From positions 1,046,082 through 1,110,081 of the forward strand of contig NZ_JDTH01000002.1 in the NCBI RefSeq assembly GCF_000710615.1: a stretch of DNA of 64,000 nt, given 5' to 3'. The notes under the pieces are model-generated. The model did not search any database. It was not told the DNA's origin and worked only from the letters and a program-made list of their open reading frames with translations. The first letter of the stretch is position 1; the number at the start of each line of letters is the position of its first letter. Source of the DNA: Haladaptatus cibarius D43 (GTDB lineage Archaea; Halobacteriota; Halobacteria; Halobacteriales; Haladaptataceae). Made by a program: the position numbers and the translations under genes. Below, piece by piece: positions 1-64,000 of this stretch.

Positions 1-416
1 ACCGTCTCAGGAAACGTCGGATTTTCGCTCCACACGTCGGTTTCGAAATGCGAAACTGTCGGGTCGGCGGGTTTCTCCCCGTAGCCGACGTACTGGCCGC
101 CGGGCGACAGTTCGTAGTCACCGACAGTTTCGGTCGGTGCGAGGAGCACCCGGGCGTCGATGTCCCGCGGCGGGTCGAATCGTACGTTTGCGCCCAGCAG
201 AATCGCGCCGAGGAACCCGAGAATCGACTGGGGGGTACTGGACGGGGTGATGGCGACCGTGACGCCGTCTCGGACACCGAGATGGCGGAAGAAGTTCCCC
301 GTTTTCCACGCGGTCGTACAGAGACGATGGTAGTCGTATCCCCGCGAGTCGGGAACGGAAAGCGCCGGGTCGTCGCTCCGTCGCTCGCGGGCGACGAGGT
401 CAGAGAGTGCGTCCAT
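1..416 (-). CDS. AMP-dependent acyl-CoA synthetase/ligase, N-terminal part (cut by window edge)
   Basis: The reading frame opens with ATG at 416 and stays open to the window edge, giving about 138 codons of the N-terminus. The visible protein has the opening layout of the AMP-binding (ANL) superfamily: a short lead with a DPALSVPDSRGYDY segment, a helix ending in FFRHLGVRDG, a strand VTVAITPSS and a second helix with LGFLGAILLGA. Members activate a carboxylic acid to the adenylate and then to a thioester. The catalytic P-loop lies beyond the edge, so the substrate cannot be judged and an inactive paralogue is possible. It is divergent from the short-chain fatty acid transporter gene across a 124-bp gap, which fits a role in fatty acid activation (inference). 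Confidence 0.7.
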   Translation of the reverse strand, partial: MDALSDLVARERRSDDPALSVPDSRGYDYHRLCTTAWKTGNFFRHLGVRDGVTVAITPSSTPQSILGFLGAILLGANVRFDPPRDIDARVLLAPTETVGDYELSPGGQYVGYGEKPADPTVSHFETDVWSENPTFPET

Positions 417-504
417 GCCGGATTTCGGAGTGATGCGTGCAAAAGTTCGACGGTTCCGATGGTTTCGCCACCGTTCCGTCTGCCGTCACCGTGTCTGACC
501 AACC

Positions 505-514
505 TTTATATTTA
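505..514 (+). promoter_or_regulatory. TATA box of the atoE-type gene
   Basis: TTTATATTTA lies about 30 nt upstream of the ATG at 541, the usual archaeal spacing for a transcript with almost no leader. Confidence 0.6.
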
Positions 515-540
515 ATTGCTAGATACTCTCTCACGTAGCT

Positions 541-1983
541 ATGGCAAACGTAATTCGAAAGATGGCGGAAGGAAGTTCCCACGTCGTCGAACGCTACCTT
601 CCGGACGCATTTCTGTTCGCAATCATTCTCACAGTCGTCACGTATGGACTTGCCTTCGTTACGGTTTCTCCCGGGGCGAATGGGTATTTCTCCCACGCGG
701 AAAATATTCTCGTCACGGGTTGGTACGGCGGCTTTTGGGGATTGCTCACATTCGCGATGCAGATGACGCTCATCCTGATGACGGGCTACGGACTGGCAAA
801 AACGGAATTCGTGGATGGCTTACTGACCCGAGCGGCGGCCATCCCGTCTAGCGAACGGAGTGCCGTCGCGTTCGTTCCCGTCGTTGCCGCACTCGCATCG
901 TTCGTTCATTGGGGACTCGGCCTCGTCGTCGGCGGAATCTTCGCCCGGAAAGTGGCCGAGGAGATTCGAACCATCGACTTCCCCATCATCGTCGCTGGTG
1001 CGTATTCGGGGTTCATCGTCTGGCACGGCGGCCTCGCGGCGTCGATTCCGCTGAATTTGAACTCGGCTGGGGACAACGGCAACTTCCTCATCGCAAGCGG
1101 CGTTCTCAACGACACTATCGGTACGAGCCAGACGATTTTCACGACCGCAAATCTCGTGCTGTTCGTCGTGGTCGGCCTCGTCTTCCTCCCGCTCCTGTTC
1201 GTGCTGATGTACCCCGAGAGCGACGAGAAAAAGCGTCCCATCGACCCCGCCAAACTCGAAGTCGCAGCGGACGGCGGCGAGGCGGAAACCAAAGTAACGA
1301 CAGCACCCACCGGAACGACGACCCTCGCTGACCGAATTGAACACTCCCGCGCCGTTGCATGGGGAATCGGTCTAGGCGGCCTGTTGGCAGTTTTCGGCTA
1401 CTTTTGGCGGGGAATCGCGGACGGAATGATGCCGTGGAACAACCTTGACCTGAACATCGTCAACTTCACATTCCTCTTCCTCGGCATCCTCCTGCACGGT
1501 ACGCCCGCGAACTACATCGGGGCGATGAAAGAGGCAGTCGAAAACGTCTGGGGTATCATCCTTCAGTTCCCGTTCTACGCTGGTATCATGGGAATTATGG
1601 GCTACGCGCCGGAAGGTTCGACCAGCCTCGCCACGCAAATCGCGCAGGGAATGGTGCAGGTGTCCCCCGACGGCACCCTCCCCGCGGTGGCGTTTCTCAC
1701 CGCTGGCGTCGTAAACTTCTTTGTCCCGAGTGGCGGTGGCGAATGGGCAGTCATCGGCGAAACGCTCGTGACCGCCGCACAATCCAGCGGAACCAGCGTC
1801 CCCCGTGTCGCCATGGCCGCCTCGTGGGGTGACGCATGGACCAACATGATTCAGCCCTTCTGGGCCATTCCCCTCCTCGCAATCAGCGGTCTATCGGTTC
1901 GTGATATCATGGGCTACTGTGTACTCGTTCTGCTCGGCAGTGGCGTCATCATCGCGGTGGGAATTACGGTTCTGCCGATGTAG
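541..1983 (+). CDS. atoE: Short-chain fatty acid transporter, AtoE family
   Basis: This 480-residue polytopic membrane protein matches the AtoE/TIGR00366 short-chain fatty acid transporter family in length and in its conserved parts. These include the N-terminal ERYLPDAFLFAIILT segment, the WYGGFW...MQMTLILMTGYGLA stretch, HWGLGLVVGG, and the C-terminal FFVPSGGGEWAV and SWGDAWTNMIQPFWAIP motifs. About 12 membrane helices are separated by one long acidic loop near residues 220-265. It is expected to import acetoacetate, butyrate or similar acids across the cytoplasmic membrane. The neighbour across the divergent promoter region is a CoA ligase, consistent with uptake followed by activation. 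The ATG is fixed by the TATA box about 30 nt upstream. Confidence 0.88.
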   Translation: MANVIRKMAEGSSHVVERYLPDAFLFAIILTVVTYGLAFVTVSPGANGYFSHAENILVTGWYGGFWGLLTFAMQMTLILMTGYGLAKTEFVDGLLTRAAAIPSSERSAVAFVPVVAALASFVHWGLGLVVGGIFARKVAEEIRTIDFPIIVAGAYSGFIVWHGGLAASIPLNLNSAGDNGNFLIASGVLNDTIGTSQTIFTTANLVLFVVVGLVFLPLLFVLMYPESDEKKRPIDPAKLEVAADGGEAETKVTTAPTGTTTLADRIEHSRAVAWGIGLGGLLAVFGYFWRGIADGMMPWNNLDLNIVNFTFLFLGILLHGTPANYIGAMKEAVENVWGIILQFPFYAGIMGIMGYAPEGSTSLATQIAQGMVQVSPDGTLPAVAFLTAGVVNFFVPSGGGEWAVIGETLVTAAQSSGTSVPRVAMAASWGDAWTNMIQPFWAIPLLAISGLSVRDIMGYCVLVLLGSGVIIAVGITVLPM

Positions 1984-1991
1984 AACACCAC

Positions 1992-2034
1992 CTTTTGCCA
2001 GTGAGCGCGGTGGAACCGCGCTCACTGGCAAAAG
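1992..2034. terminator. Perfect 20-bp stem hairpin after atoE
   Basis: Two perfectly complementary 20-nt arms (1992-2011 and 2015-2034) enclose a 3-nt GGA loop, starting 9 nt after the atoE stop codon. It is probably a terminator or 3'-end stabiliser. No U-tract follows directly. Confidence 0.6.
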
Positions 2035-2304
2035 CTGAACCAAAAGCCTCCTCACCCCTTCAGTCGCGTCTTCGACGCTCCTTCGAGAGATTCGTCGCCC
2101 CGCTCGTTCGCCGTTCTTCCTCACTCGCGGGGAGTGTGCTGGCACTCTAGTGGATGTGTAATTCTGATTCTGTCGATCGTGTAGATTCTGACTCTGGCTG
2201 ATGTGTCGGTTGCTGATTCCTGCTGTCAATGAAAGTTCGTGGAATTATAGCGGTTGTCTCGTCTGCCTATCGTGCACTCCTCTCGTCGTGCACTGGCGGG
2301 AAAA
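2035..2304. other. Non-coding spacer with a short tandem repeat
   Basis: No convincing gene is present. The first part resembles generic haloarchaeal spacer DNA. Two imperfect copies of a GTGTA-(G)ATTCTGA(T/C)TCTG unit lie at 2156-2172 and 2179-2196. Confidence 0.4.
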
Positions 2305-2949
2305 TCAGTCGTCTCGCCGGAGTAGATAGCCGACCCCTGCAATCCCGCCGAGAGCGGCGAGAAATCCGAACCCGGGGAGGCTTCCGCCTTCCGTTGAACC
2401 CGTTGTCTCGGTGGTTGTGTCCGTCGAACTCGGAGCAGTCGATTGCGTCGTCGTGGCCGATAGTGTCGAAGAAGTCGTCGCAGGCGGCGTGGTCGTTGCA
2501 GTCGTCGCTCCCGTCGTGTTGTTCGTTCCGTTCGTGGTCGCAGTGGTCGTCGGTTGTACGATTTCTACTTTTCCGCGCATCGACTCTTTGTCGAGTTGCG
2601 AAAAATACGTCGTCATGGCCGGTTTCGCGGTAAATTCGAGGGTCTGTACGTACCCCTTCGTGTTCACGACTTCGGTTTCTTCGAGCGTGTTCCCCTCTCC
2701 GTCCGCGATGGCGACGTTGTGCGGTTGTCCGTCCATATTTTCCCACGCGATGACGTACGTTTTCCCGGCCTGCATCTGAATCGTCGGATTCGTCTCGTCA
2801 GCAATCGGGTCAGGGGCGCGACCAATCCATCCCGACAGTTGGCCGCCCAATTCGAACGTTGCGGCCTGTCCTCGCGCGACACCGACGAGCGCGCCCGCTC
2901 CAATCATCGTCTGTACGAACTGCCTGCGTGAGAACTCAACGTGGGACAT
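2305..2949 (-). CDS. Tat-exported cupredoxin-fold protein with PGF-CTERM anchor, copper site lost
   Basis: The 214-residue protein starts with a twin-arginine signal (SRRQF, R8-R9) and a hydrophobic stretch. The cupredoxin-like domain (about residues 28-131) retains the first histidine (GQPHN, H77) and the terminal SMRG methionine (M124). The loop that should carry Cys and His instead reads YFSQLDKESMRG, and the whole protein contains no cysteine. A Thr/Ser-rich linker (about 133-186) leads to a C-terminal PGF-CTERM tail: PGF at 192-194, a hydrophobic helix, then RR. Such tails are cut by archaeosortase A, encoded at 52875-53804, leaving the protein lipid-anchored at the S-layer. It is probably a structural or ligand-binding descendant of a halocyanin rather than an electron carrier (inference). 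Confidence 0.82.
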   Translation of the reverse strand: MSHVEFSRRQFVQTMIGAGALVGVARGQAATFELGGQLSGWIGRAPDPIADETNPTIQMQAGKTYVIAWENMDGQPHNVAIADGEGNTLEETEVVNTKGYVQTLEFTAKPAMTTYFSQLDKESMRGKVEIVQPTTTATTNGTNNTTGATTATTTPPATTSSTLSATTTQSTAPSSTDTTTETTGSTEGGSLPGFGFLAALGGIAGVGYLLRRDD

Positions 2950-3041
2950 TCGAGCGTGTACTTCCTGTACTACCTATCTATAGAGATGCATATGCTTAGC
3001 TCATTCGGCTTGACCGAGAGATTAGACGGGGAAAACAGAGG

Positions 3042-4193
3042 TTAGAAGCTGTTTTTGATGCGCTCGAAAAAGCCCTTCTCGACGCTCACGTTCTCGCCGC
3101 CCGCCTCCGCGAACGCCTTCAACGCCTCTTTTTGCTCGTCGTTCAGCGATTCGGGCGTCACGACTTGCACCTTCACGTAGAGGTCGCCGTTTCCTCGCCG
3201 TCGAAGTCGAGGCATTCCTTTTCCTTTCAGGCGGAACGTCTCGCCGCTTTGGGTGCCCGACGGAACGTCCATCTCGACCGACCCGTCGAGCGTTGCAATC
3301 TCGATTTCGTCGCCGAACACAGCCTGTGGGAACGAAAGGGGTTTCCGATAGAACAGGTCTGCGCCCTCGCGCTCGAAGTCCGGATGGTCGTTCACTCGAA
3401 TTTCGATGAGCAGGTCACCGTTCGGCCCGCCGTTTTCGCCCGGCGCACCTTCGCCTTCCATCTGGAGCGTCTGTCCGTCGGCGATACCCGCCGGAATATC
3501 GACGTTCAGCGTCGCTCGACGGTGAACCACGCCATCCCCGCCGCAGTCGCCACACGTTTCCTCGTACAGTTCACCCTCGCCGCTACAGCGGCCGCAGGTT
3601 CGAGACTGCTGGACACGACCGAACGGCGTCTGTTGAATTTGTGTGACCTGCCCCTGTCCCTGACACTCCGGACAGGTTTTCACGTCGGTTCCTTTGGGAT
3701 GGCCCTTTCCGTCGCAGGTGTCACAGCGTTCCGGACGCCGAACCGACACCTGCTTTTTCACGCCTTCGAAGGCATCTTCGAGGTCGATTTCCACGCCGGT
3801 TCGCAGGTTCGAACCCTGTCGCGGACGGTTTGGATTGCGTCCGCCACCGCCGCCGAAGAACTGTTCGAAGATGTCGCCCATGCCGCCCATTCCGCCACCG
3901 CCGCCGCCGCCGAACGGATTGCCGCCGCCAGCGCCACCGCCTCTGCCGTCGAAGCCACCGCGCTTTTGGGCCTGTTCGAATCGGTCGTGGCCCATCTGGT
4001 CGTAGGCTTGTCGCTTCTCGTCGTCAGAGAGCACTTCCTTTGCCTTTTTGACCTTCTTGAACTTTTCTTCCGCGTCCGGTTCGTCGCTCACGTCCGGATG
4101 GTACTGGGCCGCCTTCTTTCGATACGCGCTCTTGATGTCGCTCTCGTCGGCGTCCCGACTCACACCGAGCACGTCGTAGAAATCCTCACTCAT
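3042..4193 (-). CDS. dnaJ: Chaperone protein DnaJ (Hsp40)
   Basis: A full-length type I J-protein of 383 residues. The J-domain occupies residues 4-70 with HPD at 32-34, followed by a very Gly/Phe/Met-rich linker (about 78-125). Four zinc-binding CxxCxGxG repeats then appear (CDTCDGKG, CPECQGQG, CGRCSGEG, CGDCGGDG), and finally the C-terminal substrate-binding domains. It delivers unfolded clients to DnaK and stimulates its ATPase in the cytoplasm. It lies 42 bp downstream of dnaK on the same strand, closing the grpE-dnaK-dnaJ group. Confidence 0.97.
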   Translation of the reverse strand: MSEDFYDVLGVSRDADESDIKSAYRKKAAQYHPDVSDEPDAEEKFKKVKKAKEVLSDDEKRQAYDQMGHDRFEQAQKRGGFDGRGGGAGGGNPFGGGGGGGMGGMGDIFEQFFGGGGGRNPNRPRQGSNLRTGVEIDLEDAFEGVKKQVSVRRPERCDTCDGKGHPKGTDVKTCPECQGQGQVTQIQQTPFGRVQQSRTCGRCSGEGELYEETCGDCGGDGVVHRRATLNVDIPAGIADGQTLQMEGEGAPGENGGPNGDLLIEIRVNDHPDFEREGADLFYRKPLSFPQAVFGDEIEIATLDGSVEMDVPSGTQSGETFRLKGKGMPRLRRRGNGDLYVKVQVVTPESLNDEQKEALKAFAEAGGENVSVEKGFFERIKNSF

Positions 4194-4235
4194 CAGTTAT
4201 CCTCAGTAAAGTAGGGGAATACTTGAATCGCCCGT

Positions 4236-6158
4236 CTATTCGTCGCTGTCGTCGTCCACGTCTTCGAAGTCGGCGTCCACGTACTCGTCTGCGTTCTGGT
4301 CGTCAGCACCGGCACCTGCGCCCGCACCGGGTCCGGCACCGCCCATGCCGCCAGGGCCAGCGCCGCCGCCCATTCCGCCGGGACCTGCGGCACCGGCCTG
4401 TTGGGCTTGCTCCTGTTGCTGGTACATTTGCTTGCCGATTTCCTGAAGCGCCTTGCTCAGGTCTTCCGTCGCGGCTTCGAGTTCGTCTTTGTCCACGTCC
4501 TCAGCTTCGAGCGTCTCTTGGACGTCTTCGATTGCATCCCGGATGTCGGCTTCGAGTTCCTCGTCGATGTTCTCCTCGTTCTCTTCGAGGAGCGTCTCGG
4601 CGCGCTGAATCGCGCCTTCGGCGGCGTTGCGCGCTTCGATGAGTTCACGCCGTTCTTTGTCCTCTTCTGCGTGCTGTTCTGCTTCTTCCTGCATGCGCTC
4701 GACTTCGTCGTCCGAGAGACCGGCGCCACCTTCGATGGTGATTTCCTCGCTGTTGCCCGAACCGTGGTCTTCGGCGGAGACGTTGACGATACCGTTTTCG
4801 TCGATGTTGAACGCGACTTCGATTTGCGGCGTTCCGGCGGGTGCTGGCGGAATGCCTGCGAGGTGGAACTCGCCGAGCAGTTCGTTGTCTTGTGCCATCT
4901 CGCGCTCACCCTGGAAGACGCGCACCTGCACCGAGGTCTGGTTGGCTGCTGCGGTCGTGAAGATTTTTGATTCTTCAGTTGGGATGGTCGTGTTCTTGTC
5001 GATGAGACGCTCGAACAGGCCACCTTTCACTTCGATACCGAGCGAGAGCGGCGTCACGTCGAGCAGCACGATGTCGTCCACGTCGCCGGAGAGGACGCCG
5101 CCCTGAATCGCCGCGCCGAGCGCGACTGCTTCGTCGGGGTTGACGTTCTTTTTCGGTTCCTGTCCGGTGAGTTCTTCGACCTGTTCCGCGACCTGCGGCA
5201 TGCGGGTCGAACCGCCGACGAGGATAACCTCGTCGATGTCGCCCTTGTCGTAGCCCGCGTCCGAAAGCGCCTGTTCGGTCGGTTCGACCGTGCGGTCGAT
5301 GAGGTCGTCCGTCAGCGATTCGAACTTCGCACGGGTGAGACTGTTTTCCAAGTGAACCGGGCCGTTGTCCGTCGCGGTGACGAACGGGAGGTTGATGTCC
5401 GTCTCCTTTCGACTGCTGAGTTCGATTTTCGCCTCTTCGGCCGCGTCCTTGAGTCGCTGGAGCGCCTGCCGGTCGTCGCGGAGGTCGATACCATGTTCAG
5501 ATTCGAACTCCTTGGCGAGATAGTCGATGATGGCGTGGTCCCAGTCGTCGCCACCGAGGTCGTTGTCACCGTTCGTGGCGACCACTTCGTAGACGCCACC
5601 ACCCAAATCGAGGATGGAAACGTCGAACGTTCCTCCACCGAGGTCGTAGACGAGAACCGTCTGGTCGGACTCGTCGTCAAGTCCGTACGCCATCGACGCG
5701 GCGGTCGGTTCGTTGACGATGCGCTCTACGTCGAAGCCAGCGATTTCACCAGCGTTCTTGGTCGCCTGTCGCTGTTTGTCGTTGAAGTAGGCGGGAACCG
5801 TGATGACCGCCTTTTCCACGTCGTCGCCGAGATACTCCTCGGCGTCTCGTTTGATTTTCTGGAGAATCATCGCCGAAATCTGTTCCGGCGTGTACTCCTC
5901 GCCTTCGATTTCGACGCTGTAGTCCTCGTCGCCCATGTGGCGCTTGATGGACTGAATCGTCTTCTCGGGGTTCTGAACGGCCTGATTTTTCGCCGGTTTC
6001 CCCACGAGACGCTCGCCGTCATCGGAGAACGCGACGACCGAGGCTGTCGTCCGGTCGCCTTCCCCGTTGACGATGATTTCAGGGTCGCCACCTTCCATTA
6101 CCGCGAACGCGCTGTTCGTGGTACCGAGGTCGATACCGAGAATCTTGTTACTCGTCAT
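4236..6158 (-). CDS. dnaK: Molecular chaperone DnaK (Hsp70)
   Basis: A 640-residue Hsp70. The ATPase domain begins with the phosphate loop DLGTTN (residues 10-15) and continues with [20 protein letters not shown] and [10 protein letters not shown]. The linker and peptide-binding domain carry [12 protein letters not shown] and an intact lid helix. The C-terminus is unusually rich in Gly, Ala and Met (repeated PGGMGG) and ends in an acidic tail. It refolds or holds client proteins using ATP, with GrpE (6337-7008) as exchange factor and DnaJ (3042-4193) as co-chaperone. A TTTAAA box centred about 29 nt upstream of the ATG indicates its own promoter in addition to possible read-through from grpE. 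Confidence 0.98.
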
Positions 6159-6184
6159 TTGACGCTATCTTGCGCTTTCGCTCC

Positions 6185-6190
6185 TTTAAA
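6185..6190 (-). promoter_or_regulatory. TATA box of dnaK
   Basis: TTTAAA is centred about 29 nt upstream of the dnaK ATG at 6158, so the transcript would be nearly leaderless. Confidence 0.5.
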
Positions 6191-6241
6191 CCTTGCTACA
6201 CAGGACGAACCGGGAAACGAATTGAATCGGACGCCCGCATG

Positions 6242-6258
6242 CGATTTTTATAAAATCG
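6242..6258. promoter_or_regulatory. AT-rich near-palindrome upstream of dnaK
   Basis: CGATTTT-TAT-AAAATCG forms two 7-nt complementary arms around a 3-nt centre, about 85-100 nt upstream of dnaK. The core can also serve as a TATA element on either strand. It may be a second promoter or a heat-shock operator. Function is inferred from position only. Confidence 0.35.
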
Positions 6259-6336
6259 ACAGACGGAAAAGAGGGGGTATATATGTTGACCGCAATCAGA
6301 TTATTTCTGTATTATCTATTCGCTCACTAGAATTTA

Positions 6337-7008
6337 CTACTCGTCGGAACCATCGCCGCTTCCGTCACTCACAGTGACTTGCGCGGCCTGCAAGACTTTA
6401 TCGGCCATCTCGTAGCCCGGTTGGTACACGTCCGCGATGGTATCTTCGGGATGGTCGCTCTCGACCCGGAGCATCACTTCGTGGCGTTGTGGGTCAACCT
6501 CCGCACCCGGTTCGGGGTCGATTTCCGCGACGTTCTCGTCCTCGAACACGCGGTCGAGTTCCTTTAGCGTGAGTTCGACGCCACCGCGAAGACTCTCGAC
6601 ATCCTCGTGTTCTTCCTCGACGGCGCGTTTTAAGTTGTCTCGCACGTCGATAAGACGGTCGACGACGTCCTCTGTCGCGCGCTTTTCGAGTTGTTCTTGT
6701 CGCTTTTTCGCCCGCTTTTTGTAGTTCTGGAAGTCGGCTTGCTTTCGCTTCAGTCGCGTGCGAAGGTCGTCGATTTCGGTTTCCTGTTCCTGTCGTTCCG
6801 ACTCGATGGCGACGAATCGCTCTTCGACAGTCCCCGCAAGGCTCTCGTCGTGAGCCGCGATTTCCGCGACGAGGTCGGCTTCTTCTGCGCTCAGTACGTC
6901 TTCGTCGGTCGGCTGTTCGCCCGTCGTGCTTTCGTCAGCCGGTTTCTCGCTTGGAGTGTCGTCTTCGACGTGGTCGTCGTCTGTCGTCTGGACAGGCTCC
7001 TCGGTCAT
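6337..7008 (-). CDS. grpE: Nucleotide exchange factor GrpE
   Basis: The 223-residue protein has a long acidic N-terminus (about residues 1-65), then a Lys/Arg/Glu-rich coiled coil, and the GrpE head with RLIDVRDNLKRA and GVELTLKELDRVFED. The C-terminal beta part contains the family motif DPQRHEVMLRVESDH and the ending DKVLQAAQVTVSDG. It releases ADP from DnaK. It is first in the group, 178 bp ahead of dnaK. A CTTAAA box at 7033-7038, centred 27-28 nt upstream of the ATG, is its promoter. The acidic extension is typical of halophilic versions. Confidence 0.96.
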   Translation of the reverse strand: MTEEPVQTTDDDHVEDDTPSEKPADESTTGEQPTDEDVLSAEEADLVAEIAAHDESLAGTVEERFVAIESERQEQETEIDDLRTRLKRKQADFQNYKKRAKKRQEQLEKRATEDVVDRLIDVRDNLKRAVEEEHEDVESLRGGVELTLKELDRVFEDENVAEIDPEPGAEVDPQRHEVMLRVESDHPEDTIADVYQPGYEMADKVLQAAQVTVSDGSGDGSDE

Positions 7009-7032
7009 ACATACTGAAAGTCCGTGCGTGCG

Positions 7033-7038
7033 TTTAAG
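7033..7038 (-). promoter_or_regulatory. TATA box of grpE
   Basis: CTTAAA on the minus strand is centred 27-28 nt upstream of the grpE ATG (7008). Confidence 0.5.
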
Positions 7039-7060
7039 GGTTACAAAAACAGACCGCGGT

Positions 7061-7408
7061 CTACGAGAGCCAACCCAGTTCGATTCGAGTCAACAGGGAG
7101 ACGAGCGTCTCGGCTGTAAGCGAATACCTCGGTCGACCGACCAGTCCGCTCAGGGGATCGTACTCGACCAACCCGCGATAGGAGAGGGTGGGAAGGCTGT
7201 TCTGCGACAGGTCGTCGAGAACTGATTCAAACGTTTCGTCGGGAACCGATTCGGGGGCGATTCCGTGTTCCAATCCGGCGACCTCTCTGGCGAGCACTTC
7301 CACTCCCATCGGAGCGTTCTCTGCGTGGCGAGTGAGCGAATAGAGGATGTACCGGTTTCGCTGTGCAGACAGGCTAACCACCACTGAACCGACAGACCCC
7401 CGAGCCAT
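7061..7408 (-). CDS. Winged-helix regulator of the haloarchaeal DUF7344 type
   Basis: The 115-residue protein contains one winged-helix domain. It opens with a RNRYILYSLTRH helix, continues with LAREVAGLE, and has a recognition-type segment DDLSQNSLPTLSYRGLVEYDP followed by a basic wing. The same plan occurs in the DUF7344 family of small haloarchaeal transcription factors. It has no membrane segment or ligand domain. It stands alone, between grpE and a divergent Gly/Met-rich gene. Targets are unknown. Confidence 0.7.
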   Translation of the reverse strand: MARGSVGSVVVSLSAQRNRYILYSLTRHAENAPMGVEVLAREVAGLEHGIAPESVPDETFESVLDDLSQNSLPTLSYRGLVEYDPLSGLVGRPRYSLTAETLVSLLTRIELGWLS

Positions 7409-7733
7409 TCTCAGTCCCTTCCATAGTCGCCGTGAACGAATTTTAACCCCCGCAACCGTTTTCCATCGTTCAGTGTTCGTAATGCGAGGCGAGCACGGGA
7501 CAACGACACCCGTATCCGAGCGTTCCGAACGACGAAACTGGATGTGGCTGTTTCATCGAACCCCGGTCGTCGGTAACGATGGCTTCGCGCCGATAAGCCA
7601 GCGTTCGAGCGCGTTCACGCACGCTCGTTCGTTTCTTCTTTCCCGCCCTGCTCTGATACCGAACAGAATCACCTCCCTACTCGTGCCAGCACGGGACACA
7701 ACCCTTTTCGGGCGTGCGAAAGAACGGAGAGGT
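7409..7733. other. Spacer without a supported gene
   Basis: The open frame that runs into the downstream gene has basic, non-haloarchaeal amino acid composition before 7734 and is not credible. No repeat or RNA was recognised. A GTTAAAATTC element near 7440-7449 may be the promoter of the minus-strand regulator. Confidence 0.35.
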
Positions 7734-8120
7734 ATGGCAGACGAGGAAGCCAACGAAGACGACAGCGGAAACGATGGCGAAGAGAAATCGTTCCGAGAAC
7801 GCGTCGAGGAAATCAGGGAAAAACGTGCGGAAGAGGGCGACGAAGACCGAGAAGACCGAGAGGAACGCCTGAAAGAAGCCCTCGGTGGCGGCGGCCCGGG
7901 CGGTATGGGCGGTGGCGGAGGAGGAGGGAACCCGTTCGCACAGATGATGGGCGGCATGATGGGCGGCGGCCCCGGTGGCATGGGCGGCGGGCCGGGCGGT
8001 CGCGGCGGCGAATCTGCCGGAAACGAAGATCTCACCCGTGAGGTTCGACAGCTTCGGGACGAAGTCCGTGACGTGACCCGACAGCTTCAGCGCATCGCAG
8101 ACGCGCTCGAAGACGACTAG
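7734..8120 (+). CDS. Acidic Gly/Met-rich protein with flanking coiled coils, function unknown
   Basis: The 128-residue protein starts at the ATG in AGAGGTATGGC, where the composition turns acidic. Residues 1-50 are a charged helix full of Glu, Arg and Asp. Residues 50-85 are almost only Gly, Met, Pro and Phe ([25 protein letters not shown]). The last 35 residues form a second charged heptad helix. The Gly/Met tract, including GGGNPF, closely resembles the linker of DnaJ (4193-3042) and the tail of DnaK a few kilobases away, so a chaperone-linked role is conceivable. No catalytic motif is visible and the family is not recognised. Confidence 0.65.
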   Translation: MADEEANEDDSGNDGEEKSFRERVEEIREKRAEEGDEDREDREERLKEALGGGGPGGMGGGGGGGNPFAQMMGGMMGGGPGGMGGGPGGRGGESAGNEDLTREVRQLRDEVRDVTRQLQRIADALEDD

Positions 8121-8202
8121 TCCGGTATTTTTGCGGTCACGATTTCCGAAACGGTCGTAACCTGTCACCCAACTTTCGGCAATTGTATAACCGAAAACGG
8201 GG

Positions 8203-8212
8203 TTTCTTATAG
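8203..8212 (+). promoter_or_regulatory. TATA box of the MFS gene
   Basis: TTTCTTATAG lies about 30 nt upstream of the GTG start at 8240 and supports that start. Confidence 0.5.
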
Positions 8213-8239
8213 CTCGCATGCCTGTTTCGGTTCGTAACA

Positions 8240-9541
8240 GTGTCCGGGGAGACGAGCGACAGCAGTTCACTTGGCCTGCTCACCAACCGCGAGTTTATCG
8301 CCATTTCCAGCACCGCGTTCGCGCGAAGTCAAGCGTACTCGACGATTCTCATCGCGCTGGCGCTGTACGCCGACATGTTCCAGACGACGAGCACCGTGGA
8401 AGGACTGTTCGGCACGGCGTTCGCAATCGTTCAACTGTTCATCGTTCTTCCACTGGGTCGGTACATCGACACGCGAAACTCGAAGCGAATTTTGCTGTTC
8501 GGACTCCTGCTCAACGTCGTCGTCTTCGTCGGTTTCATGTTCGTCGAAAACGTCACCCACGTCATTCTCGTTCGCGTCTTGCAGGGAACCGCCGCGAGCA
8601 TCCTCTGGTTGACCGGAATGACCGTCGTCGGTGAAATCAGCGACGAGGGTTCCCGCGGACTGTGGATTGGAACCTACAATCAGGTCGGCGCAATATCGAG
8701 TCTCATCGGGGACATCGTCGGCGGACTCCTGCTTTACGTCTACGGCTTTCAGGAAACCTACATCGCGCTTTCCCTCGTCACTCTCGGCGCGTTTTTCTCC
8801 GTCCTCCTGTTCCTTCGGGACAACCCCGGCGGACGAAAAGACCCCGAGGATTCGAGCGGCAGAGAAACCATCGAGATGCTTCTCGGACGCTCGGCCATCA
8901 AAGCCCTCGTCTTCTTTCGCCTCTCGTTCAGCGTCGGAAAGATGGCGGTCATCACCTTCCTTCCCATCTACGCCTACACCGAGTTCGGCATCAACCCGTT
9001 CATGGTCGGCGGCATCATGGCGGGCGGAAAACTGACCAAAGCCATCACGCAAGGGAAGGTCGGCCACTGGACAGATCGCATCAAACACACCCACTGGTTC
9101 ATTCTCGCGGGCGCGCTGGTGTACGCGCTCGGCACCGCGCTCATCCCACTCGCCGGATTCGCACACATCTACATTCCGGATACGACCGTCACCGCGCTGG
9201 GCGAGGAGATGGCGCTCCCCGGAGCCTTCTTCGTCCTCTTTGCGGCCTACGCCGTCCTCGGAATCGGGGACAGCCTCCGCCTTCCGGCCAGCATGGCCCT
9301 GTTCGTCGGCGAGGGCGAGCAGTTCGACGCCGTGGCCTCCAGCCTCTCCCTGCGCTCTATCGCGTGGAAAGTCGGACAGGTCGGCGGCCCAGTGCTGGTG
9401 GGTGCCATCTGGGACGCCACGAGCGTCCTCGTCGCGTTCTGGACTGCGTCGGGATTCATCGTCGTGTCGTCGGCCGTGTTCGCGTGGCTGTACAGCACCG
9501 ACCCCGCGCGCGAGCAGGTCGATGCCGTCGGCGGGGATTAG
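8240..9541 (+). CDS. Major facilitator superfamily transporter
   Basis: This 433-residue protein begins at GTG (8240), supported by a TATA box about 30 nt upstream. It has about 12 hydrophobic helices in two halves. The MFS signature in the loop between helices 2 and 3 is seen as GRYIDTRNSKR, with a weaker second-half copy GHWTDRIKH. The central loop near residues 190-210 is charged. Helix 4-5 residues such as RVLQGTAASILWLTG are typical of drug/metabolite efflux-type MFS proteins. Substrate cannot be assigned, and there is no partner gene beside it. Confidence 0.85.
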   Translation: MSGETSDSSSLGLLTNREFIAISSTAFARSQAYSTILIALALYADMFQTTSTVEGLFGTAFAIVQLFIVLPLGRYIDTRNSKRILLFGLLLNVVVFVGFMFVENVTHVILVRVLQGTAASILWLTGMTVVGEISDEGSRGLWIGTYNQVGAISSLIGDIVGGLLLYVYGFQETYIALSLVTLGAFFSVLLFLRDNPGGRKDPEDSSGRETIEMLLGRSAIKALVFFRLSFSVGKMAVITFLPIYAYTEFGINPFMVGGIMAGGKLTKAITQGKVGHWTDRIKHTHWFILAGALVYALGTALIPLAGFAHIYIPDTTVTALGEEMALPGAFFVLFAAYAVLGIGDSLRLPASMALFVGEGEQFDAVASSLSLRSIAWKVGQVGGPVLVGAIWDATSVLVAFWTASGFIVVSSAVFAWLYSTDPAREQVDAVGGD

Positions 9542-9967
9542 CGGCGAAACGTTGGTAGCGTCTGTTGATTTGAGATCGTTCGTTATTTTTCTGGGGTGAA
9601 GGTGGTCGCGTCCTCGGCACGATTTGGAACAAGCCACAGATTTCGGTAGGGCGAGTTACCACCGAAAAACGGCTGACTAAATTTGGGTTGGCCGGGTGCG
9701 CTCGCGCGCGCGGCCTCCGGCAGCTTCGGAGGCAACGGGCGACGCGAGGAGTGAGCGACTGTAAGGAGCGAGTGACGAGCGAGGGCGTGACCTACAGTCG
9801 TGACTTCTGCGGTCGTTACCCCACTGAAATCAATATCAACATATCGCAGGCGTGGTTTACAACCCACAGTTACAGACACACCAGTAGCCTCCGGAACTCC
9901 AAATTCACTCTCTCGTCCCGTTAGCCGAAGACGGAACGATGAAACCACTGAAGCCCTAAATGCGACC
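9542..9967. other. Long spacer with hairpin and dispersed repeat
   Basis: No gene is supported. A T-rich TTATTTTTCT at 9582-9591 may end the MFS transcript. A 7-bp hairpin (9713-9719 with 9727-9733) follows an alternating CG tract. A copy of a dispersed repeat lies at 9820-9852. Confidence 0.4.
9820..9852 (-). repeat. Dispersed intergenic repeat, copy 1
   Basis: Read on the minus strand, this matches 24041-24074 with about five differences over 34 nt (CGCCTG...ATGTTGATA...TGATTTCAGTGG). It sits in the spacer before the cox cluster. Confidence 0.5.
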
Positions 9968-10342
9968 ATGGACGAACAACCGGGACTCTCCGACCAGTAC
10001 CGAAAATCCAGTCCGTGGCCGCTGTTCGTCGCGTTCGGGTTGGCGCTTTTCGAGGTCGGTATCGTCATGGCGCAGTATCTCTTTCCCGTCGCCGTCGGCG
10101 GCATGCTGATGTTTGTCGGGAGTTGTGTCGGCATCCTCCGCGAGTCGGAGTACATCAAAAATCCGTGGAAAGGACTCGTCGTCTCGGCGGGACTGGCGTT
10201 CGCCGTCGGCGGCGTCGTCTGGACGATGACGACCGGCGACGTGCGACTTCGGGGGACGGCCATCCTCATCGGCGGTGTCATCCTCCTCGTCGGTGCGATT
10301 GCCGGTGCCCTCTGGACGGGTTCCAGTATGAACGCGTCGTAA
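9968..10342 (+). CDS. Cox-cluster membrane protein (DUF7541 type)
   Basis: The 124-residue protein starts at ATG 9968. Its head MDEQPGLSDQYRKSSPWPLFVA is the usual opening of the small protein that haloarchaea carry next to coxA. Four hydrophobic helices follow: about 17-40, 42-57, 67-85 and 93-115, each pair separated by a short polar turn such as RESEYIKNPWKG. It is likely an assembly or accessory factor of the cytochrome oxidase (inference from neighbourhood). A following small membrane gene (10452) belongs to the same cluster. The extra upstream codons in this frame are basic and unsupported. Confidence 0.7.
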   Translation: MDEQPGLSDQYRKSSPWPLFVAFGLALFEVGIVMAQYLFPVAVGGMLMFVGSCVGILRESEYIKNPWKGLVVSAGLAFAVGGVVWTMTTGDVRLRGTAILIGGVILLVGAIAGALWTGSSMNAS

Positions 10343-10451
10343 ATGTCGAAGATAAAGTAATTCGGAGCTATTTCGACTCCGTTTGGGTACGATTTCTCGC
10401 TACCACGAACCATTAACCTATTTGATGCCCCCTTCGTTATCTCCACGTACT

Positions 10452-10661
10452 ATGGCAGAACGTGTCTTCGACCGGGAAACGATACTCGACACCACGGTTA
10501 ACGTGATTCCGCTCGGCATAATGGCGTTTTTCTTCGTCGTTTTCCTCGTCTTCGCGCCGTGGGGCGGCAGTTCCCTCGTCGGCCTCATCAGTTTCGCTCT
10601 CATCGTCATCCCGTTCATCGGGCTGGCTCTGCTAACGTATCTCACGGCACGAGTGATATAG
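10452..10661 (+). CDS. Cox-cluster small membrane protein (DUF6684 type)
   Basis: The 69-residue protein has two membrane helices (about 16-38 and 43-66) joined by APWGGSS. The opening MAERVFDRETILDTTVNVIPLG is the characteristic head of the DUF6684 family found with haloarchaeal coxA. The upstream, longer open frame is not supported. In an undisturbed cluster coxA would be expected immediately downstream. Here an 8.8-kb element separates it from coxA at 19483. Confidence 0.7.
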   Translation: MAERVFDRETILDTTVNVIPLGIMAFFFVVFLVFAPWGGSSLVGLISFALIVIPFIGLALLTYLTARVI

Positions 10662-10670
10662 ACGAAGTCG

Positions 10671-10681
10671 TAACCTAACCT
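10671..10681 (+). repeat. Left copy of 11-bp repeat flanking the element
   Basis: TAACCTAACCT recurs exactly at 19442-19452. The sequence after it (TTCTTT, C, G, TACT) is also partly shared. It is a candidate duplicated target or attachment core. Confidence 0.45.
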
Positions 10682-10728
10682 GTTCTTTGCACGAAATACT
10701 ATAAACAAACGTGCACTCAGTAGGAGTG

Positions 10729-11247
10729 TCATGTCGAACGGAGTCGATTTCCAAGGATTCGACCGAGAGTTCCGCGCCGAGCTCCACCAGCGGTGAGGTA
10801 ATCCAGATGCTTGCGTTGACGCTCGTTCAAATCGGGTGACGGACTCTGGGTGACCTCGTTTTCGACGTGATGTGTCTCCGGCTCTTTTTCCATCTTCCCA
10901 CGGTCGAACAGCCAGTCATTCCGCGACTCGACCGCCCGGACGACGCCACGGTAATCGTCCTGTTCGAGCAACCCCTCAATGGCAGTTCTGTAGATCGACT
11001 CGGTGAATGCGTCGGCCCGTGTTTCGCTGATGGCATCGACGATGTACTCGCGAAGTCGGTCGATGTCTTGGGAGATCTGTGACTGAGAGACGTCGTAGCG
11101 TTCGCCAAGTCGAGTTTGGTTGACCGCTCGTGGATGGTTCGCCCGCTCGATAATTTGGAGGATTTCTGCCCGGCGCTGTTGCCAACTATACTCGTCGGGT
11201 GGCGTGTCCTCGGGGACAGTTATCACTCTGTAATCGATGTCTCCCAT
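10729..11247 (-). CDS. DNA-binding protein, small-terminase-like
   Basis: The 172-residue protein has a helix-turn-helix at about residues 24-70 (RRAEILQIIER, then RLGERYDVSQSQISQDIDRLREYI) and a helical middle. The tail segment LNERQRKHLDYLT matches the tail of the other small-terminase-like protein encoded at 12507-13130. After that point the sequence turns basic (GGARRGTLGRILGNR), probably because the frame runs past the element border, so the original C-terminus is lost. Its position after a methyltransferase and HNH gene fits the packaging module of a tailed halovirus. The large terminase that would be expected next is missing. Confidence 0.6.
   Translation of the reverse strand: MGDIDYRVITVPEDTPPDEYSWQQRRAEILQIIERANHPRAVNQTRLGERYDVSQSQISQDIDRLREYIVDAISETRADAFTESIYRTAIEGLLEQDDYRGVVRAVESRNDWLFDRGKMEKEPETHHVENEVTQSPSPDLNERQRKHLDYLTAGGARRGTLGRILGNRLRST
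10731..10796 (+). pseudogene. Possible 5' stump of a host gene at the element edge
   Basis: A 21-codon frame starts at ATG 10731, about 30 nt after a good TATA box (ACTATAAAC, 10698-10706), and ends at a TGA at the presumed element border. Its codons have normal haloarchaeal composition. It could be the start of a cox-cluster gene destroyed by the insertion. The identity is not recognised. Confidence 0.3.
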
Positions 11248-11274
11248 GCAGATTCCTCGAAGTATAAGTGAGTA

Positions 11275-11706
11275 TTAGTCGTCGTCCGCAATGGTCTGGT
11301 TGACAGACGCGGTCATCTGACGCTTTGCCTCGCGGATTCGACGCTCAATGATTGGCTTATAGGCCCCCTCCTCGTCTAATTCAAACCCGACAAAGTTCCG
11401 CTCGTTCTGGATTGCCGCGACCGCGGTCGTCCCCGACCCCATAAATGGGTCAAGGATGAGTTCGCCTTCTGTTGTCGTGTATTTGAGCGCTTTCTCAACG
11501 AGGCTTGTAGAAAACGGCGCCGGATGTTTTCCGTAGTCGCCTTGATTATCTATGGCCGCATCGTTAACATCCCAGACACTCGGTGCTTTCAGATGTTTGA
11601 GTTCTGATTGCTCTTCTGAGTAGTGATAGATTGGTTCCCAGTCCCGCTGGAATTGCCCTCCTGCTGGAAGGTAGGGACGATGATACTGGTCTTTTTTTCC
11701 AAACAA
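11275..11706 (-). CDS. DNA methyltransferase, C-terminal part (frameshifted from the gene at 11564-12514)
   Basis: This frame holds the second half of an N4/N6 (PF01555-type) DNA methyltransferase: SAM-binding motif DPFMGSGTT followed by RNFVGFELDEE and the final helix. It joins the frame of 11564-12514 in the A7 run at 11692-11698. With six A residues the two would be one protein of about 412 residues. The TTG at 11706 that could start this frame has no promoter support, so independent translation is doubtful. Motif I alone cannot methylate DNA. Confidence 0.7.
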   Translation of the reverse strand: MFGKKDQYHRPYLPAGGQFQRDWEPIYHYSEEQSELKHLKAPSVWDVNDAAIDNQGDYGKHPAPFSTSLVEKALKYTTTEGELILDPFMGSGTTAVAAIQNERNFVGFELDEEGAYKPIIERRIREAKRQMTASVNQTIADDD

Positions 11707-12514
11707 TCACAGAACGGAGCGGAAGCCCGACAAGGTCATGTACCCAGTCGTGTTTTTCCATCTTCCCCTCACCGTATCGCTGATCAAGATTGATGAATAT
11801 GTGCCCATCGGGCTTCGTGACCCTCACCAGTTCCGAGAACACTGCACCAAGGAACTCGCGGAACTCCTTTTCTGTCCGGTCGTCGGTATAAGCGACTGCT
11901 TCCGATTTTCTGTCCCCTGATTGAGTCTTCTCAACGTTATATGGTGGACTGGTGAACACCATGTCAACACTATCATCTTCTAGATGCTCTTGCATCCCAT
12001 CGATACAGTCCATGAAATGGACATCATGTTCTACGTCATACTCGTATGCAATTGAACTACTCTTATTGACGCGAATTTCCGCAAGGAGGTCATCCAGATC
12101 CTCGTCAGCCGCGTCCGTGAGGTCGGCAACCGCATCGCTTTTGCCGTTGTTCAGGAGGTAATCGTATTCAAGCGCATCACGCTTTTTGTCGTGTTCGCCC
12201 CGATTCTTGTTCATCTCCTGTCGCCAGAGACGACGGTCTGCTTCGTCGATGTTGAACTGCCGGACGGGGACTTCTGCAAGGCCTAGCTCTTGTGCCGCTC
12301 GCCAGCGGTGTTCCCCGTCCGCGATGACACCGTCGGTGTTTGTCAGAATTGGCCCGCCCAGCCAGCCCTCCGACCGCATTCGGTCGATGAGTAGGCCGAA
12401 CTGTTCGTCCGACATCTCATTTGGATTGTCGCCGTCTGTTTCGAGGTCGTCTACCGGTACTGTCCCCTCAAATTCGGGTTGAGGGAGGTCTTCGAGGGAT
12501 AGGTCGTCACTCAT
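11564..12514 (-). CDS. ParB-like domain fused to DNA methyltransferase N-terminal half (frameshifted)
   Basis: Residues about 15-95 form a ParB/Srx-like domain with the signature DGEHRWRAA (66-74). Residues 160-272 are the first half of a methyltransferase of the circular-permuted type, with catalytic motif TSPPYN (188-193), the version seen in N4-cytosine and some N6-adenine enzymes. After VIVWKK the frame slips and adds 42 unrelated residues. The rest of the enzyme, with the SAM-binding motif, is in 11275-11706. ParB-methyltransferase fusions occur in phages and proviruses, where they protect viral DNA. The ATG overlaps the stop of the upstream gene (ATGA), suggesting coupled translation. 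Confidence 0.75.
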   Translation of the reverse strand: MSDDLSLEDLPQPEFEGTVPVDDLETDGDNPNEMSDEQFGLLIDRMRSEGWLGGPILTNTDGVIADGEHRWRAAQELGLAEVPVRQFNIDEADRRLWRQEMNKNRGEHDKKRDALEYDYLLNNGKSDAVADLTDAADEDLDDLLAEIRVNKSSSIAYEYDVEHDVHFMDCIDGMQEHLEDDSVDMVFTSPPYNVEKTQSGDRKSEAVAYTDDRTEKEFREFLGAVFSELVRVTKPDGHIFINLDQRYGEGKMEKHDWVHDLVGLPLRSVIVWKKRPVSSSLPSSRRAIPAGLGTNLSLLRRAIRTQTSESTECLGC

Positions 12515-13130
12515 CGGTGTCTCCGTTATCGTGGTGTTCGGTTCCGCTTCCAGCTTCGCCGGTCAGTTTATCGAGGTGCGCGCGCTGCTGCTCGGTCAGT
12601 TCGTGCTGGTGATCGTGGGTGTGCGTGTGGTCGCCGTTGACTTCGAGGGTGTATTCCTCGGGCGGCGTCAGTCTGAATTTGTCACAGATATTCTCGTATC
12701 GACGGAGGAATCGCGGGTCGCCGCTTCGGTCGAACTGCATGAGACAGCGGGCCGCCGCAGTCTGGGCAACTTCCTGCGTGCCTTCCGGCGACCCAAGTAG
12801 CTCTTTCGCGTCGTCGAAGGCATCGCGTTCTTCGTCGGTCAGGTGGCGGGTGAAGTGTTTGGAAAATGCACCGTGCGAAACGGCGTTCTCGTTTCCTTCC
12901 GGTGCCCCCGCTCCGTCTCTCTCGCCACCGTTTCCACCGCCGTGATTTGACCACCTCCCTTCGGTGACATCGGGGCCTAAGCCCCAGCCTTCGGGCTGGC
13001 CGCAGTAGCCCTCAAAGATGACCTCGTCGTCTTCGTTCTTCGAGATTCGCTTGCCGTTGCAGGTGCCGTCGGGAGGGATTGTCGGGACATTTTCCGATAA
13101 GTTCCCGACCAACTCTGATTCGTCTTCCAT
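12507..13130 (-). CDS. Phage-type protein, small-terminase-like
   Basis: The 207-residue protein starts at ATG 13130. An in-frame extension upstream is less acidic and overlaps an HNH remnant. Features are a CNGKR...YCGQPEGWG cysteine pair, a GNENAVSHGAFSK motif like the opening of many phage small terminase subunits, a helical acidic core, a His-rich tract THTHDHQH, and a tail LTEQQRAHLDKLT shared with 10729-11247. It would bind viral DNA and hand it to the large terminase (inference). The next gene, the ParB-methyltransferase, overlaps its stop codon. Confidence 0.6.
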   Translation of the reverse strand: MEDESELVGNLSENVPTIPPDGTCNGKRISKNEDDEVIFEGYCGQPEGWGLGPDVTEGRWSNHGGGNGGERDGAGAPEGNENAVSHGAFSKHFTRHLTDEERDAFDDAKELLGSPEGTQEVAQTAAARCLMQFDRSGDPRFLRRYENICDKFRLTPPEEYTLEVNGDHTHTHDHQHELTEQQRAHLDKLTGEAGSGTEHHDNGDTDE

Positions 13131-13155
13131 GGGTTGATTGATTTGAAAATGGGAA

Positions 13156-13428
13156 TTACGGGCCGAGTCCACTCGCGCTGGGAGACGAAAGACGACCACT
13201 GGACGGGATCGGCGGGTCGAACGCAGACCGGACGGAGCGACCGTCGCGACCGTGCCGGGCGATGAGGTGACAGCGTCGGCACGTCGCGGTGAGGTTGTCG
13301 TCGTTGCTGTTGTTCCGATTCCGGTCGCGGTGATGGACTTCTATCTGTGAGACTTCGTCGGCCGAGCGTCCAGCGCTGGCTTGAACAGTTTGTGCATTAC
13401 TATAATCAGCAGAGACCGGCCCAATATC
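13156..13428 (-). pseudogene. HNH endonuclease remnant
   Basis: This open frame of 90 codons has no usable start codon. It carries a clear HNH core, VHHRDRNRNNSNDDNLTATCRRCH, with the His-His pair, the Asn and the second zinc CxxC. The first zinc knuckle is missing: the position before GRSADE reads QASA, without Cys. The 5' end runs into AT-rich island DNA. HNH nucleases often sit beside terminase genes in tailed viruses and assist packaging. The gene was probably truncated when the island arrived. Confidence 0.6.
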
Positions 13429-13560
13429 TCAACAGCCGAACATCTGTCGAGAAGAAACTAAACTAGACAGTGCCATACTTATGGTATATTTACAAAGATT
13501 CAAATTAGTAGAGGATATATAATAGTATTTTAGAAATTGGGATAAACCCGAAGTGAACTA

Positions 13561-13929
13561 CTATGCTGCGTTTTCAGCACTCATAGACTCATAGGTGACT
13601 CCAAAGGCCCACATTGTAATCATCCCACCAAAGGTTAATAATGATATGCTAACACGAAGTGACTGCTGAAGTGGGAGAGTCGGACTGATACCAACGAGAG
13701 AAACGAACAGAAGGAATCCCGTGCCAACCCCACCCATAATTGCAGTACGTTGGTTTGTTGAATCGTCATACAAAAGTTTAGGCTGTGAAATTAAAAGATA
13801 TACCCCACTTGTATATACAATTGCACATGCGATCGCAAGTATGAAATCTGGATAGAGAAATTTATGGGTTGTACCTCCGATAAGAATACCTATTGTAGCA
13901 GATAATACAGTTTTCCTCAATTTTTCCAT
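13561..13929 (-). CDS. Small four-helix membrane protein, possible halocin immunity or accessory factor
   Basis: The 122-residue protein has four predicted membrane helices (about 7-22, 29-47, 64-82, 91-112), short loops and few charged residues. It has AT-rich codons like the halocin gene and unlike the surrounding element. It is divergent from the halocin precursor, about 400 bp away in the same island. Small membrane proteins commonly give immunity beside bacteriocin genes, so that role is a reasonable guess. No family was recognised, and the known halocin C8 immunity function lies in the precursor itself. Confidence 0.55.
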   Translation of the reverse strand: MEKLRKTVLSATIGILIGGTTHKFLYPDFILAIACAIVYTSGVYLLISQPKLLYDDSTNQRTAIMGGVGTGFLLFVSLVGISPTLPLQQSLRVSISLLTFGGMITMWAFGVTYESMSAENAA

Positions 13930-13942
13930 AGTGAGAACAACA

Positions 13943-14116
13943 CTATGTGTTGATAAAATTCTTCTGATTGGGAACGGTCAAAGGTTTGAATGTGAGCGTG
14001 AATTCTCGAAGCGACGATACACACTCCACAATCACATCGTCCTGCTCTGTCCCAAAATCCGGAGGAACACGACCCACCGGACACTTCCCAACGAACTCAT
14101 ACAATGACAAAGAATA
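13943..14116 (-). pseudogene. Degraded open frame upstream of the membrane protein
   Basis: A 57-codon frame without ATG (TTG possible) reads like a real acidic protein, for example YEFVGKCPVGRVPPDFGTEQ and VIVECVSSLREF. An overlapping frame further upstream (ATG 14205, MPLWSGKKFRC...LLLESVLESSGHD) looks like its displaced N-terminal half. Together they suggest one small gene broken by a frameshift. The family is unknown. Confidence 0.3.
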
Positions 14117-14290
14117 TCATGACCAGATGATTCGAGTACTGACTCGAGAAGAAGAGTTCTCTCGCCCATTAAACACCGAAATTTCTTGCCACTCCACAAG
14201 GGCATGGACACTGGGTTAGTTACTGGTACAGTAAAATAGTATAATAGTAATTAAACTAAAACAAACTATGAGACTGAATAACATAACTAG

Positions 14291-14306
14291 ATATAAATAA
14301 ATTTAA
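14291..14306 (+). promoter_or_regulatory. TATA region of the halocin-like gene
   Basis: Overlapping TATAAATA and TTTAAA elements lie 27-41 nt upstream of ATG 14333. The more upstream ATG at 14312 would be too close, which favours 14333 as the start. Confidence 0.45.
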
Positions 14307-14332
14307 AAAGAATGAATGTATTTTTGAACTTG

Positions 14333-15250
14333 ATGTCAAAAGATATTCCAAACGGAATGAGTAGAAGACAATATATGAAGAGTGCTAGTATCGCAGGAGC
14401 TAGCGCTATTGCTCCCGCATCTGCGAAATCAGTCTCGCAGAGAAAGGAGGTTGAAGTAAATCAACTACGGGAAAAGAAAGCAAGTAAAACTCTCTCTATC
14501 GCCGAGAATGACGACGAATTCCAAAATTTAATTGCGGGACTCAAAAAAGATGGGCGATCCATCAATTTATCAAAAAGTGATAAATCGGCTTACGAAATCG
14601 TTCAAAAGGTAGAGAAGACAGATCAGAAAAGCAGTTTCCGGATTGCATCATTCAACCTAGAAGACTCAAACTCAAACGAAACTATCGAAATCGCAGCCCG
14701 AATCCGAGATAATGATCAATCACACCGATTCAACCCATTCACATCGAATCTAATTGTAGAGCCGATGTGTTATGTACATAGAAATCCAGAGACGAACAAT
14801 AGTGGGGAAATTTCTACCCAGTCTACTCTCTCTCAGAAGGCGACAATTTATTTAGCGGATGGGAGCGGCCCAAGTATTGAGAGCGAGGCGATCAATGAGA
14901 CACACGAAACTATCAAAACTAAATATGGCTCTGTTAATAAATCGGAATATACTCTAAGTATAAATTCAAAAGACGGTGTTTCTATCCAAGGAGCAAACCC
15001 CATCTGTGGAGCAGCACCAGACATTTCTTGCAATGTCTGTATGGCGGCGATCGGTGTTACGAATGAAGGGATCTGTACCCTTGGCTCTGCTGCATACTGT
15101 GCGATTGCAACATCTCAAACAGTTATCGGACCAGTTGCGTGTGCGGGTCTATTCTTTGTTGTCTGTACTCTGCTGAACGTTACTGTCTGGAATCCAAAAG
15201 AAATCTGTAATGATATGTGTCTCTGTGAGGATGGGTGGATGCCCTGGTAG
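14333..15250 (+). CDS. Halocin C8-like bacteriocin precursor with Tat signal
   Basis: The precursor (305 residues from ATG 14333, 312 if the ATG at 14312 is used) has a twin-arginine signal, SRRQYMK plus a hydrophobic Ala-rich stretch. A hydrophilic middle of about 180 residues contains one Cys. The C-terminal domain of about 80 residues starts near GANPICG and contains exactly ten cysteines between hydrophobic segments. Halocin C8 is likewise released from the C-terminus of a Tat-exported precursor, has ten cysteines, and its N-terminal part acts as immunity protein. The overall architecture matches that family. Codons are AT-rich. No transporter or regulator of the known halocin C8 locus is nearby. 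Confidence 0.8.
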   Translation: MSKDIPNGMSRRQYMKSASIAGASAIAPASAKSVSQRKEVEVNQLREKKASKTLSIAENDDEFQNLIAGLKKDGRSINLSKSDKSAYEIVQKVEKTDQKSSFRIASFNLEDSNSNETIEIAARIRDNDQSHRFNPFTSNLIVEPMCYVHRNPETNNSGEISTQSTLSQKATIYLADGSGPSIESEAINETHETIKTKYGSVNKSEYTLSINSKDGVSIQGANPICGAAPDISCNVCMAAIGVTNEGICTLGSAAYCAIATSQTVIGPVACAGLFFVVCTLLNVTVWNPKEICNDMCLCEDGWMPW

Positions 15251-15372
15251 GTCTGGTTTGCCACGACAGATTCAACATCGTCCTCTGTCCACAACGGGTG
15301 CCAGTGTTCATCGAAGACTGTTCCTTCGACTATCTCTTCGCGGAACTCCCACCGGATTTTCTCGGGTATCAT
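15115..15372 (-). pseudogene. Truncated small gene at the right border of the AT-rich island
   Basis: From ATG 15372 (6 nt after the stop of the upstream gene) about 47 codons have acidic haloarchaeal composition (IRWEFREEIVEGTVFDEHWH, LWTEDDVESVVANQTY). At about 15245 the frame runs into the opposite strand of the halocin gene and turns into unrelated sequence. The island therefore removed its 3' end. The original function is not recognised. Confidence 0.5.
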
Positions 15373-15378
15373 TTGGAA

Positions 15379-16089
15379 TCATGCATCGTCGCTCGGTGGA
15401 AGCGCGGGCATCTCGTTCCACCCGCAGAACAAACATGAGTAGCCACTAACTGTCCACGGTGCATAGCAGTGACAATCCGGACAGCGCGGTGTGCCGTCGG
15501 CATCGACGAACGCACGACCGTCGTCGCCATGTTTCGGCTCTCGTTGGGATGGCGGATCTGGTATCTGTTGGAGGTCTTGGTACGAAAACGAAGACCGCGA
15601 GTGCGCCTGTTCGACGGCAAGTCGGAAGTTGTCGTCATCGCGACCGCCCCATTTGGGGAGTCGCTTCCGGTGAGCCACCGCGGCGACGAGCAGGTGCGGG
15701 TCGTGCGGGATACGCTTTCGCATGAGCTGAGCGGAGAGTTCCCACGCGACTTCGACGGCGTCGTCTTTCGCGAGAGGTCGCTGGGTATCGTGGAGCGACC
15801 CGCACTTGCACGCTCGCGGTGGGTTCTGTCCTTCGGTTCCTGCTTCTGGAACCGGCCGAGTCGTATCCATCGCCGGAACGTAGAAGCGGACGAGGCCCTT
15901 CGCTCGCTCGGCGGCATGTGAGTGCGGCAGGATGACGTGGCGATTATGCCGGAAGCAACTGTTGCAGATTTCGGGGTCGCGTTGGATCAGTTCGACGAAG
16001 ACGTTCTCTGGACGACGTTTTTTCGGCGGTGCGTGCTGGTCTTTTGGTTCCCACTGGTAGGCGGGACTCTGATTTTGGACGGAGGCCAT
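15379..16089 (-). CDS. Zinc-ribbon protein of haloarchaeal viruses/plasmids, function unknown
   Basis: The 236-residue protein starts at ATG 16089 (MASVQNQSP), where the acidic composition begins. It has three cysteine groups: EICNSCFR with nearby histidines (HVILPHSHAAERA), ACKCGSLHD, and a C-terminal ribbon CPDC...CLFCGWNE. The last group has the same layout as the 52-residue protein encoded at 16621-16779, which ends its ribbon in CVDCGWNAE. DNA or RNA binding is likely, but no catalytic motif is present. The gene lies between a winged-helix gene and the truncated gene at 15372. Confidence 0.6.
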   Translation of the reverse strand: MASVQNQSPAYQWEPKDQHAPPKKRRPENVFVELIQRDPEICNSCFRHNRHVILPHSHAAERAKGLVRFYVPAMDTTRPVPEAGTEGQNPPRACKCGSLHDTQRPLAKDDAVEVAWELSAQLMRKRIPHDPHLLVAAVAHRKRLPKWGGRDDDNFRLAVEQAHSRSSFSYQDLQQIPDPPSQREPKHGDDGRAFVDADGTPRCPDCHCYAPWTVSGYSCLFCGWNEMPALPPSDDA

Positions 16090-16160
16090 TGGTGGTTGAA
16101 TCCAGCAGACGCTCGACGTGTGGTGCGCCGATGTGGAGAAAAGCGTCGCTGGTGAGATGG

Positions 16161-16182
16161 CCTGCCCGTCCACGCGGGCAGG
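16161..16182. terminator. 8-bp hairpin between element genes
   Basis: CCTGCCCG (16161-16168) pairs with CGGGCAGG (16175-16182) around a 6-nt loop, between the winged-helix gene and the zinc-ribbon gene. It may be a terminator or 5' UTR structure. No U-tract follows. Confidence 0.3.
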
Positions 16183-16223
16183 GGTTATCCTCTTCTTAGT
16201 GACTCTGTCGGCATAGGCTTTAC

Positions 16224-16478
16224 TTAGATTTCGTCAGAATCGTCAGCGAGTCTGTAATTCTGGCGCGGTCGCTCACCCCGCTTCGGGATGGCAATTACTG
16301 TCTCCAGACGCCACTTTTCGGCAAGATTACGACAACGTTCGAATATGTTACTGCGACTGGCTTCGAGTTCGTCGGCAATATCTGTTGGATGTGCGCCGGG
16401 CTGAGATTCGTCTGCCGGGTCATCGAGCTTATCAACAGCGGCGAGGATTTCGTCGTCAGGGATTCTTGAGCGTGGCAT
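16224..16478 (-). CDS. Winged-helix DNA-binding protein of the element
   Basis: The 84-residue protein starts MPRSRIPDDEILAAVDKL and carries a winged helix-turn-helix: HPTDIADELEASRSNIFERCRNLAEKWRLE, then a basic wing IPKRGERPRQNYRLA. This type serves as repressor or control protein in haloarchaeal viruses and plasmids. Its ATG overlaps the stop of the preceding 48-codon gene (TAATG), so the two are probably translated together. The repeated TTATGCGA motif near 19390-19444 is a possible binding site (speculative). Confidence 0.65.
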   Translation of the reverse strand: MPRSRIPDDEILAAVDKLDDPADESQPGAHPTDIADELEASRSNIFERCRNLAEKWRLETVIAIPKRGERPRQNYRLADDSDEI

Positions 16479-16624
16479 TAGCGGTTGATGTCCGTTGGTC
16501 GGATGCGTTTCAGTTCGACCAGTTCGCCGTTGGGCGCTCGAATGGCAACAACGCGGTCGGGGTCGTCGTCGATGGTCTGGAGTGGTGCGCCGAGAACGAA
16601 CTCCGTTGGCAGGTTGACGGTCAT
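16478..16624 (-). CDS. Small element protein, 48 residues
   Basis: It starts at ATG 16624 (MTVNLPTEFVLGAPLQTI) and ends DINR. The composition is acidic and haloarchaeal, with a predicted beta-rich fold. It overlaps the end of the zinc-ribbon gene by 4 nt and its own stop overlaps the winged-helix start, so the three genes form a tightly coupled row. No motif or family was recognised. It could be a small regulator or accessory subunit. Confidence 0.5.
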   Translation of the reverse strand: MTVNLPTEFVLGAPLQTIDDDPDRVVAIRAPNGELVELKRIRPTDINR

Positions 16625-16779
16625 TCGTCCTCCGGGTCTGGTTTCCGGCGGCGATGCTTCTCGGCGTTCCACCCGCAATCGACACAGGCGCGAACGCCGC
16701 TGGATTCATTCATCGGAGCGAAGCCACCGCACTCCGGACAGGGGTCGGTCGTCGGGCAGTCGATGCTCGTATCGAACAT
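16621..16779 (-). CDS. Small zinc-ribbon protein, 52 residues
   Basis: The frame from ATG 16779 encodes one zinc ribbon, DPCPECGGFAPMN...RACVDCGWN, and a basic/acidic tail. It lies 2 nt downstream of the reconstructed end of the large DUF5817-type gene (stop at 16782) and overlaps the next small gene by 4 nt, so it belongs to the same transcription unit. The ribbon layout matches the C-terminus of the protein at 15379-16089. It is probably nucleic acid or protein binding. Confidence 0.55.
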   Translation of the reverse strand: MFDTSIDCPTTDPCPECGGFAPMNESSGVRACVDCGWNAEKHRRRKPDPEDE

Positions 16780-16781
16780 CG

Positions 16782-17243
16782 TTATCGGTAGTCCTCCAGT
16801 GTTGTCGTGTTCGGGAGGTCGAACGCATCGTAATCCTGCCTCTCGTGTCGGGGTGAGGTTGCGCTCGCGGCACATCCGCTGGACGGCGGTCGCGTAGGCC
16901 GACCGGTCGTGGTCGGTAACGACCGGGATTTCAATCGCGAACTCCGGTGCATCGTCGCGAAGTTCATCAGGGGTTTGCAGTCGCTTCCGGAGTTGGTTGG
17001 CAAAGGCCGCCTTTTTGCTGTTGAACGCGCCGACGAACACCACGTTTCCGATGAGATTTCCGTAGGGTTCGTTTGCGTCAATCGACGGTGTGAGTGCCTC
17101 TTCTTGTTTGTCTTCGCGGGATTCGAACAACTGCCGATAGGCGCTGTGGTGTCCGTACCGCGACTGGATTGCAAGCCCGATTGCGAACGTCTTGTGGAGA
17201 TGAGTGGCGGCATGCACGGCGACGAGGCGAACGGCTACACAGC
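16782..17243 (-). pseudogene. Detached C-terminal part of the large DUF5817-type protein
   Basis: After the 68-bp duplication the original protein continues out of frame with LAIQSRYGHHSAYRQLF, LTPSIDANEPYGNLIGNVVF and further acidic sequence. Near the CCCC at 16850-16853 a second slip of one base is needed to reach the natural-looking end ERQDYDAFDLPNTTTLEDYR and the stop at 16782. Both breaks removed, the gene at 17235-19382 would encode roughly 890-900 residues. No start codon with support exists for this part, so it is probably not made. Confidence 0.6.
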
Positions 17244-17274
17244 CCCGATTGCGAACGTCTTGTGGAGATGAGTG
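17176..17274. repeat. 31-bp direct repeat making a 68-bp duplication
   Basis: An exact 31-bp sequence at 17176-17206 recurs at 17244-17274. The 68-bp offset is not a multiple of three and breaks the large gene. Both copies encode THLHKTFAIG. Confidence 0.85.
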
Positions 17275-19382
17275 CAGTCGGCATCGAAGTTCTGGGCGAA
17301 TTTCGGCAGGCGAACCTCGCGGGTCAGCCCGACGTCGTTCAGGTCGAGCAGGTGAACCATCGTTCCGGCCAGCCCGAGTGCTTCTCGGGTGATGACGCCG
17401 CGGAACTCGGCTTCCGAACACTCGAAGTCGCCGCGGTTGAGTCGCTTCGTCATATCGCAGAGGTGGTTCTCGGCGTCGCGGAGTTCGGCGATGTAGTCCG
17501 CACCGTCTTCGACGCGGTTCGGAAGATAGCCGAGACAGCGCGACGACCACAGGAAGTCGCGATGGTTTTCGACGAACTCGGCGAACTGCCCATCCTCGTC
17601 CAGTCGTTCTGGTGGGAGCACTCGGTTGAACGTCCGGGTGCTGGCTAACGCTCTTGCGATACACACCCAGAACTGCATGGGGCCATCGTACTCAGCAGAG
17701 ACTACCAAGTGGTCGCGGTCGGCGTCGTAGTACCAGCCCGGTTCGCCGCGGTCGTCCTTCTCTTGGAGCGGGTAATCGACGATACCGACCCCGTTTTCGG
17801 GGGCCGAGGCCACCGCACCGATTGCGTTCCACCGTGCCAGCCAGCCGATGCTGTGGTGGTGCGGAAGGCGGGTGCGATCGGTGTCGTCCTCTGGGGAGGG
17901 GGCCTCGTGTGTGCGCGTGTTTACACGGCTATCGTCTGACGGATTGCACACTTCGCTAAAGGCATCATCAAGTCGCCGCTGTTGTGCGATTTCGTCGTCT
18001 AACCAGTCGAGATACTGTTCGCCCGCTCGGAGCAGTTCGACGTGCTTGTTCTGGTCGGTGCCGAAATCTGCGGCCAACCCGAGTTCAATGATTCCCGCTT
18101 CGGACGAGGTACCGTGCAGACACTGCGACCGCCGCGATGGCGACAGTGACGCCGCAGAATCGAGAGCGCTGTACGAGAGGGTTTGACCGGACTCTGCTCG
18201 AAGCGCTCGAAGGATTCGAACCTGCGTGCTGTTCTGTCCCAGTTCCTCCCTTGCTCTTTCGACGCGCTTACCCACACTCTCAGGATGCTGTGTGTTGGAG
18301 TCGTAGCTAACAGGGAGTTTGTCGCGATGGTCGGCGAAGAGTCGTTGGTGGCGCAGACCACTTCCGACGAGCCGAACCGAACACCCTGCCGCGAGTTCGG
18401 CGAGATACTCGCAAACCATCTCGCGTTGTGAGCGGTCGAGGTTCCAGAACGACTCCGAGAGTCGAACGTCGATGGTCGGTTCCTCGTCGGACAGCGCGAG
18501 GAGGCGACCGACAACGAACGTATCCTCCAGTGACGACCGACCGTGACCGGTCAACCGGAGTCGGTCGATGAACGTTTCGACCGCGTCCGATGACCCTTTA
18601 GCAATCTGTGTAACGAGTCCAGGGAGGTTGCTGTCTTCGAGTTCGATACCCGCATCATCGAGGATCGCGGCAATCGTGAGGCTGTCTCTCTCCTCCGCAA
18701 TCTCACGAAGCACGTCTGCCAGCATTTCGCGGACGTGGTCGGTCTCAAGAACGGCCTTCGATATACTTGATAGCGGTTTATTGAGCGCGATGGTCGCGAC
18801 CGAATTGATTGGTGGCTGTTGAGTGAATGTCATCTCGCCCGCGATGCCAAGGTCGGGGACATCGACATCGAGGTCATCACTGCGTTCGAGATACTCCTCC
18901 AGTTCCTCGCGGAACGCGCCCATCCACCACTGACCAACTTCAGCGGCTTCTGCTTCGAACGCCGAATAGTACTCCGAAAACGCTTCCTTCGCTTCGTCGC
19001 TGAAGACCGCGTTCATCCGATCGTGATACTGCTCGTACTCCTCACCGAATGCGGAGTAGTACTCCGAAAAGGCCTCCTTCGCTTCCTGTTCGAGGAACTC
19101 GGCCTGTGTCTCGATGTCCTGCTGGATTCGAGTTTCAAGCGCGGCGTAGTTTTCGACGTTCTCGAAACGCTCTCGTTCCCCTGCTTTCTCGGCGAGGATT
19201 CTAGCGCGGACTTGCGCGGCGACCTCGCGCTCGTCGTGACTGAATCGGATTCGGAGCGTCTTCGCGTCGTGCTGGTGGCCGCAGAGCCGACACTGGGCCG
19301 TTTGTTGTTCGCGAACGTCTTCGACTAACCAGAAGCCGTGGCAGGTCGAACACCCGACGACGTTGTACGTCACGCCGGGCAC
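17235..19382 (-). CDS. Large zinc-ribbon protein of DUF5817 type, truncated by frameshift
   Basis: The 715-residue frame starts at GTG 19382 or at the GTG three codons later (VTYNVVGCSTC). The N-terminal ribbon CSTC...CRLCGHQH (C11, C14, C31, C34) is the DUF5817 hallmark. Residues 65-145 are a charged coiled coil with an exact repeat EAKEAFSEYYSAF at 100-112 and 130-142. The rest is a long helical region found in haloarchaeal plasmid and provirus proteins, ending with TMVHLLDL and LPKFAQNFD. Translation stops two residues after THLHKTFAIG because of a 68-bp duplication, so about 180 C-terminal residues are lost. A replication or maintenance role is possible but unproven. Confidence 0.65.
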   Translation of the reverse strand: MPGVTYNVVGCSTCHGFWLVEDVREQQTAQCRLCGHQHDAKTLRIRFSHDEREVAAQVRARILAEKAGERERFENVENYAALETRIQQDIETQAEFLEQEAKEAFSEYYSAFGEEYEQYHDRMNAVFSDEAKEAFSEYYSAFEAEAAEVGQWWMGAFREELEEYLERSDDLDVDVPDLGIAGEMTFTQQPPINSVATIALNKPLSSISKAVLETDHVREMLADVLREIAEERDSLTIAAILDDAGIELEDSNLPGLVTQIAKGSSDAVETFIDRLRLTGHGRSSLEDTFVVGRLLALSDEEPTIDVRLSESFWNLDRSQREMVCEYLAELAAGCSVRLVGSGLRHQRLFADHRDKLPVSYDSNTQHPESVGKRVERAREELGQNSTQVRILRALRAESGQTLSYSALDSAASLSPSRRSQCLHGTSSEAGIIELGLAADFGTDQNKHVELLRAGEQYLDWLDDEIAQQRRLDDAFSEVCNPSDDSRVNTRTHEAPSPEDDTDRTRLPHHHSIGWLARWNAIGAVASAPENGVGIVDYPLQEKDDRGEPGWYYDADRDHLVVSAEYDGPMQFWVCIARALASTRTFNRVLPPERLDEDGQFAEFVENHRDFLWSSRCLGYLPNRVEDGADYIAELRDAENHLCDMTKRLNRGDFECSEAEFRGVITREALGLAGTMVHLLDLNDVGLTREVRLPKFAQNFDADCTHLHKTFAIGAV

Positions 19383-19389
19383 CCCCTGT

Positions 19390-19444
19390 TATGCGAAGAT
19401 GTCGCATAGTCAGGCGATGATTTCCGACTCTCTCCGTCGCATAA
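19390..19444. promoter_or_regulatory. Triple TATGCGA motif upstream of the DUF5817-type gene
   Basis: TATGCGA (19390-19396) and its complement TCGCATA (19402-19408) form an inverted repeat around 5 nt, and TCGCATAA occurs again at 19437-19444. All lie within 62 nt upstream of the GTG start at 19382. The arrangement suggests an operator for an element-encoded regulator. Confidence 0.45.
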
Positions 19445-19452
19445 CCTAACCT
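19442..19452 (+). repeat. Right copy of 11-bp repeat flanking the element
   Basis: Identical to TAACCTAACCT at 10671-10681. It lies 30 nt before the coxA start, within its promoter region. Confidence 0.45.
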
Positions 19453-19482
19453 TTCTTTACCCCGTAGTACTCACCCTCTCGC

Positions 19483-21249
19483 ATGGCAGCTACAGGGCAG
19501 ATAGCTCTCACCGTAGTGATGGGAGTGTTTTTGCTGGCGGTCGCCACGTTCCTCGCCCGAATCGAGGACTGGCGGTCTTACACGCCTCTTAGCGGAGGGG
19601 GCTATGGGTATGCAGAATCGACCGGGCAGGCCCACGAGGAGAAACCTGCCGGAATCATTCGGTGGTTAACGACAGTTGACCACAAAGACATCGGCCTACT
19701 GTACGGAACGTACGGTATCATTGCCTTCGCGTGGGGTGGCATCGCAGTGCTTCTCATGCGTGCGGAACTCGCCGCACCGGCGACGGACTTCATTGATCCG
19801 AACCTCTACAACGGGTTGTTGACCACGCACGGCATCACGATGCTGTTCCTGTTCGGGACGCCCATCATCGCGGCGTTCTCGAACTACTTCATCCCGCTTC
19901 TCATCGGCGCGGACGACATGGCGTTCCCGCGAATCAACGCCATCGCGTTCTGGCTCCTGCCACCCGCGGCGATTCTCATCTGGTTGGGATTCCCGCTCGC
20001 GATGCTCGGGTTCAACGTCGAACCCGCACAGTCGAGCTGGACGATGTACACGCCGATTTCCGCGGAGCGCGGCCTCTCGTCCAATCCGGACGTCCTGAAC
20101 CCCGGGATGGACTTCATGCTCCTCGGCCTGCACCTCTCCGGTGTCAGCGCGACGATGGGTGCAATCAACTTCATCGCCACCATCTTCACCGAGCGTGGCG
20201 ACGATGTCGGATGGCCTGACCTCGACATCTTCTCGTGGACCATCCTGACCCAGTCGGGACTCATCCTGTTCGCGTTCCCGCTTCTCGGGAGTGCGCTCAT
20301 CATGCTCCTGCTCGACCGGAACTTCGCCACGACGTTCTTCACTGCGGAGGGTGGCGGCCCGATCCTCTGGCAACACCTGTTCTGGTTCTTCGGCCACCCT
20401 GAGGTGTACATCCTCGTCCTGCCGCCGATGGGACTGGTCAGCCTCATCCTCCCGCGGTTCGCAGGGAGAAAGCTGTTCGGGTTCAAGTTCGTCGTCTACT
20501 CGACGCTCGCAATCGGTGTCCTCTCGTTCGGTGTCTGGGCGCACCACATGTTCGCCACGGGTATCGACCCACGGCTTCGCGCGAGCTTCATGGCGGTGTC
20601 GATGGCGATTGCAATCCCGAGCGCGGTGAAGGTGTTCAACTGGACTACGACGATGTGGAACGGTCGGCTTCGAATGACGACGCCGATGCTGTTCTGTGTC
20701 GGTTTCATCTCCAACTTCATCATCGGCGGCGTGACCGGCGTGTTCCTCGCGGCCATCCCGGTTAACCTCGTGCTCCACGACACTTACTACGTCGTGGGTC
20801 ACTTCCACTACATCGTCATGGGTGCCATCGCCGTCGCTGGCTTCGCAGGCATCTACTACTGGTTCCCAATCTACACCGGTCGAATGTACCAGAAGAAACT
20901 CGCACACATGCACTTCTGGCTCACGATGATCGGAACGAACGTCACGTTCTTCGCTATGCTGTTCCTCGGTTACGGCGGCATGCCCCGACGATACGCGACG
21001 TTCCTCCCGCAGTTTGCAACCATGCACCAACTCGCCACCGCGGGCGCGTTCCTGATGGGTATCGGTCAGCTCATCTTCGTTTGGAACATCGTCCAATCGT
21101 GGCTCGAAGGGCCACACGCCCCCGCCGACCCGTGGAAACTCGGCGAGGACGGCCTGCTCACGAAAGAGTGGACGTGGTTCGAGAAGAAACAGGAAACGGC
21201 GCTTACAGACGGCGGAGAAGCCGACGGCGCGCACAGTTCGGACGACTAG
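19483..21249 (+). CDS. coxA: Cytochrome c oxidase subunit I (heme-copper, aa3 type)
   Basis: The 588-residue protein holds all redox ligands of subunit I: heme a histidines H116 (TTHGITM) and H442, heme a3 H440 (VGHFHY), and CuB ligands H305 in WFFGHPEVY with the cross-linked Y309 plus H354-H355 (WAHHMF). An extra N-terminal helix precedes the usual KPAGIIRWLTTVDHKDIG start. It reduces oxygen to water in the cytoplasmic membrane and pumps protons. Subunit II is not in the window. Small cox-cluster proteins lie on both sides, but the upstream pair is now separated by the inserted element, which ends 30 nt before the ATG, so the promoter may have been altered. A weak TTCTTTACC box sits about 26 nt upstream. 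Confidence 0.96.
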   Translation: MAATGQIALTVVMGVFLLAVATFLARIEDWRSYTPLSGGGYGYAESTGQAHEEKPAGIIRWLTTVDHKDIGLLYGTYGIIAFAWGGIAVLLMRAELAAPATDFIDPNLYNGLLTTHGITMLFLFGTPIIAAFSNYFIPLLIGADDMAFPRINAIAFWLLPPAAILIWLGFPLAMLGFNVEPAQSSWTMYTPISAERGLSSNPDVLNPGMDFMLLGLHLSGVSATMGAINFIATIFTERGDDVGWPDLDIFSWTILTQSGLILFAFPLLGSALIMLLLDRNFATTFFTAEGGGPILWQHLFWFFGHPEVYILVLPPMGLVSLILPRFAGRKLFGFKFVVYSTLAIGVLSFGVWAHHMFATGIDPRLRASFMAVSMAIAIPSAVKVFNWTTTMWNGRLRMTTPMLFCVGFISNFIIGGVTGVFLAAIPVNLVLHDTYYVVGHFHYIVMGAIAVAGFAGIYYWFPIYTGRMYQKKLAHMHFWLTMIGTNVTFFAMLFLGYGGMPRRYATFLPQFATMHQLATAGAFLMGIGQLIFVWNIVQSWLEGPHAPADPWKLGEDGLLTKEWTWFEKKQETALTDGGEADGAHSSDD

Positions 21250-21260
21250 TCCGACAGCAG

Positions 21261-21282
21261 TCGAGAATCGTTTGATTCTCGA
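21261..21282 (+). terminator. coxA terminator hairpin with downstream T-rich tract
   Basis: TCGAGAATC (21261-21269) pairs perfectly with GATTCTCGA (21274-21282) around GTTT. A T-rich tract (TTTTGTTTTTCTTTC) follows near 21329-21343. Confidence 0.55.
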
Positions 21283-21361
21283 ACAGATCACAATCGAAAC
21301 GGACAGTAATCGACGGAACCGATTTCCCTTTTGTTTTTCTTTCACCGAGTCGTGATTCAGT

Positions 21362-21448
21362 TTACGTCGTTGCGAGGATGATTCCCATCGAAAACATGAG
21401 TACGGCGATGCCGCCGAGGACGAGCAACAGCAGTTCTTTTTCGGACAT
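21362..21448 (-). CDS. Tiny single-helix membrane protein in the cox cluster
   Basis: A 28-codon frame starts MSEKELLLLVLGG and continues as one hydrophobic helix to ATT at the stop. It has a polar head, a membrane span and no shadow gene on the other strand. Such single-helix peptides often belong to oxidase complexes. It is convergent with coxA and divergent from the DUF7520-type gene. Short length limits certainty. Confidence 0.45.
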   Translation of the reverse strand: MSEKELLLLVLGGIAVLMFSMGIILATT

Positions 21449-21508
21449 ACTCGAAATAGGCACGAGTGGATGAAAAGGCTAATCCTTGCCCTGTCGCAAC
21501 GTTGATTC

Positions 21509-21775
21509 GTGCCCTCTCGACTCCACGGACGGTGGCTCGTCGTCGGTCTGTACGCCCTCATCGTCTCGTTCGCCGGATTCGTCGGCGTCCTGCTCGGTCT
21601 GTACGGTCCGGAGGATATGCGCCCCGTCTCCCTGTTAGGCCTCATCGAAATTCAACCAACAGCCATCGGGTTGGCGATTTTCGGCATGACCACCATCGGA
21701 CTGTTTCTCGGGGTGTTGCTCTTTCTCGTGATGTTCGTCTCCGAACGCTACGACGAGGCAGACCCGAAGGCCTAA
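21509..21775 (+). CDS. Cox-cluster membrane protein (DUF7520 type)
   Basis: The 88-residue protein starts at GTG 21509. It has two membrane helices, LVVGLYALIVSFAGFVGVLLGLY and IGLAIFGMTTIGLFLGVLLFLVMFV, separated by a loop of about 20 residues. This head and spacing match the small DUF7520 proteins commonly found beside haloarchaeal oxidase genes. It probably assists the oxidase (inference from neighbourhood). The universal stress protein gene follows 24 bp later. Confidence 0.65.
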   Translation: MPSRLHGRWLVVGLYALIVSFAGFVGVLLGLYGPEDMRPVSLLGLIEIQPTAIGLAIFGMTTIGLFLGVLLFLVMFVSERYDEADPKA

Positions 21776-21799
21776 GCCAAACCCCTGCGACGTGCCATC

Positions 21800-22198
21800 A
21801 TGTACCACGTTCTGTTGGCGTTGGACGAAACCGAGGCGCGCGCAGTGGCACAGGCAAACGCGGTTATTTCCCTCCCCGAATCGGCATCGAAAGTCAAAGC
21901 GGGCCTTTTGCACTCATTTACCGACAATCCGAGCGGCGCGTCCGCACTGCAAATTGCGAGTGTCCGGCGGGCACAGGAAACGTTGGAAGCGGCCGGAGTC
22001 GAAACCCACATCGTCGAAGCCAGCGGCAATCCCGCGGACGTCATCCTCGACATCGCCGCGGAACAGGATGTTGACTGCGTCTGCGTCGGCGGGCGACGAC
22101 GGTCGCCCGCCGGAAAAGCTCTCTTCGGCAGTGTCGCCCAATCCGTTATCCTGAACGCAGACCGACCAGTCCTCGTCACTGGCGGGGGAGAAGTGTGA
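21800..22198 (+). CDS. Universal stress protein (UspA family)
   Basis: The 132-residue protein is a single Usp domain: MYHVLLALDETEA at the start, a helix-strand core, and the ATP-binding type motif CVGGRRRSPAGKALFGSVAQSV near the C-terminus, followed by RPVLV. Single-domain Usp proteins bind ATP or AMP and dimerise. Roles range from stress tolerance to metabolic signalling, and a specific role cannot be assigned. It follows the DUF7520-type gene closely and ends at a strong shared hairpin. Confidence 0.9.
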   Translation: MYHVLLALDETEARAVAQANAVISLPESASKVKAGLLHSFTDNPSGASALQIASVRRAQETLEAAGVETHIVEASGNPADVILDIAAEQDVDCVCVGGRRRSPAGKALFGSVAQSVILNADRPVLVTGGGEV

Positions 22199-22228
22199 GA
22201 AAAGGACCCCGTCTTTAACGATGAAAAA

Positions 22229-22266
22229 CAGCGGAACGACGGGGTTCCCACCCCGTCGTTCCGCTG
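22229..22266. terminator. 16-bp perfect hairpin between convergent genes
   Basis: Arms 22229-22244 and 22251-22266 are perfectly complementary around a 6-nt loop. The hairpin lies between the usp gene and the leftward acyl-CoA ligase gene, so it can act on both transcripts. Confidence 0.6.
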
Positions 22267-22295
22267 AGTTGTCCTACTGAGCCGATTACTGTCGA

Positions 22296-23906
22296 TTATC
22301 CCTGCCCGACCATCCTGTCCTCGTCGTCCCACTCCTGTTCGCGGAGTTCGTACTTCTGTACCTTTCCGGTTGCCGTCGTCGGCAACTCGTCCACGAACTC
22401 GACTCGACTGACGACCTTGTAGCCAGCCATCTTCTCGCGGGTGAACTCCCGAATTTCTTCCTCCGTGATGCCCGATTCGTCGGGGTTGCCGGTCGCCGGG
22501 ATGATGAACGCCTTCGGCGTCTCGCCCCATTTGTCGCTCGGTGTCGGAATGACCGCCACGTCGCTGACGCCGCCGTGGTCGAACAGCGTGTCCTCCAACT
22601 CGATGCTGGAGATATTTTCCCCGCCGCTGATGATGATGTCCTTTTTGCGGTCTTGAATCGACACCATGCCGTGTTCGTCCACCACCGCGAGATCGCCCGT
22701 GTGATACCAGCCCTCCCGGCGGTCGTTGAACGCCTCCTCGGTCGCCTCCGGTTTCTCCCAGTAGCCTTCCATCACCTGATTGCCGCGGACAACGATTTCA
22801 CCGATCGAGGCGTCATCTCGCGCGACATCCTCGCCGTCCTCGTCCACGACGGCGACTTCGGTTCCGAGGTAGCCGATTCCCTGTCGTTTTTTCAAGGAAA
22901 ATCGTTCCGGCCCGTCGCCCAGCAGTCGTCTGGCGTCGGAGGTGGTGATGAGCGGCCCTGTCTCCGTCGCGCCGTAGACGTGTTTCAGGTACCATCCGAA
23001 CTCGTCCTCGACGGTTCTGATGGTCGCCTCCGGTGGGGCGCTTCCCGCGGTGGCAATCCTGACATCCTTTGTGCCCGTCGTTTCCGGGTCGTGTTCCTCG
23101 TCGTATTCGATGAGCAGGTTCAACACGGTCGGCGCGGCACAGAAGTACGACACGTCTTCTTCGACCAGCGCTTCGAAAATCGTCCCGGCATCGATACCGC
23201 GAGTACAGACGTGTTTCGCGCCCATCCCTGTAATCGCGTAGATGTGGCCCCAGCCGTTGACGTGGAACATCGGGAGCGTCCAGAGGTAGGTGTCGTCGTC
23301 CCGAATCTCCTGATGAATCGTGATGAGGTAGGCGTGGAGCGATTCGGTTCGGTGAGTTCGCATCACGCCCTTCGGGTCGCCCGTCGTCCCCGAGGTGTAG
23401 TTGATGGTGATGACTTCGTCCTCGTCCATTTCCGGACGCTCGTACTCCGGTTCCGTTTCCGCGATGATTTCTTCGAAATCCTCCCAGTCGCCCTCGGTTT
23501 TCGCCGCGTCGTTGCTGACGAACGTCTCCGTCGGCACTGCGCCGCGGATGTCCTCGATTCTCTCGGCGTATTCGTAATCCGCGATTATCGCGTCAACTCC
23601 GGCGTCGTTCAGGATGTACTCGAAATCGTCCGGCGTGAGCCGATAGTTCAGCGGCGTGTGAATCGCACCCAACTGCATGATTCCGTAGGCCGATTCGAGG
23701 TGGCAGTGCGTGTTCGGGTCGAGGACGGCCACCCGGTCGCCCTTTTCGATGCCGCGCTCCGCGAGCGCCGCCGAAACCCGGTCGGCGCGCTCACCGAATT
23801 CGCTGTAGGTGTAGCGCTCTCCCGTGGTCGCCACGACTGCTTCCTGGTCGCCGTAATGATTCCGCGCTCTGTCGAGAAAATCCGTTACGAGCAGTTCACG
23901 CTTCAT
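22296..23906 (-). CDS. AMP-dependent fatty acid-CoA ligase
   Basis: The 536-residue ANL-family ligase contains the P-loop YTSGTTGDPKG, the substrate region MFHVNGWG, the A8-type motif HVYGATETGP, the GWYHTGDLAVVD hinge region, and the C-terminal lysine in TTATGKVQKYELR. It should convert a fatty or aromatic acid to its CoA ester with ATP. The motif spacing resembles medium/long-chain ligases and AlkK. The ATG at 23906 (MKRELLVTDFL) is preferred because a TATA box is centred about 28 nt upstream. Earlier in-frame ATGs would lie on or before the promoter. Confidence 0.9.
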   Translation of the reverse strand: MKRELLVTDFLDRARNHYGDQEAVVATTGERYTYSEFGERADRVSAALAERGIEKGDRVAVLDPNTHCHLESAYGIMQLGAIHTPLNYRLTPDDFEYILNDAGVDAIIADYEYAERIEDIRGAVPTETFVSNDAAKTEGDWEDFEEIIAETEPEYERPEMDEDEVITINYTSGTTGDPKGVMRTHRTESLHAYLITIHQEIRDDDTYLWTLPMFHVNGWGHIYAITGMGAKHVCTRGIDAGTIFEALVEEDVSYFCAAPTVLNLLIEYDEEHDPETTGTKDVRIATAGSAPPEATIRTVEDEFGWYLKHVYGATETGPLITTSDARRLLGDGPERFSLKKRQGIGYLGTEVAVVDEDGEDVARDDASIGEIVVRGNQVMEGYWEKPEATEEAFNDRREGWYHTGDLAVVDEHGMVSIQDRKKDIIISGGENISSIELEDTLFDHGGVSDVAVIPTPSDKWGETPKAFIIPATGNPDESGITEEEIREFTREKMAGYKVVSRVEFVDELPTTATGKVQKYELREQEWDDEDRMVGQG

Positions 23907-23930
23907 ACTGAATTTTGCATCACTGTTCAT

Positions 23931-23938
23931 GATATAGG
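23931..23938 (-). promoter_or_regulatory. TATA box of the acyl-CoA ligase gene
   Basis: CCTATATC on the minus strand is centred about 28 nt upstream of ATG 23906. It decides the start, because upstream ATGs at 23930 and 24023 would precede transcription. Confidence 0.55.
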
Positions 23939-24040
23939 TTCGGGCTACGGGAACATTTGCAAGACGCGGCAAGTGGTTTTGAGAGATTTGGTTAGACTGC
24001 TTGTGACGAGATGTCAGTTGCAACTACCGACGCAGAGTCG

Positions 24041-24122
24041 CGCCTGTAAGATGTTGATACTGATTTCAGTGGAGCGACTTCTGCGGTGGTCGTCAGGCCA
24101 CCACAATCAGCGTCTTGCAGGC
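24041..24122 (+). repeat. Dispersed intergenic repeat, copy 2, with inverted ends
   Basis: The first 34 nt match the minus strand of 9820-9852. The ends CGCCTGTAAGATG (24041-24053) and CGTCTTGCAGGCG (24110-24122) are inverted copies with two differences, giving an 82-nt foldback unit. Confidence 0.5.
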
Positions 24123-24252
24123 GTGACACGGCGTTTAAATCTGTAAACGACACGCAACCCCAGAAATCAGTTTCACCGTGAGAAAAGACAGTCCCACTTC
24201 GACAGCCGACAAAAAATGAGTCCAGTCGAAATTTCCGAAATCGCGCGTTCAG

Positions 24253-26232
24253 CTACTCTTTTACTTTCTCTTGAATATCCTCGACGACTTCCGGATTCCG
24301 GAGCGTGGAGGTGTCGCCCAGTTCCTCCTCGTTGGCGATGTCCTCCAAGAGTCGGCGCATGATTTTCCCGGAACGAGTCTTCGGCAGTTCCGGCGTGAAG
24401 ACGATTTCCTCGGGGCGAGCAATCGGGCCGATTGCGTCCTCCACGCCCGCGACGATTCGGTCGTGCAGGTCGTCGCCGCCGTCGTAGCCTTCTTCGGTGA
24501 TGACGTAGCCGTACACGGCCTCGCCTTTCACGTCGTGGTGACCGCCGACGACTGCGGATTCGGCGACACCTTCGACGCCGACGATGGCCGATTCGATTTC
24601 CATCGTTCCGAGGCGGTGGCCGGAGACGTTGAGTACGTCGTCAACGCGGCCGAGAACCGTGATGTAGCCGTCCTCGTCTATCTTCGCGCCGTCTTCGGGG
24701 AAGTACACCCAGTCCGCCGGGTCGTCGCTCTCGGTGTCCGAGTACTCTGCCCAATACTCGGAGATGAATCGCTCGTCGTTGTCGTAAAGCGTCCTGAGCA
24801 TCCCCGGCCACGGCTTGTTGATGGTGAGGTATCCGGCCTTTCCGGGGTCAACTTCCTCGCCGCGCGTATCGACGACGCGAATGTCGATACCGGGAAGTGG
24901 CGGGCCAGCGGAACCGGGTTTCATCGTCCCGATGCCGGGGAGCGTGGTCACCATCATTCCGCCGGTTTCGGTCTGCCACCACGTGTCCACGATTGGGCAG
25001 TTCTCATTTCCGATGTGTTTGTAGTACCATTTCCACGCGCGTGGATTGATTGGTTCGCCGACCGTGCCGAGCAGTCGAAGCGAGGAAAGGTCGTGTCGTT
25101 CCGGATACTGACTGCCCCATTTCATGAATGCGCGAATCGCGGTTGGGGCGGTGTACAGTTGGTCTACCTCGTACTCTTCGACGATTTCCCAGAGACGGTC
25201 TTTGTCCGGGTAGTCCGGCGTCCCCTCGTACATCACGCTTGTCGTCCCGAGCGCAAGGGGGCCGTAGACGATGTACGAATGGCCGGTAATCCAACCGATG
25301 TCTGCGGAACACCAGTAGGTGTCCTCCGGTTTGATGTCCAGAACCGCCTGCGATGTCCACGCCACGTAGGACAGATAGCCCGCCGTCGTGTGTTTCACGC
25401 CTTTCGGTTGTCCGGTCGTCCCCGAGGTGTACATCAAAAAGAGCATATCTTCCGCGTCCCGCGACACGGGTTCGACTTTTGTGCCTTCGTGTTCGCTGAT
25501 GAGGTCGTCGTAGTCGAGTTCCCCGTTTTCCATCGGATGGTCGTACTCGTCGCCGAGTCGGTTGACCACGATGACGCTCTCTACGTCGTGGTTGACGCCC
25601 CCGAGTCCCTCGTCGGCCTTCTCCTTGTGCTGAAGCGGGTCGCCCCGGCGGTAGTAGCCGTCACAGGTGACGAGATGTTCGGAGTCCGCGCTGTTCATGC
25701 GAGTGGCGAGTGCGTCCGCCGAGAACCCGGCGAAGACGACGCTGTGGGGCGCGCCGATTCGGGCGCACGCCAGCATCGCAATCGGCAGTTCCGGCACCAT
25801 CGGCATGTACAGCGTGACGACGTCGTCTTCCTCGACGCCCTGTTCGCGCAGTGCCGCCGCAAACTCGTTCACTTCGCGGTGGAGGTCGCTATAGGTGTAC
25901 GTTCGCGTGTCGCCGAGTTCACCGATCCATTCGATTGCGGCCTCGTCGCCGCGGTCGGCCAGATGCCGGTCGAGGCAGTTCGCCGAGGCGTTTAGCGAAC
26001 CGCCCGTGAACCACTCGTAGAAGGGCGCGTTGCCGTCGTCCAGAACGGTGTCGTAGTCCTCGTTCCAGTCGAGCAGGTCGCCCGCTCGTTCCCAACACTC
26101 CGGCCAGTTCTCCTCGAACACCTCGTAGATTTCCTCGTCGGCGACGTTCGCCTGCGCAACGAACGATTCCGGTGGCTCGAATGATTCCGCCTCTTCGAGC
26201 CGTGCTTCGAGTTCCACGGTATCGTCTGGCAT
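24253..26232 (-). CDS. acs: Acetyl-CoA synthetase (AMP-forming)
   Basis: The 659-residue length and the full set of Acs motifs are present: FVAQANV and the N-terminal Acs domain, FYEWFTGGSLNASANCLDRH, the P-loop YTSGTTGQPKG, YWCSADIGWITGHSY, DTWWQTETGG, the GRVDDVLNVSGHR hinge, and the regulated lysine near the end in TRSGKIMRRLL. It makes acetyl-CoA from acetate, ATP and CoA in the cytoplasm, the entry step for growth on acetate. A TTTATG box lies about 34 nt upstream of the ATG. The neighbouring fatty acid ligase and methylmalonyl-CoA mutase genes fit organic acid use. Confidence 0.97.
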   Translation of the reverse strand: MPDDTVELEARLEEAESFEPPESFVAQANVADEEIYEVFEENWPECWERAGDLLDWNEDYDTVLDDGNAPFYEWFTGGSLNASANCLDRHLADRGDEAAIEWIGELGDTRTYTYSDLHREVNEFAAALREQGVEEDDVVTLYMPMVPELPIAMLACARIGAPHSVVFAGFSADALATRMNSADSEHLVTCDGYYRRGDPLQHKEKADEGLGGVNHDVESVIVVNRLGDEYDHPMENGELDYDDLISEHEGTKVEPVSRDAEDMLFLMYTSGTTGQPKGVKHTTAGYLSYVAWTSQAVLDIKPEDTYWCSADIGWITGHSYIVYGPLALGTTSVMYEGTPDYPDKDRLWEIVEEYEVDQLYTAPTAIRAFMKWGSQYPERHDLSSLRLLGTVGEPINPRAWKWYYKHIGNENCPIVDTWWQTETGGMMVTTLPGIGTMKPGSAGPPLPGIDIRVVDTRGEEVDPGKAGYLTINKPWPGMLRTLYDNDERFISEYWAEYSDTESDDPADWVYFPEDGAKIDEDGYITVLGRVDDVLNVSGHRLGTMEIESAIVGVEGVAESAVVGGHHDVKGEAVYGYVITEEGYDGGDDLHDRIVAGVEDAIGPIARPEEIVFTPELPKTRSGKIMRRLLEDIANEEELGDTSTLRNPEVVEDIQEKVKE

Positions 26233-26336
26233 ATATCCATGCTAGCATGCTGTAACGAAGGGCATAAAGATATGCTATCTTCACCGACCGGTTCGAAAAC
26301 TGACTGCCGTCTGGCGTATTTCTCTCGGATAAAATG

Positions 26337-27140
26337 TTATTGGCCATCCGGATTTGCCACATCGACACTGCTGTTTTCCCGGCCCGATTCCGTCGGTTCG
26401 ATTTCTTCTGCGACGACGATTTCGACGTTGTTCCGCAACCACGCAACCGCGGCAGAAACTTCTTCGGCATCCGTCGAAGTCACCTTGAGGCGTCCGGGTG
26501 TGTCACCCCGACCCGGATAGCTTCCGACTGCGACGTCGAATCGTTCTCGAACAGCAGAGAGCACGCTTCCGAGCGCACCCTCCGGCGCTGGCGTGTGTAT
26601 CGTCTCCGAGACGACCGCCCCGTCAAACTCGTCCGCGACGAGTTCGAACATCGCCTTCATCTCGCGCGGGATTCCGGGAAAAACGTAGACGTCCTCCACG
26701 GCACAGCCCGGTGCCCATCCGGCATCAGTGACCAGCGGTTGCCCCCCTGCCGGGAGTTCCGCGGCCTCGTCCAAATCCAGTTCGAGGTCGTATTCGTCGG
26801 TCAACTCCGGATTGTCCGCCGCGAACTGCCGGGCTTTTTCTTCGAGTCGCTCCCGGGTCTGCGCATCGACCACGGCGTTGCGGTCGAGGGCCATCGAAAC
26901 CGCGTCCATGGTCACGTCGTCCGGCGTCCCCCCGAGTCCGCCGGTGACGATTACTGCGTCGAACGTCTCGCGCCACTCGCGGACGCGGTGCGCGATAATT
27001 TCGGCCTCGTCGGGAACGGTCATGATTCGCCGCACCGACCCGCCGCGGTCGTGGATTTTCTCGGCCAACCACGCCGCGTTCGTGTTGACGGTGTCCCCCG
27101 CGAGGAGTTCGTCGCCGACGGTGAGAATAGCGACCTGCAT
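26337..27140 (-). CDS. CinA/MoaB-fold protein (competence/damage-inducible family)
   Basis: The 267-residue protein has the MoCF-biosynthesis (MoaB/MogA) fold: AILTVGDELLAGDTVNTNAAWLAEKI, the ITGGLG-type loop (VIVTGGLGGTPDDVT), and FPGIPREMKAMFE typical of CinA N-terminal domains. It lacks the C-terminal nicotinamide-nucleotide deamidase domain of bacterial CinA. In other families this fold binds molybdopterin or cleaves ADP-ribose-type nucleotides. The physiological substrate here is not known. It is a single gene downstream of the mutase gene on the same strand. Confidence 0.85.
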   Translation of the reverse strand: MQVAILTVGDELLAGDTVNTNAAWLAEKIHDRGGSVRRIMTVPDEAEIIAHRVREWRETFDAVIVTGGLGGTPDDVTMDAVSMALDRNAVVDAQTRERLEEKARQFAADNPELTDEYDLELDLDEAAELPAGGQPLVTDAGWAPGCAVEDVYVFPGIPREMKAMFELVADEFDGAVVSETIHTPAPEGALGSVLSAVRERFDVAVGSYPGRGDTPGRLKVTSTDAEEVSAAVAWLRNNVEIVVAEEIEPTESGRENSSVDVANPDGQ

Positions 27141-27236
27141 CGAAATCCGATAGTCGCTCTCTCTGTATAAATCTTTGAGGCGACTGGTCGCTCGTCCGAA
27201 AACGAAACCAATTGGTCAGTTCGACTGACTTCAGAC

Positions 27237-27264
27237 AATCGGACTGGTTCAGGCCAGTCCGATT
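27237..27264. terminator. 11-bp hairpin around the mcmA stop codon
   Basis: AATCGGACTGG (27237-27247) and CCAGTCCGATT (27254-27264) pair perfectly with the mcmA stop codon in the loop. On the plus strand it is followed by T6 like an intrinsic terminator. Confidence 0.5.
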
Positions 27265-28949
27265 TTTTCCTGATAGCTGCCGTGTTCGGCCTCGAACACG
27301 TCCATGATTTCGCCCATCGTCGCGTAGGCTTTCACCGCGGTGACGATGGCTGGCATGACGTTTTCGTCGTTCTGGATGGCGTCGTCCAGTTCGTCTAATG
27401 CGGCTTCAACTGCCTTGTCGTCGCGCTCTTCTTTGACCTCGGCGAGTCGCGCAAGTTGGCGGTCTTGGGTTTCCTCGTCAACCTTCAGAATATCGGGTTT
27501 CGTGTCCTCCTCCATGTCGTACTTGTTGACGCCGACGACGATTTCCTCGCCGTCTTCGACGCGCTCTTGGTACTCGTAGGAGGCGTCCTGAATTTCGCGA
27601 TGGAAGTAGCCGCGGTCGATGCCTTCGAGGACACCGTCGCGCACGGAGCCCTCGCCCATCTCCTTGATTTCCTCGATGTAGGCCATCGTCTTCTCCTCGA
27701 CTTCTTCGGTGAGCGATTCGACGGCGAAACTGCCGCCGAGCGGGTCGATGATGTCCGCCGCGCCGCTTTCTTCGGCGATGATTTGCTGGGTTCGGAGAGC
27801 GACACGAACCGCCTGCTCGCTCGGTAGTGCGAGCGCCTCGTCGAAGCTGTTCGTGTGGAGACTCTGGGTGCCGCCGAGGACGCCAGCGAGCGCCTGAATC
27901 GTCACACGAACGATGTTGTTCAGCGGTTGCTGAGCAGTCAACGACTGTCCCGCGGTCTGCGTGTGGAACTTGAGCTGTTTCGATTTCGGGTCGTCTGCGC
28001 CGTACCACTCGTCCATCACGGTCGAGTAGATTCGTCGGGCCGCGCGGAACTTCGCAATCTCCTCGAACAGCGAGTTGTGAGAGTTGAAGAAAAAGGACAG
28101 TTGTGGCGCGAACTCGTCAACGTCGAGGCCACGCTCCATGGCGTCCTCGACGTAGGCGAAGCCGTCCGCGAGCGTGAAGGCGAGTTCCTGTACCGCAGTC
28201 GAACCGGCCTCGCGGATGTGGTAGCCCGAAATCGAGATGGGCTTGATGTTCGGCGTCTCCTCCACCGCGAACTCCACGGTGTCGGTGACGACATCCAGCG
28301 ACGCCTGTGGCGGGACGACCCACTCTTTCTGCGCGATGAACTCCTTCAGCATGTCGTTCTGGAAGGTGCCCCGAATCTCGTCGCGGGAGACACCCTGCTG
28401 GTCGGCCAGCGCGACGTACATGGCGAAGATGACGGGCGCACTCGGATTGATGGTGAAACTGGTCGAAACCTCGTCCAAATCGATGCCGTCGAAGAGGATT
28501 TCCATGTCACGGAGGGTGTCCACCGCGACACCCTCCTTGCCGACTTCCCCGTCGGAAAGCGGGTCGTCCGAATCCTTGCCCATCAAACTCGGCATGTCGA
28601 ACGCCGTCGAGAGGCCGGTCTGCCCGTTGTCGGTGAGATAGTGGAATCGCTCGTTCGTTTCCTCCGCGGTGCCGAACCCGGCGAACTGGCGCATCGTCCA
28701 CGTCCGACCGCGGTACATCGTCGGGTAGACCCCACGCGTGTAGGGGTCTTCGCCCGGGTTGCCGAGTTCCTCGTCGTAGTCGATGTCGCCCACGTCGTCG
28801 GGGTCGTACAGTCGGTCTACTTCGAGATTAGAAACCGTCGCAAAGCGGTCTTTCCGCTCACCGAACCGCTCCAGCACGGGCGAGAGGGTGTCTTCTTCCC
28901 ATTCCTCTCTTCCCTGCTGAATTTTCTGCAGGTCGTCCTCGTCGTACAT
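27249..28949 (-). CDS. mcmA1: Methylmalonyl-CoA mutase, large (catalytic) subunit
   Basis: The 566-residue protein is the substrate-binding TIM-barrel half of the mutase. Motifs include GVYPTMYRGRTWTMRQFAGFGTAEETN, GLSTAFDMPS, EVSTSFTINPSAPV, GYHIREAGSTAVQE, FHTQTAGQSLTAQQPLNNIVR and GGTQSLHTNSFDEALALP. There is no C-terminal B12-binding domain, as usual in archaea, where a separate small subunit supplies it. That gene is not in the window. It interconverts methylmalonyl-CoA and succinyl-CoA for propionate or odd-chain breakdown. The ATG at 28949 is chosen because a CCTTAATG box is centred about 29 nt upstream, while longer in-frame extensions overlap the promoter. Confidence 0.94.
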   Translation of the reverse strand: MYDEDDLQKIQQGREEWEEDTLSPVLERFGERKDRFATVSNLEVDRLYDPDDVGDIDYDEELGNPGEDPYTRGVYPTMYRGRTWTMRQFAGFGTAEETNERFHYLTDNGQTGLSTAFDMPSLMGKDSDDPLSDGEVGKEGVAVDTLRDMEILFDGIDLDEVSTSFTINPSAPVIFAMYVALADQQGVSRDEIRGTFQNDMLKEFIAQKEWVVPPQASLDVVTDTVEFAVEETPNIKPISISGYHIREAGSTAVQELAFTLADGFAYVEDAMERGLDVDEFAPQLSFFFNSHNSLFEEIAKFRAARRIYSTVMDEWYGADDPKSKQLKFHTQTAGQSLTAQQPLNNIVRVTIQALAGVLGGTQSLHTNSFDEALALPSEQAVRVALRTQQIIAEESGAADIIDPLGGSFAVESLTEEVEEKTMAYIEEIKEMGEGSVRDGVLEGIDRGYFHREIQDASYEYQERVEDGEEIVVGVNKYDMEEDTKPDILKVDEETQDRQLARLAEVKEERDDKAVEAALDELDDAIQNDENVMPAIVTAVKAYATMGEIMDVFEAEHGSYQEKIGLA

Positions 28950-28994
28950 GTCCGTATTTTCTTCCGGGCAATCCATTAAGGATTCGGTGACGGG

Positions 28995-29162
28995 TTGGGG
29001 AGGGGACAGTATGACTATCCAAGACAGTGCGCCCAAATTTTCCATTATGCTGGAATCGTTGGAACCGGAAGCCAAGCGAACAGCAATTTCTGGTTGCTGG
29101 GGGGTGCAATTCTCGGATTTATGTTCTTAGCAGGTCTGTACGGCCTCTTCTTTCAAGACTAA
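28995..29162 (+). CDS. Possible small single-helix membrane protein
   Basis: A 55-codon frame with only a TTG start ends in a convincing membrane helix, NFWLLGGAILGFMFLAGLYGLFFQD. The segment before the helix is polar and short. The helix is clear, but the start and expression are not: no promoter or ATG supports it. It may begin further inside, or be the remnant of a small membrane gene. Confidence 0.3.
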   Translation: MGRGQYDYPRQCAQIFHYAGIVGTGSQANSNFWLLGGAILGFMFLAGLYGLFFQD

Positions 29163-29189
29163 ACGCCACTCTCCCACGCATTCTCTTTC

Positions 29190-29630
29190 TCACCCGAGAA
29201 CCGACACGGAAACGCGATGTGCCCCATCGACCGTCTCAATTTCGACCATCTCCACGATATGCTCCCGAACTCCCTCGCGCCACGCCGACACCGCCGCAGT
29301 GTGGCGCTCGTGGTGGGCTTCCACGTCGTACTCGTCCGTGGCGTCGGTCGCAGTTGGGTCGGTGTCATCGACCTGCGGATATGGCGGCACCTCGGCAGTG
29401 ACGAACTTCCGCGGCGGGATTCGAATCGGGCCGGAGCCACCACGTCCATCGTCGGCCGGTTCCGTAGCCTGCACGACGTGGAGTCGGGCACGCACCCGTC
29501 CAGCGAACGGGGCCGTGATTCGAAGCACCGTCTCTCGCCCGCGTTCCGTGGCTTCGAGCGCGGTCACAACGTCGTCCGCGTGAACCACGACGACGCGGAT
29601 GGCCGTCGGGTCGTCGCTCTCGCCGGGCAT
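29190..29630 (-). CDS. Conserved-looking haloarchaeal protein of unknown function
   Basis: The 146-residue acidic protein begins MPGESDDPTAIRVVVVHADDVVTALEATERGRETVLRITAPF, a beta-rich domain with many Val and Asp. It has a central segment RIPPRKFVTAEVPPYPQVDDTDPTATD and a C-terminal helix-strand part WREGVREHIVEMVEIET. It has no membrane segment, cysteine or catalytic motif. Codon use and acidity are typical of a genuine gene. A DNA/RNA-associated role is not visible, and the family is not recognised with certainty. Confidence 0.6.
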   Translation of the reverse strand: MPGESDDPTAIRVVVVHADDVVTALEATERGRETVLRITAPFAGRVRARLHVVQATEPADDGRGGSGPIRIPPRKFVTAEVPPYPQVDDTDPTATDATDEYDVEAHHERHTAAVSAWREGVREHIVEMVEIETVDGAHRVSVSVLG

Positions 29631-29785
29631 GGGTTTCGGTGAGTGGCCGAGCGAATTGTAGGTGTCGGTGGGCGATAGAGGGAATTGGCGAGTTCGATGA
29701 ATGATTGGCGAGTGCGGCGAATCTGCTCACTGCGAAACGAACAATCACCACAAAGCGTTTACTCTACTGAATAAAATCCCGACTG

Positions 29786-30052
29786 ATGAGCGCAAAATCG
29801 AAATTCCTCGCCGTTTTTAGCTACATTTCGTTAGCCATCGGTGGTCTCTTCGGACTTCTCGGAAATCGATTTCTCGCGGAAGCCCTCTTTTGGCCGTCCG
29901 CCCCGATTGGTGCCTCTGTCCCTGCCCTTATCTCTACCTTCGGGATTGCAACTCTCGTGCTTGGTGTGGATCTGATGGTTCGCCACACGCTGAGAAATCC
30001 TTACAGCTATGGTGCCAGTGACACGGTTCGGAACAAGTGGAAGCAGTGGTGA
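29786..30052 (+). CDS. Small two-helix membrane protein
   Basis: The 88-residue protein has two membrane spans, about residues 7-33 and 43-63, separated by a short PSAPIGASV turn. A polar C-terminus with RHTLRNPYSYG and NKWKQW follows. It has an N-terminal ATG and a T-rich upstream region. No motif or family was recognised. It stands alone between two leftward genes. Confidence 0.5.
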   Translation: MSAKSKFLAVFSYISLAIGGLFGLLGNRFLAEALFWPSAPIGASVPALISTFGIATLVLGVDLMVRHTLRNPYSYGASDTVRNKWKQW

Positions 30053-30093
30053 AACGAGAATCGATAGAGAGAAAAGCAGAATCGAAGAGAAGC

Positions 30094-30948
30094 CTACTGC
30101 AATCGCTTCGTCGTCTCGACTAGTGGATGGCGGGCGTAATCGACCACCTGAATGTCGTCGATGGTTTCGAGGCCTTCCTTTTCCGCCGTCTTCTCCATGC
30201 CGAGTTCGAGATGGTGGTCGGTAACGATGATGTAGGCGTCCATCTCCTCGATGTCGAGGCGATCTGCGGCCTTCGCGCGATGGTGGCCATCCGCTAGCAG
30301 GAGGGTGTGGCCGTTTTCGATGACGACGAGGGGTTCGGCCAGTCCGCGCTCCATTTCGTACACGCGGCCCTCCAATTCGTCGGCGTAGACTTTTCCTTGA
30401 GTCGGCACGAGGTTGGCGAGCGGGATTTTCCGGCGGCGTTGGGAAACTTCGGTGTCGTGAATGGATTCGAGCGTCCGCATTAATTTGCCGACCTTCTCCG
30501 GCGTGACGCGCTCGATTTGGCTCCGAATGACGTCCGTGTTGCTGATGATGCCGACAAGGTTGCCCGCGTCGTCCACCACTGGAAGTTTCTGAATCCCGGA
30601 GCGGAGGATGACGCGCGCGGCGTCGTTTACGTCCATGTCGGGATGGGCGACGATGAGTTCCTGGCTCATCACCTTGAAAATCGGTTCGGGGTCGTCCGCG
30701 AGCAGGAGGTCGCGCGCGCTGACGAACCCTTCGACCCGCCGCCCGTCGCACACCGGAAATCCGTTGTGACCGTCGCTTTCGGCGATTCGTCGGGCGACCG
30801 ATTCGACGGTCGCATCGGGAGAGACGGTCGCTACGTCGCGCGTCATGTAATCTTTGACTTTCGCTTTGATTCCCTCCGTTCCGCCGTCAGAAATGAAACG
30901 AACGGTAGGTGGCGACTGGCGACCGTTTTCCTCCTCGGCCTCGTCCAT
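30094..30948 (-). CDS. CBS-pair plus ParB/Srx-domain protein, SerK-like
   Basis: The 284-residue protein starts at ATG 30948 (MDEAEEENG). Residues 30-90 and 93-150 are a CBS pair (MTRDVATVSPDATVESVA; IQKLPVVDDAGNLVGIIS). Residues 165-284 form a ParB/Srx domain with LANLVPTQGKVYADELE and the active-site type motif LADGHHRAKAAD (DGHHR, 220-224). The ADP-dependent L-serine kinase SerK of Thermococcales has this ParB-type fold and motif. Annotation as a chromosome-partition protein is therefore likely wrong. Small-molecule kinase activity controlled by adenine nucleotides through the CBS pair is a better guess. Confidence 0.7.
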   Translation of the reverse strand: MDEAEEENGRQSPPTVRFISDGGTEGIKAKVKDYMTRDVATVSPDATVESVARRIAESDGHNGFPVCDGRRVEGFVSARDLLLADDPEPIFKVMSQELIVAHPDMDVNDAARVILRSGIQKLPVVDDAGNLVGIISNTDVIRSQIERVTPEKVGKLMRTLESIHDTEVSQRRRKIPLANLVPTQGKVYADELEGRVYEMERGLAEPLVVIENGHTLLLADGHHRAKAADRLDIEEMDAYIIVTDHHLELGMEKTAEKEGLETIDDIQVVDYARHPLVETTKRLQ

Positions 30949-31034
30949 GCAGAGTACCCACGCTGTGCCAAGCAAAAAACTTCCCGACCGTTTCTGCTAA
31001 CGCCAACTGCTGACGGACGCCGAACTGTACCTCC

Positions 31035-32522
31035 CTACTCGTCGTCGCTCTCCGCGAGTTGAATGTCGAATGCAGCGACGTGTTCCTCGGCGGATTCGAA
31101 CCCATCCGGTCCCGGTCGGGAACGAACGGTTTCGAAGAATCGATCGGTTATTATCTCGCCGACGATGGTTGAGAGGGAGGCTTCTTCTTCCTCTTCGACT
31201 TCGCCGAGCAGACCGAGTGAAATCTGCGCCCCGGCCATGTCGGCGTGCCCGCCCGCGCTTCCGATTTGGCCGAACGCGGCCCGCATGGTTTCACCGAGGT
31301 CAACGTCCGTTCCGCGCGCGCGCGCCGAGACGTACACGGTTCCCTGCATGAAACCGAAGACGAGTGTGACGTTCACGCCGTCCATGTTGAGCAGACGATC
31401 TGCGGCCTGCGCCAATGCGTCCCTGTCCGAAAGCGCGCCGACGCAACTCGCCAGCACGGTTCCGTCGAGTTCGCGGTTGCGAATCGCGCGGGAAATCGTA
31501 TCGAAGGTGTCGGGACTGATGGACGGACTCTCGACGCGCTCCAACGTTCCGGTATCCGCGTGTGGGAGCAAGAACGCCGCCGCCTCGAAATCCGATTCGG
31601 ACACCTCGCGGGTGAAATCTTTCGTGTCCACGCGAATCCCGTAGAGAAGCCCGGTTGCGACCCGTTCTGCGGGGTCGATGCCGAGATGTTCTAAATGGTC
31701 TGCGAGCAGCGAACTCGTCGCGCCGACGTCGCTACGCAAATCCACGAATCGCGCTTCGACCGGATGGTTCGGCGGGTGATGATCGATAACCACGTCTACC
31801 GGCGTATCCTCCGGCAGTTGGTCGTTCACGCCCGGACTGGAGTGGTCGACCAGCGCGAACCCCCCGAACTCCGAAAGGTCGTCGCCGGGGTCGAGATTGC
31901 GCAAATTCAACTCCAGCAGGTTGACGAACGCCCGGTTTTCCTGATGGGAAATCGCGCCGTAGTAGCACGTCTCCGCCTCCGTTCCAACCGACTCGGCCAA
32001 CCCTTCCAACGCGACCGCGCTTGCGATGGCGTCCGGGTCGGGGTTGTCATGCATGAAAATCCCGAGTTTACCGTCGATGTCGCGGAGGGTTCGCCGGAGT
32101 TCCTGTGTCCGAAACGCCGTATCTTGGTCGGTCATCGACAGCAGGTGGTCGGTGATGAGCGTTCCGGGGGCGATGACTCGGTCTGCGAGAGTTTCTAACT
32201 CATCCGAAATACTCCGGTTTGGTTCGGTTCCCGCGTAGGTGACGACGTAGGCGTTCGGATGCGTTTCGCGGACTGCGCGCGCCGATGCCAGATTTTTCTC
32301 GGGGTCGTCGCCCGCGACGAACGCGATGTCAACCCGCGGTCGTCCTTTCGTAACCGCTGGGTCGGTGGGGTCGCCGCGAGTGGCCGAGATGCCCTCCGTG
32401 CGCAGTGTTTCGACTCTGCTCTCGTCCTCCGTGACGACGACGAGACTGCCGGGCCATTCGGCCACTGACTCGACGAGTGCATACCCGACCGAACCACAGC
32501 CGAGCATGAGCCGCGAAACCAT
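31035..32522 (-). CDS. TrkA-N plus DHH/DHHA1 phosphoesterase
   Basis: The 495-residue protein has an N-terminal TrkA-N-like Rossmann domain (GCGSVGYALVESV, DPTDPA, VAGDDPEKN). A DHH phosphoesterase domain follows with FMHDNPDPDAIASA and the namesake VVIDHHPPNHP, and then a DHHA1 domain with SAGGHADMAGAQI near residue 440. Such fusions are common in haloarchaea. By analogy with GdpP/NrnA families it would hydrolyse small phosphodiesters such as cyclic di-AMP or nano-RNA, with the Rossmann domain sensing NAD(H) or nucleotides (inference). It is downstream of no obvious operon partner. The stop lies 87 bp from the CBS-ParB start. Confidence 0.85.
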   Translation of the reverse strand: MVSRLMLGCGSVGYALVESVAEWPGSLVVVTEDESRVETLRTEGISATRGDPTDPAVTKGRPRVDIAFVAGDDPEKNLASARAVRETHPNAYVVTYAGTEPNRSISDELETLADRVIAPGTLITDHLLSMTDQDTAFRTQELRRTLRDIDGKLGIFMHDNPDPDAIASAVALEGLAESVGTEAETCYYGAISHQENRAFVNLLELNLRNLDPGDDLSEFGGFALVDHSSPGVNDQLPEDTPVDVVIDHHPPNHPVEARFVDLRSDVGATSSLLADHLEHLGIDPAERVATGLLYGIRVDTKDFTREVSESDFEAAAFLLPHADTGTLERVESPSISPDTFDTISRAIRNRELDGTVLASCVGALSDRDALAQAADRLLNMDGVNVTLVFGFMQGTVYVSARARGTDVDLGETMRAAFGQIGSAGGHADMAGAQISLGLLGEVEEEEEASLSTIVGEIITDRFFETVRSRPGPDGFESAEEHVAAFDIQLAESDDE

Positions 32523-32767
32523 TCTACCACCGATTGCTAGTCGGGCACCTAAAACCTGTTGGGAATCCTTTGCGGGCAGGACGTGGTTTTACTCGGTGTT
32601 TGTGATGGGTTTTCGAAACTCGCGGTTGTAGTGTTTGACCTCGACTCCCGTACAGAACGTGTTTCGAGAAGAAAGGAGGGAGACCAACGTATTTGCAATC
32701 AGTAGGCAATCACATCCCGTTCCAATTCACGAACAAACGCTCAGCTCACAGCCCAAATCCCATCGCC

Positions 32768-32797
32768 AAAAAAGTCGAAAATCGGTCGATTCGAAAT
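32768..32797 (-). terminator. T-rich terminator of the nuo operon
   Basis: Directly after the nuoN stop codon the transcript reads through CGATTTTCGACTTTTTTGG, with T6 at 32768-32773. It is a plausible archaeal U-tract terminator. Confidence 0.45.
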
Positions 32798-34294
32798 CTA
32801 CGCGAACAGGGTCGCGGCCGCGCTGTACGCCGTGTCTGCAAGCGGCCCGAAGGCCGGGAGCAGGACGACACTCGTAACGGCGGCGGCGAGCACTGCGACG
32901 TAGAGGCCGGTTGGGGTGCTTCGAATCGTCAGTTCGCTCGTCGGTTCCTCCACCCACATCGCCTTGACGACGCGCGAGTAGTAGTAAAGCGACAGCGCAC
33001 TGTTGATTGCACCGACGGCGGCGAGCCACCAGAATCCGGCACCGACCGCGCCAGTGAACAGGGCGTACTTGCTCATGAAGCCAGCCCCGACCGGAAGTCC
33101 GGCGAGGTTGAACATGAACACCGTCATGGCGAGGCAGGCCATCGGGGCCTTGCTTCCCAGTCCGTTGTAATCCTCGAACGTTCTGCCGATGCCCCACTGT
33201 TCGACCAGCGCGATGAACAGGAACGCACCCGTGTTCATGAAGCCGTAGACGAGCAGGTGGAGCATGGCACCGCCCATGACCAAGTCGTTCGCACCGCCCA
33301 CTCCGGTGAGTGCGGCGAGGCCGATGAGCGCGTAGCCCGCGTGTCCGACCGAGGAGTACGCGAGCATGCGCTTGACTTTGTCTTGGGTGGCCGCGGCGAA
33401 GTTCCCGAGCGTCATCGTGACGACGGCGAGAATCTGGAACGCGAGCACCCAGTCAACCGTCGCGGAGAGTTCTGCAATCGGGAACGCCGTGACGAACACG
33501 CGGAACGCGACGACGAACCCGGCGGCCTTCGAAGCCGAGGACAGGAACGCCGAAACGGGCGCGGGCGCGCCTTCGTATGCCTCGGGTGCCCAGAAGTGGA
33601 ACGGAACCGAGGCCGTCTTGAACGCGAAGCCACCGAGCACCATCAGCACACCGATGCCGAGGACGCCGGGGAACGCTTCCGCGTTGAGATTGCTTGCAAC
33701 CGCTTCGAGTTGCAGGTGGCCGGTAACGCCGTAGACGAGGCTGATACCGTACGCGAAGATGGCCGACGAGAGTGCCCCAATGAGGAAGTACTTGAGTCCT
33801 GCCTCGACGCTCCCGCGGTTTTTCTTCAGGATTGCGACCAGCGCGTAGGACGGCAGGCTGGCGAGTTCGAGACTGACGAACACCGTCGCCAGACTGTTCG
33901 CGCTCGCCATCAGCGTCATCCCCGTCGTCGCGAGGATGACCAGCGAGTAGAACTCCGCCATGTACGGCTGGCCTTTCATGTAGTCGTAGCTCGCGATACA
34001 GACCAGTACGGTGACGCTGGTGAAGATGAGCGTGAAGAACAGGCTCATCGTGTCCACGACGAGCGCGCCGTCGTACAGCGAAACCGCCTCTTCACCGGTT
34101 CCCGTGGCGAGGAACGCCACCGCGATGCCGCCAGCGACGACAGTGCCGAGCGTCGAGAGTCCTACGAGAAGTGGACGGTTTTTCGTATTCGGGGAGATGC
34201 TGTTCACAATGAACAGCAACATTGCCGTCAGGGCGAGGGTGATGGCAGGAGCCATCGTCACCCAGTCGGCACCGGTACCGAATGGCTGTGCCAT
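32798..34294 (-). CDS. nuoN: NADH-quinone oxidoreductase-type subunit N
   Basis: The 498-residue antiporter-like membrane subunit has about 14 helices. It shows the proton-channel signature around ELASLPSYALVAILKKNRGSVEAGLKYFLIGALSSAIFAYG and the lysine-bearing helix AATQDKVKRMLAYSSVGHAGYALIG. It forms part of the proton-pumping arm of complex I. The ATG overlaps the nuoM stop (TGATG), so translation is coupled. It is the last gene of the operon. Confidence 0.93.
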   Translation of the reverse strand: MAQPFGTGADWVTMAPAITLALTAMLLFIVNSISPNTKNRPLLVGLSTLGTVVAGGIAVAFLATGTGEEAVSLYDGALVVDTMSLFFTLIFTSVTVLVCIASYDYMKGQPYMAEFYSLVILATTGMTLMASANSLATVFVSLELASLPSYALVAILKKNRGSVEAGLKYFLIGALSSAIFAYGISLVYGVTGHLQLEAVASNLNAEAFPGVLGIGVLMVLGGFAFKTASVPFHFWAPEAYEGAPAPVSAFLSSASKAAGFVVAFRVFVTAFPIAELSATVDWVLAFQILAVVTMTLGNFAAATQDKVKRMLAYSSVGHAGYALIGLAALTGVGGANDLVMGGAMLHLLVYGFMNTGAFLFIALVEQWGIGRTFEDYNGLGSKAPMACLAMTVFMFNLAGLPVGAGFMSKYALFTGAVGAGFWWLAAVGAINSALSLYYYSRVVKAMWVEEPTSELTIRSTPTGLYVAVLAAAVTSVVLLPAFGPLADTAYSAAATLFA

Positions 34295-35832
34295 CAGGCA
34301 CCACCTCCCGTAATGAGCGCCATGTCACGCACGGATTCCTGAATCATCCCGTAGAAGATGTCCGGTTGGACACCGAGCAGGATGACGAGCAGGATGAGCA
34401 CCACGAGGGGTGCGACGTCGTGGAACGACGCTCGTCCGACCTCGTAATCGGTTTCGAGGCGGAACGGGCCGAACAGGGTTCGCTGCATGGCGAAGAGGTA
34501 GTAGCCCGCGACGATGACGATGCCGAACATCGCCGCGCCGGTGAACAGCGCGAGCGTGTTGCCAGGGAGCACCGCGGACTGGAACGCGCCGACGAAGATG
34601 AAGAACTCCGCGGCAAATCCGCTCATCAGCGGAAGTCCCATGTAGCCGAACGCGCCCGCGATGAACACCGCGACCGTGATGGGCATCTTGTCGGCAAGTC
34701 CGGACATATCCGAGACCATCCGGGTGTGCGTTGTGTTGTAGATGACGCCGACCGCCATGAACAACAGCCCCGAGATGAGACCGTGCGAGATCATCTGGAA
34801 CGTCGCGCCGCCGATGCCGTACATATTGTACGCGACCAATCCGAGGATGACGTACCCCATCGAGGAAACCGAGGAGTACGCGACGATGCGTTTCAAGTCG
34901 GATTGGGCAAGCGCGAGCATCGCGCCGTAGATAACGCTCACGACCGCCACGAGGGCGATGATGAACGCGAACTGTTTCGCCGTCTCCGGGAGCATCGTGA
35001 AGTTGAATCGCAAGAGCGCGTAGGTACCCATCTTCAGCATGACGCCCGCCAGCATGATGGACACCGGCGTCGGTGCCTCAACGTGAGCGTCAGGAAGCCA
35101 CGTGTGGAACGGGACGATTGGTACCTTCACGCCGAACCCGGCGAACATGGCGAAGAACGCGACGATTTTCAGCGTGTTTGCGTCGATACCACCGAGTCCG
35201 CTGAGTTCGCCGTTGTTGAGCGCATCCGTGATTGCTGGCAAGTCGAGCGAGGTCACCGAATCACCCAGTCCGAAGACGAGCGCGATGAACCCGATGAACA
35301 TCACCAGCGAGGCGACGTTGGTGTAGACGAAGAACTTGATAGCCGCGTACTTTCGGCGTGGGCCGCCCCACACGCCGATGAGGAAGTACATCGGCACCAA
35401 GACCATCTCCCAGAAGATGAACCAGACGAAGAAGTCGAGCGCCGCGAAGACACCAAGGAGGCTCATCTCCATGAACAGCATGAGGCCGTAGAACTGGCTC
35501 TGGCGCGACTGTACGGGCGTCCACGCCGCGAGGATTGCGAGCGGCGTAAGCACCGTCGTCAGCACCAGCAACGGCATGCTGATGCCGTCCAGTCCGACGT
35601 GCCAGTTAAGCGCGTATGGGCCGAGATTGACCCATTGATACATCTCTTCAAAGGCGAGGGTTCCGCCCAGCAGGGCGTTGCCGCTCCCGTCGAAGGCACT
35701 GTACATCCAAAGGCTCCCGCCGAGCGGGAGCAGACTCAACGCGAACGCGAGTTTCCCCGCGACCTTATCGGGCGCAAGGAACACCACGAACGCGCTGAGG
35801 AGTGTTACCGCGAGAAGTGCTTCTATCATCAT
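34294..35832 (-). CDS. nuoM: NADH-quinone oxidoreductase-type subunit M
   Basis: The 512-residue antiporter-like subunit has hallmark segments: WEMVLVPMYFLIGVWGGPRRKYAAIKFFVYT, a lysine helix with LPDAHVEAPTPVSIMLAGVMLKMGTYALLRF, and ALAQSDLKRIVAYSSVSSMGYV. It translocates protons in the membrane arm. It begins immediately after the nuoL stop with no spacer. Confidence 0.95.
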   Translation of the reverse strand: MMIEALLAVTLLSAFVVFLAPDKVAGKLAFALSLLPLGGSLWMYSAFDGSGNALLGGTLAFEEMYQWVNLGPYALNWHVGLDGISMPLLVLTTVLTPLAILAAWTPVQSRQSQFYGLMLFMEMSLLGVFAALDFFVWFIFWEMVLVPMYFLIGVWGGPRRKYAAIKFFVYTNVASLVMFIGFIALVFGLGDSVTSLDLPAITDALNNGELSGLGGIDANTLKIVAFFAMFAGFGVKVPIVPFHTWLPDAHVEAPTPVSIMLAGVMLKMGTYALLRFNFTMLPETAKQFAFIIALVAVVSVIYGAMLALAQSDLKRIVAYSSVSSMGYVILGLVAYNMYGIGGATFQMISHGLISGLLFMAVGVIYNTTHTRMVSDMSGLADKMPITVAVFIAGAFGYMGLPLMSGFAAEFFIFVGAFQSAVLPGNTLALFTGAAMFGIVIVAGYYLFAMQRTLFGPFRLETDYEVGRASFHDVAPLVVLILLVILLGVQPDIFYGMIQESVRDMALITGGGA

Positions 35833-37875
35833 CTAGAACCAACCTCCGGTAAAGCCGATGACGAGAAGCAGGACGACGAACGACGCCGTGAGTAGCAGCG
35901 CGTAGTTCGTCACGATACCGCTCTGAATCCGTTTCACCTTACTTCCGCCGAACAGGCTCACGCTGGAGATGCCGTTGACGACGCCGTCGATGATGCCGCC
36001 GTCGAACTTGTCCGCCGCTCGCGCGAGGGGGAGCGTGGCACCGGTTGCGAGCCACACCTGAGCCTCGTCGAGATAGTAGTTGTTGAACAGCACCGTCTTC
36101 GCACCGCCCAACTTGTCGGTGTGTCTGACCGGCGAGGGAACCGCGTAGAGCTTCCACGCGAGTCCCGCACCCGCGAGTGCGAGTCCCAGCGAGACGGCTG
36201 CACCGAGCAGAACGGTCAGCTGTTCCGACCCGATGGTGCCCGCCGAGTAGTGAGCGAAGTCGTGCGTGAGGTCGCTGTAGTGGTGGGCACTAAGCGCCGT
36301 TGGCCCGCTGTCGAGCCACTGGTGAAGGAAGTCCAGTTCGGTGCCGGTGAGTTTCTGCACCGGAACCATGTTCACCAGTCCGGTGACGGCCGCCAGCACG
36401 CCGAGAACCGCGAGCGGTCCTTTGACGTTCCAGCCGACGCCGTGCGGGTTGCGCGCGGTGTCAGATCGAGGCTTGCCGTGGAAGGTCAACGCGACCATCC
36501 GGAAGGTGTAGAACCCGGTGAAAAACACTGCGAGCAGACCCATCGCGTACGCGCCCAACAGAATCGGACTGTTCAGACCGTGGACGAGCGCCTCGTAGAG
36601 GATTTCGTCTTTCGACCAGAAGCCCGAGAACGGGACGATGCCCGCGAGTGCGAGTGACCCCGAGAGGAACGCGTAGTAGGTCACGGGCATCTTGTCTTTG
36701 AGTCCGCCCATGTCCCACATGTCCTCGTTGTGGTGCATGGCGATGATGACCGACCCTGCTCCGAGGAACAGGAGCGCCTTGAAGAAGGCGTGGGTCATCA
36801 GGTGGAAGGTCGCCGCGACGTAGCCACCGGTTCCCAGTCCGAGCATCATGTAGCCGTACTGCGAGATGGTGGAGTACGCGAGCACCTGCTTGATTTCGCG
36901 CTTGACGACGCCCATCGTCGCCGCGAACAGCGCCGTGAATCCGCCGATGAACGCGATGATGGCGAGCACCTGCGGAAGCAGGGCGTAGAAGCCGTACATG
37001 CGCGCAACGAGGTAGACACCTGCGGCGACCATGGTCGCCGCGTGAATCAGCGCGGAAACGGGCGTCGGGCCTTCCATCGCGTCGGGAAGCCACGTGTGCA
37101 GTGGGAACTGTGCCGACTTACCGACGACACCGCCCAGCACCAGCAGGCCGACGATGGAGAACCACGCCTGCGGGTCGAGTCCGAACAGGATGGTTACTTC
37201 GCCAGCGCCGCCTTCGCCGAGTGCCATTTCCGCCATGTGCGCGAACGAGTTCTCGCCCGCGAACTGCGCCGTGCCGAAGGTGGCGAACACCGCCACCACG
37301 CCGATGAGGAAGAAGTAGTCACCGAAGCGGGTGACGAGGAACGCCTTCTTCGCGGCGCTCGGTGGGCCGGGTTGGCGGAACCAGAACCCGATGAGCAGGT
37401 ACGAACACAGCCCGACGAGTTCGAAGAACATGAACGCCATCAGCAGGTTGTCCGCGAAGACGAACGCGAGCATGCTGAAGGTGAACAGGCCAAGACCGGC
37501 GTAGTATCGCGGCAGGCCGGTTTCGCCCTCGTCGTTCATGTAGCCGAGACTGAAGACGTGGACGAGAACCGCGACGAGCGAGACGATGACGAGCATCATT
37601 GCCGACAGCGGGTCGAGAAGGATGCCGAAGTGCAGGTTGAACGTTTCGAGGCCTTCGACCCACACTATCGTCTCGTGGTAGGAGCCGCTGCTCGACACCG
37701 TGACGAACACCCATATCGACAGGGCGAGCGACCCGGCGGTTGCGAGGATGCCCGGAATCGCGCCCCCTTTCGGAAGCATCTTTCGGGCGAACTCGCCGCC
37801 GAGCAGTGCAATCAGGAACGATACGAACGGCAGGAGTGCGATTACCGGTGCCAGTTCGAATGCAGTTGCCGCCAT
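35833..37875 (-). CDS. nuoL: NADH-quinone oxidoreductase-type subunit L
   Basis: The 680-residue subunit has the antiporter core (GLCSYLLIGFWF, FPLHTWLPDAMEGPTPVSALIHAATMVAAGVYL, REIKQVLAYSTISQYGYM) and the long C-terminal lateral-helix region typical of NuoL. It is the distal proton-pumping subunit. Of two possible starts, GTG 37884 and ATG 37875, the ATG is preferred because a Shine-Dalgarno-like GAGGTGG lies about 8 nt upstream and it follows the nuoK stop by two bases. Confidence 0.95.
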   Translation of the reverse strand: MAATAFELAPVIALLPFVSFLIALLGGEFARKMLPKGGAIPGILATAGSLALSIWVFVTVSSSGSYHETIVWVEGLETFNLHFGILLDPLSAMMLVIVSLVAVLVHVFSLGYMNDEGETGLPRYYAGLGLFTFSMLAFVFADNLLMAFMFFELVGLCSYLLIGFWFRQPGPPSAAKKAFLVTRFGDYFFLIGVVAVFATFGTAQFAGENSFAHMAEMALGEGGAGEVTILFGLDPQAWFSIVGLLVLGGVVGKSAQFPLHTWLPDAMEGPTPVSALIHAATMVAAGVYLVARMYGFYALLPQVLAIIAFIGGFTALFAATMGVVKREIKQVLAYSTISQYGYMMLGLGTGGYVAATFHLMTHAFFKALLFLGAGSVIIAMHHNEDMWDMGGLKDKMPVTYYAFLSGSLALAGIVPFSGFWSKDEILYEALVHGLNSPILLGAYAMGLLAVFFTGFYTFRMVALTFHGKPRSDTARNPHGVGWNVKGPLAVLGVLAAVTGLVNMVPVQKLTGTELDFLHQWLDSGPTALSAHHYSDLTHDFAHYSAGTIGSEQLTVLLGAAVSLGLALAGAGLAWKLYAVPSPVRHTDKLGGAKTVLFNNYYLDEAQVWLATGATLPLARAADKFDGGIIDGVVNGISSVSLFGGSKVKRIQSGIVTNYALLLTASFVVLLLVIGFTGGWF

Positions 37876-37877
37876 TG

Positions 37878-38183
37878 TTACCACCTCATAGTCGTCGCTT
37901 GGGTTACGTCCACGTCCTTGAAGTTACGATACAGCACGAGGATGATTCCGATACCCACCGCGACTTCCGCGGCACCCAGCCCCAGCGTGAACAGGCTGAA
38001 CGTTTGGCCGGTCAGGTTGCCGTGATAGTGGGAGAACGCGACGAGATTGATGTTCGCGGCGTTGAGCATCAGCTCGACGCTGATGAGGAACATCAGCGCG
38101 TTCCGCCGCGTGAGGATGCCGAACAGGCCCGTGCAGAACACGGCGGCTGAAAGCAGTAGATAGTATTCGACTGCAACAGCCAT
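37878..38183 (-). CDS. nuoK: NADH-quinone oxidoreductase-type subunit K
   Basis: The 101-residue three-helix subunit has the conserved glutamates in SVELMLNAANINLVAFSHY and near LGLGAAEVAVGIGIILVLYR. It lies between J and L in the membrane arm. The ATG overlaps the stop of the second J gene (TAATG). Confidence 0.95.
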   Translation of the reverse strand: MAVAVEYYLLLSAAVFCTGLFGILTRRNALMFLISVELMLNAANINLVAFSHYHGNLTGQTFSLFTLGLGAAEVAVGIGIILVLYRNFKDVDVTQATTMRW

Positions 38184-38539
38184 TACTCGTCGTCACCTCC
38201 GGTCATTCCGCCGTCCGTAGCGACCTGACGGGTACTCTCGCCGTCTTCTTCGCGGCTGGCGAGTAGAACCGCACCGTCGAGCGCCGCGTCCAGCACGAGC
38301 GCGATAATCAGGAACGCCACGAGGAACCCTTCGCTCGGGATGATGTTCTGGCCCTCGACGCTGGTGATGTTGAACATTGCGTAGCCGATTCCCGCGGTGA
38401 TTCCCGCTCCGCTGGGGAAGCCCGCGGCGTCGCCGAACGACGCGCCGAGGAACACCACTGCGAGAACGCCGAAGAGCGCGACTGCGACGAGGCCGGGAAG
38501 CATCGTCGATGTATCGTGCAAGCGTGGTTTCGATGTCAT
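38183..38539 (-). CDS. nuoJ2: NADH-quinone oxidoreductase-type subunit J, second part
   Basis: The 118-residue protein has two to three helices and a polar Asp/Glu-rich C-terminus. It corresponds to the C-terminal half of bacterial NuoJ, which haloarchaea encode as a separate gene (NIIPSEGFLVAFLIIALVLDAALDGAVLL). The ATG overlaps the stop of nuoJ1, and its stop overlaps nuoK. Sequence identity with bacterial J is low, so the call rests on position and length. Confidence 0.8.
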   Translation of the reverse strand: MTSKPRLHDTSTMLPGLVAVALFGVLAVVFLGASFGDAAGFPSGAGITAGIGYAMFNITSVEGQNIIPSEGFLVAFLIIALVLDAALDGAVLLASREEDGESTRQVATDGGMTGGDDE

Positions 38540-38802
38540 GCGTTAGTTACCTCCTCTGTACTTGAACGACGTGTGAGCATGACGGCGAACGTTATGAGGA
38601 TGAGAACCCCGCCGACGTAGACGAGAATCTGCATCGCCGCAACGAACTCCGCCTGTAACATAACGTAGTGGACTGCAAAGCTCAGTAACGAAGTACCGAG
38701 CAATAGAGCAGCATGCCACACGTCCCGCACCAGGACAGCGCCCAAGCTACTCGCCACTGTGACCGCGGCGAACAGCCCGAACGCGATTATTTCGTATACC
38801 AT
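38536..38802 (-). CDS. nuoJ1: NADH-quinone oxidoreductase-type subunit J, first part
   Basis: The 88-residue protein has three helices with the NuoJ core: VLVRDVWHAALLLGTSLLSFAVHYVMLQAEFVAAMQILVYVGGVLILITFAVML. It is the N-terminal half of a subunit that is a single protein in bacteria. A 56-nt spacer separates it from nuoI, the widest gap in the operon. Confidence 0.9.
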   Translation of the reverse strand: MVYEIIAFGLFAAVTVASSLGAVLVRDVWHAALLLGTSLLSFAVHYVMLQAEFVAAMQILVYVGGVLILITFAVMLTRRSSTEEVTNA

Positions 38803-38858
38803 TTCGGTTACCTTTGGGTTTGGATAAACGCCCTTTTAAGATTTCGAGACGGGCGTGG

Positions 38859-39320
38859 TTACTGGTAGTCTACTGCTCCCTCGCCCTCTCCAATCCACGC
38901 GGAACGGTCGGGTTCGCGGGATTCGAGCGGGTCGATGTCTTTGTACCAGGGGACGTTCTTCAACTGTTCTTTGTTGTAGACGAGGTCGTCTTTCGTGTCA
39001 CCCGTGAACTCGAAGTTCTGGGTGAGCAAAATCGCGTCAACGGGACAGACCTCCTCACAGAGTCGGCAGTAAATACACTGCCCGACGTGGAGGTTGTACT
39101 GCTCGCCGTTGCGCTGGTCGTCCTGAACGATTTGAATCGTGTCGTTCGGACAAACGTTCTCGCACTGGCGGCACCAGATACAGCGCTCTTGGCTGAACTT
39201 GTGGATGCCGCGGAAGCGCGGACTGACCTCGGGTGCCACGTCAGGATATTCGACCGTGAACGTGGTTCCACCCAGTGCGTGCTTCATCGTCGTTGCCATT
39301 CCTTTGAGTATTCCGATCAT
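38859..39320 (-). CDS. nuoI: NADH-quinone oxidoreductase-type subunit I (iron-sulfur)
   Basis: The 153-residue protein binds two 4Fe-4S clusters through CIWCRQCENVCP (C47, C50, C53, C57) and CIYCRLCEEVCP (C82, C85, C88, C92). It passes electrons to the NuoB cluster. The ATG at 39320 (MIGILKGM) overlaps the nuoH stop as ATGA. The upstream in-frame extension is read from the nuoH gene and is not used. Confidence 0.96.
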   Translation of the reverse strand: MIGILKGMATTMKHALGGTTFTVEYPDVAPEVSPRFRGIHKFSQERCIWCRQCENVCPNDTIQIVQDDQRNGEQYNLHVGQCIYCRLCEEVCPVDAILLTQNFEFTGDTKDDLVYNKEQLKNVPWYKDIDPLESREPDRSAWIGEGEGAVDYQ

Positions 39321-40408
39321 AGCATCACTCCCACGATGACGGCCGTGAGAACCAAGTTTGCGAACGAGAGCACGAGCATGCCCTTCCAACCGATTTCGAT
39401 GAGTTGGTCGATACGGACACGTGGAATCGCCGACCGTGCCCACTGCGTGAACAGGAACACCGCCCAGATTTTAACGGTGAACCAGATGAAGCCAATCGAC
39501 CCCGAGGCGGGGCCGTCGGCACCACCGAGGAAGACGGTGGCGATGATGGCACCGCCGAGGAAGATGTGCAGGAACTCACCGAGGTAGAACAGCACGAAGT
39601 ACACGCTGGAGTACTCGGTCTGGTATCCCGCAATAATTTCCGTCGGTGCTTCCGGGATGTCGAACGGGTTCCGCCCGACTTCCGCCAGATTGGCCACCAT
39701 GAACAGGACGAACGCAAACGGGTTCACGAAGGCGTACCACGCCGGGATGGCGAAGCCACCGATGGTGAACAGCGTCTCCTGCTGTTGGGCGACGATTGTA
39801 CTCATCTGGAGCGACCCCGCGAAGATGACAACGGACGCCGCCGTCACGATGAGCGGAATTTCGTAGGCGATGTTCTGTGCCACCGCACGAAGTGCGCCGA
39901 GAAGCGAGTATTTGTTGTTCGACGCGTAGCCACCCATCGTCAGTCCGAGCGTGGCGATGGACGCGACGGCGAACACGTACGCCAGCCCCGTCTCGGGGTC
40001 AGCGAGGTGCAGATTGATGCCGAAAAGGGAACCCATCGGAATAACCGCGAAACCGAGCAGCGCCGACGACACGACGACGATAGGCGCGAGGTCGAAGGCC
40101 GGACGGTCAGCGCCATCCGGGATGATGAGTTCTTTTCCGAGCAGTCGCACTGCGTCCGCGATGATGATGAACAGGCCGAACGGTCCGACGCGGTTCACCG
40201 CGATACGGTCGGTGAATGCGGCGGTAATCTTCCGTTTCGCCCACGGTCCGGCGACTGCCGTCATCGTCAACATGATGGTGCCGATGATAGCCGCACCAAC
40301 AAGCGCCGACAGCATCTCCTGCCACGCGGCAGGATTGTTTCCGAACAGGGCCCGAGCGATTTGCTCGGGAAAAAGCACCGGGCTTTCCTGTAGCGGGACG
40401 AAATTCAT
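39317..40408 (-). CDS. nuoH: NADH-quinone oxidoreductase-type subunit H
   Basis: The 363-residue, roughly eight-helix subunit forms part of the quinone chamber. Motifs: RIAVNRVGPFGLFIIIADAVRLLGKE, GGYASNNKYSLLGALRAVAQNIAYEIPL, AEVGRNPFDIPEAPTEIIAGYQTEYS and RSAIPRVRIDQLIEIGWK. It joins the hydrophilic and membrane arms. It overlaps both neighbours by ATGA junctions. Confidence 0.96.
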   Translation of the reverse strand: MNFVPLQESPVLFPEQIARALFGNNPAAWQEMLSALVGAAIIGTIMLTMTAVAGPWAKRKITAAFTDRIAVNRVGPFGLFIIIADAVRLLGKELIIPDGADRPAFDLAPIVVVSSALLGFAVIPMGSLFGINLHLADPETGLAYVFAVASIATLGLTMGGYASNNKYSLLGALRAVAQNIAYEIPLIVTAASVVIFAGSLQMSTIVAQQQETLFTIGGFAIPAWYAFVNPFAFVLFMVANLAEVGRNPFDIPEAPTEIIAGYQTEYSSVYFVLFYLGEFLHIFLGGAIIATVFLGGADGPASGSIGFIWFTVKIWAVFLFTQWARSAIPRVRIDQLIEIGWKGMLVLSFANLVLTAVIVGVML

Positions 40409-42060
40409 CGGTCAACCTCCCCGAGAATCACGTCGAGACTACCGAGCGTAGCGACGAGGTCGGGAATGTACTCTCCTTCGGACATCTCTCTGAGAGCCGA
40501 CAGGTTGCAGAAGCACGGACTCCGAATCTTGAATCGACCCGGTTTGTCCGTCCCGTCCGCGCGAATGTAGATACCGAGTTCGCCTTTCGCTCCTTCGACG
40601 GCGCGGTACACTTCGGTGTCCGCTTCCGGTTTGAGCGTCCGGGGAACGTTCGACTGAATCTCGCGTTCGTCTTCCGGCCAATCTTCGAGCAGTTCGACGC
40701 ACTGCTCGATGATTTTCGCGGACTCCTCGACTTCGCGCATGCGAACGAGCAGGCGCGCGTAGTTGTCACAGCCGTCTTCGGTGATGACGTTCCAGTCGAG
40801 TTGGTCGTAGTAGCCGTATGGGTCGTCGCGGCGCAGGTCGTAGTCGATGCCCGACCCGCGGGCAACCGGCCCAGTGACGCCGTACTGCTTTGCGACATCC
40901 GGTTCGAGTACTCCCGTGTCGATGGATCGAATCTGTAGGATTTCGTTGCTCGTGATGAGGTCGTGGTACTCCTCCAGCGTCGGCGGGAGGTCGTTCAAGA
41001 AGTCACGAACCTTCTCGAAGAAGTCTTCGCGCGGCTCCGGGAGGTCCCAGACGACGCCGCCGAGACGGAAGTAGTTGAACATCATGCGCTGGCCCGTCAA
41101 ATCTTCCAGAATGTTCTGGACGATTTCGCGGTCGCGCATCGAGTACATGAAGATAGCAGTGAAGTCGCCGTAGAGGTCGAGACAGAACGTTCCGATCGCC
41201 AGCATGTGTGACGCGATACGGCAGAGTTCCGCACCCATCGTCCGGATGACTTGTGCGTACTCCGGCACTTCGAGGTCGTTCAAGTCCTCGGCCACGCGCG
41301 CGTAGGCCCACTCGTTGAGCAAGCCGGCGGATGCGTAGTCCCAACGGTCGGGATACGGCATAATCTGGTGACGGTACGTTCCGTTCTGGGCCATCTGCTC
41401 CTCGCAGCGGTGGAGGTAGCCGATGTCCGGGTCAACGTCCGCGACCTGTTCGCCGTCGAGGGTCGTCTTCAGGTGAAGCACGCCGTGTGTCGCCGGGTGG
41501 TGTGGACCGATGTTGAGGAACATCGTGTCCGAATCCTCGTCGAGGTGGTCGCCCTCGATGGGATTCTCGTGCTCGTTGAACGAGACGATTTGTGGCTGGT
41601 CTTGGTCGTAGTTCCGCGAGAGCGGATGTCCTTGCCACGTTTCGGGCAACAGAATCCGACGAAGGTCGGGATTGCCGTCGTAGTCGATTCCGACGAGGTC
41701 GTAGGCCTCACGCTCGTGCCACTCTGCTGTCCGGTACACAGGTTCCGCGCTCTGGTGTGTCGGCGCGTCGAGCGGCGTCGGCACGACGACGCTCGCTTCC
41801 TGTGTCGGGTCGGCGTACTTTTTGAGGTGGTAGACGCTCTCGTATCGGTCTTCGTAATCCTGCGCCGTGAGCATCGAGAGGTGGTCGAATCCAGCCTCGT
41901 CACGCAGAGTCCTGAGTGCCTTCTCGACTTCGTCGGGTCGAACGACGAATCCGGGCGCGTTCAGGTGTTCTTCACGTCCAATGACGGAGTCACCGAGCAG
42001 CTCGGCGAGTTTGTCACCGTCGACCTCTTGGGTCGTCGGCATCTCTTCTTGCGAACTCAT
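40405..42060 (-). CDS. nuoCD: NADH-quinone oxidoreductase-type fused subunit C/D
   Basis: The 551-residue protein is a fusion. Residues 1-165 are NuoC with EREAYDLVGIDYDGNPDLRRILLPE. From about 180 on it is NuoD with NIGPHHPATHGVLH (184-197), CEEQMAQNGTYRHQIMPYPDRWDYAS and the C-terminal DVILGEVDR. NuoD helps form the quinone-binding site. Fused C/D is usual in haloarchaea. Overlaps with nuoB and nuoH imply coupled translation. Confidence 0.96.
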   Translation of the reverse strand: MSSQEEMPTTQEVDGDKLAELLGDSVIGREEHLNAPGFVVRPDEVEKALRTLRDEAGFDHLSMLTAQDYEDRYESVYHLKKYADPTQEASVVVPTPLDAPTHQSAEPVYRTAEWHEREAYDLVGIDYDGNPDLRRILLPETWQGHPLSRNYDQDQPQIVSFNEHENPIEGDHLDEDSDTMFLNIGPHHPATHGVLHLKTTLDGEQVADVDPDIGYLHRCEEQMAQNGTYRHQIMPYPDRWDYASAGLLNEWAYARVAEDLNDLEVPEYAQVIRTMGAELCRIASHMLAIGTFCLDLYGDFTAIFMYSMRDREIVQNILEDLTGQRMMFNYFRLGGVVWDLPEPREDFFEKVRDFLNDLPPTLEEYHDLITSNEILQIRSIDTGVLEPDVAKQYGVTGPVARGSGIDYDLRRDDPYGYYDQLDWNVITEDGCDNYARLLVRMREVEESAKIIEQCVELLEDWPEDEREIQSNVPRTLKPEADTEVYRAVEGAKGELGIYIRADGTDKPGRFKIRSPCFCNLSALREMSEGEYIPDLVATLGSLDVILGEVDR

Positions 42061-42761
42061 GGTGAATCAGCCCAGTTGTAGCGCATGACGAGCGACTCTT
42101 CGTCGATTTGGTCTGCGAGCGAATCGACCAACTCGTCGCGTTCCAAATCGCGGAACTGCTCCAGTTCGTACGGTTTGACCGTCACCGGACTTGTTTCGCC
42201 GTTGGCGATTCGCTCTTGCATTTTCACGACGCCGTAGACGAGTGCCTCGGGGCGCGGCGGGCAACCGGGGACGTGAATGTCCACCGGAATGACCTCTTCT
42301 GCACCCTTGATGACGTTGTACCCTTCCTGGAACGGGCCGCCGCTGATGGCGCACGACCCCATGTTCACGACGAACTTGGGTTCCGGCATCTGGTCGTAAA
42401 CGCGCTTCATCCGCGGTGCGAACTTCGAAACGACCGTCCCGGGGACGATCATCACGTCGGCCTGTCGCGGCGATGCGCGTGGCACACCTGAACCGAAACG
42501 GTCTAAATCGTGTTTGACCGCATAGGTGTGCATCATCTCGATGCTACAGCAGGCGATACCGAACTGTAGCATGAACATCGACGACCCCCGTACCCAGTTC
42601 ATGAACTTGTCGAACTTCGTGAGGATGAACGGGGATGCGCCGAACGCTTCTCGAAGCTTCGAGTTGAAGCGGTTATCGACGCCGTCGCCCATTCGGGCCT
42701 CACGAGTTTTGGTCTGGGGTGCTGTGCTACCCTGAATAAATTCTCGTGGTTCGTTGCTCAT
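42057..42761 (-). CDS. nuoB: NADH-quinone oxidoreductase-type subunit B
   Basis: The 234-residue protein carries the terminal N2 4Fe-4S cluster through C71-C72 (IACCSIEM), C137 (GSCAISGG) and C167 (PGCPPRPE). All four ligands are present, so electron delivery to quinone is expected. It overlaps nuoA and nuoCD by four bases each. Confidence 0.97.
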
Positions 42762-43165
42762 TGTTCCACTCTCCGTTGCGTTTCGCGGGGGCTACGAACC
42801 CACCGCACCGCACCTTTGCGCCATGCCCAAACGAGGCCGACGACGAGTATCGTGATGAAAACCAACATCGGAGCGAGCACCGTCGCAAGGCTGACGCCAC
42901 CTTCGATGGCGCTGCGATAGATGACCGTCCAAGGGAAGATGAGGACAGTCTCGATGTCGAAGACGACGAACAACAGCGCAACCATATAGTATTGGATGTT
43001 GAACCGAATGCGCGTCGTCCCGGTTGGAATTTCACCGCTCTCGTAGGTGGCGGATTTTCCCTGTTCTGGCACGGTTGGTCTAAGGAGGCTCGAAACAACC
43101 ATCATACTCAATGGAATTGCAAGCCCCACCAGACCCAGCGCGCCAATGGCTACCCATGGATTCAT
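42758..43165 (-). CDS. nuoA: NADH-quinone oxidoreductase-type subunit A
   Basis: The 135-residue, three-helix subunit has the family motif YESGEIPTGTTRIRFNIQYYMVALLFVVFDIETVLIFPW. It is the first gene of the operon. A GCTTATAGG box (43206-43214) is upstream, and AGGAG lies about 12 nt before the ATG, giving a short leader with a Shine-Dalgarno sequence, unlike most genes here. Confidence 0.96.
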   Translation of the reverse strand: MNPWVAIGALGLVGLAIPLSMMVVSSLLRPTVPEQGKSATYESGEIPTGTTRIRFNIQYYMVALLFVVFDIETVLIFPWTVIYRSAIEGGVSLATVLAPMLVFITILVVGLVWAWRKGAVRWVRSPRETQRRVEQ

Positions 43166-43205
43166 ACCGGTATTCTCCTAGCAGGCGGTGTTTTGTGAGC
43201 GCACC

Positions 43206-43214
43206 CCTATAAGC
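43206..43214 (-). promoter_or_regulatory. TATA box of the nuo operon
   Basis: GCTTATAGG on the minus strand, about 45 nt upstream of the nuoA ATG, predicts a leader of roughly 20 nt that includes AGGAG. Confidence 0.5.
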
Positions 43215-43351
43215 ATTGATTCTTGCGATTCCGGGGATTCAGACCCGCGTTAGTCCAAATTGGCGCAACTGACGCTTTCTTTTCCGTAACGCCACATTTC
43301 CCGCACCGGGTGACCTCGCCAACTCCACAGAATAGAAACGAATGTGATACG

Positions 43352-43972
43352 TTAGGAATCGTCACGGAAACTGGGCGTTCCGGTTTCGTGCAGTTCCCGA
43401 GACACGTCCCCGACACCAGATTGCAGCTCGTCGTGGTACGCAACCAACCGTTTCCGAAGGTCGTCGTGTTCACGGGCGAGCATCTGCACCGCCGAGAGCG
43501 CCGCGTTAAACGATTTTCCGGCGTCAACCGCGACGATTGGCGCGCCGGTCGGCATGCCGATGACCGACGAGACCGATTTCTCCTGCACCGGCACTCCGAC
43601 GACCGGAAGCGGGTACGCGAGCGACGCGGTCATGTTCGGCAAATCGGCGGATTTGCCGCCCGCACCTGCGATGATGACGTCCAGTCCGCGAGCCTCCGCC
43701 GTCTTCGCGTAGGCGTACATCAGGTCGGGCGTCCGATGGGCCGAAACGACGTAGGTTTCGAAGGTGAACCGGGCTTCCGGGGGGTCGTCGTCGTCCGTGA
43801 CTTCCTCGAAGCCGAGTTCCGTGAGAGCGTCGTAGGCACCCATCATCACGTCCAAATCGGAGTCGCTTCCCATAACGATTCCAATCTCGGGCGTCTCCTC
43901 CGGGGCGCGGTTGCGCTCCGCCTCGGTTTCGAACTGTTCGATAAGTCGCTGAACTGATTCTGCGTTCGTCAT
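43352..43972 (-). CDS. purE: N5-carboxyaminoimidazole ribonucleotide mutase PurE
   Basis: The 206-residue protein has the PurE signature GIVMGSDSDLDVM, the substrate loop VVSAHRTPDLMYAYAK, and IAGAGGKSADLPNMTASL...PVVGVPV. It rearranges N5-CAIR to CAIR in purine synthesis. A 28-residue acidic N-terminal extension and a polar C-terminal tail exceed bacterial PurE. Its ATG overlaps the purK stop, so the two enzymes of consecutive steps are co-translated. Confidence 0.96.
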   Translation of the reverse strand: MTNAESVQRLIEQFETEAERNRAPEETPEIGIVMGSDSDLDVMMGAYDALTELGFEEVTDDDDPPEARFTFETYVVSAHRTPDLMYAYAKTAEARGLDVIIAGAGGKSADLPNMTASLAYPLPVVGVPVQEKSVSSVIGMPTGAPIVAVDAGKSFNAALSAVQMLAREHDDLRKRLVAYHDELQSGVGDVSRELHETGTPSFRDDS

Positions 43973-45144
43973 TGGAATGTGACTGAGTCGGTAAGCGAGC
44001 GAGCGTTCGCAAGGAGGTCATCTGTCGATACGGAATCAGTCGGCGAGTCGCCCGCGAGCGACTCGCCGACGAGCGTGACGTGGCCCATCTTTCGAAGCGG
44101 GCGAACCTCTCGTTTGCCGTACCAGTGGAACGACGCGCCGGGAGTCGAAAGCACTTCGTCCACTCCGGCGAGGTCTGCGGGTTGGCTCTCTTCTACGTCG
44201 CCGAGGATGTTCGACATCACGACCGGACTTCGGAGGTCTGTCGCGCCGAGGGGATAGCCGAGTACGCCGCGGACGTGCTGTTCGAACTGCGAGGTCAGCG
44301 CGCCCTCGATGGTGTAGTGACCGGAGTTGTGCGGACGCGGCGCGATTTCGTTGACCGAAATCTCGCCGTCAGCGTGTTCGAACAACTCGATTCCGTAGAC
44401 GCCGCGCCCGGACAACACCGAGAGGACGTCGCGCGCGACTTCCTCTGCTCGCTCGGGCACCGATTCCGGTGCCCGAGCGGGAACGATGGTTTCACGCAGA
44501 ATTTCGTCCTCGTGGATGTTTTCGCCGACCGGGAACGTCGCAATTTCGTCGTCGCCCTTGACCGCGATGACCGACAGTTCGCGCTCGAAGGGGACGAACT
44601 CCTCCACCATCAACTCGCCCGAAACTTCGGCGAGGGCGTCGGTCACGTCGTCCGGCGATTCGACGGGCACGTTTCCACGCCCGTCGTAGCCGCCTTTCCG
44701 GGCTTTCAGCATCATCGGATAGCCGAACTTTTCGCCCGCAGAAAGCAGGTCGTCGCGGCCGTCCACGGGGCGGAACTCCGGAACCGGAATCCCCCGTTCT
44801 TTCAGCGCGCGCTTCTGGACGAGTTTGTCCTGAATCATCCGCAAGGTGGCCGGGTCGGGATGGACGGGGACGCCGTACTCCTCCTCGACCGCTTCGAGCA
44901 CGTCCGGGTCTGCCAGTTCGATTTCGAACGTCAGCGCGTCGGCCATCTCCGCGAGCGTTCGAATCGCTTCCTCGTCGTCGAAGTCGCCGACGATTTGCTC
45001 GCGGGCAACTGCCGATGCCGGACAGTCCGGCGTCGGGTCTAACACGACCAGTTCGACGCCAAGCGGGGAGGCCGCCTCTGCCATCATCCGACCGAGTTGT
45101 CCGCCACCGACGACGCCGAGAATTGGCGGTGAAGCCGTAACCAT
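43969..45144 (-). CDS. purK: N5-carboxyaminoimidazole ribonucleotide synthase PurK
   Basis: The 391-residue ATP-grasp enzyme opens with ILGVVGGGQLGRMMAEAA and has MLKARKGGYDGRGN, the ATP-binding EEFVPFERELSVI region and the active-site VNEIAPRPHNSGHYTIEGALTSQFEQH. It carboxylates AIR to N5-CAIR using ATP and bicarbonate. ATG 45144 is chosen because a TATA box (AATTTTATAC, 45171-45180) is centred about 31 nt upstream. The longer in-frame start would lie inside the promoter. Confidence 0.96.
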   Translation of the reverse strand: MVTASPPILGVVGGGQLGRMMAEAASPLGVELVVLDPTPDCPASAVAREQIVGDFDDEEAIRTLAEMADALTFEIELADPDVLEAVEEEYGVPVHPDPATLRMIQDKLVQKRALKERGIPVPEFRPVDGRDDLLSAGEKFGYPMMLKARKGGYDGRGNVPVESPDDVTDALAEVSGELMVEEFVPFERELSVIAVKGDDEIATFPVGENIHEDEILRETIVPARAPESVPERAEEVARDVLSVLSGRGVYGIELFEHADGEISVNEIAPRPHNSGHYTIEGALTSQFEQHVRGVLGYPLGATDLRSPVVMSNILGDVEESQPADLAGVDEVLSTPGASFHWYGKREVRPLRKMGHVTLVGESLAGDSPTDSVSTDDLLANARSLTDSVTFQ

Positions 45145-45170
45145 GTTGTCCGCGAGTTGTGGCGGTAGGT

Positions 45171-45180
45171 GTATAAAATT
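45171..45180 (-). promoter_or_regulatory. TATA box of purKE
   Basis: AATTTTATAC on the minus strand is centred about 31 nt upstream of ATG 45144 and decides the purK start. Confidence 0.6.
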
Positions 45181-45208
45181 TCCCAACTCCTCGCAAGAAT
45201 ATGCACGA

Positions 45209-46960
45209 TTATGCTTTTCTATTCGCCTCTCGGAGCGCGCTCTCCTTGATGTAAATCGTGGTTTCGCTCCCGTACAGCGTGAGTTCGTGGTCGTAGGCCA
45301 CGTAGCCGGACAGATGCGGTTCCACGTCGGGTACCTTCACCGTTCGCGTGATGACGACCGGTGGCTGTTGGCTTTCGAGCGTTTCGTTTTTCAGCGTGCT
45401 ATCGACGGTTGCGTCCGCCATCTCGGTGTACCACGGGAGCGGCAGGCGGTTGTACCAACTGTTCGCGGGTCGCTGATAGTCGTTGTCGGTCTCGTCCGGG
45501 ACGTAGAAGATGTACTGACTCTGGTCGTCCACGTAGCCGTAGTACAGCACGTCGGTTCCCTGCTGGTTCGCCTTCGAAACTGCCTGTACCTTCTCCAACG
45601 TCGGATTGATACCCGGCGCAGGCTGGCCGTACTGGACGAGATCGTTGTCCTGCTGCCCGCCGAGCATCGTCGGAACCTGCCTGTCCTGCGGATGCAGATA
45701 GACGATGCTCAACGCCGGAAACGCGACCTGCGCGACGACGAGCAAGAAGACGAGCGCCGTCGCGGCGGTCGCCGTCCTGTCCCTTTCCTCGTATGCCTCT
45801 CTCCCCCAGCGGTAGAGAAGCGCCACGCCCACCGCGGCGGGGATTGCGAGCGGAGCTACGACGTGGATGGTGTTCCACGGTGCCATGATGTCCGTGACGA
45901 GCGGATAGCCGAGGATACCGACTGCGCCCCAGTAAAACGCGAAGGAAACGAGGTCACGCGGGCGTTCGTCCACGTATCGCGCGGAGAGGAAGCCGAGTAG
46001 CGCGAACACGAGCAGTGGCAGTGCGCCCTGTTCGAGGACGCCCACGAAATGCTCGAAGTACGGAAGGTAGGCGTGGCCATGACTCGTGACCCACTGCTGG
46101 GTGAGTTTCTCCCACGACCCGAGCGTCGCTTCGGCAATGACCGCGCCGAACATCGACGGCTCGCCGAATGCCTTCCAAAGGCCCGGCCCTCCGACGCCCC
46201 GCGCCCGTGGCGCGTAGAAGTAGACGATGATGAGGAAAAACTCGACCAGACAGAGGACGAGGTGCGGCGCAAACCGCTGAAGACCGCGCCCCCATCGCCT
46301 CGCGTGCTCGACGAACACGCCCGTCCATCCTCTGTCGTGATTGCGCGCGAGAAACAGTCGGTGGTCGAGCAGGAGTACCCCAGCACCGAGCCACGACAGC
46401 AGGTAGAGCAGGACGTTTTCTTTCGTCGTGAATGCGACAGCCAGCACTCCCGTTCCGAGGTAGAGGTACCGCGCCTTTCCGGTGGCGTGTGCGCGAAGGA
46501 AAAATCCGAGCGCGAACAGCATCAGTGCCGCGAGAAGCATGTCGTTTCGCATGAACCGCGAGTAGTAGAGCAGGATGGGATTCGCGGCGAAAAAGAGTGC
46601 GAGGGCGACCATCTCCGATTCGCGGAGATGGTCGCGGTAGAGCCACGCGGCAAGCGGAAGCAGACCGGTAATCAGTGCAACCGGAAACCGTGCCATGAAA
46701 TCGCTCGCGCCGAACAACTGGAAGAGGATGCTGTTCACCTGCACGAAAAACGGACCGTGAATGTCGGCCTGATACTCGAACACGCCGGTCTTCTGATAGC
46801 GGAGAATCCAATAGCCGACACGGGCTTCGTCCCAGTGGGCGAACCGGGTACCAAGCGCAACGAGGCGGAGTACCAGCGAAATCGCCGTGACGACGAGAAT
46901 GCCAGCAACGCCCCGATTCCGGTTCACCCACCCGGAAACCGGGCGTTCGCCTGTACTCAT
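45209..46960 (-). CDS. Agl23-type (TIGR03663) multipass membrane protein
   Basis: The 583-residue protein starts at ATG 46960 (MSTGERPVSG). It has about 10-12 membrane helices and a C-terminal exterior domain of about 150 residues. The first outside loop carries FAHWDEARVGYWIL, the acidic motif of GT-C/PMT-like membrane glycosyltransferases, then PFFVQVNSILFQLFGASDFMARFP and YYSRFMRNDML. Haloarchaeal members are annotated as flippase activity-associated Agl23, linked to dolichol-phosphate sugar handling in S-layer N-glycosylation. A glycosyltransferase activity itself is also possible. No other agl genes are nearby. Confidence 0.82.
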   Translation of the reverse strand: MSTGERPVSGWVNRNRGVAGILVVTAISLVLRLVALGTRFAHWDEARVGYWILRYQKTGVFEYQADIHGPFFVQVNSILFQLFGASDFMARFPVALITGLLPLAAWLYRDHLRESEMVALALFFAANPILLYYSRFMRNDMLLAALMLFALGFFLRAHATGKARYLYLGTGVLAVAFTTKENVLLYLLSWLGAGVLLLDHRLFLARNHDRGWTGVFVEHARRWGRGLQRFAPHLVLCLVEFFLIIVYFYAPRARGVGGPGLWKAFGEPSMFGAVIAEATLGSWEKLTQQWVTSHGHAYLPYFEHFVGVLEQGALPLLVFALLGFLSARYVDERPRDLVSFAFYWGAVGILGYPLVTDIMAPWNTIHVVAPLAIPAAVGVALLYRWGREAYEERDRTATAATALVFLLVVAQVAFPALSIVYLHPQDRQVPTMLGGQQDNDLVQYGQPAPGINPTLEKVQAVSKANQQGTDVLYYGYVDDQSQYIFYVPDETDNDYQRPANSWYNRLPLPWYTEMADATVDSTLKNETLESQQPPVVITRTVKVPDVEPHLSGYVAYDHELTLYGSETTIYIKESALREANRKA

Positions 46961-47041
46961 TGTTTTCTCCCAAAACGGAGGAGGGATACAAGCGTTGCGG
47001 AGAACGGTAGTTCTTTTAGTAGCGCTGGCCTTCCGCCAGAT

Positions 47042-47446
47042 ATGGTAACGCTCGGACTCGTCGTCGCGGAGTTCAACGCGCCGATAACGGAGCAGATGGA
47101 GTCGTCGGCGCGCGACGCCGCCGACGAACACGACGCGGAAATCGCCGAAACGCTACACGTTCCGGGGGCCTACGACTCCCCCCTCGCGGCGGACAGACTC
47201 GCCCGCCGGGACGACATCGACGGCGTCGCAGTTCTCGGCGCGGTCATCACCGGAGACACCGACCACGACGAAGTCATCACGGCCGCGACGACGCAGAAGC
47301 TGACCGACGTGAGTTTGAACCGAGATACGCCCGTCGCGCTCGGAATTACCGGGCCGGGAATGTCCGCGGCAGAAGCCCGCGAGCGTACCGACTACGGTGC
47401 GCGAGCGGTCGAAGGAGCTATCGACCTCGTGGAGGAGTTAGAATGA
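47042..47446 (+). CDS. ribH: 6,7-dimethyl-8-ribityllumazine synthase
   Basis: The 134-residue protein has the lumazine synthase pattern: VVAEFNAPITEQME, HVPGAYDSPLAADRLARR and VAVLGAVITGDTDHDEVI with the catalytic-type histidine, then LNRDTPVALGITGPGMSAAEARER. It condenses a pyrimidine and dihydroxybutanone phosphate, the penultimate riboflavin step. A TTTTAGT box lies about 28 nt upstream of the ATG. Its stop overlaps the aminotransferase start (ATGA). The long upstream in-frame extension is antisense to the Agl23-type gene and not real. Confidence 0.94.
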   Translation: MVTLGLVVAEFNAPITEQMESSARDAADEHDAEIAETLHVPGAYDSPLAADRLARRDDIDGVAVLGAVITGDTDHDEVITAATTQKLTDVSLNRDTPVALGITGPGMSAAEARERTDYGARAVEGAIDLVEELE

Positions 47447-48591
47447 CGATGGAGTTTTCAGACAGAATTCAGCGCGTCGAACCAAGTGCAACGCTCGCAA
47501 TCAGCAGTCTCGCCTCGCAACTCGAAGCGGAGGGTGAGGACGTTATCGACCTGAGCGTCGGCGAACCCGACTTCCCCACGCCCGAGAACATCGTGAACGC
47601 GGGTGAACAGGCGATGGAGGACGGCCACACCGGCTATCCGCCGTCGAAAGGCGTGCCGGAACTTCGGGAGGAAATCGCAGCGAAACTCCAAGCCGACGGA
47701 CTCGACTACGAGGCGGACAACGTCATCGTCACGCCCGGCGCGAAGCAGGCGCTCTACGAAACGGTGCAGACGCTCGTGGACGACGACGACGAAGTCGTCC
47801 TCCTCGACCCGGCGTGGGTGTCCTACGAGGCGATGGTGAAACTCGCAGGCGGCGACCTCACCCGGGTTGACCTCGCACCCCACAATTTCCAACTCGAACC
47901 GGCCCTCGACGACCTCGGCGAGGCCATTTCGGACGACACCGAACTGCTCATCGTCAACTCGCCGTCGAACCCGACTGGAGCCGTCTACTCCGACACTGCG
48001 CTGGAAGGCGTCCGCGATTTGGCGGTCGAACACGACGTGACCGTCATCAGCGACGAAATCTACGAGAAAATCACCTACGGCATCGAACCGACCAGTTTGG
48101 CAACCCTCGACGACATGTACGAGCGTACAGTCACGGTAAACGGCTTCTCGAAAGCCTACTCGATGACCGGCTGGCGGCTTGGTTATCTCGCCGCTCCGGA
48201 GGAACTCGTCTCACAGGCGGCGAAACTTCACTCGCATTCGGTTTCCTCGGCGACGAACTTCGTCCAGCGCGCTGGCGTCGAAGCCTTGCAAAACACCGAA
48301 AGCGAAATCGGGGAGATGGTAGAGGCATTCCACGAACGCCGCGACCGACTCGTCGCGCTGTTGAAACAGCACGACGTGAGCGTCAGGACGCCGGACGGGG
48401 CATTCTATCTCATGCTCCCCGTTGCCGACGACGACCAGCAGTGGTGTGAAGATGCGCTGGAGGAGGCCTACGTCGCCACCGTCCCCGGAAGCGCCTTCGG
48501 CGCTCCCGGCTACGCCCGAATCTCCTACGCAGCAGACCTCGACCGAATCGAGGAAGCCGTCGAGCGACTGGTCGAAAACGACTTGCTCTAA
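47443..48591 (+). CDS. Class I PLP-dependent aminotransferase (aspartate type)
   Basis: The 382-residue fold-type I enzyme shows VIDLSVGEPDFPTPENI, YPPSKGVPELREEIA, VTPGAKQALYETVQ, NSPSNPTGAVYS, the PLP-lysine motif VNGFSKAYSMTGWRLGYLA near residue 230, and a substrate-binding arginine region GYARISYAAD. The family (AspC/PatA-like) transfers amino groups between aspartate or aromatic amino acids and 2-oxoacids. The exact donor is uncertain. It overlaps ribH by four bases, so both are in one operon. Confidence 0.9.
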   Translation: MTMEFSDRIQRVEPSATLAISSLASQLEAEGEDVIDLSVGEPDFPTPENIVNAGEQAMEDGHTGYPPSKGVPELREEIAAKLQADGLDYEADNVIVTPGAKQALYETVQTLVDDDDEVVLLDPAWVSYEAMVKLAGGDLTRVDLAPHNFQLEPALDDLGEAISDDTELLIVNSPSNPTGAVYSDTALEGVRDLAVEHDVTVISDEIYEKITYGIEPTSLATLDDMYERTVTVNGFSKAYSMTGWRLGYLAAPEELVSQAAKLHSHSVSSATNFVQRAGVEALQNTESEIGEMVEAFHERRDRLVALLKQHDVSVRTPDGAFYLMLPVADDDQQWCEDALEEAYVATVPGSAFGAPGYARISYAADLDRIEEAVERLVENDLL

Positions 48592-48727
48592 TCGGGAGCA
48601 ACGCCGTCGGAATCCATCGTTTTCTGTTTATTGAATGTGGACAGGATGGTTCACCAGAACTGTTCTGGTTCCGGTTTCGGACATAAACCTACGCGCGAAA
48701 ACGGCGGCTCCGCGAAAATACTACGCC

Positions 48728-48910
48728 TCAGTCGCCCATGATGAACCGATTGGCGATGTAGATGCCGATGGCGGAACCGACCGCCGGGCCAATCGCGGCC
48801 CACAGGCTTTGTACGAAGTCGTATTCGAACACGAAGAACGCGATTGGGAACACGATGACGAATACGGCGACGAGGGTGAACACCGCCTTCTTTCGGACTG
48901 CGGGAGACAT
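48728..48910 (-). CDS. Small two-helix membrane protein
   Basis: The 60-residue protein has two hydrophobic spans, KKAVFTLVAVFVIVFPIAFFVFEY and LWAAIGPAVGSAIGIYIANRFI, with a short loop between. It lies 10 bp downstream of the threonine synthase stop on the same strand and so is probably co-transcribed. No family was recognised. It has a polar MSPAVRK head and a charged MGD end. Confidence 0.6.
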   Translation of the reverse strand: MSPAVRKKAVFTLVAVFVIVFPIAFFVFEYDFVQSLWAAIGPAVGSAIGIYIANRFIMGD

Positions 48911-48920
48911 CCGTATCCCT

Positions 48921-50111
48921 TTAGACGCCCATCCCCATCAAATGACTGCGAAGTACGTCGTCGTCCTTGTTTCCCGTTCCGGTGTTGAGCAGGACGACGG
49001 TGTCGTCCTCGTCGAACTCGCCTTGCTGGGCGAGTTCCCACGCGCCACTCGCAGCGGCGGCACAGGTCGCGCCCATCTCCAAGCCTTCCTGTTGGGCGAC
49101 TGCAACCGCGGAGTCGAGGATGTCCTCGTCGCTGGTTGCGACCGCCCCGCCGTCGCTCTCGCGTAGGGCGTCCAAAATCATCGGACTCGCGCCGGGGTCT
49201 GGAATCTCGATGCCGCCGCAAATCGTGTCCGGGGTTTCCCACGCTTCGTGCACGTCCGTTCCTTCCTCCCACGCTTTCACGATTGGGGCACACCCTGAAG
49301 ACTGGGCGGCGTACATCGCCGGAAGGTCGTCGGTCAGGCCCAACTCCTCGAACTCCTTTGCGGCCTTATGCATGCCGACCAGTCCGACGCCGCCGCCGGT
49401 CGGGTAGACCACCGCGTCGGGGACTTCCCAGTCCATCTGCTCGGCGATTTCGTAGAACATCGTCTTCTTCCCTTCGTGGCGGTAAGGCGTGACGAACGTT
49501 TTGACGGAGTACCAATCCTCGTCTTCCATCGCATCGGCGTAGGCCGCGCCCGCGTCGCCGATTCGGCCTTCCACGACGGTCATGTCGCCGCCGTGGACGT
49601 TCACCATCGCCTTGTTGGTGAATCCGGCACGCGTCGGGAGAAAGACGTGCGATTCCATATCTGCCCGTGCGGCGTAGGCCGCGGCGGCCTGCCCCGCGTT
49701 CCCCGCAGAGGCGAGCGCCACGTCGGTCGCGCCGTGTTGGGCCGCCGCCGTCACCGCCATCGTCTGCCCGCGGTCTTTGAACGTCCCGGTCGGATTGCGC
49801 CCTTCGTCCTTCAGCAGGACGCGCTCGACGCCCATCTGTTCCGCGAGGTTCGGACATTCGACCAACGGGGTCGCGCCTTCGTCCATCGACACGGCGGAAT
49901 CGCGGGTGAACGGAAGCAGTTCCTCGTACTTCCACATCGTGTCGAACCGGCGCGATTCGAGGTCGCTCCGCGAGAGGTCGATTGCGTCGTAGTCGTACTC
50001 CGGGTCGAGGATGCCGTCGCAGTCGGGACACCGATGGCTTCCGACCTCGGCGTCGAACGTCTCGCCGCAGTCCACACACGTCAGGCCGATGAATGCGTCC
50101 GTCGTCTCCAT
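48921..50111 (-). CDS. thrC: Threonine synthase
   Basis: The 396-residue PLP enzyme begins at ATG 50111 with a zinc ribbon CVDCGETFD...CPDCDG (C12, C15, C28, C31), found in archaeal threonine synthases. The catalytic core has GATPLVECPNLAEQMG, the PLP-lysine motif NPTGTFKDRGQT, SAGNAGQAAAAYAARA, and the phosphate loop YPTGGGVGLVGM. It converts O-phosphohomoserine to threonine. The longer open frame upstream is not acidic and lacks support. A small membrane protein gene follows. Confidence 0.93.
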   Translation of the reverse strand: METTDAFIGLTCVDCGETFDAEVGSHRCPDCDGILDPEYDYDAIDLSRSDLESRRFDTMWKYEELLPFTRDSAVSMDEGATPLVECPNLAEQMGVERVLLKDEGRNPTGTFKDRGQTMAVTAAAQHGATDVALASAGNAGQAAAAYAARADMESHVFLPTRAGFTNKAMVNVHGGDMTVVEGRIGDAGAAYADAMEDEDWYSVKTFVTPYRHEGKKTMFYEIAEQMDWEVPDAVVYPTGGGVGLVGMHKAAKEFEELGLTDDLPAMYAAQSSGCAPIVKAWEEGTDVHEAWETPDTICGGIEIPDPGASPMILDALRESDGGAVATSDEDILDSAVAVAQQEGLEMGATCAAAASGAWELAQQGEFDEDDTVVLLNTGTGNKDDDVLRSHLMGMGV

Positions 50112-50266
50112 AATCGGACGTTCGCGGGCGGACACTAAGCCCTGTTCATCCCCGGTCTTTTTTGCTTCTAGCTCGAAAAGGACATTCACGCAATCGGTTC
50201 TCGTTGGACTCTCCGAAGGAACACTATTTTGTGAGGATATTCTATCGGTCGTATCGAATCGATGAG

Positions 50267-50800
50267 CTACAAAACGGTCGTCTGCCATCGGTCTCTCTCC
50301 ACGTCTATTTCTCGATTTTCTACGAAAATATCCAATCCGTAGCGGTCAATATCGTCTCCGTCCCAATCGAACGACTGGTCGCCTATTTCGTCGTCGGTCA
50401 CTATTATTCGGCAGTCGTAGCTCATCTGTTCGATTTCCGAATAATGTCGCTGGCTGCCGGAGTCTCCCTGTGGAGCAAGGGTAAACTCTGCGTCAAAGCG
50501 GCCTATTTCGTCAGCGGTCGGTGAAACAGTTATTCTCATGTGCCGTTCGTCGGCAGTACGATTGTACACCGCAAGGTCTTCAGCGTCCGGTTGAACTGTT
50601 CCTTGTCTCGTTTGTTGCCACCATATTGTGGTTGTCTCCTGCGTTTTTTCTTGTTCTGTCGTTCCCTGTGGCTCCGTCGCCGTTCCTTGGGAAGTCCCCG
50701 CCGTCTCGTTTTCCTCCATCCCGAGAAGACTCGAACATCCAGCAAGGAAAAGACTGGAACTACCAACTGTTGACCGCAAAATCGTTCGTCTGGAGGGCAT
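50267..50800 (-). CDS. Tat-exported lipoprotein, function unknown
   Basis: The 177-residue protein has a twin-arginine signal (PSRRTILRS) and a lipobox LAGC with Cys at 22, as in most haloarchaeal secreted lipoproteins. A Thr/Glu/Gln-rich linker (about 28-60) follows, then a beta-rich domain of about 110 residues containing IWWQQTRQGT, YNRTADERHMRITVSP and a single YDCR cysteine. It would sit on the outer face of the membrane. No ligand or enzyme motif is visible. AT content is slightly higher than in neighbours. Confidence 0.7.
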   Translation of the reverse strand: MPSRRTILRSTVGSSSLFLAGCSSLLGMEENETAGTSQGTATEPQGTTEQEKTQETTTIWWQQTRQGTVQPDAEDLAVYNRTADERHMRITVSPTADEIGRFDAEFTLAPQGDSGSQRHYSEIEQMSYDCRIIVTDDEIGDQSFDWDGDDIDRYGLDIFVENREIDVERDRWQTTVL

Positions 50801-50932
50801 CGTTCCGCGACAGTTTCGAATCTCGTGGTAAATGTTTTCTGTAATTTTCTGACTGAAATTCGACCCTCATCTCGCGATATACCCAACCAGATGGGCCGAG
50901 AAACGTTTACCCAACACCACCGACTACCCTCC

Positions 50933-52189
50933 ATGACGACTGTAATCGTCGCGGGGGCGGGACTCGCGGGACTCGTCGCCGCCCGCCGTCTCGCCGAGTT
51001 GGGATTGAACGTACAGGTGATGGAGCGCGAGGACGAGGCCGGTGGCCGAGTCCGAACGCGGAAACAGGACGGCTTTCTTCTCGACAGGGGCTTTCAGGTA
51101 CTCTTTACCGCCTACCCTGCCGCAAAACGCGAACTCAATTACGACGAACTCGATTTGCGGTATTTCTCCCCGGGCGCGATGCTGGCCCGTCCCGGCAGTC
51201 GGTCGGTGTTAGCCGACCCCTTCCGCGACCCCAAAACGCTGTTCGAATCGGCGACGAACCGCGAGGTGAGCCTCGGCGACAAAATCCGAACTCTGCAACT
51301 CCGGCAGGAACTCACCCGGAAACCGAATCAAGCGATTTTCGACGGGAACGACGAATCCATCGAGAGCTATCTCCGCGAACGAGGTTTCTCCGAAAAATTC
51401 CGCAACCGCTTCGCCGGACCATTTTACGGTGGCATCACGCTCGACAGGTCACTTTCGACCTCGAAGAAGGTGTTCGAGTTCACCTTCAAAATGCTCTCCA
51501 CCGGCCGAACCGCGATTCCAGCGGCGGGAATGGGCGCGATTTCCGAGCAGTTGGCCGAAAAAGCACGAGCGGCGGGCGCGACGATTCGCTTCGGAGAAGG
51601 CGTCTCCGCAGTCGAATCCGATGGCGAGGGGGCCGAGGTCGAAGTCGGCGGTGAAACCGTCACCGCCGACGCCGTCGTCGTCGCAACCGACCCGAAATCC
51701 GCCCGCGAGTTGACCGGCGTCGATTCGATTCCCACTGAGGCCCGAAGTTGCATTACACAGTATTTCGCCCACGACGCGCCACTGGATGCCGGAAACCGAA
51801 TCCTGCTCAACGCCGCGGACGACGCGCCGAACGAAATCGTGCCACTGTCCGCAGTCGCGCCGGAGTACGCGCCCGACGACCGGGAACTGCTCTCCGCCAC
51901 GTTTCTCGGGATGCCGGAAAAGTCGGACGACGAACTGGCCGAGGAAGTCAAAACGACTATTCGAGAATGGTATCCCGAGCGAACGTTTCCTGATTTCGAA
52001 CTGCTTCACACCGACCGAATCGAGTTCGCGCAGTTCGCCCAACCACCGGGCGTTTTCGACACGCTTCCCGGCAACCGAACCAATCAGAAGTCGGTGTACC
52101 TCGCCGGTGATTTCACAGAAGCATCCTCGCTCAACGCCGCGATGGAAAGCGGTCGGAAGGCCGCCCGCGCGGTGTACGGGGATTTGTGA
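50933..52189 (+). CDS. FAD-dependent amine-oxidase-fold oxidoreductase
   Basis: The 418-residue flavoprotein starts TTVIVAGAGLAGLVAARRLAELG, a Rossmann dinucleotide motif, with the acidic ribose-binding EREDEAGGRVRT. The C-terminus has VYLAGDFTEASSLNAAMESGRKAARAVYGD, the second FAD segment of the protoporphyrinogen oxidase/phytoene desaturase group. The middle (residues 120-330) is a substrate domain without family-specific residues. The product could be a carotenoid or porphyrin modifying enzyme, but this cannot be decided. A TTTAC-type box is about 30 nt upstream of ATG 50933. Confidence 0.85.
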   Translation: MTTVIVAGAGLAGLVAARRLAELGLNVQVMEREDEAGGRVRTRKQDGFLLDRGFQVLFTAYPAAKRELNYDELDLRYFSPGAMLARPGSRSVLADPFRDPKTLFESATNREVSLGDKIRTLQLRQELTRKPNQAIFDGNDESIESYLRERGFSEKFRNRFAGPFYGGITLDRSLSTSKKVFEFTFKMLSTGRTAIPAAGMGAISEQLAEKARAAGATIRFGEGVSAVESDGEGAEVEVGGETVTADAVVVATDPKSARELTGVDSIPTEARSCITQYFAHDAPLDAGNRILLNAADDAPNEIVPLSAVAPEYAPDDRELLSATFLGMPEKSDDELAEEVKTTIREWYPERTFPDFELLHTDRIEFAQFAQPPGVFDTLPGNRTNQKSVYLAGDFTEASSLNAAMESGRKAARAVYGDL

Positions 52190-52201
52190 TACCGGTTCGA
52201 A

Positions 52202-52888
52202 TCACAGCATCTCTCGAAACTCACCGAGCGCGGGGAATCGGTACGTTTCGTCCGCATTGTCGTCGCGGACGATTGGCCGAAACGGCGACGAACTGCCGAC
52301 GAACGGCGTCTGAAAGTCACTGCCCCGCATTCCGTTGACGACCGCGCCGCTGGCGAGGCGAGTGAACGCGGGAAGCATGAGTACGTCCGCGTCGCGGAAC
52401 GTTTCCGGCCCCCACAGATAGCAGGGTCGGCGTTTTCCTTCGATTGCTATCGCGGGATGGTCGTGGCCGATGATGTACCGCGGCGCGGTCGAATCCGGTT
52501 CCTCGTGGCCGTGACAGACAAGCGTCCCGTCCGCGAGTCGATACTCGTCCGGGCACTCAACCAGTTGGGAAAGCAGTTTGTCGTGATTGCCGTGAACCGC
52601 GACGAAATCGGATTCTGCGTCGTTAGCGCGCTTTTCGAGGTCTGCGAAGGTTTCCACTGCGTCCTCCGGAATCCTGTCGAAGGCGTGGAGAACGTCGCCC
52701 GCGAGGACGACTTCATTCGGCGAAAATTTCGTGAGAAGTGCATCGAATCGGGTGGTCAAATCCTCCTGTTCGCCGAGCGGAAGCGACACGTTGGAGGCTG
52801 CATCTCTGCCGATATGGAGGTCTGCGAGGACGAGCGCGTTCGCTTCGGGAAGGAAAACCGCCCTGTCAGCGAAGTCAGCGTCCTCCAT
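52202..52888 (-). CDS. Metallophosphoesterase (ICC/SbcD-like)
   Basis: The 228-residue calcineurin-like enzyme has all metal-binding blocks: LVLADLHIGRD, VLAGDVLHAFD, AVHGNHDKLL, VCHGHEEP and YIIGHDHPAI. The layout matches archaeal TIGR00024-type phosphoesterases, which hydrolyse phosphodiesters or phosphomonoesters; some lie in DNA-repair loci. It overlaps the 3' end of the archaeosortase gene by 14 bp on the same strand, so the two are translated from one message. Confidence 0.88.
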   Translation of the reverse strand: MEDADFADRAVFLPEANALVLADLHIGRDAASNVSLPLGEQEDLTTRFDALLTKFSPNEVVLAGDVLHAFDRIPEDAVETFADLEKRANDAESDFVAVHGNHDKLLSQLVECPDEYRLADGTLVCHGHEEPDSTAPRYIIGHDHPAIAIEGKRRPCYLWGPETFRDADVLMLPAFTRLASGAVVNGMRGSDFQTPFVGSSSPFRPIVRDDNADETYRFPALGEFREML

Positions 52889-53804
52889 CGGTACGAACCG
52901 CTCGATGGAGGTCGTACTCGTTGCCCGTAACGAGATAGGCCACGTCTTCCACGACGGTCAACAGTTCCGGCAGGTCGCGCAGTATTAGCCAGAGGATGGC
53001 GACCAGCGCGACCACCGCGAGCATTTGGGACAACACGCGGTCTGCGATGAAAAACGACACCATGCCGGGGTCTGCGTAGCCAACCACCGACATAATCGGG
53101 TCAACGAAGTACTGGAACCACTGGTTGCCGAAGGCGAGCGCGATAAACACGTTCCGGACGACGTTCAGTATCCAGATGATGGAAATAGCCACGGCGAACG
53201 CCTTGAGTTTCCGGCGAAGCGGGGCCTTCACCGCGGCGATGAGTCCGCCGAAGATGCTCATGCTTCCGATTCCGGTGCAAGCGAGCACGAGGTAGGTGTA
53301 GTAGGAGTGGCCCGTCTCGTCGGTGAAGATGAAGGCGCTATGGTAGCCATTTTCCTTGGCAACCGTAAATTCGGGATTGTAGCCGAGTGCTTCGATGGCG
53401 AAATCCGTCTGATAGCTTACCTGCTCGACCAACCACTGTCGAAGGAACTCGACGCTCGAAAACGGAACGTAGATGATTCCCATCGCCGCGACTGCGCGGG
53501 AGAGGACGAACAACGTGTCCCGTCCCGAATAGAGTTGATAGCCCGCGTAAGCACAGAGTGGCACCGCCGCGAGGCTAAGCGCGCCCTCCACGAAACTCTT
53601 CATTTCGAAGGCGAATCGCGGGAAGAGGACGCCCCAGAAGATACCGAACAGCACCCACGCCCCGGCACCGACGGTACGGGCGGTTTCGCGGTCGTATCGT
53701 TCGAGCGCCGCGGTTGCGACGAACGAGACGATAACCAACCACGCGAGAACGTCCGAAATGGCCGCGGACGGAACGGGGAGGGCGAGGGGAGCGACTGCGG
53801 TCAC
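52875..53804 (-). CDS. artA: Archaeosortase A
   Basis: The 309-residue protein has about eight membrane helices and the exosortase/archaeosortase catalytic trio: Cys176 in YLVLACTGIGS, Arg217 in LNVVRNVFIAL and Arg256 in FFIADRVLSQM. Haloarchaeal ArtA cleaves PGF-CTERM tails and promotes lipid attachment of surface proteins such as the S-layer glycoprotein. The window contains one likely client (2305-2949). The start is GTG 53804, about 25 nt after a TAATATAG box. It is divergent from a MarR-like gene. Confidence 0.93.
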   Translation of the reverse strand: MTAVAPLALPVPSAAISDVLAWLVIVSFVATAALERYDRETARTVGAGAWVLFGIFWGVLFPRFAFEMKSFVEGALSLAAVPLCAYAGYQLYSGRDTLFVLSRAVAAMGIIYVPFSSVEFLRQWLVEQVSYQTDFAIEALGYNPEFTVAKENGYHSAFIFTDETGHSYYTYLVLACTGIGSMSIFGGLIAAVKAPLRRKLKAFAVAISIIWILNVVRNVFIALAFGNQWFQYFVDPIMSVVGYADPGMVSFFIADRVLSQMLAVVALVAILWLILRDLPELLTVVEDVAYLVTGNEYDLHRAVRTDGGR

Positions 53805-53825
53805 GGTTCATCCCTTGTCGTCACG

Positions 53826-53833
53826 TAATATAG
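53826..53833 (-). promoter_or_regulatory. TATA box of artA
   Basis: CTATATTA on the minus strand is centred about 25 nt upstream of GTG 53804. It supports the GTG start and a leaderless message. Confidence 0.55.
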
Positions 53834-53880
53834 ACCTGACGCTCTTTTTCAGGGTTCGAAAACGCGGAGACACCGCTGGT

Positions 53881-53888
53881 GTTTTTAT
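53881..53888 (+). promoter_or_regulatory. TATA box of the MarR-like gene
   Basis: GTTTTTAT is centred about 26 nt upstream of ATG 53911. Confidence 0.5.
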
Positions 53889-53910
53889 CGTCCCGCCCGA
53901 CTGTGCGGGT

Positions 53911-54693
53911 ATGGCCGACGTGCTGGATGACAAGCGTGCCGCAACCCGGTTTCGCATCCTCGCCGAAATCGCAGACCGTCAACCGGCGGTGAGTCAGGGC
54001 GAAATCGCGGACGCCGTCGGCGTCACGAGTCAAGCCGTCAGCGAGTACACTCGCGGACTCGTTGCCGACGGACTGGTCGAAAAGGAAGGTCGGTCGCGCT
54101 ACAGCGTGACCAAGGAAGGCGTCGATTGGCTCTTGCAGTCGGCGACCGACGTTCGTCGGTTCGCCGACCACGTCACCGACGACATTCTCGGCAACGTTGG
54201 GGAGGACGCCGCGATAGCGACGACCGAGATAACGGAGGGCGAAACCGTCACTCTCTCGTTGAAAGGCGGCCTCCTTCACGCCACTCCCGGAGAAGACGGC
54301 CCTGCGACCGGTATCGCTACCACGGACGCGGAATCGGGGAACGAGGTCGGCGTCACGGAATTCGAGGGCATCATCGACCTCGAACCCGGGCGTGTGACTG
54401 TCTATCAGATTCCCCCGGTTCGCTCCGGCGGGAGTCGAGCGGTCGATTCCGACGCTTTGGCCGAGGCGTGCGAAAGCAGTCCCGTCCTCGCCGCAACCGG
54501 CGTCGAGGCGGTCGTCGCCCTTCGCTCCGCGGACGTGGAACCGGACACGACGTTCGCCGCGGGCGAAGTCGCCGCCGAGGCCGCGGAACGAGGGGAGGAT
54601 GTCGTTATCGTCGCAACATCCGACAGCGTCGGGCGCGTCACCGACGCCCTCCGCGATGCCGGAGTCGCATACGAAGTGGCGAACGTTTCCTAA
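53911..54693 (+). CDS. MarR-like winged-helix transcription regulator, haloarchaeal family
   Basis: The 260-residue protein has an N-terminal winged helix (about residues 8-75: RFRILAEIADRQPAVSQGEIADAVGVTSQAVSEYTRGLVADGLVEKEGRSRYSVT). An acidic C-terminal domain has alternating strands and helices, including GITLS-like and VEAVVALRSADVEPDTTFAAGEVAAEAAERGEDV. The second domain may sense a ligand. The family is widespread in haloarchaea. It is divergent from artA with a shared 106-bp promoter region, so it may control artA (inference). Confidence 0.78.
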   Translation: MADVLDDKRAATRFRILAEIADRQPAVSQGEIADAVGVTSQAVSEYTRGLVADGLVEKEGRSRYSVTKEGVDWLLQSATDVRRFADHVTDDILGNVGEDAAIATTEITEGETVTLSLKGGLLHATPGEDGPATGIATTDAESGNEVGVTEFEGIIDLEPGRVTVYQIPPVRSGGSRAVDSDALAEACESSPVLAATGVEAVVALRSADVEPDTTFAAGEVAAEAAERGEDVVIVATSDSVGRVTDALRDAGVAYEVANVS

Positions 54694-54708
54694 AATCGAG
54701 AAGCAGCG

Positions 54709-55275
54709 TTACCCGGCGTAGTTTTTCGCGGTCGTGTAGGCTTCGCGGACGCGCTGGAACTCTTCCTGTGTCCCGCCGTGGTCGGGATGGACGTCCTTTA
54801 CTTTCTCACGGTAGGCCGACTTGATTTCCGTGAGTGTCGCTTCCGTCGGCACGCCGAGGATGGCGAAGGCGGCAAGTTTCGTATCGACCTCTTCTTCCTG
54901 TTCCAGCGTCGGCGTTTCGAACGGCAGTCGGTCGCCTAAGTGGTGACCCGGCATCTCGTGTTCGACCAAGACGGCGAACGTTCTCGATTTCTCGATGCGA
55001 AAGAAGGCGCGCGCGTCGAAGGTAATCGCAACGTCCCGTTCCGGCAGATAGAAGGCGACGTGTTGACCCGCGACGAAATGGTCTTCCGCGAAATCTTCGC
55101 CGATGGCTCTGAGGTAGTTGCGGATTTCGACCCGGCGCTTTCCCTCGCCGAACACGTAGGTTGCGTTGGTCGCCCGTTCCGTGGGAAAGAGGCGCGCGCC
55201 TACCACGAAGATTCCGGCAATGACGACGGCAACCGCCAGCGAGAGCCACAAACCGGTGACCAACCAGTCGGGCAT
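54709..55275 (-). CDS. Membrane-anchored J-domain protein
   Basis: The 188-residue protein has one N-terminal membrane helix (residues 5-26), a central soluble part of about 100 residues, and a C-terminal J-domain with TEIKSAYREKVKDVHPDHGG (HPD present) and FQRVREAYTTA. It should recruit DnaK to the membrane. ATG 55275 is chosen because a TTCTTTATTG box (55297-55306) is centred about 27 nt upstream. A TTG-started longer form would begin within that box. Confidence 0.82.
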   Translation of the reverse strand: MPDWLVTGLWLSLAVAVVIAGIFVVGARLFPTERATNATYVFGEGKRRVEIRNYLRAIGEDFAEDHFVAGQHVAFYLPERDVAITFDARAFFRIEKSRTFAVLVEHEMPGHHLGDRLPFETPTLEQEEEVDTKLAAFAILGVPTEATLTEIKSAYREKVKDVHPDHGGTQEEFQRVREAYTTAKNYAG

Positions 55276-55495
55276 TACGCTCGTGTAGGGTTCGGACAAT
55301 AAAGAATCTCCCGCCGAATCCGATACGGATGGTCACATCTGTTTTTGTACACAAAAGAATTCTGGTAGTTTCTTTCTCGATAGATGTGTAGAAACGATGG
55401 TAAACTTAATACCCGCTGGTTATTATCTATATGAGTAACGAACTCTGACGAGAATCCGAACGCAACCGCCGAAGACGCCACGTTAGTCCCCAGCC

Positions 55496-56023
55496 ATGAA
55501 ACTCACCGAACCGGAGACGGAGCAGGAACTCGACGAGAGCCAGATTCACAACGTCTTACGGAACGACAGACGGAGAGAGGCGATTCGGTATCTTCGGGAA
55601 TCCGGCGGGTCGCTAACCGTCGATGACCTCGCGGAGCATATCGCAACGCTGGAAACCGACGAGGCACCAGCACCCCGAAAGGTCAGAAAGAGCGTCTACG
55701 TCTCGCTTCATCAGACGCATCTTCCGAAGTTGGACGACCTCGGCATCGTAGAGTACGACCAACGGTCGAAAGAACTCACCCTCGAAGAGCGCGTCCGAGA
55801 GGTAGAGGTGTATATGGAAGTCGTTCCCCAGCACGACGTTTCGTGGGCGACGTACTATCTCGGTCTGGGTCTGCTAGAAGCCGTCGTTCTCCTCGCGGCG
55901 CAGTTCCAACTGTTTTCCATCCAGATGCTCGATTTCCAGTTTTGGGCGTGGTTCTTCCTCACCTTTCTCGTCGTCTCCGCGGGCTACCACGTCTACAGCG
56001 GACAGGAAAATTCGCTGTTTTAG
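55496..56023 (+). CDS. Winged-helix (DUF7344-type) protein with two membrane helices
   Basis: The 175-residue protein has an N-terminal winged helix: IHNVLRNDRRREAIRYLRESGGSLTVDDLAEHIATLE, then RKVRKSVYVSLHQTHLPKLDDLGIVEYDQRSKELTL. Two membrane helices (about 118-136 and 145-166) follow. This domain plan is common among haloarchaeal membrane-tethered regulators. Which signal reaches the DNA-binding part is unknown. The leader is longer than usual here, with an AT-rich segment near 55410-55435 as the likely promoter. Confidence 0.75.
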   Translation: MKLTEPETEQELDESQIHNVLRNDRRREAIRYLRESGGSLTVDDLAEHIATLETDEAPAPRKVRKSVYVSLHQTHLPKLDDLGIVEYDQRSKELTLEERVREVEVYMEVVPQHDVSWATYYLGLGLLEAVVLLAAQFQLFSIQMLDFQFWAWFFLTFLVVSAGYHVYSGQENSLF

Positions 56024-56028
56024 CCGAT

Positions 56029-56787
56029 TTAACCGATGTACCGCAGGTCGTCGTCCGACGCCACCGCAGTCTGCTGTGCCTCCATTTCCTCGATTTTGCC
56101 GACGACTTCCTCCATCTCCTCGGCGCGGTCTTCGAGCGAACCGAAATCCACCTCGAAGCCGAGAGTGTCCTGTAGCACTTCGAGTACTGACTGCGCGCTT
56201 TTTGGGTCAACGAGGTAGCCACTCGTCTCGCCCATCAAACAGGCGGCGGTGAGGCCCCGGCGGCTACCCAGTCCGAGCAGAAGGCCACTAGTTCCGACGA
56301 TACCACCCGCCGGTTCGTCCTCTCGGAACTCGACACCAGCATCTTCGAGTTCGTCCACGAACTCGCTCGTCGTCGCCGCACCCAACACGGCATACTCCTC
56401 GATGAGTTCGCCCGTCGGGACGCCACCGAGTGCGAAGATTTGCTCGACACCGAACTCCTCCGCAGTGTCGATGAACGCGTTCGTGAGTCGGTAGTGACCC
56501 GCGTTGTCCTGTGCCTGATAATCGCCGGTCAAAACGAGCACGTCCTGTTCGTCGAGCGTCAGCGCGTAGAGTTCGACGCAGACTAGTTCGGTCGTCCCGT
56601 CGTCCTCGACGCTCACCTGCGGCGGGAGATATTCGGAGTACACCCGCCGAACCAGTTCGCTCTCTTTTTCCTCAAGCAGATGCTCGGCGACGAGTTTTCC
56701 GACGTGACCGACGCCCGGCAATCCTTCGATGAGTACAGGCGACTCCAGTTCCGGATTTGCGACTATCTCGATATCAACTTCGTCCAT
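56029..56787 (-). CDS. PAC2-family proteasome assembly chaperone-like protein
   Basis: The 252-residue protein has the PAC2 fold: an N-terminal LIEGLPGVGHVGKLVAEHLLEE, a central VLTGDYQAQDNAGHYRLTNAFIDTAEEFGVEQIFALGGVPTGE, and a C-terminal coiled coil (about residues 215-240). PAC2 proteins assist 20S proteasome assembly in eukaryotes. Archaeal homologues often sit beside translation genes, and their client is less certain. It is the last gene of the rpl44e-rps27e-aIF2alpha-nop10 operon, 5 bp after nop10. Confidence 0.9.
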   Translation of the reverse strand: MDEVDIEIVANPELESPVLIEGLPGVGHVGKLVAEHLLEEKESELVRRVYSEYLPPQVSVEDDGTTELVCVELYALTLDEQDVLVLTGDYQAQDNAGHYRLTNAFIDTAEEFGVEQIFALGGVPTGELIEEYAVLGAATTSEFVDELEDAGVEFREDEPAGGIVGTSGLLLGLGSRRGLTAACLMGETSGYLVDPKSAQSVLEVLQDTLGFEVDFGSLEDRAEEMEEVVGKIEEMEAQQTAVASDDDLRYIG

Positions 56788-56792
56788 GTGAC

Positions 56793-56975
56793 TTAGTCGC
56801 GGGCGCGCCGCTTAAGAGCGCGTCGGTACTCGCCGTAGGGGTCTGCTGGGTCGAATGGGGCGGGAGCACTGTTGATTGCCGCCGCTCCGCACTCTGGACA
56901 GGTCGCAGAAAGGGAGTACACCGGGCGGTCGTGCTCTGATTTCCACGCAGAGCACACCCGGATGTCCGATTTCAT
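56793..56975 (-). CDS. nop10: H/ACA RNA-protein complex protein Nop10
   Basis: The 60-residue protein has the zinc element CSAW...ATCPECG, the core [36 protein letters not shown] and a basic end, all typical of Nop10. With Cbf5, Gar1 and L7Ae it forms the pseudouridylation guide complex for rRNA. Its ATG overlaps the aIF2 alpha stop by ATGA. Confidence 0.94.
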
Positions 56976-57772
56976 TCGTCGTCGGTGTGTCGGTCGCGGT
57001 GGAAGTTGGCGGTTCCGCCGACGTCTTCCATGGCGACTTCGGCGCGGGCGACGCTCTCTTCGAGTTGCGCCTCCGCGGTTTTGTAGTTCGGTGCGCGAAC
57101 CTTGATTCGGTACTCGGGCGCGCCGACGTAGGTGACGTCGAGTTCGACTTCGTCGGGGATGTCGCCGTTTCCTTCGGCGGCTTTGAGCCCTTCTTTGATA
57201 CCGTCCACGCCGTCCTTGCCGGGACTTCGAAGGTCAACGTAGCCGGTTACGTTGACGTATGGAACCGAGACGTTTTCACGAGCGGTTTCGACGAGCGAAT
57301 CGATTTCGTCGTCCGAGAGTTCGGTGTTTTCGAGGGCTTCTGCGCCGTGGATGGCGGCCTGCTCGAAGCCGTCGTAGATGCTTCCGAACTCGGCGTACAG
57401 TTCGTTCGCAATCTGCGTGTACTGCTCGTCGGTCATCTCCTCGCCGAACGCGAGGGACATCCATTTGTCGGCCTTCTGCTCGTTTTTCCAGTCCTGAATC
57501 TTGTCGCTTCGCTGGTGTTCGTTCACGTCCTTGATGGAGAGGTCTATCTGCTGTGACCCCTCGTCAACGTCGAACACCTTACAGACGACTGTTTGCCCCA
57601 CGTTGACGTGGTCGCGGACGTTTTTAATCCAGCCGCTGGCGACCTCGCTGACGTGGACGAGTCCACGTTTGTCCTCGTACTCTTCGAGGTCTATGAAGAC
57701 CCCAAAGTCCTCTATCTCATCGACCTTTCCGACGACGAGTTCGCCAGGTTCGGGCCAGCCACTGTATTTCAT
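56972..57772 (-). CDS. eif2a: Translation initiation factor 2 subunit alpha
   Basis: The 266-residue protein has an N-terminal S1 domain ([53 protein letters not shown]), a helical domain, and a C-terminal alpha/beta domain with [29 protein letters not shown]. It joins the gamma and beta subunits to bring initiator tRNA to the ribosome. Neighbours are rps27e, whose stop overlaps its start, and nop10. Confidence 0.97.
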
Positions 57773-57942
57773 CGGGATGCTACTGTCTCTGTAACGTCGC
57801 CGTCGATTTCAGCCTTGCCGCCGGTCGGCGAGGCGAGTCGGTGACCGCAGACGACGCAGTTGACTTCGGTCGCGGCCTTGCTGAAGACCGTCTGTTCGTT
57901 CTCGCAGTCCGGACACTGAACGGTGTAAAAGTTTCCTGCCAT
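57769..57942 (-). CDS. rps27e: 30S ribosomal protein S27e
   Basis: A 57-residue protein from ATG 57942: [17 protein letters not shown], then [20 protein letters not shown]. The two CxxC pairs form the S27e zinc ribbon, and the size is typical. Its stop overlaps the aIF2 alpha ATG (ATGA), and rpl44e ends 3 bp upstream. It is shorter than many automatic length cut-offs and easily missed. Confidence 0.95.
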
Positions 57943-57945
57943 GAT

Positions 57946-58227
57946 TTACTCCTGAAATTCGAGTCGGCCGGCGCGCCATCCGGGACGGAGGTGGGCCTTG
58001 CCGCACTCGCTGCAACGGTATTTGAGGTCGGTTTTCTTCGTCGGTTTGTCTCCACCGGGCACCTTCGAGAAACCACCAGCGTTACCGATGACGGCTTTGC
58101 CGCGTTTCTGCTGACGGGCGTCCCACTTCATTCCGGTTCGGCGTCCGCTGCGAACCTTCTCGACTTCGTGTTCGTGGTGTTTGTGACAATGCGGGCAGTA
58201 CGTGTTAAAGCGTCGTGGCATCTGCAT
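57946..58227 (-). CDS. rpl44e: 50S ribosomal protein L44e
   Basis: The 93-residue protein begins [28 protein letters not shown] and ends [29 protein letters not shown], matching haloarchaeal L44e along its whole length. Two CxxC pairs (CPHC, CSEC) bind zinc. The MQ start at 58227 is preferred because known haloarchaeal L44e proteins share it. It is the first gene of the translation operon. Confidence 0.97.
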
Positions 58228-58368
58228 AGATATCGACCTTACGGACGACTTAAGGCCCGGTGCTTAAAACCCGTTTGGTTTCGAATCCGATAACACGGGA
58301 GACCGCTTATATATCACTCTGTACGAAATTATTTTATTCTATTTTAGAAATAAAAATTTTCAAGTTGA

Positions 58369-58377
58369 GCTATATCA
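58369..58377 (+). promoter_or_regulatory. TATA box of the secreted hydrolase gene, in an AT-rich promoter patch
   Basis: GCTATATCA is centred about 24 nt upstream of ATG 58397. About 75 nt before it (58310-58385) are unusually AT-rich compared with the surroundings. Confidence 0.5.
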
Positions 58378-58396
58378 AAATAGAAGTCGTCGATCC

Positions 58397-59305
58397 ATGA
58401 CAAACGTTAATCGAAGACGATTCATCAAAGGCGCAGGCGGCACAGCAGTCGGACTCACAGCACTCGGCGCGGGCGCAGGCAGTGCGAGCGCACAGCGATA
58501 CGGCATTCCAATCGTCTCCACGCGCGGTCACTTCAACGACGACGGGAACCTCGTTTCGAGCGAGACGCAGACGAGCTACGACACCACGGGCGACGTTCCG
58601 GGCGTCGATACCGGCTGTGTCAACGACTTGACCGTGTTCATCCACGGCTGGCACAAAAAGGGTGACAACCCTGACCAGGACGCGAGGGATAAGTTCCTCT
58701 CCGCGAAGAACAACCTCGGAACCGCGGGCTACGACGGCACCGTCATCGGCTACTCGTGGGACAACGACGTTGGCGGCGGCGTTGATTTCGGCTGGGGAAC
58801 GGCAAAAGACGTTGCACAGCAAAACGGCGTCAAACTCGCGCAGTTCGCGGTGTATCTCAAATACTACTGCCCGAACGCGACGCTTCGCTTTGCGGGTCAC
58901 TCGCTCGGCGCACAGGTATTGTTGAGCTGTCTCCGCTCCCTCGACGTGACGGACTGGTGGAACAACAACGGCCACGAGGTGTACTCGACGCACATCCTCG
59001 GCGGCGCGACGGACAACGAAAAGCCGACCACGGAGTCGATGACGACCTACAACGCCATCACCAACCAGACGGCGGCGACGTTCAACTACCACAGCCACGA
59101 CGACAGCGTGCTTAGCTGGGTCTACAACACCATCGAGTTCGACCAAGCCCTCGGCGAGACGGGCTACGAGAGCGGCAACACGCCCGCCCCGAACTACAAC
59201 GAGTTCGACGTGACTTCGCAGGTTGGTAGCGACCACTCGGGCTATCTCGACAACCTCGGGGACGACATGGTCTACCACATGAACAACGTCCCGTACTACG
59301 ACTAA
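58397..59305 (+). CDS. Tat-exported alpha/beta hydrolase, lipase-like
   Basis: The 302-residue protein has a twin-arginine signal (NRRRFIKGAGG and an Ala/Gly-rich stretch, likely cleaved after SASA near residue 33). The mature part contains LTVFIHGWHKKGD (oxyanion-region HG), the nucleophile elbow GHSLGAQ, and a late histidine-containing segment SDHSGYLDNL. This is the lipase/esterase layout of secreted haloarchaeal hydrolases with the AB-hydrolase fold. The substrate (lipid or polymer ester) is not known. Two cysteines in GCVND and KYYCPN may form a disulfide. Confidence 0.85.
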   Translation: MTNVNRRRFIKGAGGTAVGLTALGAGAGSASAQRYGIPIVSTRGHFNDDGNLVSSETQTSYDTTGDVPGVDTGCVNDLTVFIHGWHKKGDNPDQDARDKFLSAKNNLGTAGYDGTVIGYSWDNDVGGGVDFGWGTAKDVAQQNGVKLAQFAVYLKYYCPNATLRFAGHSLGAQVLLSCLRSLDVTDWWNNNGHEVYSTHILGGATDNEKPTTESMTTYNAITNQTAATFNYHSHDDSVLSWVYNTIEFDQALGETGYESGNTPAPNYNEFDVTSQVGSDHSGYLDNLGDDMVYHMNNVPYYD

Positions 59306-59376
59306 TCGGTGGGAGACGGGAAAAACAGAATTGCCAATCAGAAAACATTTATTGCGGTGATTCGAGTCGGTGAACA

Positions 59377-60627
59377 ATGAACCGAGCCGCCGGTGTCGCG
59401 TTTCCTTTCCTCATGCTGGTCGCCAGTCTCGGTGTCTCTCCGGCAATCGCGCTTGAAACTACTCCTGTCTGTCCAGTCTGCGGGTACGAGTTCGAGATGT
59501 CTGCGAGCGACCGCGGCGATATGCCGGTCGAAAAGAGCGAAGTAATGATTCACATCGCGGAAAACGGCGATTCGAGATGGGTCGTCAGAAACCGTATCGA
59601 GAACGAGACGACGGTGGAGCGATTCCGGAACTATCCGGGCGAACTCGATACACGGGTCTCGGCAGCACTCAGAGACGCCCGAGGCTTCGACCACGAAATT
59701 CGGAACGTCAGCGCCCGCGTCGTCGGCGACGAGCGAATTCAGATCCGATTCTATGTTCCGAACTTCGCCGAGCGGCGTTCGGGCGTACTCCTCTCAGACT
59801 ATCTCTACAACGACGGGCGCGGCCGCGATATGAACGCGGACAAGATAACCGTCGTTGGCCCCGCTGGAACTGTGGTTTCGAACGACCCGACGAAAGCCGC
59901 CGTTTCCGGAAACCGCGCAACGTGGAGCGACAAGCATAGCACCGTGAGAACCCACGTCGCTTTAGTCGAGGACGACGGATTTCTTTCACAACTCCACACG
60001 AAATACGCCATCGCGGGTGTAGTCTCATCGCGGGTTACGAGCAACTTCCTGTCGTTCGTGCTGGTTCCTACGCTCATTTTCGGCGGAATACTCGGAACGT
60101 TTCAGCGCACCCAACCGGCGATTTCGCGCTCGAACCGTCGACGGTTTGCCGGGGTACTCGTCGGGAGCGGACTCATTGTTGGAGCGCTTTCAACCAGTTT
60201 TAGCTGGATGGGATATTTCGGATCCTTCGTCGTCGGGGTTTCGTACATCGTGACCGGAATCGCACTACTTCGGCGGTTCGACGAATCATCCTCTCTGTTG
60301 CCTCTCGTAGTACCACTGCTGGCGGTACTCGTTTCTTGGGTCAGCCACGTCATGATTTTCGACTCACCAGAAGGTGCATCCGTGAGCGCGATGTTCGCGC
60401 TTCCGCTCGGAATGGCGTTTCCGCTCGGGGCCGCAACGACCACCAGACGACGGTTTCAGATGCTTCTCGCATCCTGCGCGGCGTTCGCTCTCGCCCTTTC
60501 GCTTTCGACCGACCTCACGGGGGTGATTTTCGGAGCCGTTATTCTCGTGTATGCATTTCTCGCAGCGATACTCGCCGGGTTCACGGTGCCGCTGTTCATC
60601 GCGGGGAGGACGCCCACCGACAGGTGA
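59377..60627 (+). CDS. Secreted-domain plus multipass membrane protein, function unknown
   Basis: The 416-residue protein has a cleavable-looking N-terminal signal (about residues 1-25), a cysteine pair CPVCGYEFE, and an exterior beta-rich domain of about 150 residues. Six or seven membrane helices fill residues 215-410. A similar layout, an outer domain followed by a helical bundle, occurs in uncharacterised haloarchaeal proteins. There is no enzyme motif. A CATTTATTG box is centred about 27 nt upstream of the ATG, supporting this start. Confidence 0.65.
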   Translation: MNRAAGVAFPFLMLVASLGVSPAIALETTPVCPVCGYEFEMSASDRGDMPVEKSEVMIHIAENGDSRWVVRNRIENETTVERFRNYPGELDTRVSAALRDARGFDHEIRNVSARVVGDERIQIRFYVPNFAERRSGVLLSDYLYNDGRGRDMNADKITVVGPAGTVVSNDPTKAAVSGNRATWSDKHSTVRTHVALVEDDGFLSQLHTKYAIAGVVSSRVTSNFLSFVLVPTLIFGGILGTFQRTQPAISRSNRRRFAGVLVGSGLIVGALSTSFSWMGYFGSFVVGVSYIVTGIALLRRFDESSSLLPLVVPLLAVLVSWVSHVMIFDSPEGASVSAMFALPLGMAFPLGAATTTRRRFQMLLASCAAFALALSLSTDLTGVIFGAVILVYAFLAAILAGFTVPLFIAGRTPTDR

Positions 60628-60704
60628 AAGCCCCCTATCTAATCTCGAACCCCTGCGCCACCCCCTTCGAAGCGCTTAATTGGCCACCTTCCGAACCGTC
60701 GGGT

Positions 60705-60971
60705 ATGAAGCGGCTCATCATCCACGGGAACCCCGGCATTCGCAAGAACGCCATCATCGAATACGACGACGAAGAGCAGGTCGCCTTTTCGGTCACCCGA
60801 CAGGGCGACTGGCACGGCCCGGACGAACCCCAACTCTGGTGCGTCATCGGAACGGAGGACGAGCGCGAAGATTTCGAGCGGCGAAACTACGTTCCCCATT
60901 GGCTCGACACGGAAGCCATCGACGCCGACTCGGTCGAAATCGTCAAGCACGCCGACGAACTCGCAGTCTAA
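60705..60971 (+). CDS. HAH_0734-type conserved haloarchaeal protein
   Basis: The 88-residue protein begins MKRLIIHGNPGIRKNAIIEYDDEE and has the strongly conserved-looking middle RQGDWHGPDEPQLWCVIGTEDEREDFERRNYVPHWLDTEAIDAD. This pattern defines a small haloarchaeal family named after HAH_0734, of unknown function. Trp and acidic residues are abundant, with no membrane helix and one Cys. The upstream in-frame extension runs antisense-like through the previous gene and is rejected. Confidence 0.75.
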   Translation: MKRLIIHGNPGIRKNAIIEYDDEEQVAFSVTRQGDWHGPDEPQLWCVIGTEDEREDFERRNYVPHWLDTEAIDADSVEIVKHADELAV

Positions 60972-61043
60972 CGCGAAGCGGCGTTTCTCTCAGGTTCTTC
61001 TCGTTTCTCCGCAGCTGTCCATTCAGTAGTTTCAATTCTCAAC

Positions 61044-61804
61044 TCACGTCGCGGACGAGGTGCAAATCGAATCGCGTTCGCGCCACTCGTGGTCGATGTC
61101 TTCCATCAACAGCGCGTGGTCGAACGCCACGGCCTCGTCCGGGAACTCCTCGAAGTAACTCGACGTCACCGAATCGACTGCCAGTGGCGACACTTCCCAC
61201 TCAAACGTGTGCAGTTCGATACCCTCGTATTCGTCCTCGGTGGCGTCGCTCGGCGAGTAGCCGAGCGACCCCTGTTCGAAGAACGCGGACGATTCGGCGA
61301 CCGAATCGAACACCGAATCGGTCGGAAGCGAATCAGTTGGTTCACCCGTGACGTCGACGCGGACGCTTTTGTCGTCGCTCACCATTCGAACGTCGTATCG
61401 GTCTACGCTTTCGCTCTGTCCCGTACTTTCTCTCTGTCCCGCAGTTTCGTCTACATCGAACCGTGCTTCATGGTAGTCGCCCGCGAACAACGTTCCGCCG
61501 AGGAGCGTGTTGAATCGGGAGTTCGTATCCCGGCGAGGGACGTACACACCCGTCTTGCGCTCGCCGTCGTCGTTCCACTCGACCGCGATTCGGTGTGCGG
61601 CGTTTTCCGACGCGGTGCCGAAACACGCCGGAACCCGATTGGGGCGCTCGTTTCGCAGTCGAATCAGGCAGATGCCGCCGACGGCATATCCATCGACGGT
61701 TTGCGGGCGGAATGGGTCGGGAGTACGTCCGCCACGATGTCCGGTTCGACGCGATAGTTGACCAAAATCCGTCGGTCGATGACGCCGCGGACTGTCGGGA
61801 GCAT
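61044..61804 (-). pseudogene. YqjF-type (DUF2071) gene with a single-base frameshift
   Basis: Frame 1 starts at ATG 61804 with MLPTVRGVIDRRILVNYRVEP and IVADVLP, the normal head of the YqjF/DUF2071 family, which has an acetoacetate-decarboxylase-like fold. At the CCC run 61719-61721 the sequence must gain one base to continue as DPFRPQTVDGYAVGGICLIRLRNERPNRVP in the next frame, which runs to the stop at 61044. The rebuilt protein would be about 253 residues. As written, only 46 residues of frame 1 are made. It is either a true pseudogene or a one-base sequencing error. Confidence 0.75.
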
Positions 61805-62041
61805 GTGAATAAATTGCCAATCGAGTCGGAAAAAAGGCGCGGTGAGAAACAGACCTGCGTAGAAGCGACCTCCGTGCTACTCTCCTGTCTGGTTCTGAAA
61901 TCGTATTTCTGCCGTCGAACTGTTTTCATTCGTACATTCATGAAAGATGTGCCGGTTCAAAAATGAACGGACGGGCAATAGTATGGGGAAAGCCCTGAAT
62001 GAAGTCCATCCGATTTCGGCCTGAAATCGAAAGGAGTGGCT

Positions 62042-62049
62042 TTCTTAAC
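62042..62049 (+). promoter_or_regulatory. TATA box of the thiolase operon
   Basis: TTCTTAAC is centred about 26 nt upstream of ATG 62072. Confidence 0.5.
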
Positions 62050-62071
62050 TGGGCCGGTCGTAGACTCAATC

Positions 62072-63238
62072 ATGACAGGTGTTCGGATTGCGGGAGTCGG
62101 GTTGACTCATTTCGGGAAGCATCCCGAGCGAACGGGGAGAGATCTCTTCGCCGAAGCGAGCGAGCGCGCGTTCGCGGACAGCGGCGTCTCCCACGACGAC
62201 ATCGAATCACTCTACTACGGCAATTTTATGGGTGAACTGGCCGAGCATCAGGGCCACCAAGGGCCGCTAATGGCCGAGGCAGCGGGGATTCGTGCACCTG
62301 CCACGCGCTACGAAAGTGCGTGTGCATCCAGCGGGGTTGCGATTCGGCAGGCCGTGAAAGACGTTCGAAACGGCGAAGCAGACGCCATCCTCGTCGGCGG
62401 GGCGGAGCGGATGAACAACCTCGGAACCGCGGGAACGACGGAAGCACTCGCCATCGCGGCGGACGACCTCTACGAGGTTCGGGCCGGAATCACGTTCCCC
62501 GGTGCCTACGCGCTGATGGCCCGCGCCTACTTCGAGCAGTACGGTGGTTCCAAGGAGGATTTGGCCCACATCGCGGTCAAAAACCACGACCACGCGCTGC
62601 CGAACGACCACGCCCAGTTCCAGAAGGAAATCAGCGTCGAACAGGCGCTCGACGCGCCGATGATTGCGGAACCGCTCGGCCTGTTCGACGCCTGTCCGAT
62701 TACGGACGGTGCGTCCGCGGCCGTCCTCGTCAGCGACGAATACGCCGAAGAACACGGCCTCGACGCACCGGTTTCTATCACGGGAACCGGACAGGGCGGC
62801 GACCGAATGGCGCTCCAAGGGAGGAAACACCTTGCGCGCTCGCCCGCCGCGGAAGAGGCCGCAGAGGAAGCCTACGCCGAGGCGGGCATCGACGCGGGCG
62901 ACGTTGACGTGGCCGAAGTTCACGACTGTTTCACCATCGCAGAAGTACTCGCGCTCGAAGCGCTCGACTTCTACGCCCCCGGCGAGGGAATCGGCGCGGC
63001 CCGACGCGGCGAAACGACCCGCGACGGCGACTGTCCGGTCAACCTCTCCGGCGGCCTGAAGGCGAAGGGTCACCCGGTCGGTGCGACCGGAACGAGCCAA
63101 CTGGTCGAGATGACGCGAATCCTGCGCGGCGACCACCCGAACAGCGATGCCGTGCCGGACGCGAAAACCGGCGTGGCGCACAACGCGGGTGGAACGGTTG
63201 CCAGTGCGACCGTTCACGTCTTGGAGGTGAATGAGTGA
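62072..63238 (+). CDS. Thiolase-family protein (SCP-x/archaeal acetyl-CoA acetyltransferase type)
   Basis: The 388-residue protein has the nucleophile cysteine in ESACASSGVAI, the catalytic histidine motif VAEVHDCFTIAE and the C-terminal KAKGHPVGATG. It belongs to the lipid-transfer-associated thiolase group, which in archaea works with a zinc-ribbon/OB partner in acetoacetyl-CoA formation or sterol/isoprenoid and fatty acid pathways. That partner follows directly (63238-63609) with overlapping stop and start (TGATG). ATG 62072 is supported by a TATA box about 26 nt upstream. Confidence 0.9.
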   Translation: MTGVRIAGVGLTHFGKHPERTGRDLFAEASERAFADSGVSHDDIESLYYGNFMGELAEHQGHQGPLMAEAAGIRAPATRYESACASSGVAIRQAVKDVRNGEADAILVGGAERMNNLGTAGTTEALAIAADDLYEVRAGITFPGAYALMARAYFEQYGGSKEDLAHIAVKNHDHALPNDHAQFQKEISVEQALDAPMIAEPLGLFDACPITDGASAAVLVSDEYAEEHGLDAPVSITGTGQGGDRMALQGRKHLARSPAAEEAAEEAYAEAGIDAGDVDVAEVHDCFTIAEVLALEALDFYAPGEGIGAARRGETTRDGDCPVNLSGGLKAKGHPVGATGTSQLVEMTRILRGDHPNSDAVPDAKTGVAHNAGGTVASATVHVLEVNE

Positions 63239-63609
63239 TGAGCGACCACGGAAATACGGGCTACGACGAATGGCTGGACGCGATTGCCGAAGGGAACGCC
63301 TACTACCTCGAATGCGGAAACGGCCACGGGTCGCTCCCACCGCGCCGAATCTGTCCCGAGTGCGGAGAGGGTGACCTCGAAGAAATCCCGCTTCCGGAAA
63401 CCGGAACCGTCGAAACCTACACTGTGGTTCACGTTCCGGCACCGTCGTTCGCGGACGACGCGCCGTACACCACCGCAGTCGTGGATTTCGGCCCGGTTCG
63501 ACTGACCGGCGTGACAGAGGACGGCGTGGAAGTCGGGACGGACGTTTCGGCGAAAATCAGTGAATCGGAGACGACCGGCGACCGACTACTGCGGTTCGAG
63601 CGGCGCTAG
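63238..63609 (+). CDS. Zn-ribbon/OB-fold partner of the thiolase (DUF35 type)
   Basis: The 123-residue protein has a zinc ribbon YLECGNGHGSLPPRRICPECGEGDLEE and an OB-fold domain with GTVETYTVVHVPAPSFADDAPYTTAVVDFG. In archaea such proteins hold acetyl-CoA acetyltransferase and HMG-CoA synthase together and shuttle CoA intermediates, so it probably forms a complex with the thiolase encoded just upstream. ATG 63238 is used, overlapping the thiolase stop by one base. The 3' end overlaps the convergent hydrolase gene by 24 bp. Confidence 0.9.
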   Translation: MSDHGNTGYDEWLDAIAEGNAYYLECGNGHGSLPPRRICPECGEGDLEEIPLPETGTVETYTVVHVPAPSFADDAPYTTAVVDFGPVRLTGVTEDGVEVGTDVSAKISESETTGDRLLRFERR

Positions 63610-64000
63610 TTCGTCGAACAGCACGTCCAAGAACGGGCCGGGATGTTCGACGTGCGGAAGCAGTCGCGCCTCGTCGAAGACGATGAGGCGCGTATCTCCT
63701 TCATCCGCGAGTTGTTCGCCGTAGTCGAGCGGCGTGACTTTCGCGTCTCGACCCCAGACCAACGATACCGGAACATCTACCTGCGCGAGTTCCTCGCCGA
63801 GGTCGGCGTCGGGATTCAGATGCCCTGACACGAACGACGCGGGCGCAAATCTCGCACCGGGTTGGTGGGCGGTCTGCCACTCGAACTCCACGTCTTTCTC
63901 GGTGTACGACGCTTCGCTGAAGTAGCCGTCGCGCTCGTTGAACCGGCGAATCGACCGCTTGCTGGCGAGGGCGTTGAACAGCGCGGTGCCGACCAGCGGC
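63586..64000 (-). CDS. Alpha/beta-fold hydrolase, C-terminal part (cut by window edge)
   Basis: The frame is open from the window edge to the stop at 63586, about 137 codons. Visible parts are a cap-like segment (LVGTALFNALASKRSIRRFNERDGYFSEASYTEKDVEFEW), HQPGARFAPASFVSGHLNPD, the strand-loop VPVSLVWGRDAKVTP with the acid position of the catalytic triad, and the likely catalytic histidine in ARLLPHVEHPGPFLDVLFDEL. The nucleophile lies beyond the edge. Such proteins are often small esterases or haloperoxidase-like hydrolases. Substrate is unknown. Confidence 0.8.
   Translation of the reverse strand, partial: PLVGTALFNALASKRSIRRFNERDGYFSEASYTEKDVEFEWQTAHQPGARFAPASFVSGHLNPDADLGEELAQVDVPVSLVWGRDAKVTPLDYGEQLADEGDTRLIVFDEARLLPHVEHPGPFLDVLFDELAPLEPQ

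Follow-up and report, generated by a model that had tools for sequence, protein, structure and literature searches.

Introduction

Halocin C8 is described in a review as the best characterised halocin, and in the literature consulted molecular characterisation covers halocin C8 itself and its close relatives (PMC11509114). The HalI part of its precursor confers immunity (PMC11509114; PMC8628083), while the protease acting on halocin C8 is unidentified (PMC12893001). Here we compare these systems with a locus in Haladaptatus cibarius D43, found in a stretch of 64,000 nucleotides that we call the window. An earlier note, made from the letters of the window, had read one of its open reading frames as a divergent, stand-alone precursor built on the halocin C8 plan.

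Precursor Features and Homology

The reading frame is real and uninterrupted. An in-frame ATG at 14312 is an alternative start that would add seven residues (312 aa). The features of the gene and its immediate surroundings are as follows:

14333–15250, plus strand: halocin C8-like precursor, 305 aa (open reading frame list, homology)
14333–14425, plus strand: Tat signal peptide, residues 1–31, SRRQYMK ... APASA (read from the sequence)
14450–14710, plus strand: HalI-like part of the pro-region, residues 40–126, candidate immunity region (leave-out profile)
15005–15226, plus strand: ten-cysteine C-terminal domain, C225 to C298 (sequence and alignments)
13250–15250, no strand: AT-rich cargo island, 42% G+C (G+C comparison)
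13561–13929, minus strand: membrane protein of 122 aa with 3–4 transmembrane segments, oriented divergently to the precursor and a candidate for its dedicated immunity partner (homologue beside the precursor of genome G082)

What the earlier note had seen in the sequence was borne out. The twin-arginine motif S-R-R-Q-Y-M-K occupies residues 10–16 and is followed by a hydrophobic stretch ending in A-P-A-S-A (residue 31) and by a hydrophilic middle. There are eleven cysteines in total, one at residue 146 and, within the C-terminal 81 residues, exactly ten (225, 233, 236, 248, 256, 270, 278, 292, 296 and 298). With KD window values reaching 2.1, the cysteine domain is hydrophobic; it follows the hydrophilic pro-region and is acidic, with 1 K/R and 6 D/E in 86 residues; the predicted mature peptide has about 80–90 aa and ends at 15247. 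The AT-rich island is also real: host sequence on both sides has 59–60% G+C against 42% inside, and GC3 is 0.39 against 0.81 for coxA.

The halocin C8-like domain model, a search with which the note had proposed as a check, gave a divided answer. The NCBIfam profile TIGR04449 aligns with the precursor along its full length (1–69), but the 11.6 bits obtained are below the curated cut-off of 24 bits, and a search of the precursor's own genome with the profile gave no match at E ≤ 0.01. Family profiles built from 42–45 members with the window protein left out, also tried without its closest relatives, scored the precursor at 26–39 bits, while the best of 5000 shuffles of the C-terminus reached 13.5. 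The pro-region (residues 40–126) scored 27.0 bits against the family pro-region profile, and the best of 3000 shuffles 11.5. Both halves are therefore homologous to halocin C8-like precursors. Two relatives from the same haloarchaeal family match at E 5.5e-13 and 1.4e-12, and one in G082, itself above the TIGR04449 cut-off at 28.2 bits, at E 5.4e-6.

By homology of its cysteine domain and pro-region, the precursor is thus placed in the halocin C8-like superfamily; by the cut-off of the model it is outside the curated TIGR04449 family, to which the sequence comparisons connect it only via the intermediate G082 relative. The note's word “divergent” is apt. The branch of this precursor and halocin C8 share about 25% identity. 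Like ProC8 (HalI + HalC8) and TIGR04449 proteins, the precursor has a Tat signal, a hydrophilic pro-region with a HalI-like N-terminal motif and a C-terminal domain, about 80 aa long, whose ten cysteines include eight in shared columns. It differs from them in lacking C3 and C8 of the canonical numbering and having C225 and C296 instead, in the seven residues past its last cysteine, in its score under the curated cut-off, in the membrane protein encoded beside it and in its site within a provirus remnant. The precursors of G021 and G026 (L002/L003; same family of haloarchaea) share the ten-cysteine arrangement, including the equivalents of C225 and C296, and are 36–38% identical in the domain; they differ in their GC-rich context (62–64%) and in that no matching membrane partner was found within 1.8 kb.

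Across the genomes searched, 47 of 391 carry halocin C8-like members, a patchy distribution. A Pfam search gave nothing convincing, PHROGs had no match for the precursor or for the 122-aa membrane protein, and no relatives of the precursor were found in phage or plasmid records or IMG/VR contigs by scans sensitive to close relatives only. An Amycolatopsis stretch from the genome-contig scan was rejected as a chance match, no open reading frame there fitting the family profile. In the G082 precursor (L039 7594–8418) there is no ATG, GTG or TTG upstream of the twin-arginine motif, and its start is therefore unclear or broken.

Cysteine Plan

The note had also proposed aligning the ten cysteines with known members, and here its halocin C8 plan stood only in part: homology of both halves, Tat signal and overall layout agree, but the cysteine plan does not. 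Eight of the ten cysteines fall in canonical columns. C3 (first cysteine in VC-x2-GC) and C8 (in the GC ahead of the last helix) are missing, and the non-canonical C225 and C296, common to G021 and G026, are present. The G082 relative also lacks C3 and C8, with no replacement, leaving eight cysteines. Other TIGR04449 members depart from the ten columns too, so the canonical arrangement is not demanded by the curated model.

Joint loss of cysteines was counted over 70 distinct homologues. C3 and C8 are both present in 59 and both absent in 11, with no discordant case; the corresponding numbers are 48, 21 and 1 for C4/C7, and 64, 5 and 1 for C1/C10. C5 was lost once, jointly with C6 (L108), whereas C6 is missing without loss of C5 in a few homologues, where C5 may instead pair with an additional cysteine that lies four residues beyond C6. 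No homologue varies at C2 or C9, and the 2-9 pair is assigned by elimination. When all 945 perfect pairings were scored, the nested set 1-10, 2-9, 3-8, 4-7, 5-6 was uniquely best, with 7 discordances (runner-up 9, median 65). A tree computed without any cysteine column places the changes of C3 and C8 on shared branches in 3 of 3 events and those of C4 and C7 in 5 of 5–6; these independent events are few, and the alignment was partly guided by the cysteines. From such patterns we infer that the cysteines of the halocin C8 family pair as this nested ladder.

In the precursor, the C3–C8 rung would be gone and replaced by an end rung. The new cysteines could pair as 225-298 with 233-296, or as 225-296 with 233-298; nesting favours the first, and our guess follows it. 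The nested reading of the disulfides would then be 225-298, 233-296, 236-292, 248-278 and 256-270.

A second cysteine rearrangement is seen in L042, L052, L055, L119, L120, L132 and others, which have lost C4 and C7 and gained other cysteines some four residues past each of C5 and C6.

Resemblance to Saposins

The nested plan recalls that of another group. Saposin-like proteins have a C-x2-C start, a C-x5-C end and nested disulfides (1-6, 2-5, 3-4). In the halocin C8-like family, the C-x2-C start is found in all 64 homologues having both cysteines, and the C-x5-C end is the most common form (31 of 65 counted; three more have an additional cysteine within it).

AlphaFold2 models show four helices at weak confidence (pLDDT 60 and 64). 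Foldseek lists five PDB matches for the model of the window protein, of which four are saposin-like (E 2.9–6.8), as are all eight entries listed by VIA-align (Z 2.7–4.5), and a viral saposin-like protein ranks second in BFVD (Foldseek, E 4.8); Foldseek gave no match under E 1 in either PDB or BFVD. For the canonical halocin C8-like domain, VIA-align lists a sole entry, NKR-5-3B (Z 4.1, rmsd 3.2, 59 residues), a circular bacteriocin of saposin-like fold (PMC7559574). None of these matches is significant by itself, and helical folds match easily.

A sequence search of the PDB found no solved structure related to the halocin C8-like domain. Membership in the saposin family was considered and ruled out, since no sequence homology is detectable by sequence profiles or by hhalign, which gave a probability of 0.9% against human saposins (sequences confirmed by matching saposin entries). 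For this reason only a resemblance is claimed: the halocin C8-like domain may fold like saposins. Compared with saposin-like proteins (saposins, SP-B, NK-lysin, amoebapore; circular bacteriocins such as enterocin NKR-5-3B), the domain is alike in the C-x2-C start, the C-x5-C end of its most common family form, the proposed nested pairing, the four-helix model and its best PDB matches. It differs in having five rungs rather than three, in being acidic and not cationic, and in the absence of detectable sequence homology. Our literature search found no report of the disulfide pairing of halocin C8 or of a resemblance to saposins.

Candidate Membrane Partner

The note had called the gene stand-alone, and this claim fell. 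A 34% identical homologue of the 122-aa membrane protein beside it (tblastn E 3.9e-12, phmmer E 4e-16) is encoded right after the precursor in G082, in a frame that opens 46 nt downstream, and in the window the precursor gene and the membrane gene are both cargo of a provirus remnant. The orientation differs, the membrane gene being divergent from the precursor in the window and downstream of it in G082. Beside the G021 and G026 precursors, no homologue of the membrane protein was found within 1.8 kb.

Clustering of neighbours by longest open reading frame was swamped by wrong-frame reading frames in GC-rich DNA, and a targeted test for membrane genes was used instead. A small membrane gene on the same strand lies within 200 nt downstream of 24 of the 66 testable precursors, as against 4 of 228 control genes at the same loci; the p-value of 6e-14 for this enrichment is too generous because some loci are related. 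The downstream membrane proteins are mostly not recognisably alike in sequence across the family. The simplest reading of the gene context is that the 122-aa protein would provide dedicated immunity; alternatively, it may be a helper in export or transport.

In G009, a weak homologue of the 122-aa protein (L167 7192–7743) adjoins an ABC transporter (ATPase and permease); no halocin precursor was found near it.

Provirus Remnant

Precursor and membrane gene lie within an integrated element with these parts:

10671–19452, no strand: provirus remnant, integrated, 8.77 kb from one repeat to the other (empty site in three congeners)
10671–10681, no strand: left direct repeat TAACCTAACCT, 11 bp (comparison with empty site)
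10729–11247, minus strand: phrog_15023 protein, with relatives close to the genome end in phiH and PhiCh1
11275–12514, minus strand: ParB-N6/N4 DNA methyltransferase, viral type, two overlapping reading frames with a frameshift
12507–13199, minus strand: terminase small subunit-like protein
16621–19382, minus strand: RepH-type replication protein, split over two reading frames (relative in ChaoS9)
19442–19452, no strand: right direct repeat TAACCTAACCT, 11 bp (comparison with empty site)

The insertion site is between a DUF6684 gene and coxA, and the congeners G005, G006 and G008 have the empty site, GAAGTCG-TAACCTAACCT-TTCTTTACC. The best relative of the RepH-type protein, in phage ChaoS9, is 100% covered and 34% identical. 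At the break of this gene an exact 31-nt direct repeat occurs at 17176–17206 and 17244–17274 (68 nt start to start), and in G009 a relative spans 1068 aa in a single intact frame. The examined stretches of the related RepH loci of G009, G017 and G032 contain nothing halocin-like. Neither an integrase nor a halocin transporter could be recognised in the 8.77-kb element. By its gene content, the element is a defective provirus of phiH/ChaoS9 type.

The precursor gene and the viral genes of the element are on opposite strands, as would be expected of late-acquired cargo; on the sequence, the halocin gene may have arrived together with the virus or later, into the remnant.

The proposed arrangement is like that of SSV9 B310 of a Sulfolobus spindle-shaped virus, a secreted toxin borne by an archaeal virus, with a small adjoining gene of three transmembrane segments and suggested self-immunity (PMC8628083). 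The two differ in that SSV9 is an intact chronic virus and the element here a remnant, and the likeness is one of arrangement, without shown homology.

Proposed Function and Alternatives

We consider it probable that the gene encodes a divergent, cysteine-rearranged relative of halocin C8, that is, the precursor of a killer peptide with a membrane partner, carried as provirus cargo. Export, cleavage, disulfide pairing, killing and immunity of this precursor are steps that we infer. It would be exported by the Tat route, and an extracellular protease would cut off the C-terminal 80–90 residues. The released peptide, acidic, hydrophobic, helical and disulfide-laddered, would damage the membranes of other haloarchaea. 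Self-protection would come probably from the N-terminal pro-region and from the neighbouring 122-aa membrane protein, a likely dedicated immunity or transport partner, and the two genes would travel as a pair in the defective provirus.

Saposins, the nearest folds, include lipid carriers without killing activity, and one may ask whether the product is a secreted cysteine-rich protein of the superfamily with another job, such as signalling, lipid binding or virus exclusion. Characterisation limited to halocin C8 and its close relatives (PMC11509114), from which this branch stands at about 25% identity, leaves some room for such a role. We nevertheless hold it to be unlikely, given the same precursor plan including the HalI-like pro-region, the small membrane partner gene, as expected for an immunity protein, and the patchy distribution among genomes.

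That the gene is a dead relic, a former halocin now without promoter, processing or partners in a decaying provirus, agrees with the split RepH and methyltransferase genes (cargo of a broken element may be decaying as well) and with the two missing canonical cysteines, but we judge it quite improbable, as the 305-aa frame, intact within the broken element, retains the Tat motif and ten cysteines, an even set, and as the exchange of C3 and C8 for C225 and C296, being common to G021 and G026, is older than any decay here.

Wider Implications and Family Observations

We tentatively propose, at somewhat less than even confidence, that the whole halocin C8 family may be an archaeal, disulfide-laddered counterpart of the saposin-like pore formers. 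Its nested five-rung ladder (1-10, 2-9, 3-8, 4-7, 5-6) would lose and gain rungs as units and would have slid by one rung in the branch of this precursor; many members would have a downstream membrane immunity protein, and haloviruses could carry the cassette. With such a protein encoded directly downstream in many members, immunity would not be confined to the precursor.

The paired loss of cysteines in 70 homologues yields a specific pairing for halocin C8 and its relatives that mass spectrometry can test. This pairing would tie halocins to a known membrane-active fold, and the analysis points to a candidate immunity protein. Carried in a head-tail provirus, a halocin cassette would give the haloarchaea a parallel to the toxins borne by Sulfolobus viruses.

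Two further observations concern the family at large. Halocin C8-like cysteine domains end proteins of 650–719 aa at L050 6461–8617, L107 5551–7671 and L099 7804–9753, possibly an arrangement like that of polymorphic toxins. A block of 1.2 kb containing a halocin C8-like gene is 97.7% identical in genomes of two families (L119 7704–8911 and L120 7949–9157) in differing surroundings, and a 31-bp sequence at its edge is found again at L119 10182–10212, which suggests a small mobile cassette.
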